DNA of 44,616 bases, taken from assembly GCF_000381045.1 (NCBI RefSeq), contig NZ_KB905744.1:1-44616 (forward strand), given 5' to 3'. The position numbers and the translations under genes were made by a program. Numbering within the stretch: position 1 is the first letter of the stretch; every line of letters starts with the position of its first letter. The DNA comes from Thermus scotoductus DSM 8553. Its GTDB lineage: Bacteria; Deinococcota; Deinococci; Deinococcales; Thermaceae. The notes beneath the pieces are model-generated. The model worked only from the letters and a program-made list of their open reading frames with translations. It had not been told where the DNA came from and searched no databases. Below are positions 1-44,616 of the stretch, one piece after another.

Positions 1-782
1 CTCGCACCATCAGGCGGGCAAGAAAGCTGGCCGCCAGGTTGGCCGTGGCTCGGGTGTGGACTTCCGCAAGGGAGAAACGGGTGAAGAGGTCGACGGCCGA
101 GAAGTGCTGGATCCTCTCCCCAGGGCCCAGGGTCACGGTGAGGGTATCCACCTGGATAAGGTCGCCAGGGTGACCCACCTCGTATCCCTTGGGCTTCCTT
201 TGCGCATAGGGCCTCCTGGGCCTTCCCCCCCCCTTCCCCCGCCCCCCCCGGGCCAAAAAACCCGCCACGCTCTCCACGCGGCCGCGCCCTTCAAGGTAGA
301 CCAGGATCCGCCCCACGGTGCGCTCGCTCACCGCAAAGCCCTCCTTCCTTAGGGTCAGCCAAATCGGCCAGCGGCCCCAGGTGGGGTTCTCCTTCCTTAG
401 GGCTTCCACCCGGATCAGCAGATCGGAAGACCAGTAAATCCTCCGCCGCAAGCGCTGCGGTTCATTTGGGGTAGGGGCCCCAAAGCGGACGTCTTGACCG
501 AGGCTTAAGACCGGCAAGGCCCTCCTCCTGGAGGCGTTTCCGCCAGCGGTAATAGGTGGCCCGGCTGATCCCCAAAAGCTCCTGGATCTCGGGCCAGCCC
601 ACCCGGTATTTCCTGAGCGCCTCCACCTGTTTGAGCTTCCATAAGCGGTCCTGGACTGTGGGATCGCCGGCCCCGGCCTCAAGGTAGCCCTTCGGGCTGA
701 CCCGCGCTCCCCGCAAAACCTCTTTGCCAACCGTGGTAAGCTGCATCCGTGGGGACCCCCTCTCTTCTGGAGTGGTCCCCAC
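1..782 (-). pseudogene. IS481-type transposase, frameshifted and cut by the window edge
   Basis: The minus strand encodes a helix-turn-helix N-terminus (GTG at 782 or, more likely, ATG at 746), with WPEIQELLGISRATYYRWRK typical of IS481/IS3-like transposases. That frame stops at 462. The protein resumes one base out of frame (RRRIYWSSDLLIRVEALR, about 455 to 250). It shifts again near the C9 and C8 runs at 225-249 and continues as a DDE integrase core: GDLIQVDTLTVTLGPGE with the first catalytic Asp, then HFSAVDLFTRFSLAEVHTR with a likely second. The third acidic residue lies beyond the window. Two separate frame breaks suggest a dead copy. The break at the homopolymer could also be a sequencing error or a slippage site. 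Confidence 0.8.
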
Positions 783-805
783 ATTTTTACTCGTCCAGTC
801 TCACA
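781..805 (-). repeat. Probable terminal inverted repeat of the IS481-type element
   Basis: Read on the minus strand from 805, the sequence starts TGTGAGACTGGACGAG, a TGT-beginning terminus as is common for IS481-family elements, just upstream of the transposase start. It marks the likely outer edge of the insertion. The opposite end is outside the window, so the match between the two ends and any target duplication cannot be seen. Confidence 0.5.
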
Positions 806-897
806 TGTGTCTGTCCGGGTTCAGAAGCTTTCAAGAAGGTGCAATCCCCCACCCCGCCCGTCCGGGACTGGCGAGAGGGGAGAAGGCGCCGAGAAGC

Positions 898-3587
<2,690 letters not shown>

Positions 3588-3608
3588 ATCCTGGTAAACT
3601 GGGAGAAC

Positions 3609-3796
3609 ATGGTTCGCCACCGCATCCGCAAGGAGGAGTTTGAAGCCCTCCTTAAGGAGGTGCCGGAAGGGGTGCGGCTTGAGCTCCTGGACGGGGAGGC
3701 CTTTACCGCCTAAAGCGCCTGGTGAAACCAGGAGAGGAGGTGGCACCCGAGGGCCTAGGGGCCCCCTCCCTCGTCTGGCGCCCCCCCGGGCCCTAG
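3609..3796 (+). pseudogene. Uma2-family (DUF820) protein remnant
   Basis: ATG 3609 opens 34 codons: MVRHRIRKEEFEAL, then PEGVRLELLDGEAF, ending at the stop at 3711-3713. The phrase 'EEFEAL...PEGVRLELLDGE' is the characteristic N-terminus of Uma2-family PD-(D/E)XK-like proteins, normally about 180 residues long. In another frame, 3704-3796 reads YRLKRLVKPGEEVAPEG and ends SLVWRPPGP, which could be the C-terminal tail. The catalytic middle is missing, so this looks like an internally deleted, frameshifted gene. Its end overlaps the 3' end of nrnA on the opposite strand. Confidence 0.55.
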
Positions 3797-4770
3797 AGGT
3801 ACCCTGCCCGCCGAAGCTCTTCCGCCACCGCCTCGAGGACCAGCTCGTAGGCCCGGTCCAGGTCAACGTCCTTTAAGGTGGCCCCGGCAGCGGGCACATG
3901 CCCCCCACCCCCAAGCTTCAGGGCGATGTTCTGGGCGGAAACCCCACCCCGGGAGCGGATGGACACCTTCACCCCTTCCTCCCGCTTGCGCAGGAAGACG
4001 GAAACCACGCTCCCCTCCACGTAGCGGATGAGCCCCACGAAGTCGTCGGAGTCCTCCTCCTCCCGCTTGGCATCCTCGGGAAGGTGGGCGGTGACGAGAA
4101 GCCCCCCAAAGTGGAAGGCCACGGTGGAAAGCACCTGTCCCATGAGGCGGAAGTAGGAGGGGGGGCGGAACTGAAGCCGATCCGTAAGCTCGGCCAGCTT
4201 CACCCCGTACCCCACCAACTCCGCCGCCACCCGCAGAACCTCGGGGGTGGTGTTGGCGAAGCGGAAGTTGCCGGTGTCGGTGAGGATGCCGGTGAGAACG
4301 GGGGTAGCGATCTCCGCCGTCCACTCCACCCCCAGGAGATCAATGAGGTCCTTCACCATCTGGGCGGTGGCCGCCTTGGAGGGATCCACCACGGCGATAT
4401 GCCCGAAACGGGGATTGGTGCCGTGATGGTCAATGTTGATCACAAAACCCTCCACCGGCACCCCCACCACCCGGCTAGGCTCGGCGCTGTCCAGGGCCAC
4501 CAAGGTAGCCCCCACGGGAAGCTTGTCCACGGGATCCGAGTACTCCTCCTCCTTCGGCAAAAAGCGCAGGAACCTAGGGGGCTCGGCCACCCAGTAGGCC
4601 TCTTTGCCCAGGGCCTTAAGGGACCGGTATAAGCCTAAGGAGCTTCCTATAGCATCCCCATCGGGGTCCACGTGGGTGGCGATGTAGATGGGGCCTTCCA
4701 CCGCCTTCAAGACCTCGGCCACCAGGCGCATCTTTTCCCAGTACCTGGGATCGGGAGCGTTCCCGTCCAT
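3793..4770 (-). CDS. nrnA: DHH/DHHA1 phosphoesterase, NrnA-like nanoRNase/pAp phosphatase
   Basis: Cytoplasmic phosphoesterase expected to degrade short oligoribonucleotides and/or dephosphorylate 3'-phosphoadenosine 5'-phosphate. The 325-residue product has the DHH-family motifs in order: ATHVDPDGDAIGSS (about residues 32-45), VALDSAEPSR, the signature VINIDHHGTNP near 110, GILTDTGNFRF near 160, and the C-terminal DHHA1 substrate loop GGGGHVPAAG near 290. A T. thermophilus NrnA of this type has been characterised. ATG 4770 is preceded by a possible -10 (TAGGGT) and no ribosome-binding site. A shorter start at MRLVAEVLKA is possible. The gene stands alone between two gene remnants. Confidence 0.9.
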   Translation of the reverse strand: MDGNAPDPRYWEKMRLVAEVLKAVEGPIYIATHVDPDGDAIGSSLGLYRSLKALGKEAYWVAEPPRFLRFLPKEEEYSDPVDKLPVGATLVALDSAEPSRVVGVPVEGFVINIDHHGTNPRFGHIAVVDPSKAATAQMVKDLIDLLGVEWTAEIATPVLTGILTDTGNFRFANTTPEVLRVAAELVGYGVKLAELTDRLQFRPPSYFRLMGQVLSTVAFHFGGLLVTAHLPEDAKREEEDSDDFVGLIRYVEGSVVSVFLRKREEGVKVSIRSRGGVSAQNIALKLGGGGHVPAAGATLKDVDLDRAYELVLEAVAEELRRAGYL

Positions 4771-4783
4771 AGGCTATACCCTA
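4771..4783 (-). promoter_or_regulatory. Putative -10 element of nrnA (leaderless)
   Basis: On the minus strand TAGGGT (4783-4778) lies 7 nt before the nrnA ATG. It has the TAnnnT form and position of the -10 boxes before other candidate leaderless genes in this window. No -35 element is recognisable. Confidence 0.35.
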
Positions 4784-4826
4784 TCACGCATGGCGGGCCA
4801 CCTCCGGGGAAAGAGGGGCTTGGAGC

Positions 4827-5066
4827 TTACAGGTGGTGACCACGTAAAACTCCTGGAGCACTTGAAGGGGGTATGCCCCCGGCATCCAGGATTCCCTGAC
4901 GCATCCAGGAAAGTTGACGGCTAAAGGCCTCTTCTAGACCCTCCTCCCGCTCCACCTCCTTCTCCAAAAGCTCCGCCACCCAGGCGTTTAGGCTCAAGCC
5001 CCGCTTCAGGGCCAAGGCCCGGGCCCGGCGCACCAGCTCTGGGGAAAGCCTTAAGGTTAAGTTTCT
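4827..5066 (-). pseudogene. Ribbon-helix-helix antitoxin remnant without start codon or toxin partner
   Basis: The minus-strand reading frame SRNLTLRLSPELVRRARALA, continuing KRGLSLNAWVAELLEKEVER, is the N-terminal ribbon-helix-helix domain of VapB/Arc-like antitoxins. These normally begin with Met just before 'NLTLRLS'. Here no ATG, GTG or TTG precedes NLTLRL back to the in-frame stop at 5106-5108. The first GTG (5033) lies inside the domain and would remove the DNA-binding strand. The C-terminus (ILDAGGIPPSSAPGVLRGHHL) does not look like an antitoxin tail, and no PIN-type toxin follows. It abuts the SDR stop codon. I read it as a decayed orphan antitoxin. Confidence 0.6.
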
Positions 5067-5769
5067 AGAGGTTCCACCCCCCCGCCACCTCGAGGACCTG
5101 CCCGGTCACGTAGGGCTCCCGCACGAAGAAGAGCACCGCCCGAGCGATCTCCTCGAGCAGGGCCAGACGGGCCATGGGGATCTCCTGAAGGGGTTTGGAC
5201 ACGGAGTTTTCCGCCACCCCCGGGGCCACCACGTTGGCGGTAATCCCCGCCTGGGCAAACCGCTTGGCGATGGCCTTGGTGTAGAGGATCACCCCGGTCT
5301 TGGCGATGGCGTAGGGGGTGATGTGAGTCCGGGCGAGAAGGTTCTGGGCCCCGGCGTAGCCCAGGTTCACGATGCGCCCATACCCCTGGGCCACCATGAG
5401 GGGAAGGACCTTCTGGGTGAGGAGGAAGGTGCTGGTGAGGTTGGAGTCCAGGATCCACCGCCACTCCTCCAACGAAACCTCCTCTATGGGCTTATAGAGG
5501 TAATCCCCCACGTTGTTCACCAAAACGCCGATCCCCCCCAGGTGGTAGCGCACCTCCTCCACCAGGGCCAAGACCTCCTCCTCCCGGGTGAGATCAGCCC
5601 GCACCTTGATGGCCTTAACTCCCAGGGCCTCCGCCTCGAGGCGGGTGGCCTCCGCCAGGCCCTCCGAGGTGCGGTAGTGCACCACCACGTGAAAACCCTC
5701 CTTGGCCAAGGCCAGGAGGATGGCCCGGCCAATGCCCTTGGCGCTCCCTGTGACCAAGGCAACCCTCAT
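5065..5769 (-). CDS. Short-chain dehydrogenase/reductase, FabG-like
   Basis: NAD(P)-dependent oxidoreductase with a Rossmann fold; substrate unknown. The 234-residue length is typical of classical SDRs. Visible motifs are VTGSAKGIGRA (cofactor glycine loop, about residues 6-16), VNNVGDY near 87, the structural Asn in DSNLTS near 108, and YAIAK near 151 with the catalytic Tyr and Lys. The strand that normally carries the catalytic Ser (usually IVNISS) reads IVNLGYAGAQN and has no Ser at that place, so the triad is incomplete. Its ATG overlaps the Nudix stop by 4 nt (ATGA), indicating coupled translation in the aroA-cmk cluster. Confidence 0.85.
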   Translation of the reverse strand: MRVALVTGSAKGIGRAILLALAKEGFHVVVHYRTSEGLAEATRLEAEALGVKAIKVRADLTREEEVLALVEEVRYHLGGIGVLVNNVGDYLYKPIEEVSLEEWRWILDSNLTSTFLLTQKVLPLMVAQGYGRIVNLGYAGAQNLLARTHITPYAIAKTGVILYTKAIAKRFAQAGITANVVAPGVAENSVSKPLQEIPMARLALLEEIARAVLFFVREPYVTGQVLEVAGGWNL

Positions 5770-6185
5770 CTCCCCCCTTTTACCACCAGGTGGGTTTCCA
5801 GCAAAACCCGGGTGAAGCTATTCAGCGGAAAGGAAAGGCCCTCTTCCGGCCTTACCCAGGCCCACTCCAGAATCTCCTCGCCCGGCCGCACCTCCCCTTC
5901 CCCTTGGGCAAAGTAGTTGAAGAGGAGCATGTGGGTGGGCTTGTAGAACTCCGGGCTGAAGATGGCCTCCTGCACCAGGGCGAAGCGCACCTCCCTAAGG
6001 TCAAGGCCCACTTCCTCCCGGAACTCCCGCCTTAAGGCTTTCTCGAGGCTTTCGCCCCACTCCACCTTTCCCCCGGGCACCCCCCATAGCCCCCGCCACT
6101 TCGGGGTGCGCACCAGAAGCACCCGGCCCCCTTGCTCCACCAGGGCCCCTACCGTGGGGATGGGATACTGCGGGCGATCCTCCAT
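5766..6185 (-). CDS. Nudix hydrolase
   Basis: Small hydrolase of a nucleoside diphosphate linked to another moiety; substrate not predictable. The 139-residue protein starting MEDRPQYPIPTVGALVEQ carries a complete Nudix box from Gly39 to Leu61 (GX5EX7REUXEEXGU; REFREEVGL at its end). I chose ATG 6185, which gives a standard-length Nudix protein. The frame stays open further upstream to 6332, but that part lies inside the phosphatidyltransferase gene and is not Nudix-like. The start lies 37 nt inside the upstream gene and the stop overlaps the SDR start, so it is a middle gene of an operon. Confidence 0.9.
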   Translation of the reverse strand: MEDRPQYPIPTVGALVEQGGRVLLVRTPKWRGLWGVPGGKVEWGESLEKALRREFREEVGLDLREVRFALVQEAIFSPEFYKPTHMLLFNYFAQGEGEVRPGEEILEWAWVRPEEGLSFPLNSFTRVLLETHLVVKGGR

Positions 6186-6922
6186 AGGTACCAGGCCCCA
6201 AGGTACACCGCCTGGAGGAGGACGAAGGTGAGGTAGGCCCCAGGCTGGTGAAGGGCCAGGAAGACCCCAAGAAAGAAGAGCTGGGTGGTGAGGCCCAGGT
6301 TGACCACTCCCGCCAGGGCGGCCTCGTCCCAAAAGCGCAAGGGGTCAAGGCCAAGGCGGCGGGCCAGGGCCTCCTCGAGGGCGGTCACGGCCCGGTCCTG
6401 GGGCAGGAAGAGGAAGCGGTAAACCCCCCTCAAGAGGGCGAGGAGGGGGGTCTCGGGGTCTTGGGGCTCTGGGGGAAGGAAAAGCCCCCGGGCCTTTCGG
6501 TATAGCCTTTCCAGATTAAAGTCCCAGGTCTGGACGAGGGTAAAGACCAAGAAGGCGGCAAAGGCCCACCCCCAAGCCCCGGTCCGAAAGCCCAGGGCCA
6601 GGAAGAGGAAGAGGTTCCCCAGGAAGTCCAGCTCCGTATCCAGATAGCGCCCAAGCTCCGTGACCTCCCCCCTGAGGCGCGCCAGCTGGCCATCGGCGTT
6701 GTCCAAAACGGTTTTTAGCTGGAGAAGAAAGGCTGCGGGCACATCCTGGCCCAGATGGATCAACCTGGCGGCGAGCAGGACCAAGAGCGTATGGAAGAGG
6801 ACCAGGTGGTGAGGCCTAACGCGGGTGCGGTACAGCAAGAGGACCACCAGGTGGGCCAAGGGGCGGAAGAGAAGGACGTTAAGGAACTCCTGTACCGGCC
6901 TTTCCTTGGCTCCCGGTACCAT
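6149..6922 (-). CDS. CDP-alcohol phosphatidyltransferase family membrane protein
   Basis: Integral membrane enzyme that transfers a phospho-alcohol group from a CDP-activated donor, as in phospholipid head-group synthesis. The family signature D-x2-D-G-x2-A-R-x8-G-x3-D-x3-D is complete: DNADGQLAR then GRYLDTELD, about residues 73-99. Several hydrophobic segments surround it (HLVVLLLY, LFHTLLVLLAARL, FLGNLFLFLAL, FAAFLVFTLV, LFFLGVFLAL, LQAVYLGAWYLW). At 257 residues it is longer than PgsA, with a charged insert around LFLPPEPQDPET, so the acceptor alcohol is uncertain. Three nt separate it from the cmk stop, placing it in the cmk operon. Confidence 0.85.
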   Translation of the reverse strand: MVPGAKERPVQEFLNVLLFRPLAHLVVLLLYRTRVRPHHLVLFHTLLVLLAARLIHLGQDVPAAFLLQLKTVLDNADGQLARLRGEVTELGRYLDTELDFLGNLFLFLALGFRTGAWGWAFAAFLVFTLVQTWDFNLERLYRKARGLFLPPEPQDPETPLLALLRGVYRFLFLPQDRAVTALEEALARRLGLDPLRFWDEAALAGVVNLGLTTQLFFLGVFLALHQPGAYLTFVLLQAVYLGAWYLWRIARSIPSPR

Positions 6923-6924
6923 GA

Positions 6925-7563
6925 TCAGTCCTGGATGTGGGAGAGCACCCGGGCCACCACCTCCTCGAGGGTCATCCCGCTGGTATCAATCACGATGGCC
7001 TCGGGAGCAGGGACGCTTTGGGCCCGGTCTAGCTCGTCCCGCCGGATCAACTCCTTCAGCACCTCCTGGTAATCCTGTGGCCGCTCCAGGGTGCGCCGCC
7101 TGGCCCGCACCTCCGGCGTGGCCGTGAGGTAGAACTTGTGGGGCGCCTGGGGAAAGACCGCCGTACCCATGTCCCGCCCCTCGGCCACGAAGGGAGGCGG
7201 CACTTCCCTAAGCCTCTCGTTCACCCAGGCCCGCACCCCGGGATGGCGCGCCACCTGGGAAACCACGCGATCCACCTCCGGGGTGTGGAGGTAAGGGGTC
7301 AGGTCCTCCAAAGTGGAAGCCTTCTCGGCCACCACCCGGTTGCCCTGAACCTCGGGGAGCAAACGCACCCGGTAAGTTTCCAAAAGAGCCAGGATACCCG
7401 GCTCATCCCCGGGGTCCACCCCCACCCTCCGGGCCAGGTAGGCGGCGGCGCGGTAGAGGAGGCCGCTACTCAGGTAGGGCACCCCCAAGGCCTCCGCCAC
7501 CTTTTTAGCCACGGAGCTTTTCCCCGAGGCGGAAGGCCCGTCGATGGTCACGATGCCCCGCAT
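6925..7563 (-). CDS. cmk: Cytidylate kinase
   Basis: Phosphorylates CMP/dCMP using ATP in pyrimidine nucleotide salvage. The 212-residue product begins [19 protein letters not shown], with the Walker A/P-loop at residues 8-15. Other kinase features are [12 protein letters not shown], the substrate region [14 protein letters not shown] near 143 and [11 protein letters not shown] in the lid. The start at 7563 lies 16 nt inside the end of aroA; aroA-cmk adjacency is common in bacteria. An in-frame upstream start at 7623 would add a tail overlapping aroA and is rejected. Confidence 0.95.
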
Positions 7564-8837
7564 AGCCGCTTCAGGTCCTGGAAGAACCCAGGGTAAGAGA
7601 TCTCCGCCCAATGGGGCTCCCAAATCCTAACCCCCACGGGGAGCGCCGCCACGGCGAAGGCCATGGCGATGCGGTGGTCGTGGAAGGGTTCCACCTCCCC
7701 CGGCTTCACCCCACCGCCTTGGATCCTAAGCCAGTCCGGCCCCTCCTCCACCCCCACCCCTAAAGCCCTGAGGTTATGGGCGATGGCGGCGACGCGGTCC
7801 GATTCCTTCACCCGTAGCTCGGAAAGGTTTGGAATATAGGTTTCCCCTTCCGCCCAGGCGGCCGCCGCCGCCAGGACGGGCACCTCGTCCACCATGAGGG
7901 GAATCAACCCCGGGTCCACGGAAACTCCCTTCAGGGGGCTATAGCGAGCCCGTATCCAGCCCACGGGCTCCCCCGCCTCCCCTTCCACCACCTGCCACTC
8001 CAGATCCGCCCCCATCTCCCGGAGCACCTTGAGAAGACCAGTACGGGTGGTGTTCAAGCCCACGCCCTCCACGGTGACCTCGGAACCCGGGGTGAGGAGG
8101 GCCGCCACCAGGAAAAAGGCGGCAGAGGAGAAATCCCCGGGCACGGTGAGGTCCCTGGCCGGAAAGGGCTCGGCCCTGCGGGTGCGGACGCGCGGGCCCT
8201 CGGCTTCCAAGGGAAGCCCGAAGTGACGGAAGAGCCTTTCCGTGTGGTCCCGGGTGGGAACAGGCTCCACCACCTCCGTGACGCCCTCGGCAAAAAGCCC
8301 GGCCAGGAGAAGGGCGCTTTTCACCTGGGCGCTGGGCACGGGAAGGGTGTAGGAAACTCCCTTTAAACCTCCACCCCGCACCGCCAGGGGGGCCTTCTTA
8401 CCCCCTTCCCTTCCGTCTATAGAGGCCCCCATAGCCCGGAGAGGCTCCACCACCCGGCCCATGGGACGACGGCGCAGGGAAGCGTCCCCCGTCAAAACGG
8501 CAAAAAGGCCCCCCTGCCCGGAAAGGATGCCCAGAAGGAGGCGCATGAGGGTGCCGGCGTTGCCGCAGTCCACCACATCCTCGGGTTCCCTCAAGCGTAG
8601 CCCCTGCCCCCGCACCCGGAAGTGGGGGCCCTCCTCGAGGACCTCCGCCCCCAAGGCCTGCATGGCCCGGGCGGTGGAAAGGGTGTCCCCCGCCTTCAAA
8701 GGGTAAAAAAGCCTTCCCTCCCCCTGGGCCAAGGCGAGGAGCATGAGGCCCCGGTGGGTCACAGACTTGTCCCCGGGGACCCTCAGGCTCCCCCGCAAGG
8801 GGCCGCAGGGGGCAAGGTCCAGAAAAGGTCGGTCCAT
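7548..8837 (-). CDS. aroA: 3-phosphoshikimate 1-carboxyvinyltransferase (EPSP synthase), class II-like
   Basis: Sixth step of the shikimate pathway: transfers enolpyruvyl from PEP to shikimate-3-phosphate. The 429-residue protein has [10 protein letters not shown] (about 21-30), [14 protein letters not shown] near 90, [10 protein letters not shown] near 125, [14 protein letters not shown] near 168, TRDHTERL near 195, LNTTRTG near 258, [15 protein letters not shown] near 318, RVKESDR near 344 and [14 protein letters not shown] near 389. The combination GDKS, SAQxK, RDHTE and NxTR is the motif set used to define class II, glyphosate-insensitive EPSP synthases. Its 3' end overlaps cmk; manA lies 68 nt upstream. 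A TTGACC sits in that gap without a convincing -10. Confidence 0.96.
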
Positions 8838-8905
8838 GCCCCCTAGTCTTGGGGCGAAGAAGGGGTTTGGTCAAGGCCGGAGCTAGCCCAGAAGGGAGGC
8901 CGAGC

Positions 8906-9694
8906 CTATGCGTGCCCTCCTCCGGAGCCTTCAGGGCTAGTCCCCAGGAGAAGGCCTGCCCCTTCCAGGAGGGCTTCCTCCCCCGGCTCCAGAAGCAAAG
9001 TGGCGAAGGGGTGGAGAACCTCATCCCCCAAGCGGGCTTCCCCCGCAAGGAGGGTGAGGATAAGAGGGGCCCCCGGCCTTAGGGCCAGCCGCCCCTTCAG
9101 GGGGTAGCGGTAGAGGCGGAAGTAGGGGGTGGAAAGGAGGACCTCCCCCCCGGGCACGGGCTTAGGAGCAAAGGAGGGAAGGGGGGTGGGCTCCAGGAGG
9201 GCCACCTCCAGGGCCTTCTCCAGGTGGAGCTCCCGGGGGCGGCCGTAATCGTAAAGCCGGTAGGTGAGGTCCGAGGGCGTCTGCACCTCGTAGACCCTCA
9301 CCCCCGGGCCCAAGGCATGCACCACCCCGGCGGGCAGGTAGAGCACCTGGCCCGGGGCCACGGGAATCCGGTTCAGGATAGGGTCCAGGTTCCCGCTGGC
9401 CACAGCATCCCTAAGCTCCTCGGGGCCCACCCGCCGGGAAAAGCCGTAAACCACCTCCCCCGGGGTGAGCACGTACCAGGCCTCGTATTTGCCAGGCCTC
9501 CCTTCCTTCTCTAGGGCATAGGCATGGGGCGGGTGAACCTGCACGGAAAGCCATTCCGCTGGGTCCAGGATCTTCACCAGGAGGGGCTCCTCCGAAAGCC
9601 ACACCTCTCCCACCCCTAGGCCGAAGCCCAGGGCACCTCCCCCCCAGGGACGCAGCACCGGCTTAGGACGGAAAAGCCGCACGAGGGTTAGCAT
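8906..9694 (-). CDS. manA: Mannose-6-phosphate isomerase, type I class (cupin)
   Basis: Zinc-dependent isomerase converting mannose-6-phosphate and fructose-6-phosphate. The 262-residue product is a short type I enzyme without the helical insert of the E. coli protein. Expected metal ligands are visible: SVQVHPPHAY with Gln52 and His54, GKYEAWYVL with Glu near 71, and GVVHALGPG with His near 128. KPVLRPWGG at the N-terminus is the usual opening of the family. The start codon is only 7 bp from the divergent start of the SIS-domain gene, itself a sugar-phosphate isomerase-like protein, so the two may be co-regulated. A slightly shorter start is possible. Confidence 0.85.
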   Translation of the reverse strand: MLTLVRLFRPKPVLRPWGGGALGFGLGVGEVWLSEEPLLVKILDPAEWLSVQVHPPHAYALEKEGRPGKYEAWYVLTPGEVVYGFSRRVGPEELRDAVASGNLDPILNRIPVAPGQVLYLPAGVVHALGPGVRVYEVQTPSDLTYRLYDYGRPRELHLEKALEVALLEPTPLPSFAPKPVPGGEVLLSTPYFRLYRYPLKGRLALRPGAPLILTLLAGEARLGDEVLHPFATLLLEPGEEALLEGAGLLLGTSPEGSGGGHA

Positions 9695-9701
9695 AAGGGG
9701 T

Positions 9702-10574
9702 ATGCGCGACCTGGACCGCGAGGAAACCTATCTCTCGGACCGCCGGGGCCTGGCCCTGGAGCTTCGCGACCTGGTAGGCACGGGTCCCGTGCCCACCAGG
9801 TCCTACCCCGCACCCCACGCCGCCTTGGGCTATGGGGAGGGTCACTTCGCCGCCCGGCTGTCCGGCCTCCCCGACTGGACGGAGGAGGGAACCCTGTTCG
9901 TGCTGGAAGGAGGGTACGACCTGGGAGAGGCCGCTGCCCTTTCCCTTCTGGCAGAAACGGAGCGGGTGCAGGTGGTCAAGGTGGGCCTCCGCCCCGGGGT
10001 GGAGGTCTATCTGTCCCCTAGCCCCCTGAACCCTTACCGCTACCTGCGCTTCCTCCTTCTGGCCACAGGACAGGAGGAAGCCCTCTCGGAGGTGGACAGG
10101 GCTTTGCTGGAGGAACGAAAACGCCTCACCCCGGAAATCCCCCTCGAGGAGAACCCCGCCAAGTTCCTGGCCTATACCCTGGTGGAGCGGATCCCCCTCC
10201 TCTACGCTCCCTTTCACCGCCCCTTGGAGGAAGCGGCGCAGAGCCTTTTTGCCCGCATCGGGAAAAGCCTGGCCCTCACCCCACCCCATAGCGCCCTGGA
10301 GTTTTTCCTCACGGGCCTCGAGGCCCGCCACGAGCAGGGAGACCCCCTGGCCGCCCTCCTTCTGGGAGAAGGGGAAGCGGTACGGCTGGCCAAGGAAATC
10401 CTGGAAACCCGGGTGGACGCCATCGCCGAGGTGCCCGCTCCCACGGGAAGCCGCCTGGCCCAGGCCCTGGCCCTCTGGTACCGGCTGGCCTGGACCGCCT
10501 ACTACCTGGCCTTGCTCTACGGGGTGGATCCCTCCGACCCCGAGGTCCTAAAGCGCCTGCGGGAGGCCACCTGA
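9702..10574 (+). CDS. SIS-domain protein, phosphoglucose/phosphomannose isomerase-like
   Basis: The 290-residue protein resembles the T. thermophilus 'glucose-6-phosphate isomerase-like' structural-genomics protein and the bifunctional PGI/PMI family. An N-terminal SIS-like half (GTLFVLEGGYDLGEAAALSLL, VQVVKVGLRPGVEVYLSPSP) is followed by a C-terminal half with LVERIPLLYAPFHRPLEEAA, the landmark of the bact-PGI_C domain. The conserved N-E-N/NHN catalytic segment after that landmark is not evident, so isomerase activity is doubtful and it may bind sugar phosphates instead. TAGCAT (9689-9694), 7 nt before the ATG, suggests a leaderless transcript. It heads a cluster with nfi and plsC. Confidence 0.7.
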   Translation: MRDLDREETYLSDRRGLALELRDLVGTGPVPTRSYPAPHAALGYGEGHFAARLSGLPDWTEEGTLFVLEGGYDLGEAAALSLLAETERVQVVKVGLRPGVEVYLSPSPLNPYRYLRFLLLATGQEEALSEVDRALLEERKRLTPEIPLEENPAKFLAYTLVERIPLLYAPFHRPLEEAAQSLFARIGKSLALTPPHSALEFFLTGLEARHEQGDPLAALLLGEGEAVRLAKEILETRVDAIAEVPAPTGSRLAQALALWYRLAWTAYYLALLYGVDPSDPEVLKRLREAT

Positions 10575-10588
10575 GCCCTTGAAAGCCC

Positions 10589-11266
10589 ATGGGGCCCTTT
10601 CCCGAGCCCAAAGACCTGCAAACGGCCATGGCCCTGCAAAGAAGCCTGGCGGAGAGGGTGGTGTTGGAAGGAAGCCTCGAGGGTGTCCGGCGGATCGCCG
10701 CCCTGGACGCCTCCCACCGGCGGGGCAAGCCCCTGGTGGCCGTGGCTGTGCTTTACCACCTGGAAAAGGGGCTCCTCTGCGTAGGCCTAGAGGTGGTACC
10801 CGAGGAAGCCCTCTTCCCCTACATCCCGGGCTTCCTCTCCTTCCGCGAGGCCCCCGCCTACCTGGAGGCTTTAAAGAACCTTCCTGAACCCCCCGAAGCC
10901 CTCCTGGTGGACGGCCAGGGCATCGCCCATCCCCGGGGCCTGGGCATCGCCAGCCACCTGGGGGTCCACCTGGACCTCCCCAGCATCGGGGTGGCCAAAA
11001 GCTTGCTCTACGGCCGCCTCGAGGCTCCCTTGCCCCTGGAGGCGGGAAGTGCGGTAAGGATTCTCTCCCCGGAAGGCCGCCCCCTGGGCTACGCCTACCG
11101 CAGCCGAAAGGGGGTCAAGCCCCTTTTCATCTCCCCGGGGCACCGGGTGGGCCTGGAGGAAGCCTTGGCCTTCGTGAAGCACCTTCCCACCCGCTTCCGC
11201 CTGCCGGAACCCTTGCGCCTGGCCCACCTCGAGGCGGGAAAAGCCCTGCGCCGGCTGGACCCGTAA
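10589..11266 (+). CDS. nfi: Endonuclease V (deoxyinosine 3' endonuclease)
   Basis: DNA/RNA repair nuclease that cleaves the second phosphodiester 3' of deoxyinosine, important at high temperature where adenine deaminates. The 225-residue protein has the family motifs: IAALDASHRR with catalytic Asp40, FPYIPGFLSFREAP with the wedge PYIP and a catalytic Glu, LLVDGQGIAHPRGLGIASHLGV with the second Asp near 108, SIGVAKSLL with the conserved Lys, and ISPGHRVGLEEAL near 187. It starts 14 nt after the SIS-domain stop and is probably co-transcribed with it. Confidence 0.95.
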   Translation: MGPFPEPKDLQTAMALQRSLAERVVLEGSLEGVRRIAALDASHRRGKPLVAVAVLYHLEKGLLCVGLEVVPEEALFPYIPGFLSFREAPAYLEALKNLPEPPEALLVDGQGIAHPRGLGIASHLGVHLDLPSIGVAKSLLYGRLEAPLPLEAGSAVRILSPEGRPLGYAYRSRKGVKPLFISPGHRVGLEEALAFVKHLPTRFRLPEPLRLAHLEAGKALRRLDP

Positions 11267-11276
11267 ACTGAAGGCC

Positions 11277-11912
11277 GTGGAAGCGCATCGGCCGAATCCC
11301 GTCTACCGGGCCGCCTGGTATCTGGCCCGGTTTCTCCTTCACCTCCTCTTCGGCTATCGGGCAGAGGGCGCGGAAAACGTGCCCAAAGAAGGCCCGGTCA
11401 TCCTAGCCGCCAACCATCTTTCCATCCTAGATCCCATCGCCATTGGGGCTGGGATACGGCGCCCGGTAAGCTTTTTAGCCCGGGCTGATGTCTTCCGCCT
11501 GCCCTTCCTCTCCTGGCTTTTACCCCGGCTTTACGCCATTCCCGTGGAGCGGGGGCAAAGCGACCTTTCCGCCATCAAGGGCGCCATCCGCGCCCTTGAA
11601 CGGGGCATGGCCTTCGGCATCTTCCCGGAAGGAACTAGAAGCCGCACGGGCAAGCTCCAGCCCTTCAAGACCGGGGTGGCAGCCATCGCCCTGCGCACCG
11701 GAAGCCCGGTGGTACCCGTGGCCGTGGTGGGCACCGACCAGGCCTGGCCCGTGGGCCGAAAGCTCTTCCGTCTGCGCAGGCCCATCCGGGTGATCTACGG
11801 CAAACCTATACCGGTTCCGAGGCTCTCCCGCTTTACCCACCAGGAGCTGGAAAGCCTGACCCGGGAGATAGAGGCCCGGGTACGGGAACTCCTGCCACCC
11901 CAGTACCGCTAG
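11277..11912 (+). CDS. plsC: 1-acyl-glycerol-3-phosphate acyltransferase
   Basis: Membrane-associated acyltransferase that makes phosphatidic acid from lysophosphatidic acid. The GTG start at 11277, 10 nt after nfi, gives 211 residues. The catalytic HX4D motif is NHLSILD (His47, Asp52). The acceptor-binding motif FPEGTRSRTGKLQPFKTG lies near 117-134, and the later SPVVPVAVVGT segment is typical. An N-terminal hydrophobic stretch (AAWYLARFLLHLLFGY) can anchor it. It closes the SIS-nfi-plsC unit. Confidence 0.92.
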   Translation: MEAHRPNPVYRAAWYLARFLLHLLFGYRAEGAENVPKEGPVILAANHLSILDPIAIGAGIRRPVSFLARADVFRLPFLSWLLPRLYAIPVERGQSDLSAIKGAIRALERGMAFGIFPEGTRSRTGKLQPFKTGVAAIALRTGSPVVPVAVVGTDQAWPVGRKLFRLRRPIRVIYGKPIPVPRLSRFTHQELESLTREIEARVRELLPPQYR

Positions 11913-11942
11913 AGCCAATACTTCCGCTATCACACATTGCTA

Positions 11943-12034
11943 TACACAGGTATACAAATAGGTCAGAGTATTGCGTGGCTGCATTCAGGCGTGCTATAGT
12001 CCTTGCGGAAGGGGAAAGAGGAAGGAGGTGAAGA
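11943..12034 (+). promoter_or_regulatory. hup promoter region with Shine-Dalgarno site
   Basis: TTGCGT (11971-11976) and TATAGT (11995-12000) are separated by 18 bp and precede a strong Shine-Dalgarno sequence (AAGGAGGTG, 12022-12030) 4 nt before the hup ATG. Upstream lie AT-rich repeats: GCTATCACACA (11926) and GCTATACACAG (11939), and an inverted repeat TATAC-ACAG-GTATA (11941-11954). These could be a regulator site or an UP-like element. Confidence 0.6.
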
Positions 12035-12328
12035 ATGGCAGCAAAGAAAACAGTCACCAAAGCGGATCTGGTGGATCAGGTGGCTGCCGCCACGGGCCTC
12101 AAGAAGAAGGACGTGAAGGTAGCGGTGGATGCGTTCCTCTCCAAGGTGGAAGAGGCCCTCTCGGGGGGGAACAAGGTCCAGCTCACCGGCTTCGGCACCT
12201 TTGAGGTGCGCAAGCGCAAGGCCCGCACCGGCGTGAAGCCCGGCACCAAGGAGAAGATCAAGATCCCCGCCACCCAGTATCCCGCCTTCAAGCCGGGCAA
12301 GGCCCTCAAGGAAAAGGTCAAGAAGTAA
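12035..12328 (+). CDS. hup: HU-family DNA-binding protein
   Basis: Nucleoid-associated histone-like protein that bends and compacts DNA as a dimer. The 97-residue protein has the N-terminal helices (VTKADLVDQVAAATGLKKKD), the signature VQLTGFGTFEVRKRKARTG, and the beta-arm and tail (KIPATQYPAFKPGKALKE). The extra basic start (MAAKKT) is typical of Thermus HU. It is a single-gene unit with a strong promoter and ribosome-binding site upstream and a hairpin terminator directly downstream. Confidence 0.97.
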   Translation: MAAKKTVTKADLVDQVAAATGLKKKDVKVAVDAFLSKVEEALSGGNKVQLTGFGTFEVRKRKARTGVKPGTKEKIKIPATQYPAFKPGKALKEKVKK

Positions 12329-12340
12329 GGTATTCCCTTC

Positions 12341-12372
12341 CCCCGGGGGGCTAAAGCCCCCCGGGTTTATTT
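12341..12372 (+). terminator. Rho-independent terminator of hup
   Basis: CCCGGGGGGC, a short AAAG-containing loop, and GCCCCCCGGG form a very stable GC hairpin followed by TTTATTT. It starts about 13 nt after the hup stop. On the opposite strand no T-tract follows, so it serves hup rather than ftsH. Confidence 0.85.
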
Positions 12373-12480
12373 CGCCTCCTACCCTTTCTCTCTCTGCCGT
12401 GCCCCTAGGTATCCCAGAACACCGCGGGGGCGAGGATTTTCCGGGGCCCCCACCTGGGCTTTCGCCAAGGCGAGGGGGTA

Positions 12481-14364
12481 TCAAGCTCCGCCCAGGGCTC
12501 CCCCTGGTTTGACCTTGGGCACCACCCGGGGGGTTTCCTTTTCCGGGCGCTCCTGGGGGGTGCTTTCCTCCTCCTCCAGGGGCAGGCCCTCCACCACCTT
12601 CTGGAACTCCTCGGCGGTGAGGGTTTCCCGCTCCAAGAGGGTCTCCGCCACCCGCTCCAGGATCTCCCGCTTCTCCTGAAGGAGATTCTTCACCCGCTGG
12701 TACTGCTCCTCAATGAGGCGGCGCACCGCCTCGTCGATGCGCTTGGCGGTTTCCTCAGAGTACTGGCGCACGTCGTACCCGCCCAGGTAGGTATCCTCCC
12801 GCACGGCGTAGGCCACCGGCCCGAACTCAGGGTGCATGCCCCACTCGGTGATCATGCGCCGGGCCAGCTCCGTGGCCTGGCGGAAGTCGTTTTCTGCCCC
12901 CGTGGTCACGTCCTCAAAGATGAGCTCCTCCGCCGCCCGCCCAGCCAGGGCCACGGCGATCTGGTCCAGGAGGCGGTTCCGGCTCCAGTGGAGCATATCC
13001 TCCCGCCTGGGCATCATGAAGCCCAAAGCCCGGCCCCTGGGCACGATGGTCACCTTGTGCACCCCGTCGGCATGCTCCAGGAAGTGGGCGGCCAGGGCAT
13101 GCCCCGCCTCATGGTAGGCGGTGATCTTGCGGTCGCGGGGGGTGAGGACCAGGCTCTTCTTAGCCGGCCCCATCATCACCCGGTCGGCGGCCTCCTCGAG
13201 GTCCTTCATGGTGATCTTCTTCCGGCCTTCCCGGGCCGCCAGGAGGGCTGCCTCGTTCAAGAGGTTCTCCAGGTCCGCGCCCACGAAGCCCGGGGTGCGC
13301 TTGGCCAGAAGGGCCAGGTCCACGTCCTCCGCCAGGGGCTTACCCCGGGCGTGGATCCTGAGGATCTGCTCCCGGCCCCGGACATCCGGAGCATCTATGG
13401 CGATCTGGCGGTCAAAGCGCCCCGGGCGGAGCAGGGCCGGGTCCAGGACGTCGGGGCGGTTGGTGGCGGCCATGACGATGATGGTGGAGTCCTTCTCAAA
13501 TCCGTCCATCTCCACCAGGAGCTGGTTCAAGGTCTGCTCCCGCTCGTCGTTGCCCCCGCCCACCCCGCTTCCCCGCTTCCTTCCCACGGCATCGATCTCG
13601 TCAATGAAGACGATGCAAGGGGCATGCCGCTTGGCGGTTTCAAAGAGGTCCCTGACCCTGGCCGCCCCCACCCCCACGAACATCTCCACGAAGTCGGAAC
13701 CGCTTGCGGTGATGAAGGGCACCTTGGCCTCCCCGGCCACCGCCCGGGCGATGTGGGTCTTGCCCACCCCCGGGGGCCCCACCAGGAGGACCCCCTTGGG
13801 GATCCTCGCCCCCATCTCGTGGAAGCGGGCAGGGTTTTTCAGGAACTCCACGATCTCCTTGAGTTCCTCCTTGGCCTCCTCGGCCCCGGCCACGTCCTTG
13901 AAGGTGACCTTGGGGGCCTCGGTGAGGACCTTGGCCCGGCTTTTGGTGAAGCTGAAGGCGGAGTCCGAGGGCCCGGCGCGCCCGCTGCGGGAGAAGTAGA
14001 AGAGGGCGCCCACCAAAAGACCCACCAGGAGAAGGGGCCACAGGAAGCCCAAAGGGCTTTGGCCCTGGGGAGGCTCCACCCGCACGCTCACGCCCCTTTT
14101 GGTCCAGGCCTCGAGGGTCTGGTTATCCGGGGGACTGGCGGCGTAGGTGGTGAAGGTGGAGCCGTCGGTAAGGGTGCCCTGGATGCGGGTATCCCCGGCC
14201 CGCACCACCACCTCCTTCACCCGGCCCGCCTGCAGGTCCTCCAGGAAGGTGGTGTAGTTCACCCCACCCCCGGGGTTCCCCGCCGTGCCCGCCAAGCTAA
14301 AGGCCCAGGCCAAAAGGAGCAGGCCCAACACGAAGACCAAGAAGTTCAAGGGAAGCCGGGACAT
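12481..14364 (-). CDS. ftsH: ATP-dependent zinc metalloprotease FtsH
   Basis: Membrane-anchored AAA+ protease that degrades misfolded membrane proteins and regulatory substrates. Starting at [10 protein letters not shown] (ATG 14364) it has 627 residues; an in-frame start at 14418 is rejected because it adds a hydrophilic tail before the first membrane helix. Order: TM1 (about 7-25), periplasmic domain, TM2 (103-124, [18 protein letters not shown]), AAA+ module with Walker A GPPGVGKT (196-203), Walker [11 protein letters not shown], the pore region before it and the SRH ending LLRPGRFDR. The zinc site is [13 protein letters not shown], with the third ligand in [12 protein letters not shown]. 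It is divergent from dnaK; the shared 125-bp region holds an HspR-like half-site pair. Confidence 0.97.
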
Positions 14365-14415
14365 GTCTTCTCTTAGGGTACACGCCCCCGGGGAAATCCG
14401 GGTAGCCCAGGGCAC

Positions 14416-14436
14416 CATGATATGGGTGTGCTCAAG
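14416..14436. promoter_or_regulatory. HAIR-like (CTTGA-N11-TCAAG) candidate operator upstream of dnaK
   Basis: CATGA (14416-14420), 11 nt, TCAAG (14432-14436): one mismatch to CTTGA-N11-TCAAG, the outer frame of the actinobacterial HspR element CTTGAGT-N7-ACTCAAG. The right half GCTCAAG matches 6 of 7. It ends 4 nt before the dnaK -35 box and also lies 52 nt upstream of the divergent ftsH start, so it could act on both genes. The weak left half makes this the least certain of the three such sites. Confidence 0.35.
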
Positions 14437-14440
14437 TCTC

Positions 14441-14489
14441 TTGACTTATCCATGTGGCATGGTCTATGCTTGAAATGAGAGGTGTAGCT
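14441..14489 (+). promoter_or_regulatory. dnaK promoter and ribosome-binding site
   Basis: TTGACT (14441-14446), an 18-bp spacer and TATGCT (14465-14470) form a housekeeping-type promoter. AGAGGTG precedes ATG 14490 and decides the start: the upstream in-frame ATG at 14454 overlaps the -10 region and would add 12 residues absent from known DnaK. No CIRCE element (TTAGCACTC-N9-GAGTGCTAA) is present. Confidence 0.7.
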
Positions 14490-16349
14490 ATGACCAAGGC
14501 AGTGGGCATTGACCTGGGCACCACCAACAGCGTGATCGCCGTCATGGAAGGCGGCAAGCCGGTGGTTCTGGAAAACGCCGAGGGGGAAAGGACCACCCCC
14601 AGCGTGGTGGCCTTCCGGGATGGCGAGACCTTGGTGGGCCGCATGGCCAAGCGCCAAGCGGTCTTAAACCCCGAGGGTACCGTCTTTGAGATCAAGCGGT
14701 TTATCGGCCGCCGCTGGGAGGAGGTCCAGGAGGAGGCCAAGCGGGTCCCCTACAAGGTGGTCCCGGGGCCCGATGGCGGAGTGCGGGTGGAGATTAAGGG
14801 CAAGCTCTACACCCCCGAGGAGATCAGCGCCATGGTCCTCCGCAAGCTGGTGGAGGACGCCTCCAAGAAGCTCGGGGAGAAGATCACCAAGGCGGTGATC
14901 ACCGTGCCCGCCTACTTCAACAACGCCCAGCGGGAGGCCACGGCCAACGCCGGGCGGATTGCGGGCCTCGAGGTCTTGCGCATCATCAACGAGCCCACCG
15001 CTGCCGCTTTGGCCTACGGCCTGGACAAGAAGGGAAACGAAACCGTCTTGGTCTTCGACCTGGGGGGCGGCACCTTTGACGTCACGGTGCTGGAGATCGG
15101 GGAGGGGGTCTTTGAGGTGAAGTCCACCTCCGGGGACACCCACCTGGGCGGGAGCGACATGGACCACGCCATCGTGAACTGGCTGGCCGAGGAGTTCAAG
15201 CGGGAGTACGGGGTGGACCTTAGGGCGGACCGCCAGGCCCTCCAGCGCCTCATTGAGGCCGCGGAGAAGGCCAAGATTGAGCTTTCCAGCACCTTTGAGA
15301 CCACCATCAGCCTGCCCTTCATCGCCCTGGATCCCGCCAGCAAGACCCCCCTCCACCTGGAAAAGAAACTCACCCGGGCCAAGTTTGAGGAGCTCATCGA
15401 GCCCCTCCTCAAGCGCCTCAGGGGCCCGGTGGAGCAGGCCCTGAAGGACGCCGGCCTGACCCCGGCCCAGATCGACGAGGTGATCCTGGTGGGCGGGGCC
15501 ACCCGGGTGCCCGCGGTGCAGAGGGTGGTGAAGGAGCTCTTGGGCAAGGAGCCCAACCGCTCCGTGAACCCCGACGAGGTGGTGGCCATGGGGGCCGCCA
15601 TCCAGGCAGGCGTCCTCATGGGCGAGGTCCGGGATGTGGTCCTTCTGGACGTCACTCCCCTCTCCCTGGGCGTGGAGACCAAGGGCGGGGTGATGACCGT
15701 GCTGATCCCCAGGAACACCACCATCCCCACCCGCAAGTGCGAGATCTTCACCACCGCCGAGCACAACCAGACCGCGGTGGAGATCCACGTCCTCCAGGGC
15801 GAGCGCCCCATGGCCGCGGACAACAAGAGCCTGGGCCGGTTCCGCCTCGAGGGTATCCCCCCCATGCCCGCCGGGGTTCCCCAGATCGAGGTCTGCTTTG
15901 ACATCGACGCCAACGGCATCCTCCACGTGACCGCCAAGGAGAAGTCCACGGGCAAGGAGGCCTCCATCACCATCCAGAACACCACCACCCTCTCCGAGGA
16001 GGAGATAAAGCGGATGATCGAGGAGGCCCAGCGCCATGCGGAGGAAGACCGGCGCCGCCGGGAGCACGCCGAGCTCAAGAACACCCTGGACTCCACCCGC
16101 GTCCAAGCGGAGAGGATCCTCCAGGAGAAGCAAAGCACCCCCGAGGCCAAGGCGCGCCTCGAGGCGGCCATCGCCAGGGCCAAGGAGCTTTCGGAGAAGG
16201 ATGCCTCCGACCCCGAGCTGAAGACCGCCACGGAGGAGCTTCTGAAGGCAGTGGAGGCCTACGAGAAGGCCGCCACCGCCGGGACCACCGGGGCATCCAG
16301 CCGTGGCCCTGACGACGTGATCGACGCCGACTACAAGCCCGCCGACTAA
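14490..16349 (+). CDS. dnaK: Chaperone DnaK (Hsp70)
   Basis: ATP-driven chaperone; in T. thermophilus it forms a stable complex with DnaJ and DafA. The 619-residue product begins [20 protein letters not shown] (phosphate-1 loop). It has [14 protein letters not shown] (phosphate 2), [14 protein letters not shown], the adenosine-binding [14 protein letters not shown], the linker [13 protein letters not shown], the substrate-binding beta domain and a helical lid ending [12 protein letters not shown]. It is the first gene of dnaK-grpE-dnaJ-dafA. A GC hairpin between dnaK and grpE may reduce read-through and keep DnaK in excess. Confidence 0.99.
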
Positions 16350-16364
16350 AGCCCCCCTGCCCTG

Positions 16365-16384
16365 GCCCCTGCCGGGGCAGGGGC
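16365..16384 (+). terminator. Intergenic hairpin between dnaK and grpE (possible attenuator)
   Basis: GCCCCTGC-CGGG-GCAGGGGC is a perfect 8-bp stem with a 4-nt loop, 15 nt after the dnaK stop, followed by a pyrimidine-rich tail (TTCCCCTT) without a real U-tract. It could act as a partial terminator or mRNA 3'-end stabiliser, adjusting DnaK relative to GrpE and DnaJ. Confidence 0.5.
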
Positions 16385-16411
16385 TTCCCCTTACCCCCTC
16401 TTGGAGGAAGC

Positions 16412-16966
16412 ATGGAGAAGGAACGTGAGGAAACCCAACAGGAGCAGGCCGCCCAGGTGGAGCAAGACCTTAAGGCGGTGGGCGAGGAGGCCCTGGCCCT
16501 GGAACAACGCCTCCTGGCCCTGGAGGAGGAGCTCCGAGCCCTGAAGGATCGGTACGTGCGCCTCCTTGCCGACTTTGACAACTACCGCAAGCGCATGGAG
16601 GAGGAGCTTAGGCCTAGGGAACGGGAAGGGATCCTCAGGGCGGTCAGGGCCCTTCTCCCCGTTCTGGACGACCTGGAGCGGGCCTTGGAGTTCGCCGAGG
16701 CCAACCCGGACAGCATCCTCAAAGGGGTTAAGGCGGTGCGGGAAGGCTTCTTCCGCATCCTGGCGGGGCTTGGGGTGGAGGAGGTGCCCGGGGAGGGGGA
16801 GGCCTTTGACCCCCGGTACCACGAGGCCATCGGCCTCCTTCCCGGGGAGCCCGGCAAGGTGGCCCGGGTCTTCCAAAGGGGCTTCCGCCTGGGGGAGGCC
16901 CTGGTGCGCCCGGCCCGGGTGGCGGTGGGCGAGGAGAAAAGCCCCGAAGAAGAGGGCGTGGAGTAG
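16412..16966 (+). CDS. grpE: Nucleotide exchange factor GrpE
   Basis: Dimeric exchange factor that releases ADP from DnaK and acts as a thermosensor. The 184-residue protein has a long charged N-terminal coiled coil (about 1-55, heptads in EQRLLALEEELRALKDRYVR). The family core follows, ADFDNYRKRMEEEL and RALLPVLDDLERALEFAE, with the C-terminal beta domain GEAFDPRYHEAIGLL, GKVARVFQRGFRLGEALVRPARVAVG. It starts at ATG 16412 after GGAGGA and ends 3 nt before dnaJ, in the dnaK operon. Confidence 0.97.
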   Translation: MEKEREETQQEQAAQVEQDLKAVGEEALALEQRLLALEEELRALKDRYVRLLADFDNYRKRMEEELRPREREGILRAVRALLPVLDDLERALEFAEANPDSILKGVKAVREGFFRILAGLGVEEVPGEGEAFDPRYHEAIGLLPGEPGKVARVFQRGFRLGEALVRPARVAVGEEKSPEEEGVE

Positions 16967-16969
16967 GCC

Positions 16970-17806
16970 ATGAAGGACTACTACGCCATCCTGGGGGTAC
17001 CGAGAAACGCCACGCAGGAGGAGATCAAGCGGGCCTACAAGCGCCTGGCCCGCCAGTACCACCCCGATGTGAACAAAAGCCCCGAGGCCGAGGAGAAGTT
17101 CAAGGAGATCAACGAGGCCTATGCGGTTCTCTCCGATCCCGAGAAGCGCAGGGTCTACGACACCTACGGCACCGCCACCCCTCCTCCACCCCCGCCCCCT
17201 GGGGGGTACGACTTCTCCGGGTTTGACGTGGAGGACTTCTCCGATTTCTTCCAGGAGCTCTTCGGCGGCGGGCTCTTCGGGGTAGGGCGAAGGGCGCGCC
17301 CCCGCCGCGGCCGCGACCTCAGGGCCGAGCTGCCCCTAAGCCTCGAGGAGGCCTTCCATGGAGGCGAACGGGTAGTGGAGGTGGGGGGAAGGCGGGTTCC
17401 CGTGAAAATCCCCCCGGGGGTGCAGGAAGGGAGCACCATCCGCCTGGCAGGCTTAGGGGGCCCGGGAGACCCTCCCGGGGACCTCCTCCTCACGGTGCGG
17501 CTCTTGCCCCACCCCGTCTTCCGCCTCGAGGGCCAGGACCTCTACGCCACCCTGGACGTCCCTGCCCCTATCGCCGTGGTGGGCGGCAAGGTGCGGGCCC
17601 CCACCTTAGAGGGCCCCGTGGAGGTCACCATCCCCCCCAGAACCCAGGCGGGCAAAAAGCTCCGGCTTAAGGGGAAGGGCTTTCCCGGACCCCATGGCCG
17701 GGGGGACCTCTACTATGAGGTGCGGGTGGTGATCCCCGAGCACCTGACGCCTGAGGAGGAGGAGCTTTGGCGGAAGCTCAAGGAGGTGCGCTATGCTGGC
17801 GCGTAG
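16970..17806 (+). CDS. dnaJ: Chaperone DnaJ (Hsp40), zinc-finger-less type
   Basis: Co-chaperone that stimulates DnaK ATP hydrolysis. The 278-residue protein has a J-domain (about 2-67: [23 protein letters not shown] in [13 protein letters not shown]-equivalent EKRRVYD). A Pro/Gly/Phe-rich linker follows ([32 protein letters not shown]), then two C-terminal beta domains ([39 protein letters not shown]). The Cys-rich zinc domain of E. coli DnaJ is absent and I see no Cys in the protein, matching the known Thermus DnaJ. Its last 14 nt overlap dafA, so translation is coupled. Confidence 0.97.
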
Positions 17807-18029
17807 CTCCTATGTATCCTTAGAGGCTCTGGCGGACTATGGCCTCTCCCTGGGGGTGGTGCGGGCCTACGTGGAGATCGGCTTCGTGGAGCCCCTGGAG
17901 GTGGGGGGTGCCTGGTACTTCCGGGAGGAAGACCTTCTGCGCATGGCCAAGGCGGAACGCATCCGCCGCGATCTGGGGGCCAACCTGGTGGGGGCAGCCT
18001 TGGTGGTGGAGATCCTGGAGCGCGGCTAA
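17793..18029 (+). CDS. dafA: DafA, DnaK-DnaJ assembly factor, with a MerR/CbpM-like fold
   Basis: In T. thermophilus, DafA is the 78-residue subunit that holds DnaK and DnaJ in a ternary complex. Here the product is also 78 residues ([20 protein letters not shown] to VVEILERG) and overlaps dnaJ by 14 nt. The sequence aligns with a MerR-type winged helix as in HspR and Cbp[21 protein letters not shown] (helix-turn-helix), [20 protein letters not shown] (wing), [20 protein letters not shown] (the 'DLGVNLxGAxxVL' helix of CbpM/HspR). It sits where Streptomyces has hspR. Whether it binds DNA is not known to me. Confidence 0.9.
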
Positions 18030-18085
18030 GCACCCTTTAGGCCAGGGCCTCCAGGCGGCGGGACATCCTTCCCAATCCCTTCCCG

Positions 18086-18091
18086 TATAAT
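18086..18091 (+). promoter_or_regulatory. Isolated consensus -10 hexamer upstream of clpB
   Basis: A perfect TATAAT lies 140 nt upstream of clpB and 57 nt after dafA in otherwise GC-rich sequence. No good -35 is found 16-18 bp upstream (ACATCC at 17 bp). It could be a second clpB promoter or start a short non-coding transcript. Nothing else in 18030-18160 looks coding. Confidence 0.25.
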
Positions 18092-18177
18092 CCAATCAAA
18101 GCGCGTTGCTCTCCCCCCCATTTGGCGAACCTCGATCGGGGCAGGTGGCTGCGTTAGATGTTTATCTACACAGATAT

Positions 18178-18207
18178 CTTGACAATGTTCATATTAAGCG
18201 ATATGAT
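18178..18207 (+). promoter_or_regulatory. clpB promoter overlapped by a HAIR-like operator
   Basis: TTGACA (18179-18184), a 17-bp spacer and TATGAT (18202-18207) form a near-consensus promoter. The inverted repeat CTTGA-N11-TTAAG (18178-18198) overlaps the -35 box and most of the spacer, an arrangement expected of a repressor site. Its left arm CTTGACAATG is identical to that of the palindrome before the histone-fold gene at 25900. Just upstream lies TATCT-ACAC-AGATA (18163-18176), a further small inverted repeat. TAGGAGG precedes the clpB ATG. Confidence 0.6.
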
Positions 18208-18230
18208 TTAGACAGTAGGAGGCAAGAGGT

Positions 18231-20816
18231 ATGAACCTGGAACGCTGGACCCAAGCCGCCCGCGAGGCCCTGGCCCAGGCCCAGGTCCTGGCCCGGGAGA
18301 TGAAGCACCAGGCCATCGACCTGCCCCATCTATGGGCGGTTCTCCTGAAAGACCCGACGGGCCTGGCCTGGCGGCTTCTGGAGAGGGCAGGGGGTAACCC
18401 CAAGGCCCTCAAGGAGAGTGCCGAGCGGGAACTGGGCCGCCTGCCCAAGGTGGAGGGGACCGAGGTGGGCCAGTACCTTTCCCAAAGGCTTGCCCGGGCC
18501 CTGGACCGGGCCGAGGCCCTTATGGCCGAGCTCAAGGACCGGTTCGTGGCGGTGGACACCTTGGTGCTGGCCTTGGCGGAGGCCTCGAGGGCCGAGCCCT
18601 CCTTGCAGGTGGGTATTCCCGAAGAAGGCTCCTTAAGAAAAGCCCTGCAGGAACTAAGAGGAGGTAAAACCGTGCAGACGGAACATGCGGAAAGCACCTA
18701 CAACGCCCTGGAGCAGTACGGCATCGACCTCACCAAGCTGGCCGCCGAGGGCAAGCTGGACCCGGTGATCGGCCGGGACGAGGAGATAAGGCGCACCATC
18801 CAGATCCTCCTCCGGCGCACCAAGAACAACCCGGTGCTCATCGGCGAGCCCGGGGTGGGCAAGACCGCCATCGTGGAGGGGCTGGCCCAGCGGATCGTGA
18901 AGGGGGATGTGCCGGAAGGCCTTAAGGGCAAGCGGATCATCTCCTTGCAGATGGGCTCCCTCCTGGCCGGGGCCAAGTACCGGGGCGAGTTTGAGGAGCG
19001 CCTGAAGGCCGTCATCCAGGAGGTGGTACAGAGCCAAGGGGAGATCATCCTCTTCATCGACGAGCTCCACACCGTGGTGGGGGCGGGCAAGGCCGAAGGC
19101 GCCGTGGACGCCGGCAACATGCTGAAGCCCGCCCTGGCCCGGGGGGAGCTTCGGCTTATCGGGGCCACCACCCTGGACGAATACCGGGAGATTGAGAAGG
19201 ACCCCGCTCTGGAAAGGCGCTTCCAGCCCGTTTACGTGGACGAGCCCACGGTGGAGGAGACCATCTCCATCCTGCGGGGCATCAAGGAGAAGTACGAGGT
19301 CCACCACGGGGTGCGCATCTCCGACAGCGCCATCATCGCCGCCGCCACCCTCTCCCATCGGTACATCACGGAAAGGCGCCTCCCCGACAAGGCCATTGAC
19401 CTCATCGACGAGGCCGCAGCCCGCCTGCGCATGGCCCTGGAGAGCGCCCCCGAGGAGATCGATAGCCTGGAGCGGAGGAAGCTCCAGCTGGAGATTGAAA
19501 GGGAAGCCCTCAAGAAGGAGAAGGACCCGGATAGCCAGGAGAGGCTCAAGGCCATTGAGGCCGAGATCGCCCGCCTCTCGGAGGAGATCGCTAGGCTCAG
19601 GGGGGAATGGGAGAAGGAGCGGGAGATCTTGCGCGCCCTAAGGGAGGCCCAGCAGCGCCTGGACGAGGTGCGGCGGCAGATTGAGCTGGCCGAGCGCCAG
19701 TACGACCTGAACCGGGCCGCGGAGCTCCGCTACGGGGAGCTTCCCCGCCTCGAGGCCGAGGTGGAGCGCCTGTCCCAGGCCCTTAAGGGGGCGCGCTTTG
19801 TCCGCCTCGAGGTCACGGAGGAGGACGTGGCCGAGATCGTGGCCCGCTGGACGGGGATCCCCGTGGCCAAGCTCCTGGAAGGGGAAAGGGAAAAGCTCCT
19901 CCGCCTGGAGGAGGAGCTCCACAAGCGGGTGGTGGGCCAGGATGAGGCCATCCGGGCCGTGGCCGACGCCATCCGCAGGGCCAGGGCCGGGCTTAAGGAC
20001 CCGAACCGCCCCATCGGGAGCTTCCTCTTCCTTGGGCCCACGGGGGTGGGGAAGACGGAGCTGGCCAAGGCCATCGCGGCCACCCTCTTTGACACGGAGG
20101 AGGCCATGGTGCGCATTGACATGACGGAGTACATGGAGAAGCACGCGGTCTCCCGCCTCATCGGGGCCCCTCCGGGCTACGTGGGGTACGAGGAAGGGGG
20201 CCAGCTCACGGAGGCCGTGCGGCGGAGGCCCTACACCGTCATCCTCTTCGATGAGGTGGAGAAGGCCCACCCCGACGTCTTCAACATCCTCCTGCAGATC
20301 CTGGACGACGGCCGACTCACGGACTCCCATGGCCGCACCGTGGACTTCCGCAACACCGTGATCATCCTCACCTCCAACCTGGGAAGCCCCCTGATCCTCG
20401 AGGGCATCCAGCAAGGCAAACCCTACGAGAGGATCCGGGAGGAGGTCTTCGCCATCCTGCAGAGGCACTTCCGCCCCGAGTTCCTGAACCGCCTGGACGA
20501 GATCGTGGTCTTCAGGCCCCTCACCCGGGAGCAGCTGCGGGAGATCGTGGAGATCCAGCTCCAAAGCCTCAGGGCCCGCCTGGCGGAAAAGCGCATCACC
20601 CTCACCCTCACCGAGGCCGCCAAGGACTATCTGGCCGAGCGGGGCTACGACCCCGTCTTCGGGGCCAGGCCCCTGAAGCGGGTGATCGCCCGGGAGCTGG
20701 AAACCCCCCTGGCGGTGAAGATCCTGGCCGGGGAGATCAAGGAGGGGGACGCCGTGGTGGTGGACGTCGGGCCCACGGGGCTGGTCTTCCGCAACCCCGA
20801 GCGGGTAGAGGCCTGA
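18231..20816 (+). CDS. clpB: Disaggregase ClpB (Hsp104 family)
   Basis: Hexameric AAA+ chaperone that works with DnaK to rescue aggregated proteins. The 861-residue product aligns end to end with T. thermophilus ClpB: N-domain (1 to about 145), NBD1 with Walker A GEPGVGKT (205-212) and Walker [15 protein letters not shown], a coiled-coil M-domain (about 395-525, [19 protein letters not shown]), NBD2 with GPTGVGKT and [14 protein letters not shown], and a C-terminal small domain. An in-frame GTG at 18672 (codon 148) behind AGAGGAGGT is an apparent internal start for the N-domain-less form known in Thermus. It heads the stress operon ending near 25843. Confidence 0.99.
18655..18674 (+). promoter_or_regulatory. 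Internal ribosome-binding site and GTG start for truncated ClpB
   Basis: AAGAGGAGGT (18655-18664) lies 7 nt before an in-frame GTG (18672-18674) in clpB, at the junction between the N-domain and NBD1. Initiation here would give a 714-residue ClpB lacking the N-domain, a form reported for other ClpB proteins including that of T. thermophilus. Confidence 0.65.
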
Positions 20817-20829
20817 GAAAGGAGGCGGC

Positions 20830-21219
20830 ATGAGCGTGGTGGAAGTCCTGCAAAAAGCCTACCAGGATGAGCTCCTGGATGCCCTGCGGGCGGAGCGGGC
20901 GGCGGAAAGGGTGCCCTACCCCCACCTCCGGGCCCTCCTGGAGGAGGTGGTCCGTAGGGAGCGGGCCCATGCCGAGGCCATCGCCGAGGCCCTCCGCCGC
21001 CAAGGCGCCTCCCTCCCCCCGATGCCCCAGGTGGAGGAGGAGGGCTGGGAGGCGCTCCTCCGCCTTCTTTCCGAGGAAGGCTTTGACCGGGCCTACTACC
21101 TGGAAAGCACCTTTCCCGAGCCGGACCTCGAGGCCCTCTTCACCCGGCTGGGCCACGAGGAAAGGCTTAACCAAGAAGCCGTGCGCAAAGCCGTGGCCCT
21201 TTTAGGAGGTGGCCTATGA
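20830..21219 (+). CDS. Small helical protein, possibly ferritin-like; function unknown
   Basis: A 129-residue, almost entirely helical, acidic and basic protein that I do not recognise by name. Helix 1 has VLQKAYQDELLDALRAERAA and helix 2 has LEEVVRRERAHAEAIAEALR with an ExxH-like ERAHAE. A later segment has LEALFTRLGHEERLNQEAVR. Spaced Glu and His residues on amphipathic helices recall ferritin/rubrerythrin-like bundles, but a full four-helix metal site is not obvious. It follows clpB by 13 nt behind a good Shine-Dalgarno sequence, and its TGA overlaps the next ATG (ATGA). Confidence 0.6.
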   Translation: MSVVEVLQKAYQDELLDALRAERAAERVPYPHLRALLEEVVRRERAHAEAIAEALRRQGASLPPMPQVEEEGWEALLRLLSEEGFDRAYYLESTFPEPDLEALFTRLGHEERLNQEAVRKAVALLGGGL

Positions 21220-22400
21220 TCGGAAAGGAAGAAATCCAGCGCATCAAGGAAACCCTGGCTATCGCAGAGGGGCCCATCCTCTCCCTCTACCTGGACATCA
21301 ACCCCGCCAAGCCGGAAAACGCCAACCGGGCCTATGCCCTAAGGGCCAAGGACGCCATGAAGGCCCTGGGGGTACCCCAGGACCTGCAGGATAGGGTACT
21401 GGAAGTGTTGAAAAACCAGGTTCTGGAGGCCAAGACCGCCGTTTTCTTCGCCAAGGACAAGCCCTTTGAAACCCTCCTGCTCCAGGTGGAGCTGCCCCTG
21501 GTCTCCAGCCTCAAGACCACCTTCCTGGGGGAAAAGGAAAGCCGTTTCCTCACGGACGGGGCCTTAGCCCACTACGGCGAACCCTTCCTCCTCCCCCTCA
21601 TCTACGCCCTGGACGAGTACGAGCGCTACGGGGTGGTCTACCTGGACCAGGAGCGCTGGCGGGTGTTTGAAATCTTCCTGGGCGAAATCCAGGAAGTGGG
21701 GGATGCCTTCCTCGCCCTGGATACCGAGGCCTGGCGGCGGCTTTCCCTGGACGCCCCGGGGCGCCGCTTCAACCTGGGGAGGATCTCCCGGGGCGGGGCG
21801 GGGCAGGACCTCTTCGCCAAGCGCCTGGCCGCTTGGGAGGAGCGCTTTTACAAGACCCTGAGCCACGAGCTGGAGAAGCTGGTGGAGGAACGGGGGTTCA
21901 CCCGCCTGATCCTCATGGGCCCCGAGGAGCACACCAAGCTCTTCCTGGGTTACCTGCCCAAGCGCCTTAAGGAGAAGCTGGTGGCCCTGCTTCCCTCCCT
22001 GCCCCACCCCGGGGCCAGTCCCGGCCAGGTGCTCAAGCGGCTGGAGCCCGTCCTGGAGGAGATCGAACGGAAGGGGGAGGTGGAACTTCTCAAGAAGCTG
22101 GAGGAAGCCTACCCCAAAGCGGTCTTCGGCCCCGAGGTGCTTGAAAGGGTGCAGGAGGGACGGGTGGAGCTCTGGGTGCTTCCCTGGCACCTGGACCAGA
22201 CCGCCTACGCCTGTGACGGGATCTTCTTCCCCGATGAGGCCCGGGCGCTAGCCACCTGCGAAAAACCGGAGGCCAAGCCCCTGGCCGTGGTCCTGCCCGA
22301 GCTGGCAGCAGGCTACGCCGCCAAGCTGGAGTTCGTGCGGGGCGAAGCGGAAAAGCAGCTTCTGGAGCGCGGAGGCATGGCCGCGCTCCTGAGGTGGTGA
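21216..22400 (+). CDS. eRF1-like protein of the bacterial aeRF1 (baeRF/VLRF1) superfamily
   Basis: The 394-residue protein begins with ILSLYLDINPAKPENANRAY, a phrase typical of the baeRF family 10 N-terminal domain. The middle domain has RRFNLGRISRGGAGQDLFAK (GGAGQ at 193-197) followed by KRLAAWEERFYKTLSHELEK. That is the place and context of the peptidyl-hydrolysis GGQ loop and the helix after it in eRF1 and VLRF1. The C-terminal domain is L7Ae-like by position (FTRLILMGPEEHTKLFLGYL, LWVLPWHLDQTAYACDGIFF). A role at stalled or idle ribosomes is inferred from the family and from its position in the clpB-hsp20 operon. Its start overlaps the previous gene by 4 nt. Confidence 0.75.
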   Translation: MIGKEEIQRIKETLAIAEGPILSLYLDINPAKPENANRAYALRAKDAMKALGVPQDLQDRVLEVLKNQVLEAKTAVFFAKDKPFETLLLQVELPLVSSLKTTFLGEKESRFLTDGALAHYGEPFLLPLIYALDEYERYGVVYLDQERWRVFEIFLGEIQEVGDAFLALDTEAWRRLSLDAPGRRFNLGRISRGGAGQDLFAKRLAAWEERFYKTLSHELEKLVEERGFTRLILMGPEEHTKLFLGYLPKRLKEKLVALLPSLPHPGASPGQVLKRLEPVLEEIERKGEVELLKKLEEAYPKAVFGPEVLERVQEGRVELWVLPWHLDQTAYACDGIFFPDEARALATCEKPEAKPLAVVLPELAAGYAAKLEFVRGEAEKQLLERGGMAALLRW

Positions 22401-22416
22401 AAAGGAGGTGAGGAGG

Positions 22417-22833
22417 ATGATGCGGTTTGATCCTTTCAGGGAGTTGGAGGAGTTGCAGGAGCGTCTGGCAAGGGCCTTCGGCGCCACCCCCCAGCAGGGG
22501 CCCAGGGTGTACGCCCCTCCGGTGGACGTGATGGAGGATGAGGCTGGGCTTCACGTGCTGGTCTACCTTCCCGGGGTGGACCCGGAGAAGGTGGAGGTGG
22601 TGGCCGAGGAAGGCACGCTTTCCGTGAAGGCGGAGCGGCCCTTCGAGAAGCGGGAGAACGTGGCCTACCACCGCCTCGAGGGCCCCTACGGCACCTTCGC
22701 CCGGAGCTTCAACGTGCCCAGCACCTTTGACCTCTCCCGGGTCCAGGCCCGCTTCCGCCACGGCGTCCTGCACCTTTTGGTACCGAGGGCCGAGGCCACC
22801 AAGCCCAAGAGGATCCAGGTGCAGGTGGAATAG
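22417..22833 (+). CDS. Small heat shock protein (Hsp20/alpha-crystallin), first copy
   Basis: ATP-independent holdase. Starting at the ATG 8 nt after AAAGGAGG (22417) it has 138 residues; a GTG at 22408 lies inside the ribosome-binding site and is rejected. The N-terminus MMRFDPFRELEELQERL is typical. The alpha-crystallin domain runs from about 35 to 125 (PPVDVMEDEAGLHVLVYLPG, FNVPSTFDLSRVQARFRHGV, GVLHLLVPR), followed by a short tail (KRIQVQVE) with a degenerate IxI/V motif. It is co-transcribed with clpB. Confidence 0.95.
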   Translation: MMRFDPFRELEELQERLARAFGATPQQGPRVYAPPVDVMEDEAGLHVLVYLPGVDPEKVEVVAEEGTLSVKAERPFEKRENVAYHRLEGPYGTFARSFNVPSTFDLSRVQARFRHGVLHLLVPRAEATKPKRIQVQVE

Positions 22834-22843
22834 GAGGTGAGGT

Positions 22844-23530
22844 ATGCGGCGGACCACGCGGTACATCCTGGCCACTTCCAACCCCATGGGCGACCTCGAG
22901 GCCCTGGAGAAGCTGGTGAAGCTGGCTCCCGACACGGGGGCGGATGCCCTGGCCATCATAGGCAACCTCATGCCCAAGACGGCGAAAAGCCGCGACTACG
23001 CCGCCTTCTTCCGCATCCTTTCCGAGGCTCATCTCCCCATCGCCTACATCCCCGGGCCCCAGGACGCCCCCATCTGGGAATACCTCCGGGAGGCCGCCAA
23101 CATCGAACTGGTACGGCCCGAGATGCGCAACGTCCACGAGACCTTCACTTTCTGGAAGGGTCCCTACCTGGTGGCGGGCATCGGCGGGGAGATCACCGAT
23201 GACGGCGAGCCCGAGGAGGGCGAGGCCCTGCGCTACCCCGCCTGGGTGGCGGAGTACCACCTGAAGACCCTCTGGGACCTCAAGGACTACCCCAAGATCT
23301 TCCTCTTCTACACCAATCCCTACCACAAGGGCCTTGGGGAAGGGGGGTCCCATGAGGTGGCCCACCTGGTCAAGACCCATAACCCCCTCCTGGTGATCAC
23401 CGCCGGCAGGGGCCAGAAGCACGAGATGCTGGGGGCAAGCTGGGTGGTGGTGCCGGGTGACCTCTCCGAGGGGGAGTTCAGCCTCCTGGACCTGAGGGCG
23501 AGGAAGTTGGAAACCGGAAACGTGCGTTAA
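22844..23530 (+). CDS. Metallophosphoesterase-fold protein with degenerate metal site
   Basis: The 228-residue protein matches the T. thermophilus structural-genomics protein TT1561, which has a calcineurin-like phosphoesterase fold. The canonical metal motifs are mostly replaced: where D-x-H is expected it has ATSNPMGD (residues 10-17), where GD..D/N is expected it has IIGNLMPK (39-45), and GNHE/D is IPGPQDAP (69-76). A late GxKHE-like AGRGQKHEMLG and VVVPGDLSEGEFSL remain. Catalysis by a normal two-metal mechanism is therefore unlikely, and a binding or regulatory role is possible. It follows hsp20 by 10 nt behind GGAGGTGAGGT. Confidence 0.85.
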   Translation: MRRTTRYILATSNPMGDLEALEKLVKLAPDTGADALAIIGNLMPKTAKSRDYAAFFRILSEAHLPIAYIPGPQDAPIWEYLREAANIELVRPEMRNVHETFTFWKGPYLVAGIGGEITDDGEPEEGEALRYPAWVAEYHLKTLWDLKDYPKIFLFYTNPYHKGLGEGGSHEVAHLVKTHNPLLVITAGRGQKHEMLGASWVVVPGDLSEGEFSLLDLRARKLETGNVR

Positions 23531-23536
23531 GCCCCT

Positions 23537-23604
23537 CCAGGGTTTCCCAGGGGGCGAAACCACCGAAACCCTGGGGGGCGCTGTAGAATGAGGCGAGGTG
23601 GATC
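23537..23604 (+). promoter_or_regulatory. Leader with two alternative hairpins and a -10-like box before the ferritin-like gene
   Basis: CCAGGGTTTC (23537-23546) pairs perfectly with GAAACCCTGG (23565-23574). The GGTTTC part can alternatively pair with GAAACC at 23556-23561. TAGAAT (23584-23589), 15 nt before ATG 23605, resembles a -10 box, but no good -35 is seen 17 bp upstream. Depending on where transcription starts, this could be a terminator or attenuator of the clpB transcript, or an operator for an internal promoter. Confidence 0.4.
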
Positions 23605-24033
23605 ATGGAAAAGGAAAAGCTCATCCAAGGGTTGAACGAGGATCTGGCCCACGAGTACCAGGCCATCATCCAGTACATCACCTACGCGGCCACGGTTGCG
23701 GGGATCCATCGGCAGGAGCTTAAGGAGTTCTTCCTGGCGGAGGTCCAGGACGAGCTCCGCCATGCCCAGCTCCTGGCGGACAAGATCACGGCCCTGGGGG
23801 GGAAGCCCACCACCCAGCCAGCCCCCGTGCCCGAGGCCGCCACGCCCCGGGCCATGCTGGAAGCGGTGCTCCAGGCGGAGAAGGAGACCATCGCCCGCTA
23901 CGTGGAAAGGATGAAGCAGGCCGAGGCCTTGGGGGATTATGGCCTGGCCAACGACCTCCAAGAGATCATCTCCGAGGAGACGCGGCACAAGGAGGAAACG
24001 GAGAAGCTCTTGAGGGGCCACTGGAAGGAGTGA
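23605..24033 (+). CDS. Ferritin-like di-iron protein (bacterioferritin/Dps-like)
   Basis: A 142-residue four-helix protein with a di-iron pattern: NEDLAHEYQAIIQYITYA (Glu17), FFLAEVQDELRHAQLLADKI (Glu50, His53 as ExxH), LQAEKETIARYVERM (Glu near 92-94), DLQEIISEETRHKEETEKLL (Glu125, His128 as ExxH). This is the E/ExxH/E/ExxH arrangement of ferritins and bacterioferritins. It probably oxidises or stores iron to limit oxidative damage. A Pro/Ala-rich linker (KPTTQPAPVPEAATP) separates the two helix pairs. It begins the oxidative-stress half of the operon. Confidence 0.85.
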   Translation: MEKEKLIQGLNEDLAHEYQAIIQYITYAATVAGIHRQELKEFFLAEVQDELRHAQLLADKITALGGKPTTQPAPVPEAATPRAMLEAVLQAEKETIARYVERMKQAEALGDYGLANDLQEIISEETRHKEETEKLLRGHWKE

Positions 24034-24075
24034 GGCCCTCCCGGCCTGGACCTAGCGCAAGACAAGGGAGGAGGT

Positions 24076-24750
24076 ATGCGCTTCACCGAGCTTGCCGAGC
24101 GCTTCCTGGCCCTCGAGCCCCAGCTCCCCGAGGGGCCGGGGAAGGAGGCCCTTTCCCTGCTCCACGCCATGCTCCAGGAGGTCTGGCGGCAGGTGGGAGC
24201 GGGACCCCGGGAGGGCGGCGGGCTCGAGGAGCTCCGCAACCTCTACAAGAAGGCCCCCAAGATGGAGGCCCCCCGGGTGGCCCCAGGGCTTGCCGTGGGG
24301 GAGAAGGCTCCGGACTTCGCCCTTCCCGACGCGGAGGGCCGGCTTGTCCGCCTTTCCGACTTCCGGGGCCGCCCGGTGGTTCTGGCCTTCTACCCTTTGG
24401 ACTGGAGCCCAGGGTGCAGCCAGCAGCTGGACCTCTACCAGGCGGAACTGGAGGAGTTCCATAGGCGAGGGGCGGTCCTTTTGGGGATCTCGGTGGACTC
24501 CCTTTACTCCCACGGGGCCTGGGCCTTTGTCCGTGGCCTCACCTTTCCCCTCCTCTCCGACTTCCACCCCAAGGGGGAGGTGGCCCGGCGCTACCGGGTC
24601 TGGCGGGAGGTAGACGGCTTTAGTGAGCGGGCCCTCTACGTGGTGGACGGCGAGGGGGTCATCCGCTACGCCCACGTCTCCCCATACCTGCACCACATCC
24701 CCCCGATCGAGGAGCTCTTCCAGGCCCTGGACGCCTTGAGGGGAGGTTAG
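24076..24750 (+). CDS. Peroxiredoxin (AhpC/TSA family) with N-terminal extension
   Basis: Thiol peroxidase expected to reduce hydrogen peroxide and organic peroxides. The AhpC/TSA domain (about 75-224) has GEKAPDFALPDAEGRLVRLS and the active site FYPLDWSPGCSQQ, fitting PxxxS/TxxC with peroxidatic Cys114. No other Cys is visible, so it is 1-Cys and needs an external thiol. The glutaredoxin and thioredoxin encoded next to it are natural partners. The first 70 residues (FTELAERFLALEPQLPEGPG and so on) form a helical extension not usual in the family. ATG 24076 follows GGGAGGAGGT. Confidence 0.9.
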   Translation: MRFTELAERFLALEPQLPEGPGKEALSLLHAMLQEVWRQVGAGPREGGGLEELRNLYKKAPKMEAPRVAPGLAVGEKAPDFALPDAEGRLVRLSDFRGRPVVLAFYPLDWSPGCSQQLDLYQAELEEFHRRGAVLLGISVDSLYSHGAWAFVRGLTFPLLSDFHPKGEVARRYRVWREVDGFSERALYVVDGEGVIRYAHVSPYLHHIPPIEELFQALDALRGG

Positions 24751-24752
24751 GG

Positions 24753-25013
24753 ATGGAGCCGGTGGTGCTCTACGGGACTTCCTGGTGCGCCCAGACCCAG
24801 CTTCTGCGCCGCCACCTGGAGAGGCTCGGGGTGCCTTACCGCTACGTGGACCTGGAGCTCCACCCCGAGGTCCACCCGACCCTCCGCTTCCTCACCGGGG
24901 GGCGGCTTTCCCACCCCGTGGTCTACGTGGGGGGTGAGGTCCTGGTGGAGCCCACCCTGTCCGAGTTGGAGCGGGCCCTTTGGCGCAGGGGGTACCTGTG
25001 GCGTCCGTGGTGA
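24753..25013 (+). CDS. Glutaredoxin-like protein
   Basis: An 86-residue thioredoxin-fold protein: VVLYGTSWCAQTQLLRRHLE with a CxxT active site (Cys12-Ala-Gln-Thr15), LGVPYRYVDLE, then LSHPVVYVGGEVLVEPTLSE where the cis-Pro (TVP/HPV) and glycine motif of glutaredoxins lie. The second Cys is replaced by Thr, so it acts as a monothiol type. It starts 2 nt after the peroxiredoxin stop, and its TGA overlaps the thioredoxin GTG. Confidence 0.88.
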   Translation: MEPVVLYGTSWCAQTQLLRRHLERLGVPYRYVDLELHPEVHPTLRFLTGGRLSHPVVYVGGEVLVEPTLSELERALWRRGYLWRPW

Positions 25014-25426
25014 CCTGTCCCCGTTGCGGGGCCCAAAACCGTATCGGAAAGGCCCCAAAGGGCACCTTCCCCGTCTGCGGGGCCTGCAAGGCCTCCCTGC
25101 CCTGGGTGGTGGAGGCGGACGAGGAGAGCTTCGCCCAGGAGGTGGCGGGGGCGGCCCTGGTCCTGGTGGACTTTTGGGCTCCCTGGTGCGGCCCCTGCCG
25201 CCTCCTTTCCCCCGTGCTGGAGGAGCTTGCCCGGGAGCATGCGGGCAAGCTGAAGGTGGTCAAGGTCAACGCGGACGAGAACCCCCGTCTAGCGGGCCAG
25301 TACGGGGTGATGAGCCTCCCCACCCTGGTTCTCTTCCAAAACGGGCACCCGGCGGCCACCTGGGTAGGGGCGAGCCCTAGGCGGGTTCTGGAGGAAAGGC
25401 TTAGGCCGTATCTGGAAAGGAGGTGA
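25007..25426 (+). CDS. Thioredoxin with N-terminal zinc ribbon (TrxC/thioredoxin 2-like)
   Basis: Disulfide reductase. The protein opens VVTCPRCGAQNRIGKAPKG and continues PVCGACKASLPW: two CxxC pairs (Cys4/7 and Cys24/27) form the zinc ribbon typical of thioredoxin 2. The thioredoxin domain has VLVDFWAPWCGPCRLLSPVL with Cys61-Gly-Pro-Cys64 and the cis-Pro in GVMSLPTLVLFQNG. The exact start is uncertain: GTG 25007 or 25010 overlaps the glutaredoxin stop (GTGA), while GTG 24998 or TTG 24980 would add a few residues. About 139 residues fits the family. Confidence 0.93.
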   Translation: MVTCPRCGAQNRIGKAPKGTFPVCGACKASLPWVVEADEESFAQEVAGAALVLVDFWAPWCGPCRLLSPVLEELAREHAGKLKVVKVNADENPRLAGQYGVMSLPTLVLFQNGHPAATWVGASPRRVLEERLRPYLERR

Positions 25427-25429
25427 ACC

Positions 25430-25843
25430 ATGCTGGAGAAGCTCTGGCCCTTCGGCCGGAACCGGGTGCGCAAGGCCTTTGAGGAAGCGCTAGAGAAGGT
25501 TTTCAAGGAGGAGGGCGAAACCCTGGAGCCCCTTTCGGAGCTTGCCGAGCACGAGGACCACTATCTGTTGCGGGTGGAGGTTCCGGGCCTGGGCCCCGAG
25601 AACCTGGAGGTGCGCCTCGAGGGGGACCAGCTGGTGGTGGAAGGGGAGAAAAAAGAGGAAAAGCGCACCAAACACCTCTCGGAGATCGTCTACGGGCGCA
25701 TCTACCGCGCCTACCTCCTCCCCAAGGACGCCAAGAAGGAAGGCATTGAGGCCAAGCTCCACAAGGGCGTGCTGGAGGTGAGGATCCCCCGGGAGAAGCG
25801 CCCGCCCGAGCCCCCCGTGAGGATCCCCGTGCAGGAGGGGTAA
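25430..25843 (+). CDS. Small heat shock protein (Hsp20/alpha-crystallin), second copy
   Basis: A 137-residue holdase, more diverged than the first copy. The basic N-terminus (MLEKLWPFGRNRVRKAFEEA) is followed by the alpha-crystallin domain (SELAEHEDHYLLRVEVPGLG, LVVEGEKKEEKRTKHLSEIV, YGRIYRAYLLP, KGVLEVRIPREKR). The tail ends in VRIPVQEG, where IPV is an IxI/V oligomerisation motif. ATG 25430 follows AAAGGAGGTGAACC. It is the last gene before the terminator at 25851. Confidence 0.94.
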   Translation: MLEKLWPFGRNRVRKAFEEALEKVFKEEGETLEPLSELAEHEDHYLLRVEVPGLGPENLEVRLEGDQLVVEGEKKEEKRTKHLSEIVYGRIYRAYLLPKDAKKEGIEAKLHKGVLEVRIPREKRPPEPPVRIPVQEG

Positions 25844-25850
25844 AGACCCC

Positions 25851-25890
25851 ACCAACCCTTGGCCTTCCGCCTTGGATTGGTTGATTTTTT
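25851..25890 (+). terminator. Rho-independent terminator of the clpB stress operon
   Basis: ACCAACCC and GGATTGGT pair with one mismatch around a 15-nt loop, followed by TGATTTTTT. It lies 8 nt after the second hsp20 stop and ahead of the promoter of the histone-fold gene. Confidence 0.55.
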
Positions 25891-25899
25891 ATCAGGTCT

Positions 25900-25929
25900 C
25901 TTGACAATGCCATTGTCAAGTCTTACCCT
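25900..25929 (+). promoter_or_regulatory. Promoter of the histone-fold gene with a perfect palindromic operator
   Basis: The arms CTTGACAATG and CATTGTCAAG flank a single C and form a perfect palindrome at 25900-25920. It contains TTGACA (25901-25906). A TACCCT -10 (25924-25929) follows at 17 bp. The outer frame CTTGA-N11-TCAAG has the exact spacing of the HspR element HAIR (CTTGAGT-N7-ACTCAAG). A repressor bound here would block the -35 box. GAGGAGGTG precedes ATG 25951. Confidence 0.7.
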
Positions 25930-25950
25930 GGTGTGAGGAGGTGAGCGGGT

Positions 25951-26397
25951 ATGCTGATGAAAATAGCCGAGTTTGAGAAGCTCTTCCGCCTGGCTGCGGG
26001 CCTGGATGTGGACAAGAACGACCTTAAGCGCCTTTCGGACTTTCTCCGCAACAAGGTCTACGACCTGCTGGTGGTAGCCGAGCGTCACGCCAAGTACAAC
26101 GGCCGGGACATCATCTTTGAGCCGGATGTGCCCATTACCAAGGGGCTTCAGGAAACCCTCAAGGAGTTCCGCGCTATGGACACCACCTTGGAGCTCAAAC
26201 CCGTTCTGGACACTCTGGCTACCCTTCCCCCTTTGGATCTGGAGATCTCCGAGGACGTGCGCAACCTGCTTCCCGAGATCGCCGGGGCTCTGGTGGTGGC
26301 CTACGCCCGGGTGCTGAAGGAGCTGGACCCCATGCTTAAGAACCCGCAAACCGAACACCATGAGCGGGCTGAGCGGGTCTTTAACCTCCTTCTCTGA
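25951..26397 (+). CDS. DUF1931 histone-fold protein
   Basis: A 148-residue protein matching the T. thermophilus DUF1931 protein of known structure, which folds as two fused histone-like units. The first half has FEKLFRLAAGLDVDKNDLKR, LSDFLRNKVYDLLVVAERHA and KYNGRDIIFEPDVPITKGLQ, the helix-strand-helix pattern of archaeal histones. The second half (LDLEISEDVRNLLPEIAGAL, VVAYARVLKELDPML) repeats it. DNA binding is inferred from the fold and not established to my knowledge. It is the first gene of a unit with psiE and khtTU and is controlled by the palindromic promoter, suggesting a stress-linked role. Confidence 0.9.
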   Translation: MLMKIAEFEKLFRLAAGLDVDKNDLKRLSDFLRNKVYDLLVVAERHAKYNGRDIIFEPDVPITKGLQETLKEFRAMDTTLELKPVLDTLATLPPLDLEISEDVRNLLPEIAGALVVAYARVLKELDPMLKNPQTEHHERAERVFNLLL

Positions 26398-26399
26398 GG

Positions 26400-26819
26400 A
26401 TGAGCCAGGATCTACCCCTTTTTCTCTACCGCCGGGCCACCCGGCTGGTCTTCAATCTGGTGCTGGTGGCCCTTCTTATCGGGCTTTTCGTGGGGGTGGG
26501 GCGCACCTTCTTGGAGCTGGGCCTCACCCTGAGCGAGCCCACGGTGCGCCTGGGCCTCAAGGAGCTGATCACCAACGTCCTTAGCCTGGTGATCGTCCTG
26601 GAGCTGGTCCGGGTCTTCGTAGATTATTTCGAACTTGAGAGGGTGCGCCTCGAGGTTCTCCTGGAAATCGGCGTGGCCCTGGCCCTGCGGGAACTTCTTC
26701 TCCTCCTCTTCGCCGAAAAGCTCTCCGGGCTGGACCTCTTCTTCTGGACCCTGGGCATTTTGGCCCTGGTGGCCGGGCGCACCCTGGCCGTGCAGTTTTC
26801 CCCCAGGAGGCAGGCATGA
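26400..26819 (+). CDS. psiE: PsiE-family membrane protein
   Basis: A 139-residue integral membrane protein of the phosphate-starvation-inducible PsiE family, molecular function unknown. Four hydrophobic helices are visible: LVFNLVLVALLIGLFVGVG, LITNVLSLVIVLELVRVFVD, LLEIGVALALRELLLLLF and LFFWTLGILALVAGRTLAV. The LELVRVFVDYF segment is a family hallmark. ATG 26400 lies 2 nt after the histone-fold gene and its TGA overlaps the next ATG. Confidence 0.8.
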   Translation: MSQDLPLFLYRRATRLVFNLVLVALLIGLFVGVGRTFLELGLTLSEPTVRLGLKELITNVLSLVIVLELVRVFVDYFELERVRLEVLLEIGVALALRELLLLLFAEKLSGLDLFFWTLGILALVAGRTLAVQFSPRRQA

Positions 26820-27292
26820 GGGTAGAGGAAGCAATCCTTCCCGGCGTGGGGCGGAAGTACACCATCACGGTGCAAAGCGGCGACCGGATCGTCATCGTGG
26901 TCCACCACTCGGGGAAACGGGAACTGCAGTACTTTGAAGCCGGAGGCGAGGGGGATGAACCCGCCATGGCCCTGGACCTGACGGATGAGGAGGCCCGGGA
27001 GCTGGGGGCCATTCTGGCGGGGGTGCTCTTCCACCCCGAGGCGGTGGGGGACACCCAAAGCAAGCTTGGGCAGAAGGTCATTGAGTGGATCAAGGTCCTG
27101 CCCGGTTCCAAGCTCGCGGGCAGGCGGGTGGGGGAGCTTACCCTGCCCCCCGGAGCCCACCTCCTGGCCGTGGACCGCCCTGGGGCTCCCCTCATCCCTA
27201 ACCCCAGCCCCGACACCCTTCTGGAAACGGGAGACACCCTGGTGGTGGCGGGAAGCCGCGAGGCCGTGGAAGCCTTGAAAAGGACCCTCTGA
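26816..27292 (+). CDS. KhtT-like antiporter regulatory subunit with TrkA-C domain
   Basis: A 158-residue soluble protein. The N-terminal half (VEEAILPGVGRKYTITVQSG, DRIVIVVHHSGKRELQYFEA) resembles the KhtT/AmhM N-domain. The C-terminal half (LPGSKLAGRRVGELTLPPGA, LETGDTLVVAGSREAVEALK) is a TrkA-C (RCK_C) ligand-binding domain. Such subunits gate the adjacent CPA2 antiporter in response to pH or nucleotide ligands such as c-di-AMP; the ligand here is unknown. It overlaps psiE by 4 nt and khtU by 1 nt. Confidence 0.85.
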   Translation: MRVEEAILPGVGRKYTITVQSGDRIVIVVHHSGKRELQYFEAGGEGDEPAMALDLTDEEARELGAILAGVLFHPEAVGDTQSKLGQKVIEWIKVLPGSKLAGRRVGELTLPPGAHLLAVDRPGAPLIPNPSPDTLLETGDTLVVAGSREAVEALKRTL

Positions 27293-28425
27293 TGCACCCC
27301 TCCGTGGAGGCCTTCGCCTTGGCCGCAGGGCTTTTGGCCCTGGGGGCGGCTTTAGTCCACCGCTTTGGCTTTCCCCCCTTGCCCGTCTACCTCCTCACGG
27401 GGTTGCTGGTGGGCCAGCGCCTGCCCGTGCAGGACCTGGAACCCTTACCCTCCCTAGGCCTTCTCCTTCTCCTTTTCTCCGTGGGCCTGGAGTTCGGCCC
27501 CGACCGGCTTAAGGGGCTCTCGGGGAAAGCAGTCCAGGCGGGTTTTTACGATGCCTTGGCCCTGCCCCTGGGCTTCCTCCTGGGGCTTTTGGCGGGGCTG
27601 GACCTCCGCGGCGCTGCCCTTTTGGCCGGGGCCATCTACGTGAGCTCCAGCGCCGTGATCGTCAAGCTCATCATCGACCTGCGTCGGGTGGCTAACCCCG
27701 AAAGCGAGGTGGTTCTGGTCACCCTTGTTCTAGAAGACCTTGTGGTCATCCTCTTACTTGCCCTCCTCGGAGGCCAAGGACCGGAAGGGGTGATAGTAAG
27801 CCTTTTGCTAGGCGGAATCTACCTATTTCTAGCCAACCTTTTCGGATACCGACTGGTATCCTTTTTAGAAAGTCTTTCAGACGAACTCGTCCTGCTTTTG
27901 GGGGCTGCCTTTACCACTGGAACAGCCCTTCTTTTCCATGCCCTCGGGGTTTCCGAGAGCCTGGGCGCCTTCCTGGCGGGAAGCCTGGCGGCCTCCTTGG
28001 GACTTCGCGAGCGGTTTGAGCGGCTCTTCGGTCCCGTGCGGGACCTGGGGGTGGCCCTTTTCTTCCTGGTGGTGGGGGCCAGCGCCCGGGATCTCTTCCA
28101 AGGCTTGACCCCGACGCTGGTGGTCTTGGCCCTCCTGGGCCTTTTGGTCAAGCTTCCCCTTAACTTCCTGGGAGGGGCCCGGGCAGGGCTTTCCCGCAAG
28201 CGCCGGCTCTATAGCGCCTTCTACCTGGTGCCTCGAGGGGAGTTCAACCTGGTCTTGGGGGCCTTAGCGCAAGCCCAAGGTTACCCCCTGGTGGCCCAAG
28301 TGGCGGTGCTTTTGGTGCTCCTATCCGTTCCTTTGGGAGCCTTGCTCATCCGTTTTGCCCCTGAGCTCGGAAGGCTCCTCCTACGGGAAACCCCTAGTCC
28401 CCGCCGCCCGGCCCGCTCCTCTTAG
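27292..28425 (+). CDS. KhtU/KefB-like cation:proton antiporter (CPA2)
   Basis: A 377-residue membrane antiporter, probably K+/H+ or Na+/H+, with 11-12 hydrophobic helices. Family features are FPPLPVYLLTGLLVGQ, LGLLLLLFSVGLEFGPDRLK, AIYVSSSAVIVKLIIDL, LVLEDLVVILLLALL (Glu-Asp pair in the ion-binding helix) and GVSESLGAFLAGSLAAS. There is no C-terminal RCK_N domain, consistent with regulation in trans by the preceding TrkA-C protein. Codons in about 27720-27900 (many CTA, TTA, GGA, CGA, AGT) are unlike the GC-rich remainder of the gene, suggesting a recombined segment. Confidence 0.9.
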   Translation: MHPSVEAFALAAGLLALGAALVHRFGFPPLPVYLLTGLLVGQRLPVQDLEPLPSLGLLLLLFSVGLEFGPDRLKGLSGKAVQAGFYDALALPLGFLLGLLAGLDLRGAALLAGAIYVSSSAVIVKLIIDLRRVANPESEVVLVTLVLEDLVVILLLALLGGQGPEGVIVSLLLGGIYLFLANLFGYRLVSFLESLSDELVLLLGAAFTTGTALLFHALGVSESLGAFLAGSLAASLGLRERFERLFGPVRDLGVALFFLVVGASARDLFQGLTPTLVVLALLGLLVKLPLNFLGGARAGLSRKRRLYSAFYLVPRGEFNLVLGALAQAQGYPLVAQVAVLLVLLSVPLGALLIRFAPELGRLLLRETPSPRRPARSS

Positions 28426-28435
28426 CGCCACCTGC

Positions 28436-28441
28436 TATATA
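28436..28441 (+). promoter_or_regulatory. Putative -10 element of the ClpP-fold protease gene (leaderless)
   Basis: TATATA lies 8 nt before ATG 28450 with no Shine-Dalgarno sequence between (CTCCTCCT is the reverse sense). This suggests a leaderless transcript separate from the antiporter unit. Confidence 0.4.
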
Positions 28442-28449
28442 CTCCTCCT

Positions 28450-29283
28450 ATGGAAATCTTTTTCCAGCTCTTTTGGCTCTTTTTTATCCTTTCCGTCCTC
28501 ACCCCTTACCTGCAACAGCAGATGCTCCTGGGGGCGCGGGCCAGGAAGATGGCCGAGCTGGAGCGCAAACGGAAAAGCCGGGTCATCACCCTCATCCACC
28601 GCCAGGAAGCCGTAAGCTTCCTGGGCATCCCCATAAGCCGCTTCATCAACATCGACGACTCGGAGCAGGTCCTAAGGGCCATCCGCCTCACCGACAAAAA
28701 CGTGCCCATAGACCTCATCCTCCACACCCCAGGGGGCCTGGTCCTGGCGGCGGAGCAGATCGCCGAGGCCCTCTTGCGCCACCCCGCCAAGGTCACGGTC
28801 TTTGTGCCCCACTACGCCATGTCCGGGGGTACCCTCATCGCCTTGGCCGCCGACGAGATCGTGATGGACGAAAACGCCGTCCTCGGTCCCGTAGACCCCC
28901 AGCTTGGGCAGTACCCCGCGGCGAGCATCCTCAAGGTCTTGGAGAAGAAGCCCCTAAGCGAGGTGGACGACCAGACCTTGATCCTTGCGGATGTGGCTGA
29001 GAAGGCCCTAAAGCAGGTGAAGGCTACGGTGAAGAACCTCCTCCTTAAGCACATGCCGGAGGAAAAAGCCGAGGAAGTGGCCCATCTCCTTTCCCAGGGC
29101 ACCTGGACCCATGACTACCCCATTGATGTGGATCAGGCTAGGTCCTTGGGCTTGAACATCTCCACCGAGATGCCCCTCGAGGTCTACGAGCTCATGGACC
29201 TCTACCCCCAGGCCCAGGGGGGTAAGCCCAGCGTGCAGTACGTGCCCGTACCCTATCGTCACCAGCAGCCCGGGAGGCCATAG
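28450..29283 (+). CDS. Membrane-anchored ClpP-fold serine protease (SDH proteinase family)
   Basis: A 277-residue protein with one N-terminal membrane helix (FFQLFWLFFILSVLTPYLQQ). The crotonase/ClpP-fold domain is of the 'serine dehydrogenase proteinase' family, related to SppA and ClpP. LILHTPGGLVLAAEQIAEAL forms the oxyanion-side loop, and VPHYAMSGGTLIALAADEIV carries the likely nucleophile Ser125. ENAVLGPVDPQLGQYPAAS follows, with Asp. It probably cleaves membrane or membrane-proximal proteins in the cytoplasm. It is immediately followed by a rhomboid protease gene, suggesting joint membrane protein quality control. Confidence 0.85.
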   Translation: MEIFFQLFWLFFILSVLTPYLQQQMLLGARARKMAELERKRKSRVITLIHRQEAVSFLGIPISRFINIDDSEQVLRAIRLTDKNVPIDLILHTPGGLVLAAEQIAEALLRHPAKVTVFVPHYAMSGGTLIALAADEIVMDENAVLGPVDPQLGQYPAASILKVLEKKPLSEVDDQTLILADVAEKALKQVKATVKNLLLKHMPEEKAEEVAHLLSQGTWTHDYPIDVDQARSLGLNISTEMPLEVYELMDLYPQAQGGKPSVQYVPVPYRHQQPGRP

Positions 29284-29284
29284 G

Positions 29285-29905
29285 GTGTTTCCCCTCTACG
29301 ACATCAACCACGCCCGCAGGCCCGCTTTCGTGGTCAAGGGCCTGGTGTTTCTCAACGCCTTAGCCTTTTTGTGGCAACTTTCCGTGGGCCTGGAGTGGTC
29401 TGCCCAGGCCTACGGCTTTATCCCTGCCTTGTTCTTTCAGGACCCTGTGGGCCAAGGCTACCGCCTCCTCACCAGCATGTTCCTCCACGGGAGCTTTTTT
29501 CATATTCTTTCCAATATGTGGTTCCTCTGGGTCTTCGGGGACAACGTGGAGGACCGCATGGGCCACGGGCGCTTCCTCCTCTTCTACCTCCTGGGGGGGC
29601 TAGCCGCCGCCTTGGCCCAGGGGCTTTTCTCCCTCACCTCCACCATCCCCATGATCGGGGCCAGCGGGGCGGTCTCGGCGGTGCTGGGGGCGTATTACAT
29701 CCTCTTCCCCAGGGCCTACGTGGTCTCGGTGATCCTCTTCGTCTTCCCCCTCTTCGTCACCTTCCCCGCGGGGTTCTACATCGGGTACTGGGCCTTTCTT
29801 CAACTCTTCCAGGGGCTTTTGGGCCTACCCGGGGTGGCCTGGTGGGCCCACCTGGGAGGCTTCCTCTTTGGCCTCCTCCTGGCCCGGCGGTTCCTTCGCC
29901 CATAA
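29285..29905 (+). CDS. Rhomboid family intramembrane serine protease
   Basis: A 206-residue, six-helix membrane protein that cleaves substrates within the bilayer. Family motifs are RLLTSMFLHGSFFHILSNMW (helix 2, with His and Asn), the catalytic GASGAVSAVLGAYY (Ser127) and WWAHLGGFLFGLLLARR with the catalytic His189. ATG is absent: GTG 29285 lies 1 nt after the protease stop, so the two are co-translated. No terminator is obvious in the 108 bp to the convergent mrpG. Confidence 0.94.
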   Translation: MFPLYDINHARRPAFVVKGLVFLNALAFLWQLSVGLEWSAQAYGFIPALFFQDPVGQGYRLLTSMFLHGSFFHILSNMWFLWVFGDNVEDRMGHGRFLLFYLLGGLAAALAQGLFSLTSTIPMIGASGAVSAVLGAYYILFPRAYVVSVILFVFPLFVTFPAGFYIGYWAFLQLFQGLLGLPGVAWWAHLGGFLFGLLLARRFLRP

Positions 29906-30013
29906 GCATTCCACCCAACCCCCTAGGTAGGATTCCCAGCCGGACCCAGTACTCCCCTTGCCTCGAGGGCTTTTCCGGAACACCGCCTTAGCTTGGGCCA
30001 GGGAGGGGTGGCC

Positions 30014-30340
30014 TCACTCTTCCTCCCGTCCACGAAGCTCATCCACGTGGGTACCCTGCCACAGGGGCACCCCTAAGCGGTAGGCCGCCCTGCCCAGAAA
30101 ATGGGCCCCTATGGGCGCGGTGGAAAAAAGGAACACCACCAGCAAAACCGCCTTAAAGGCCACCAGCCCCTCCCCGAAACCCACGGCCACGCCTAAAAGG
30201 ATCAGACCTAATCCCAGGGTGGCCGCCTTGGTGGAGGCGGACATGCGGATATAGAAGTCCGGGAAGCGCAAAAGACCCAGGGCTGCCACCAAAAAGACCA
30301 AGGTTCCTATGAGGAGCAAGAGGTCCGCAAGAAGGCTCAT
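30014..30340 (-). CDS. mrpG: Mrp antiporter subunit MrpG
   Basis: A 108-residue small membrane subunit of the multisubunit Na+(K+)/H+ antiporter. Three hydrophobic helices are visible (LLADLLLLIGTLVFLVAALG, TLGLGLILLGVAVGF, FKAVLLVVFLFSTAPIGAHF). The PhaG_MnhG phrases LLRFPDFYIRMSASTKAATLG and TAPIGAHFLGRAAYR are clear. It is the last gene of mrpABCDEFG and overlaps mrpF by 4 nt. Confidence 0.93.
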   Translation of the reverse strand: MSLLADLLLLIGTLVFLVAALGLLRFPDFYIRMSASTKAATLGLGLILLGVAVGFGEGLVAFKAVLLVVFLFSTAPIGAHFLGRAAYRLGVPLWQGTHVDELRGREEE

Positions 30341-30588
30341 CCGCGGCTCCTTTCCATAAAGCGGGCGAAAGCAATGGTGGCCAAGAAGGAGACCAAAGCC
30401 AACACCGTAGCTACATCCACGAAAAAGGATTGTCGGGTAATCAGGGCGTACACCAAGGCCAGGCCCATGAACCCAAAGCCCACCATCTCCAGACCCAACA
30501 CCCGGTCCGCCAAGGACGGACCCTGAAGGAGACGGTAGAGGGTTAGAGCCAGGGCCAGGGTGAGAAGGAGAAGAGCCAGTTCCTTCAC
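30337..30588 (-). CDS. mrpF: Mrp antiporter subunit MrpF
   Basis: An 83-residue, three-helix membrane subunit. LALLLLTLALALTLYRLLQGPSLADRVLG contains the MnhF landmark GPSLADRVLGLE. VYALITRQSFFVDVATVLAL and SFLATIAFARFMER complete it. It overlaps mrpE and mrpG by 4 nt each (ATGA). Confidence 0.92.
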   Translation of the reverse strand: MKELALLLLTLALALTLYRLLQGPSLADRVLGLEMVGFGFMGLALVYALITRQSFFVDVATVLALVSFLATIAFARFMERSRG

Positions 30589-30908
30589 CGGGTCACCTCC
30601 AGCACACGTCTTTCAAACTGCTCCTTCAGCTCCACCTTGGCCGCGGAGGGGTCCTCAGCGTACATACTGTGTACGAAAAGAAACTTTCGGTCCCGGGAAA
30701 CGTATAGGCTCAAGGTCCCAGGGGTAAGGGTGATCATGTTGGCGAAGAGGGCAATCTCCAGGTCGCTTTCGGCATCCAAGGGCACCGCCAAGATGCCCGG
30801 CCGCATACGGAAACGGGGGGAGAGGACCTCCCGGATCACCCGCAGGTTGGAAAGCACCACCTGCCAGAGAAAGTAGAGGATTAGCCAAACCGCCCGCCAC
30901 ACCTTCAC
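30585..30908 (-). CDS. mrpE: Mrp antiporter subunit MrpE
   Basis: A 107-residue membrane subunit. The start is GTG 30908, overlapping the mrpD stop (GTGA); a longer frame to 30962 runs into mrpD. One or two helices occur at the N-terminus (VWRAVWLILYFLWQVVLSNL). The MnhE core is RVIREVLSPRFRMRPGILAV, FANMITLTPGTLSLYVSRD and LFVHSMYAED. It is shorter than the roughly 160-residue Bacillus protein because it lacks the first helices. Confidence 0.88.
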   Translation of the reverse strand: MKVWRAVWLILYFLWQVVLSNLRVIREVLSPRFRMRPGILAVPLDAESDLEIALFANMITLTPGTLSLYVSRDRKFLFVHSMYAEDPSAAKVELKEQFERRVLEVTR

Positions 30909-32398
30909 CGCCCACCTCCCAGGACCGCCTTTATGTAATCCGAGGGGTCTAGAAGCTCCCATGCCGCCCGCTCCGCCAAGGCAAAACCGTAGCCCGCCCC
31001 CAGGCCGATAAACACGGTGATAAAGGAAAGCAAAGCGGTACCCACCACCATGGTGCGAGGTACGGAGGCCCGCAGCAAGGCCTCCTGTCTTTCTTGAGGG
31101 AGGGGTTTCCAGAAGGCCTCACGCCAGATCTTCATCATGGACATCAAGGTAAAAAGCCCTACCAGGAGCGAAACCCCCACGATAGCATACTCCCCGATTT
31201 CCATTCCTCCCACCACCAGGAACAGCTTGGCAAAAAATCCAGAGAAGGGGGGAACCCCCGCCAGGGAAAGCGCGGGGACAACGAAGAGAAGGGCGAGATA
31301 GGGCCGAAACCGGTAAAGGCCCCCCAGTTCCTCCAGGTGGAAAGAGCCCAAAAGCCTTTGCGCCAGGCCCGCTACCAGAAAGAGAGCTGCCTTGACGAAG
31401 ATGTGGTGGACGATGTAGAAGATACCACCCGCGATCCCCAAGGGGGTAAAGAGCCCAAGCCCCATGATCATGTAACCAATCTGGCTGATGATGTGGAAGG
31501 AGAGAAGGCGGCGCACCTCCATCTGGGCCAAGGCTCCCAAAACCCCGGTGACCATGGTAAAGCCGGCAATCCAAAGGATAAGGCGGTGCCAAAGCTCAGG
31601 CTCCTGATAAAAGAGCACGGTAAAAAGCCGAAAGAGGGCGTAAACCGCCACCTTGGTGGGCAGGGCAGCAAAGAAGGCCGCCACCGGCAAGGGAGGCGTG
31701 TGGTAGGAAGCAGGCAGCCAAAAGAAAAGAGGGAAAAGGGCAGCCTTTATAGAGAGGGCCAGGAGGAAAAACCCTGCCACCACACTTGTCCGGGTGGGCT
31801 CCACCTGGTCAATGCGGAGGTGGAGGTCCGCCAGATTTAAGCTTCCCGTCAAACCGTAAAGCAGGCCCGCACCCATGAGGTAAAAGAGGGAAGAGAGGAA
31901 GTTAAGGGCAAAGTACTTGAAGCCGCCCAAAAGCTGGGCCCGCTCTCCCCCCAGGGTCAGGAGGACGAAGGAGGATAGGAGCATGACCTCGAGCCACACA
32001 TAGAGGTTGAAAACATCCCCCGTGAGGAAGGCACCCTGTACGCCAAAAAGCATGAACTGGAGAAAGCCAAAATAGCCCAAGGATTTCCGCCCCGGATCTA
32101 TGCCCCTGAGGGAGTATAGGGTAACAGCAAGCCCTACCAAGGCCGCGGTGAACACCATGAGGGCTGCAAAGGTATCCAAGACCAACACAATGCCAAAGGG
32201 GGCCGGCCAGCCACTTAAGGCCGTGGACTGGATACCTTTCACCTGCACGTAACCTAGGAGGAAAACTCCAAGCCCCAACTGGGCCAGGGCTGAGGCCAAA
32301 GCCACCCCATCTCCCAAGGGCGAGCGCCGCAGGAAAAAGGAGAGAAGCCCGCCCAAAAGAGGCAGAAGAAGAGGGAGTACCAGCAGGAGGTCCTTCAT
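30905..32398 (-). CDS. mrpD: Mrp antiporter subunit MrpD
   Basis: A 497-residue proton-pumping-type membrane subunit homologous to complex I NuoM/NuoN, with about 14 helices. Key features are FNLYVWLEVMLLSSFVLLTL with the conserved Glu, KAALFPLFFWLPASYHTPPL (conserved Lys before the broken helix), AALPTKVAVYALFRLFTVLF with the second Lys, and HIISQIGYMIMGLGLF with conserved His. It overlaps mrpC and mrpE by 4 nt. Confidence 0.95.
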   Translation of the reverse strand: MKDLLLVLPLLLPLLGGLLSFFLRRSPLGDGVALASALAQLGLGVFLLGYVQVKGIQSTALSGWPAPFGIVLVLDTFAALMVFTAALVGLAVTLYSLRGIDPGRKSLGYFGFLQFMLFGVQGAFLTGDVFNLYVWLEVMLLSSFVLLTLGGERAQLLGGFKYFALNFLSSLFYLMGAGLLYGLTGSLNLADLHLRIDQVEPTRTSVVAGFFLLALSIKAALFPLFFWLPASYHTPPLPVAAFFAALPTKVAVYALFRLFTVLFYQEPELWHRLILWIAGFTMVTGVLGALAQMEVRRLLSFHIISQIGYMIMGLGLFTPLGIAGGIFYIVHHIFVKAALFLVAGLAQRLLGSFHLEELGGLYRFRPYLALLFVVPALSLAGVPPFSGFFAKLFLVVGGMEIGEYAIVGVSLLVGLFTLMSMMKIWREAFWKPLPQERQEALLRASVPRTMVVGTALLSFITVFIGLGAGYGFALAERAAWELLDPSDYIKAVLGGGR

Positions 32399-32742
32399 CG
32401 GTCCGTCCCCCGAAGCTCGTCCAAATCATCGGTACCCAGAACCTGGTGTACCCTGTAGGCCAGCACTACGGCAAAAGCCAACACCCCCAGTCCGATGACA
32501 ATGGCCGTAAGGATCATGGCCTGAGGCAGGGGATCCGCATAGGGAGGCTCCAGAACCTTGGCCCCCAGGGGGATGATTGGGCTATGCCCCCGCACCAGGC
32601 CAGGACTCAAAAAGACAACCAGGTTGGCGGCATTGGATAGAAGAGCCAAGCCCAAGAGGAAGCGGGCCAGGCTCCCCTGAAGTACAAGGTAGACTCCAAC
32701 ACCCACCAAAACACCTACCAAGAAGGCTAGGAGGACCATCAT
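32395..32742 (-). CDS. mrpC: Mrp antiporter subunit MrpC (NuoK-like)
   Basis: A 115-residue, three-helix subunit homologous to NuoK. LVGVGVYLVLQGSLARFLLG, LLSNAANLVVFLSPGL and DPLPQAMILTAIVIGLGVLA are diagnostic of MnhC, with the TAIVIG helix strongly conserved. Two consecutive ATGs (32742 and 32739) overlap the mrpB TGA. Confidence 0.93.
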   Translation of the reverse strand: MMVLLAFLVGVLVGVGVYLVLQGSLARFLLGLALLSNAANLVVFLSPGLVRGHSPIIPLGAKVLEPPYADPLPQAMILTAIVIGLGVLAFAVVLAYRVHQVLGTDDLDELRGTDR

Positions 32743-33149
32743 TTTCGCACCCCTTCCTCTTCCTGGGCCCAAAGAACCGCCAAAACCGCTCCGACCACCC
32801 CCAGATACACCCCCAGGTCAAATAAAAGGGGAGTGCCCAGTTTTTGGCCCAAAATCTCTACCCAAAGACCGGCGAGGAAGGGCAGCCCGTGCCAAAAGGC
32901 TGGGAAGCCGGATAAAAGGGCAACCACCACGCCCAAGGCCGCCAGCTCAGGAGGGGCCAGGGGTAAAAGTGCCCGGGCCCGCCCTACCCCGAAAGCCAAG
33001 GCATAGACGTGGAAACCAGAAGCGGCCACCAAACCACCAATAAACCCACCCCCGGGAAGGTTGTGACCCCGGTAGAACAAATACAAGGAGAAAAGAAGCA
33101 TCAGAAGGAGAATCCATCGGGCAAGACCTCTAAGTACGGGGGTTTCCAT
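32739..33149 (-). CDS. mrpB: Mrp antiporter subunit MrpB
   Basis: A 136-residue, four-helix membrane subunit. The MnhB landmark FYRGHNLPGGGFIGGLVAAS is present at about 26-45, followed by GVVVALLSGFPAFWHGLPFL and FDLGVYLGVVGAVLAVLW. The start METPVLRGLA (ATG 33149) lies 20 nt inside the end of mrpA; a longer frame to 33227 is unsupported. Confidence 0.93.
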   Translation of the reverse strand: METPVLRGLARWILLLMLLFSLYLFYRGHNLPGGGFIGGLVAASGFHVYALAFGVGRARALLPLAPPELAALGVVVALLSGFPAFWHGLPFLAGLWVEILGQKLGTPLLFDLGVYLGVVGAVLAVLWAQEEEGVRK

Positions 33150-35391
33150 TCTTCCTCCTGAGGAGAGCGAAGGCTCCAAGCCCCGCCAACACCAGCACCA
33201 CCACCTCGCCCAAGGTGTCCAGGGCACGGAAGTCCACCAGGATCACGTTGACCACATTGCGCCCAAAGGCACTCACATAGCTTTCCTCTGCAAAAAACTG
33301 GGAAACCGGGGGCAGCTTGGCTTGCCCTGAGGTAAGCAGAATCCCCCAGGTTACAGCCATGCCTACGCCTACCCCCAAAAGGGCCTTCCACGGTACCGTC
33401 TTCTCCTTAGCAAAGCGAGGCATGGCGGCAAAGACAAAAGCGAAAACCAAGACAGTAAGGGTTTCCACTAAAAGTTGTGTCATGGCCAGGTCGGGGGCCC
33501 CGTAGAACAAGTAGATTAAGGCTATGCCATACCCCACCAGTCCTAAGGCCACCACGGCGAAGATAGGAGAACGGCTCCGCGCGGTGTAAAAAGCGGCCAC
33601 AGCCATGAGCAAGAGAACCAGAGCCTCGTAAGGGCGGACCCCACCAAAAGAGGGCCACTCCACCGGCAAGCGAAGGGCCGGAAGCAACGTAACCAAAAGA
33701 CCTGCACCGAGTACCGTGGCCGTGTAGAGGCGCACATACCCATGCTGCAAAAGGGTAGTCTGCCACTTGGCCAACCTTTCCAGGCCCAGGATAAGGCGGT
33801 CATAGGCTTGGTCGGCCCCCCAAGGAAGGGACAGGCGACGGAGGCTACCCCGAAGGGAAAAAGCCCCTACACCTGCCAACACCGTGGCTAAGGACAGGAA
33901 AAGAACCGGGTTGAGCCCACCCCAAAGGTAGACCCGTACGGGAACCTCCCTTCCCGCGACGTCCGCCACCGCAGGGGCCACCAAGAGGCGGCCTACCTCG
34001 GAGGCGCCAAGGCCTAAGACCAGACCCGCCAGGCCCAGCACCAGGGGGCCGGACCATAAGGGCCAAGGAGACTCGTGGGGAGAAAGATGGGCGGGCTTTT
34101 TGCCAACGAAGGGCTTGACCCCAGCGAGAAGGGCCACTCCTACCAGGAGGAGGCTGGTCAGGAAGGCAGCGACAAGGAGGAGGGTCCCTTCGAGGGCCTT
34201 GTAGAGAAACTCCTTAGCCACAAAGCCCATGGTAGGTGGCAGGCCCACCATAGAAGCGGCGGCCAACAACCCCCCCAGGGCAGTCCAGGGCATGGCCCCA
34301 GCAAGACCCCCCAGGTTTTCCACTTTTTTCTCCCTCGCCCCATGATCTACCGAACCCGCCACCAGAAAGAGGGCTCCCTTATACAGGGCATGGGCCAAAA
34401 GCACCAACACCATGGCCTTTATCGCCCCTTCCGAACCCACCCCCAGGAGAAAGGTGAGGAGCCCCAAGACGCTCACCGTGGAATAGGCCAGCACCCGCTT
34501 GATCTCCTGGGAGGTAAGGGCGGAAAAAGCACCGAGGAGCATGGTCACACCCCCAACAGCCGTCAAAAGCCCATGCCAGACCTCTGTACCCCCCAGGACG
34601 GGATGGAAGCGGGCAAGAAGGTAAACCCCCGCCTTCACCATGGTGGCGGAGTGCAGGTAGGCGCTCACAGGGGTGGGAGCCTCCATGGCATTGGGCAACC
34701 AGAAGTGGAAGGGAAACTGAGCGGATTTAGCAAAGGCTCCAAGGGCCAGGAGGAGGAGAATGGGGAGATAATAAGGGTGCTCCGTGAGATCCTGAGCAAG
34801 GAGGGCCTCCAGACTGTAACTCCCCCCGGCCAGGGCCAAAAGAACCAACCCTCCCAAGAGGAAAAGCCCACCAAAAACCGTCACGAAAAGGGCTTGAAGC
34901 GCCGCTCTTCTAGCAGAAGGTCTCTCGTGCTCCAAGCCCACCAGGAGGAAGGAGGTGAGGCTGGTGAGTTCCCAGAAGACAAAAAGGGTGATCAGGTCCC
35001 CGGCCAACACCAGCCCCAGCATGGACCCCATAAAGGCCAGGATGAATACAAAAAAGCGGTCCTGATAGGGGTGGCTCTCCAGGTAGCTGGCTCCGTAGAG
35101 GAGGACAATAGCTCCGATGCCTGAGATCAGCAAGGCAAAGAGCAGGCTGAAGCCATCCAGGTAAAAGGCGAAGGCGATCCCCAGTCCTGGCACCCAGGAC
35201 CAAGCCTCCCGCACCCGCTCCCCTGCCAAGAGCTCGGGTAAGAAACGCAAAAAGTAAAGGAAAAGGCCAACAGGAAGGAGAAAAAAGAGGTACACCACCC
35301 GCTGCCCTAAAGTGCGCATAAGAAAGGGAGCCAAAGCTCCCAACAGGAAAGGGGCTAAGGAAGCGAAAACCACGGCTTCCAATATACCCAA
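33130..35391 (-). CDS. mrpA: Mrp antiporter subunit MrpA (NuoL-like, with C-terminal DUF4040/MrpB-like part)
   Basis: The largest subunit, 753 residues with about 20 helices. The N-terminal NuoL-like part has GDLITLFVFWELTSLTSFLL with the key Glu, KSAQFPFHFWLPNAMEAPTP, SAYLHSATMVKAGVYLLARF with Lys and His, and the later lateral helix region. The C-terminal part has YLFYGAPDLAMTQLLVETLT (DUF4040 with the conserved Asp/Glu) and FGRNVVNVILVDFRALDTLG, typical of MrpA. The complex couples Na+ or K+ efflux to proton entry, useful under salt or alkaline stress. It starts 21 nt after slt, so slt and mrpA to mrpG may be one transcript. Confidence 0.95.
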   Translation of the reverse strand: MGILEAVVFASLAPFLLGALAPFLMRTLGQRVVYLFFLLPVGLFLYFLRFLPELLAGERVREAWSWVPGLGIAFAFYLDGFSLLFALLISGIGAIVLLYGASYLESHPYQDRFFVFILAFMGSMLGLVLAGDLITLFVFWELTSLTSFLLVGLEHERPSARRAALQALFVTVFGGLFLLGGLVLLALAGGSYSLEALLAQDLTEHPYYLPILLLLALGAFAKSAQFPFHFWLPNAMEAPTPVSAYLHSATMVKAGVYLLARFHPVLGGTEVWHGLLTAVGGVTMLLGAFSALTSQEIKRVLAYSTVSVLGLLTFLLGVGSEGAIKAMVLVLLAHALYKGALFLVAGSVDHGAREKKVENLGGLAGAMPWTALGGLLAAASMVGLPPTMGFVAKEFLYKALEGTLLLVAAFLTSLLLVGVALLAGVKPFVGKKPAHLSPHESPWPLWSGPLVLGLAGLVLGLGASEVGRLLVAPAVADVAGREVPVRVYLWGGLNPVLFLSLATVLAGVGAFSLRGSLRRLSLPWGADQAYDRLILGLERLAKWQTTLLQHGYVRLYTATVLGAGLLVTLLPALRLPVEWPSFGGVRPYEALVLLLMAVAAFYTARSRSPIFAVVALGLVGYGIALIYLFYGAPDLAMTQLLVETLTVLVFAFVFAAMPRFAKEKTVPWKALLGVGVGMAVTWGILLTSGQAKLPPVSQFFAEESYVSAFGRNVVNVILVDFRALDTLGEVVVLVLAGLGAFALLRRKNGNPRT

Positions 35392-35412
35392 GGGGGTTAA
35401 GAAAGGGCAAGT

Positions 35413-37053
35413 TCAGGGCAAGGTCAGGTACGCGGCGTAAGCGGAAAGGACCTTGGCCAGGTACTCCCGGGGCTCATCCCGCTCCTGGAAGCGAAGGAAG
35501 GCGTAAAGACCACCTTCCCGGGCAATGCCCCTCAGGGTGTAGCCAACGCCTCCGTTATAGGCGGTTACGGCGCAGGCCACCTGTTCCAGGCCCCTATAGG
35601 CGGCGCACCTATCCATAAGCCAGCGCAGATAGCGGGCGGCGTAGCGGATGCTGGCCTCGGGGTCAAAGGGATCGGCAGGAGGCTCTCCCAGCATCCGGGC
35701 CACATCCGCCCAGGTGCTCCTTAGGAACTGGCCCAGGCCCAAGGCCCCCGTGGGGCTTACCGCCAGGGGGTCAAAGCGGCTTTCCACGTGGAGGAGGGCA
35801 TAAAGCAGGTTGGGGTCTAAGCCCTCCTTCCCGGCATAGCCCTCCACCCATTCCCGGTAGGGGCGGGGGTAGGCCAAGAGGGTGGGCCAGGCGGCCCGGA
35901 TGCCCTCCCGGTAGGCCCCCAGGCGGTAAAGGAGAGGGACCAGGGCCGGCCATTCCTGGGGCCTTTGCCAAAGGGCGTAGCGCACCACCCCCCGGGCCCA
36001 GGCCTCCTTGCCGAAAGCCACCAGGGCCTCCACCAGGGAAGCCTCGGGAGGCGGCGAGGAAGAAGGGGCCGGGGGTGGAGGAAGAGGCTCCTTCCCCAGA
36101 AGAAGGCCCAGCCCACCCTGCACCAGGTTCAGGACTTCCCTCCGGGATTCGGCTAAGCCCAGCTCCCCCGCCAGGAAGTAGGCCCGAAGGGCAGCGTCGT
36201 CGGCATAAGGGCTACCCCCCCGGCCTAGGTCCAGGTAGAGGGCCAGGGCTTGGCGCACGAGGCCTTGGCGCTCCAGGATTCCCGCGGCCCGCCAGAGGCC
36301 TTCTGGGGTGCTTCGCCGGTAGGCCTCCACCGCCTCGAGGGTCCTTCCCATTTCCTCCAGGATCCGCCCCTGGGCGTAGCGGCTTTCCGGGTGGTCATAG
36401 CGGGCCAAGGCCTCCAGGGCCTCCTCGAGGTGTTCCCCTGACGGGGAAGCAGCCCTTCGCCCAAGCCGCCACAGGGCGTAACCCAGGCCCAGGTATCCCC
36501 TGGGGTCCCGCCTGGCCCACTCCCGGTAAAAGGGCAAAGCCTCCCCATAGCGCCCTAGCCGGAAAAGGGCCTGGGCGCGGAGGTCGGGACGCACCCCTTC
36601 GGGAAGGACCTTCAGGAGAGCCTCATAGGCCCTCCCCCGAAAAAGAGCCAGCCAAAGCCTCTCCCCCTCGCCCAAGGACAGGAGGGCCTCCACCGCCTCC
36701 CTTTCCGGAAGAAGCCTCTCCCAGGCGGAAAAGGCCCGGGGGTCTTGGGCTTCTAGGAGAAGGCGGGCCGCCTTTCGCCAAGCATCCTTGGCCTCCCAGC
36801 CCGGCTCAAAGGCCTTAACCCCCTCCAGGAAGAGGGCATAGCGCCAGGCATACTCCGCCCGTTCTGCCAGGGGCACCTCCTCCCGGTCCACAAGCAACCA
36901 GCCCGAAAGCATCCGGGCATACCCTTCACCGCCCAGGGCCACCTGGCGCACCTCCTCCGCCACGCCCCTTTCCAGGCTGGCAAAGGGCTCAGGCAAAGCC
37001 TGGCTCCGGCAAGAGGTAAAGGCAATCCAGGAAAGGACCAGAAGCCACCGCAC
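35413..37053 (-). CDS. slt: Lytic transglycosylase (Slt-like) with helical repeat superhelix
   Basis: Periplasmic peptidoglycan-cleaving enzyme, 546 residues. The N-terminus is a signal peptide (MRWLLVLSWIAFTSCRSQA); Cys15 may be lipidated, although the lipobox AFTSC is not canonical. About 30-390 forms TPR-like helical repeats (YGEALPFYREWARRDPRGYL, LEAVEAYRRSTPEGLWRAAG). A Pro-rich linker (PLPPPPAPSSSPPPEA) interrupts it. The SLT domain has LLHVESRFDPLAVSPTGALG with the catalytic Glu in HVESRF, GQFLRSTWADVARMLGE, CAVTAYNGGVGYT and EYLAKVLSAYAAYL. It is divergent from dnaB and upstream of the Mrp operon. Confidence 0.9.
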   Translation of the reverse strand: MRWLLVLSWIAFTSCRSQALPEPFASLERGVAEEVRQVALGGEGYARMLSGWLLVDREEVPLAERAEYAWRYALFLEGVKAFEPGWEAKDAWRKAARLLLEAQDPRAFSAWERLLPEREAVEALLSLGEGERLWLALFRGRAYEALLKVLPEGVRPDLRAQALFRLGRYGEALPFYREWARRDPRGYLGLGYALWRLGRRAASPSGEHLEEALEALARYDHPESRYAQGRILEEMGRTLEAVEAYRRSTPEGLWRAAGILERQGLVRQALALYLDLGRGGSPYADDAALRAYFLAGELGLAESRREVLNLVQGGLGLLLGKEPLPPPPAPSSSPPPEASLVEALVAFGKEAWARGVVRYALWQRPQEWPALVPLLYRLGAYREGIRAAWPTLLAYPRPYREWVEGYAGKEGLDPNLLYALLHVESRFDPLAVSPTGALGLGQFLRSTWADVARMLGEPPADPFDPEASIRYAARYLRWLMDRCAAYRGLEQVACAVTAYNGGVGYTLRGIAREGGLYAFLRFQERDEPREYLAKVLSAYAAYLTLP

Positions 37054-37090
37054 ACCCCCACCCTAAGGGAAAAAGGTGAGAAAACCAAAG

Positions 37091-37124
37091 GCCTTGGCAA
37101 GCCAAGGCTTCCCTTAGGTATAGC
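37091..37124. promoter_or_regulatory. Hairpin in the slt-dnaB divergent region
   Basis: GCCTTGG-CAAG-CCAAGGC (37091-37108) is a perfect 7-bp stem with a 4-nt loop, followed on the plus strand by TTCCCTTAGGTATAG. TATAGC (37120-37125) could be a -10 box for dnaB, but the spacing to TTGGCA is 19 bp. It may be an operator between the divergent genes. No transcription direction is assigned. Confidence 0.3.
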
Positions 37125-37168
37125 CCCCTGGCAAAACCCGGGGGGGTGGGCGTAGCCTGGTAAGGCCT

Positions 37169-39166
37169 ATGGGTATGGAAGGCCGTATTCCCCCCCACAA
37201 CCTCGAGGCGGAACAGAGCGTCCTGGGGGCCATTCTCCTGGATTCCGATGTGCTGGACGAGCTGGAAGGCCTCCTCCCCTCCCCCGAGGCCTTTTACGCG
37301 GAGGCCCACCGCAAGATCTACGCCGCCATGCAGACCCTCAGGTCCCAGGGGAAGCCCGTGGACCTGGTGACCCTGGCGGAGGAGCTATCCCGCCGGGGGG
37401 AGCTGGAAGCCCTGGGAGGGGTCAGCTACCTGGTCCAGCTTTCCGAGGCCACCCCCACTGCCGCCTACGCGGAGCACTACGCCCGCATCGTGGCGGAGAA
37501 ATGGACCCTACGAAAGCTCATCCAAGCGGCAGGCGAGGCCATGCGCCTGGCCTACGAGGAGACGGGAAGCCTGGACGAGATCCTGGACACCGCGGGCAAG
37601 AAGATCCTCGAGGTGGCCCTCACCCAGACGGAAACCGAGGCCCGCTCCATCCGGGAGCTGGTCCACGAAACCTTTGAGCACATCGAGGCCCTCTTCCAGA
37701 ACAAGGGGGAGGTCTCCGGGGTCCGCACCGGCTTCAAGGAACTGGACCAGCTCATCGGTACCTTGGCCCCGGGCTCCTTAAACATCATCGCCGCCCGCCC
37801 CGCTATGGGAAAGACCGCCTTTGCCCTCACCATCGCCCAGCACGCCGCCTTGAAGGAGGGCATTGGGGTGGGCATCTACTCCCTGGAGATGCCCGCCTCC
37901 CAGCTCACCCTGCGCCTCATGTGCTCGGAAGCCCGCATCGACATGAACCGGGTGCGCCTGGGCCAGCTCACGGACCGCGACTTCTCCCGCCTGGTGGACG
38001 TGGCGGGAAGGCTTTCCGAAGCCCCCATCTACATCGACGACACCCCAGACCTCACCCTGATGGAGCTCAGGGCCCGGGCCAGGCGGCTTAGAAGCCAGTA
38101 CGAGGTGGGCCTTCTCATCATCGATTACCTCCAGCTCATGTCCGGCCCCGGGGCGGGCAAGCAGGGGGAGAACCGGCAGCAGGAGATCGCCGCCATCTCC
38201 CGCGGGCTTAAGGCCCTCGCCCGGGAGCTCAACGTGCCCGTGATCGCCCTAAGCCAGCTTTCCCGGGCGGTGGAGGCCAGGCCCAACAAGCGCCCCATGC
38301 TTTCGGACTTGCGAGAGTCGGGTTGCTTGGCTGGAGACACCTTAGTCCAGCTGGCCGATGGCTCAAGAAAACCCATACGCGAACTGGTAGGCAGGTCCGG
38401 GTTTCACGTTTTGGCCCTTAACGAAGCCACCATGAAGCTGGAAGCAGCCATGGTAAGCCGGGCCTTTGCCACAGGGGTAAAACCGGTCTTCGCCCTCACC
38501 ACGCAACTGGGACGCCAAATCCGCGCCACCGCCAACCACAAGTTCCTAACCTCAAAGGGATGGAAGCGCCTGGATGAGCTTCGGCCTGGGGATTGGGTAG
38601 CCTTACCTCGGAGGCTAGATGTGGCCACCCAACAAACCCTTGGGGACGAGGAACTCGCCCTTCTCGGGCACCTCATCGGGGATGGTTGTGCCCTACCCCG
38701 TCACACTCTGCAGCAGGCATCAGGGCTTTCCCAGCGGGAACTCTACCGCGCCGTGGGCATGGCCTACGCAGGCAGCACGCTCTTTAGGCAAAACCTAAGC
38801 CGGGACCGGGCCGTGCGAATGGCCCACGCTGTGAAATCGGTGGCCTTAAGCCAGATGGCTACCAGCGATGTTTACTGGGACAAGGTAGCCTCCATCCAGC
38901 CAGACGGAATAGAGGAAGTATTTGACCTCACTGTCCCTGGCTTACACAACTTCATTGCCAACAACATCATCGTCCACAACTCCATCGAGCAGGATGCGGA
39001 CCTCGTGATGTTCATCTACCGGGACGAGTACTATAACCCCCACTCGGAAAAGGCGGGGATCGCCGAGATCATCGTGGGCAAACAGCGAAACGGCCCCACG
39101 GGCACGGTGGAACTTCAGTTCCACGCCGCCCACGTGCGCTTCAACGACCTGGCCCGGGAGCCCTAG
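37169..39166 (+). CDS. dnaB: Replicative DNA helicase DnaB, interrupted by an in-frame intein
   Basis: Hexameric helicase of the replication fork. The 665-residue precursor consists of extein residues 1-385 and 605-665 (446 in total) and a 219-residue intein. The N-terminal domain begins GRIPPHNLEAEQSVLGAILL. The RecA-like domain has IIAARPAMGKTAFALTIAQ (Walker A), VGLLIIDYLQLMSG (Walker B) and ALSQLSRAVEARPNKRPMLS. After the intein it resumes SIEQDADLVMFIYRDEYYNP and EIIVGKQRNGPTGTVELQF. ATG 37169 (MGMEGRI) or ATG 37175 (MEGRI) may be the start. Its stop overlaps the convergent protoglobin stop by 4 nt. Confidence 0.97.
   Translation: MGMEGRIPPHNLEAEQSVLGAILLDSDVLDELEGLLPSPEAFYAEAHRKIYAAMQTLRSQGKPVDLVTLAEELSRRGELEALGGVSYLVQLSEATPTAAYAEHYARIVAEKWTLRKLIQAAGEAMRLAYEETGSLDEILDTAGKKILEVALTQTETEARSIRELVHETFEHIEALFQNKGEVSGVRTGFKELDQLIGTLAPGSLNIIAARPAMGKTAFALTIAQHAALKEGIGVGIYSLEMPASQLTLRLMCSEARIDMNRVRLGQLTDRDFSRLVDVAGRLSEAPIYIDDTPDLTLMELRARARRLRSQYEVGLLIIDYLQLMSGPGAGKQGENRQQEIAAISRGLKALARELNVPVIALSQLSRAVEARPNKRPMLSDLRESGCLAGDTLVQLADGSRKPIRELVGRSGFHVLALNEATMKLEAAMVSRAFATGVKPVFALTTQLGRQIRATANHKFLTSKGWKRLDELRPGDWVALPRRLDVATQQTLGDEELALLGHLIGDGCALPRHTLQQASGLSQRELYRAVGMAYAGSTLFRQNLSRDRAVRMAHAVKSVALSQMATSDVYWDKVASIQPDGIEEVFDLTVPGLHNFIANNIIVHNSIEQDADLVMFIYRDEYYNPHSEKAGIAEIIVGKQRNGPTGTVELQFHAAHVRFNDLAREP
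38324..38980 (+). other. DnaB mini-intein with LAGLIDADG endonuclease remnant
   Basis: A 219-residue protein-splicing element inserted between RESG and SIEQDAD, the same site as the Synechocystis DnaB intein. Block A is CLAGDTLVQLADG with Cys1. Block B is IRATANHKFLTSKGWKRLDE with the T69-x-x-H72 motif. Blocks F and G are EEVFDLTVPGLHNFIANNII and VHN, ending His218-Asn219, with Ser as the +1 extein residue. Splicing residues are all present. LLGHLIGDG (113-121) is the first LAGLIDADG motif of a homing endonuclease; the second is missing and the domain is only about 90 residues, so homing activity is probably lost. Codon use is less GC-rich than in the extein. Confidence 0.92.
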
Positions 39167-39720
39167 GAGTGGCCCGCCTGCAAAAGGGTAGCCGCCCCTT
39201 GGGCCAAGGCCTCCTTCAGGTCCCGGTGGCCCAGGGAAAGGCCCAAGGCAAGGGCCTCGAGGTAGCTTTCCTCAATAAGGGCAATCTCTATGGCGATGAT
39301 CTTCTCAAAAGCCTCCACCGCGCTGTAGACCTCCGGGCCACGGAGGGCGGTGCGCAGGTGCTCGAGGGAGAGTTCCTGCACGATGCCTATGGCCGGAACC
39401 ATAGCCCTGGGGCCGATGCCAAACCGGGCGTGCACCAGGCCAATCCGCCTGCGGCCTTCCGCATAGGCCCGGTCGTAGGTGCCCCCGAAGAGCTCGGCAT
39501 ACCAGCGGGCAAAGGTGCCATAAAGCCGCTCCACCCTTCCGGGCACCGCGTGGAGGATCTCCGCCAGCTCCGGGTCCCGGCCCAGGTAGTCGTAAAAGGC
39601 CAGGGCCACCTCGGGGGCCAGGGGAATCATAAGGGCCCCCAGTTCGCGGAGCATGGCCGCATGTTCCTCGGTAAAGCCAGTGCGCCGCTTGAGAAGGTCC
39701 AGAAGGGCCCCGGGGTCCAC
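39163..39720 (-). CDS. Protoglobin-domain protein (stand-alone globin-coupled-sensor globin)
   Basis: A 185-residue heme protein of the protoglobin/globin-coupled-sensor type, with no signalling domain attached. The globin helices include RRTGFTEEHAAMLRELGALM, LAFYDYLGRDPELAEILHAV and ERLYGTFARWYAELFGGTYD. RRRIGLVHARFGIGP follows, with the proximal His97 in the 'G..H...GI' context of sensor globins. It probably binds oxygen, NO or CO; signalling or scavenging cannot be distinguished. The start is GTG 39720 with TACATT 6 nt upstream (39732-39727), suggesting a leaderless mRNA. It lies downstream of gltB on the same strand, behind a terminator. Confidence 0.88.
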   Translation of the reverse strand: MDPGALLDLLKRRTGFTEEHAAMLRELGALMIPLAPEVALAFYDYLGRDPELAEILHAVPGRVERLYGTFARWYAELFGGTYDRAYAEGRRRIGLVHARFGIGPRAMVPAIGIVQELSLEHLRTALRGPEVYSAVEAFEKIIAIEIALIEESYLEALALGLSLGHRDLKEALAQGAATLLQAGHS

Positions 39721-39726
39721 GGGACA

Positions 39727-39732
39727 AATGTA
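39727..39732 (-). promoter_or_regulatory. Putative -10 element of the protoglobin gene (leaderless)
   Basis: TACATT on the minus strand ends 6 nt before the GTG start, with no Shine-Dalgarno sequence between. The gltB terminator lies directly upstream, so the gene needs its own promoter. No -35 is evident. Confidence 0.4.
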
Positions 39733-39757
39733 CCTTTCCCCACCCCCCTTCGTCTAG

Positions 39758-39791
39758 GGCAAAGACCCCAGGGGATAAGGCTCCCCTGGGG
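39758..39791 (-). terminator. Rho-independent terminator of gltB
   Basis: On the minus strand CCCCAGGGGA and TCCCCTGGGG pair perfectly (10 bp) around a 6-nt loop and are followed by TCTTTG. It lies 31 nt after the gltB stop and separates gltB from the protoglobin gene. Confidence 0.7.
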
Positions 39792-39821
39792 GGCAACCCA
39801 GCCGGATCATCAGAGTAGAGA

Positions 39822-42800
39822 TTACTCCGTGCTCACCCCCTGCTCCACCTGCTGGTTCACGGGCTCCACCATGCGGAAGTGCTGGGCAGGATCCTCCAGA
39901 AGCTTCTCCAGGCGGGCCGCCTTCTCCTCCCGCTTGGCCTCCTTGAGGACCCGGATGTAGGCGGAAAGAAGCTCCCGCACATCCTCTATCCCCCTCAGGT
40001 CCAGGGGCTTCACCGCCACCTTGGCCCCCTTGGCCAGGCGGCGCTTCATGGCCTCCTCCGTGAGGCCCATCTCTGGCCAGTGGCGGAGGTAGACCCGCCC
40101 CCCAGTCATGCCCGAGCAGATCCAGGGCCCGGGGTCCCCCAGGACCAAGGCCCGCCCCCGGGTCATGTACTCAAAGGCAAACCCCTTGGCCTGGGCCCGG
40201 GCCGCCAGGTTGCCGAGCTCGTCCCTCAGGGGCCTTTCCGGCTCCCCGCCCAGGATGACATCCGCCCCGGAAAGCCGGATGCAGAAGCGGCTATCTGCCA
40301 CCCCCTCCACGATGAGGAGGCCCCCTATGGCCCCGTAGGCGAAGCTCTTGCCCACGGAGCCATCCACATAGGCCCCGTAGGGGTTCCGGCCCTTGAGGAT
40401 GGCCACGGTGCCCCCAAAGGCGCTCTTGGCCACCCCGTCCTGGGCCCCTCCTTCCACCACCACCTTCATGCCCTCGAGGTTAAAGGCCGCCAGGCCATTC
40501 CCGGCCACGCTTCCCGCGTCAAAGCGGAGCTCCACCTCGGCGTCAAATCCCTTGCCGTAAAGGCGCCTTCTTGCAATCTCCCCCGCCAGGTGAGCCCCAA
40601 GAGCCCGGTCGGTGGAGTTCACCGGGCCCTCCTGGAAGACCAGCTTGCGGCTTCCCTCCCCATAAGCCCCCATCACCACCTCAGTGATGGTGCGGGTGAG
40701 CTGGTTCAGGGGCTTCCTGAGCACATGGGCCGAGGTGTCCTTAAGCCACTCGGGCTCCTCCACGGGCAGGAAGAAGTAGGAAAGGTCCAGCTCCTCCAGG
40801 TGGTCCCGCTGGTAGAGGAGGTCCACCCGGCCCCTCAGCTCCCTAAGGGAGCGAGCCCCCAAGGCGGCCACCAGCTCCCTTAGGGCCTCCCCCTTGGCCT
40901 CAAAGAAACGGGTGAGGTGCTCCACCGCCCGGTCCAGGTCCTGGGGCACGAAGCGCTTTAGCCCGTGGGCCAAAGCCTCCTCCACCGTCTCGATCTGGGT
41001 GGTGATGCCCACGTGGCAGGTATCCAACTGGCATCCCCGGCAGATGGTGCAGCCGATGGCCACCATGGCCATGGTGGCCATGCCCACCCGGTCCGCTCCC
41101 AGAAGGACCATGCGGAGCACATCGTAGGCGGTCTTAAGGCCACCATCCGCCCAGATCTCCACCCGGTCGCGAAGCCCGGCCCGCACCAAGGCCCGGTGGG
41201 CCCGCCGCACCCCGATCTCCACGGGAAGCCCCGCATACTTGAGGGCATGGAGCCTGGCCGCCCCCGTCCCCCCCTCAAACCCCGAGAGGGTGATGACATC
41301 CGCCCCTGCCTTGGCGATCCCCACGGCGATGGTGCCGATCCCGGGGATGACGGGTACCTTCACGGAAACCAGGGCCTTGGGGTTTACCGTCTTCAGTTCC
41401 TCAATGAGCTGGGCCAGGTCCTCGATGGAGTAAAGGTCGTGGTTGTTGGAAGGGCTGATGAGGTCCACCCCGGGCACAGCGTTGCGGGCGGCGGCCACCT
41501 TGGGGGAAACCTTCTTCCCCGGCAGGTGCCCTCCCTCCCCCGGCTTGGCCCCCTGGCCGATCTTGATCTCGATGACCGTGGCAGAGTTCAGCATGTAGGC
41601 GTGGACGCCGAAGCGGCCCGAGGCCACCTGCTGGCCGCGCCAGTGGGTGTACTTGCCCAGCATGTCGGGGATCTCCCCACCCTCCCCGTTGATGCAGAGC
41701 ATGTTGAGGCGCTTGGCCGCCTCCACATAGGCGCGGAAGGAGGCCTCCCCTTGGGAACCGAAGCTCATGGCGCTGATCAGGAAGGGCAAGGAGTGGCCCC
41801 CCACGGAGAGGTCCACCTCCTCGGGGGAGACCTCGCTCCTTTCGGGGAAGCGCACCTCCAAGAGTTGCCTAGCCGCCACCGGGCTTTCCCGCTCCAGGGA
41901 GCGGACCTTTTCCTGGAAGTGGCTATAAGGGGCCTGGCCGCTTGCCACCTCCTGGGCCGCCTTGTAGATCCTGGGGTTGAAGCGGAAGTCCTTGGCGGGC
42001 ATGACCTTTTCCGCTCTCAGGAAGCCCTCCCGCTCCAAAAGGGTGCGCTCCAGCTCCAAAAAGCCGTATCCTCCGGTCTCCGAACCCAGGAAGTTCCGGG
42101 TGCCGAAGTAGTTGGCCAGCTCCGGCTTGAGCCCGATGGCGCTGAAGATCTTCCCGTAGCCCCGAAGCTCGTGGATGCCCATGGTGGAGGTGACCTTTTC
42201 CAAACCCTTGCGCAGGGCCTCGAGGACACCCGCCACCCCCTTCCTCCCCTCCAGGGCCCGGGCCTTCTCCTCGAGGAGCCATGGAGCCACCGCCTCCGCC
42301 CCCAGGCCCAGGAGGAAGGCCACGTCGTGAAGGTTCCTCACCCCTCCGGAGTGCACCAGGATGGAGGTACGCCGCCTCAGGGCGACTCCCTCGGCATCCC
42401 GCTTCATGAGGGCCCGGTTCACCGCCGCCACCGCCAGGCCGATATCGATCCAGATCCCACCCTGGAAGGCCTCCCGGTCGGAGAGGATGAGGACCTCGGC
42501 CCCTTCCTCCACCGCCTTAACCGCCTCCTCCTCCAGGCGCTTAAGCCCAAGAAGAAGCCCCTCCTCCACACCGAACTTGGGCACGAGGGTGGCGGTCTTG
42601 AAGCGGGATTTCACCTCAGCCAGGGTCAGGGTGCCGAAGCTTTCCGCAAGGCCCTGGTCCTCCTCCAAGACGATGGGCAAAAGAAGCTCCTCCACCCTTC
42701 CCCCACCCCGTCCGTCGGGAAGAGGGCGCCGGCCCAGGAGGGTGCGGGTGGAGAAGTGTTCGATCTCCCGCTCCCGGTCGATGGCCGGGTTGGTCACCAC

Positions 42801-44300
42801 CGCCACGGTCTCCTTGAAGAACTCGGAAAGGTTGGGCTTCTCCGGGTTCAAGGCGGCCAGGGGACCGTCGTAGCCCAGAGAGCCGATGGGTTCGTTGCCC
42901 GTCTTGGCCAGGGCCTCGAGGTAAGCTCCATCCCACCGGTCCCAGCCGAAGGCCCGCTCCAAGCCCAACGGGGGCGGGGCCGGCTTCTCCTCCACCTGGG
43001 GCTCGCTCCCCCCGGCCACGGGGGGCGGAGCCTGGCGGATGGGCCCCGAAAGGTGGACCCGGTACCCTGCTACCGGGGTGCGGGCGGCGATCCGCTCCAG
43101 CACCAGGCGCTGGTGGCGGTCAAAGGGAAGGACCCGGGGGCCCTCCGGGGTCAGGCGCAGGTAAACCTTTTCCCCGGGAGCCAGGGGCTTGGGTTCGCCC
43201 ACAAACTCCTCGGCGTTGAAAACCCCCCTTTCGGAGGAGAAGACGATCTCGTAAGGCGTTTCGAACTGCCAGAGGGGCCTCAAGCCCATGGCGTCGGTGG
43301 CGAAGACCGCCTCGTCCCGGTGGCGGCTCACGATGGCGGCAGGCCCCTGGGCCAGGGGGCCAAAGCGCTGGCGCAGGGCCAGGTACAGGTCCTGAAGCTC
43401 AGGGGCGAGCCCCTTCACCTCCCCCAGCACAGGGGGGAAGACCAGGTCCATGGCCTCGGGCAGGGAAAGCCCGTAGCGGTAGATGAGCCCCTCCAGCATG
43501 CGGTTCAGGTCCTGGGAGTCCGAGCCCCCGGTGCGGGGGATGCCCAGGTAATCCAGCTCCCGCCTGAGGCGCTCGATGGTATTGATCTCCCCGTTGTGGC
43601 CCAGAAGGCCAAAGGGCTGGACCTGCTCGAAGGTGGAGAGGGTGTTGGTGGAGTAGCGGTTGTGGCCCAGGGCGATGGTGCTCTTGAACTCAGGCCGGGA
43701 AAGCTCGGGGTAGTAGCGCTTCAAAAGCTCCGCTGCCCCCCGCACCTTGTAGACCACGCTGTAGGTGGAAAGGGAAACCACGTGGACGGGGAAGCTGGCC
43801 TCGAGCCTCAGGCCCAGCTCCCACAGGGGACCGTCCCCATCGGGGCTAAGCCCCGCCACCTGGAGGAAGATGGGCTCCGTGCGACGGCCCACGGGGCCCA
43901 GAACCTCGCTCACCACCTCCCCGCGGCGGAAGAGGACCGGGCGCACCCCAAGGGGCTGGCCCTCCCGCCTCAGGAGCTCGTAGAACTCCTCGAGGCGCCC
44001 CGCCTCGGTTTTGGGCAGGAAAAAGTGCCCCACGAAGAAGCGGGGGTTAAAGGCCAGCTCCGGCTCCAGTCCCGCCCCCTCCAGGAAGCGGGCCCATAGC
44101 TCCCGGGGGATATCGGTCTGGATGCCTGTCCCATCCCCTTCTCCCCGGATGGCCCCTGCCCGGTGGGCCATGCGGTAAAGGCTTTCCAGGGTCCTCCGCA
44201 CGATGCGGTGGGAGGGCTTGCCGCTTTTCTCCGCCATGGCGATGATGCCGCAGGCATCCTGGCCTAAGGGGATATCCGGGTAGGCTTCCTTCCAGGTCAT
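39822..44300 (-). CDS. gltB: Glutamate synthase, large subunit
   Basis: A 1492-residue flavoprotein that makes two glutamates from glutamine and 2-oxoglutarate in ammonium assimilation. The N-terminal class II amidotransferase domain has Cys17 after a short propeptide (GQDACGIIAMAEKSG) and HNRYSTNTLSTFEQVQPF, GHNGEINTIERLR. The central and FMN domains have NGEGGEIPDMLGKYTHWRGQ, KIGQGAKPGEGGHLPGKK and SNNHDLYSIEDLAQLI. The [3Fe-4S] site is CTICRGCQLDTCHVG, with the C-x5-C-x4-C spacing plus an extra Cys. The C-terminal beta-helix ends the protein (AILKGRNPYGAYVDGSVGKS). The small subunit gltD is not in the window. ATG 44300 follows AAGGAG. Confidence 0.97.
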   Translation of the reverse strand: MTWKEAYPDIPLGQDACGIIAMAEKSGKPSHRIVRRTLESLYRMAHRAGAIRGEGDGTGIQTDIPRELWARFLEGAGLEPELAFNPRFFVGHFFLPKTEAGRLEEFYELLRREGQPLGVRPVLFRRGEVVSEVLGPVGRRTEPIFLQVAGLSPDGDGPLWELGLRLEASFPVHVVSLSTYSVVYKVRGAAELLKRYYPELSRPEFKSTIALGHNRYSTNTLSTFEQVQPFGLLGHNGEINTIERLRRELDYLGIPRTGGSDSQDLNRMLEGLIYRYGLSLPEAMDLVFPPVLGEVKGLAPELQDLYLALRQRFGPLAQGPAAIVSRHRDEAVFATDAMGLRPLWQFETPYEIVFSSERGVFNAEEFVGEPKPLAPGEKVYLRLTPEGPRVLPFDRHQRLVLERIAARTPVAGYRVHLSGPIRQAPPPVAGGSEPQVEEKPAPPPLGLERAFGWDRWDGAYLEALAKTGNEPIGSLGYDGPLAALNPEKPNLSEFFKETVAVVTNPAIDREREIEHFSTRTLLGRRPLPDGRGGGRVEELLLPIVLEEDQGLAESFGTLTLAEVKSRFKTATLVPKFGVEEGLLLGLKRLEEEAVKAVEEGAEVLILSDREAFQGGIWIDIGLAVAAVNRALMKRDAEGVALRRRTSILVHSGGVRNLHDVAFLLGLGAEAVAPWLLEEKARALEGRKGVAGVLEALRKGLEKVTSTMGIHELRGYGKIFSAIGLKPELANYFGTRNFLGSETGGYGFLELERTLLEREGFLRAEKVMPAKDFRFNPRIYKAAQEVASGQAPYSHFQEKVRSLERESPVAARQLLEVRFPERSEVSPEEVDLSVGGHSLPFLISAMSFGSQGEASFRAYVEAAKRLNMLCINGEGGEIPDMLGKYTHWRGQQVASGRFGVHAYMLNSATVIEIKIGQGAKPGEGGHLPGKKVSPKVAAARNAVPGVDLISPSNNHDLYSIEDLAQLIEELKTVNPKALVSVKVPVIPGIGTIAVGIAKAGADVITLSGFEGGTGAARLHALKYAGLPVEIGVRRAHRALVRAGLRDRVEIWADGGLKTAYDVLRMVLLGADRVGMATMAMVAIGCTICRGCQLDTCHVGITTQIETVEEALAHGLKRFVPQDLDRAVEHLTRFFEAKGEALRELVAALGARSLRELRGRVDLLYQRDHLEELDLSYFFLPVEEPEWLKDTSAHVLRKPLNQLTRTITEVVMGAYGEGSRKLVFQEGPVNSTDRALGAHLAGEIARRRLYGKGFDAEVELRFDAGSVAGNGLAAFNLEGMKVVVEGGAQDGVAKSAFGGTVAILKGRNPYGAYVDGSVGKSFAYGAIGGLLIVEGVADSRFCIRLSGADVILGGEPERPLRDELGNLAARAQAKGFAFEYMTRGRALVLGDPGPWICSGMTGGRVYLRHWPEMGLTEEAMKRRLAKGAKVAVKPLDLRGIEDVRELLSAYIRVLKEAKREEKAARLEKLLEDPAQHFRMVEPVNQQVEQGVSTE

Positions 44301-44363
44301 CTTGGGGCTCCTTCTTTACGCTTGGGGTTTGGTGTAGGCAAAGGTATGCACGTCGTTCTTGGG

Positions 44364-44392
44364 ATTATACACCCCCCTGGGGGTAGGGTCAA
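44364..44392 (-). promoter_or_regulatory. gltB promoter with palindromic spacer
   Basis: On the minus strand TTGACC (44392-44387), a 17-bp spacer and a perfect TATAAT (44369-44364) form a strong promoter 63 nt before the gltB ATG. The spacer holds a near-perfect inverted repeat, ACCCCC..GGGGGT (44371-44384), which could be an operator for a nitrogen regulator. Confidence 0.75.
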
Positions 44393-44413
44393 GGCGTTTG
44401 TTCCAACAGGGCT

Positions 44414-44614
44414 TTACCCAAAACTCCTTCCTCGCCCTCCCTTAGCCTGCTTCAAGAGTTCTTGGGTGACTTCATAGTTGAGCAGGCGAACCAGGCCCCT
44501 CAGGAGCAGGTACGGACCATCCCTCTCGCTGGGCAGCCCCAGCTTGCCCCCGAGCTGCAAAAGAAACCCCTTGAACGGATCCCCCAACCGCTCAACTTCC
44601 CAAAGGAACACCGC
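44414..44614 (-). CDS. C-terminal end of an unrecognised protein (partial at window edge)
   Basis: The minus-strand frame is open to the window end and stops at 44414. The visible 66 residues (AVFLWEVERLGDPFKGFLLQ to LLKQAKGGRGRSFG) include LLLRGLVRLLNYEVTQELLK, an amphipathic helical segment. I do not recognise a family. The GTG at 44611 could be a start, but no ribosome-binding site can be checked, and the frame continues upstream, so it is more likely the 3' end of a longer gene. It is transcribed towards gltB, with 21 nt between its stop and the gltB -35 box. Confidence 0.45.
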   Translation of the reverse strand, partial: AVFLWEVERLGDPFKGFLLQLGGKLGLPSERDGPYLLLRGLVRLLNYEVTQELLKQAKGGRGRSFG

Positions 44615-44616
44615 CA

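Follow-up and report, generated by a model that had tools for sequence, protein, structure and literature searches.

The 44,616-nucleotide (44.6-kb) stretch of Thermus scotoductus DSM 8553 DNA analysed here, hereafter the window, holds a dnaK-grpE-dnaJ-dafA-clpB-hsp20 cluster upstream of a perfect palindrome (Table 1). The upstream cluster also encodes a release-factor-like protein, ferritin, peroxiredoxin, glutaredoxin, thioredoxin (the last two named by sequence appearance) and, besides the hsp20 gene already named, a second Hsp20, Hsp20b. The palindrome lies 30 bp before a DUF1931 gene, whose product has a pseudodimeric histone fold and is the ortholog of TTHA1479 (PDB 1WWI). It is followed by genes for a PsiE-like membrane protein, a KhtTU-like antiporter pair, a serine protease and a rhomboid-like protein, with gaps of −4 to 24 bp between consecutive genes of the series and a gene order kept in most of the genus. 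The DUF1931, psiE and KhtTU-like identities given in a preliminary description of this DNA were borne out by domain matches. The protease gene likely shares an operon with DUF1931, and the rhomboid-like gene is likely its last member. The hairpin between hsp20b and DUF1931 is probably a terminator isolating this operon; it was not found in a strict scan of the window.

Table 1. Features of the chaperone cluster and the DUF1931 region, in window positions
Feature	Position	Strand	Evidence
Related candidate operator, ahead of the dnaK −35 box, CATGATATGGGTGTGCTCAAG	14416..14436	+	Aligned promoters; CTTGATA-N7-RCTCAAG in other families
dnaK	14490..16349	+	PF00012
dafA-like gene, small MerR_2/CbpM-related protein	17793..18029	+	PF13591
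Related candidate operator, at the clpB promoter, CTTGACAATGTTCATATTAAG	18178..18198	+	Aligned promoters
clpB	18231..20816	+	TIGR03346, 1345 bits versus cut-off 1232
Second hsp20 (hsp20b), last gene before the palindrome	25430..25843	+	PF00011
Hairpin then T6, between hsp20b and DUF1931	25851..25890	+	Fold −13.2 kcal/mol
Upstream half-site TATCA	25890..25894	+	Column conservation in aligned promoters
Perfect palindrome CTTGACAATG-C-CATTGTCAAG = CTTGACAATGCCATTGTCAAG	25900..25920	+	Read from sequence
−35 box TTGACA, within the left arm	25901..25906	+	Sequence; Thermus DUF1931 promoters
−10 box TACCCT (TAnnnT), weak	25924..25929	+	Sequence; orthologous promoters
DUF1931 gene	25951..26397	+	PF09123, E 3.5e-57; PDB match, E 3.7e-82
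psiE-like membrane protein gene	26400..26819	+	PF06146
KhtT-like regulatory subunit gene, TrkA_C domain	26816..27292	+	PF02080
KhtU-like CPA2 cation/proton antiporter gene	27292..28425	+	PF00999; TIGR00932 below curated cut-off
SDH-type (ClpP-like) serine protease gene	28450..29283	+	PF01972
Rhomboid-like membrane protein gene	29285..29905	+	ORF, sequence appearance only; synteny

As claimed in the preliminary description, the palindrome consists of two perfect 10-bp arms around a single C and overlaps a promoter, covering the −35 box and the spacer, with 17 bp between TTGACA and a TAnnnT −10 box. This −10 box is weak (3/6 bases matching), TAnnnT stands near the corresponding position in most orthologous DUF1931 promoters, and a strict promoter scan of the window did not list TTGACA-17-TACCCT. 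The TTGA of the −35 box is invariant in Thermus DUF1931 promoters and the following C is present in 15 of 17; TCAA at −8 to −5 of the frame is common to DUF1931 and clpB promoters. The outer frame CTTGA-N11-TCAAG, previously likened to that of HAIR, is indeed present, as the sole copy in the window, and none occurred in dinucleotide shuffles of the window; a scan of viral contigs for the exact palindrome returned nothing. The HAIR consensus, as quoted in PMC6102357, is CTTGAGT-N7-ACTCAAG. This full Streptomyces consensus is not matched, the inner two arm bases being CA/TG rather than GT/AC, and we therefore regard the element as the HAIR type of this order rather than a Streptomyces consensus copy. 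Palindromes with arms of at least 10 bp and a spacer of 1 are expected 0.12 times per window, and with spacers of 0–10 there are 10 in the window against 2.2 expected, so that palindromicity alone is a weak hint; the element is only mildly unusual in this respect, and the case for it therefore rests on comparison.

Alignment of Thermus promoters revealed the same 7-N7-7 frame at three promoters, those of dnaK, clpB and DUF1931. On the clpB promoter (TTGACA-17-TATGAT) it reads CTTGACA-N7-TRTCAAG in most of the 27 Thermus genomes compared, while a CATGAYA-N7-RCTCAAS version lies directly upstream of the dnaK −35 box in nearly all of them. Elsewhere in the order, other families carry CTTGATA-N7-RCTCAAG at dnaK, as in CTTGATATAACCACACTCAAG of G027, and their clpB site is represented, for example, by CTTGACATCGGTCCACTCAAG. 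The order-wide frame at dnaK and clpB, CTTGAYA-N7-RCTCAAG, has the right arm of the published HAIR, and we propose it as the putative local consensus of a HAIR-type operator. A class-wide search aimed at Deinococcus dnaK promoters returned the same order only, and the comparison refers to that order. In Thermus clpB promoters the operator's right arm passes into a nearly invariant TATCAAGTGATATGCT stretch.

A weight matrix trained on dnaK and clpB sites only, with the DUF1931 sites left out, placed the palindrome at the top of the window with 26.5 bits, ahead of clpB (25.1), dnaK (22.8) and the next site (9.0); 20 Markov sequences as long as the window gave at most about 16 bits. A profile built from 67 sites, again without DUF1931 sites, was run over the whole 2.07-Mb genome and reported a single place, positions 25900–25920, on both strands. 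Its E-values were near 0.6 and it missed the genome's own dnaK and clpB sites, both members of the training set; the scan is thus specific and not sensitive, and its silence elsewhere means little. Across Thermus all matches of this profile but one fell on dnaK, clpB or DUF1931 promoters, and its best matches in related genera of the family were clpB promoters and hsp20 promoters, the latter absent from the training set, besides two ambiguous loci (G068 and G051). The exception is an HspR-type site, GTTGACAATACCACACTCAAC, among AACCTTCACC repeats close to the end of a small contig (G001:C13; L181:54-73), before an uncharacterised gene; this contig may be a mobile replicon.

Counting CTTGA-N11-TCAAG was rejected as a regulon finder, being unspecific and, with one mismatch allowed, yielding mostly coding-looking matches. 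A palindrome just before tatA, CTTGACCTCAAGAGGGTCAAG (L039:1501-1521; G000:C7:49379-49399), is of a conserved type, CTTGACC-N7-GGTCAAG, that recurs across some eight Thermus genomes; the palindrome fits the frame but not the HspR profile, and was set aside. The sequence CTTGACTTTCATACACTCAAT before a nitrite/sulfite-reductase-like gene (L221:1468-1488; G000:C14:24867) has a HAIR-like right arm.

Conservation in Thermus, proposed earlier as a check on the HspR-element reading, held for the frame and not for the perfect palindrome. TTGA-N11-[T/G/C]CAA is retained in 15/17 Thermus DUF1931 promoters, and the perfect form occurs in this genome only among those compared. The left arm coincides with the −35 box and would be conserved for that reason anyway. 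In the right arm, CAA stands at the HAIR position (+17 to +19) in 15 of the 17 DUF1931 promoters having a TTGAYA −35 box; after removal of near-duplicates it is found in 8/10 distinct DUF1931 promoters versus 2/13 controls (Fisher p = 0.003), the controls being a small set of promoter-like TTGAYN sequences from other Thermus DNA. The right arm is poor in several DUF1931 promoters, reading GCGCAAT (3/7 matching), and in several genomes the site is absent or the gene lacks a promoter of its own. In two of them (G013 and G016), 29–36 bp separate hsp20b from the start of DUF1931; this short gap holds no hairpin and no promoter of the gene's own, so its transcription would depend on the clpB promoter. 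Whether through its own HAIR-type promoter or through clpB read-through, DUF1931 would be under the same control. Two further genomes (G001 and G002) have the hairpin before DUF1931 without a HAIR-type promoter, and in 5/27 (G003, G015, G018, G023 and G025) the gene is decayed or absent while the neighbouring cluster remains.

The HspR gene of this genome was found on contig C4 (G000:C4:27969-28664; L050/L130), and its product has 98% identity with its closest named relative, from Thermus brockianus. Thermus HspR scores 389.6 bits against NF047377 (cut-off 300), named in NCBIfam as ‘HspR, fused homodimer type’, and also matches NF047375. HspR homologs are encoded in all 27 Thermus genomes, as fragments where assemblies break within the gene. 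An apparent loss in four genomes (G001, G002, G012 and G025) was rejected, as gene fragments, some at contig ends, are present; these assemblies thus break in the repeated gene. Most Thermus HspR genes are open frames of 235–245 aa in which two nearly identical HspR domains are fused. The near-complete genome G019 has a single HspR domain, perhaps through assembly collapse. Four families of the order have the fused form, and a fifth, probably Trueperaceae, has single-domain HspR.

The HspR-element reading put forward in the preliminary description gains support from the shared frame at dnaK and clpB, the sole genome-profile match and the occurrence of HspR in all the genomes of the genus. Alternatively, the site could be the operator of a different dimeric regulator that has the dnaK/clpB cluster among its targets as well, for example some other MerR-family protein or a sensor of metals or redox state. 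In this predicted HspR site the inner bases of the arms are not those of Streptomyces HAIR, these genomes encode further MerR-type homologs of low similarity, and redox and ferritin genes lie nearby, all of which would suit such a regulator. However, the motif marks the classic HspR targets dnaK and clpB, as well as hsp20 in related genera, RCTCAAG, its right arm, is that of HAIR, and HspR is conserved in the genus; we consider another regulator unlikely.

The low but real expectation for bare palindromes and the confinement of the perfect form to one genome would both agree with a chance palindrome, in which a good −35 box is mirrored by its spacer and no regulator is involved. Such an accident is very improbable in view of the first rank that independent profiles give the site in both window and genome, and of the excess of CAA over the control rate in the orthologs. 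Still harder to credit is an inverted repeat acting as an RNA hairpin that would terminate or process transcripts reading through from hsp20b. The arms could pair, and a separate T6 hairpin lies just upstream, but the stem is A+T-rich, the loop is tiny, no T-run follows the repeat, and the orthologs retain CAA rather than stem pairing. Because the −35 box and spacer are covered, the palindrome lies outside the transcript of its own promoter; its A+T-richness and its seat on the −35 box also led us to reject it as a transcription terminator.

The palindrome matches the signals of the adjacent main heat-shock genes, and thus HspR probably controls the DUF1931 gene together with its operon. Starting from what is directly established, namely the site, its match to the dnaK and clpB operators, the conserved frame and the presence of HspR, we regard it as highly probable that the palindrome is an HspR operator, repressing the DUF1931-psiE-khtT-khtU-protease-rhomboid operon until proteotoxic stress. 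We infer that HspR binds the site, that DnaK serves as co-repressor, and that the six genes form a single, heat-induced transcript. In unstressed cells HspR, mostly a fused double-domain ‘homodimer’, would cover the −35 box and block RNA polymerase, aided, by analogy with Streptomyces, by free DnaK. Under proteotoxic stress, misfolded proteins would draw DnaK away and HspR would release the DNA, leading to joint induction of dnaK, clpB and the DUF1931 operon.

DUF1931 proteins have a histone fold with solved structures, lack DNA-binding residues and have no assigned role (PMC12701072, PMC11390915). Since these residues are lacking, the protein more likely acts in protein or membrane stress than in DNA packing. 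The histone-fold protein of T. thermophilus is among the highly expressed proteins, presumably without heat shock (PMC10627809), which counts against the HspR reading. With somewhat less confidence than for the operator, we suggest that this bacterial histone-fold protein belongs to the HspR regulon as a genuine heat-shock protein. It would be co-produced with a K+/H+-type antiporter and two membrane/serine proteases, and would probably serve in protein or membrane stress rather than in DNA packing. Its placement under the chaperone repressor would point to stress physiology and makes its role concretely testable. The Thermus-type HspR operator would also gain a usable consensus, and the heat-shock cluster seems to have three separately controlled promoters with one common operator type.

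HspR, HAIR and fused HspR are already known, and what is new is the histone-fold operon as a predicted member of the HspR regulon. We found no paper on HspR in Thermus or on DUF1931 regulation in a search that covered few subscription papers. Within the DUF1931 pseudodimeric histone family (PDB 1WWI and 1R4V), the Thermus gene is orthologous to TTHA1479/1WWI, whereas regulation of the family is not described in the literature found. NF047377 covers Thermus HspR above its curated cut-off but identifies just the regulator and does not extend to target genes. In Deinococcus radiodurans, of the same phylum as Thermus, HspR represses chaperone and protease genes via HAIR sites near promoters (Schmid et al. 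2005, as cited in PMC6888292); the literature consulted names no DUF1931 operon among its targets there. The closest parallel in the operator itself is with the Streptomyces HAIR/HspR regulon (dnaK operon and clpB), which shares the CTTGA-N11-TCAAG inverted repeat at dnaK and clpB promoters and an HspR homolog. Streptomyces HspR is a repressor with DnaK as co-repressor and is released under proteotoxic stress. In contrast to the Streptomyces system, Thermus has CTTGAYA instead of CTTGAGT as the left arm, its HspR is mostly a fused double-domain protein, and its predicted regulon takes in the DUF1931 operon.
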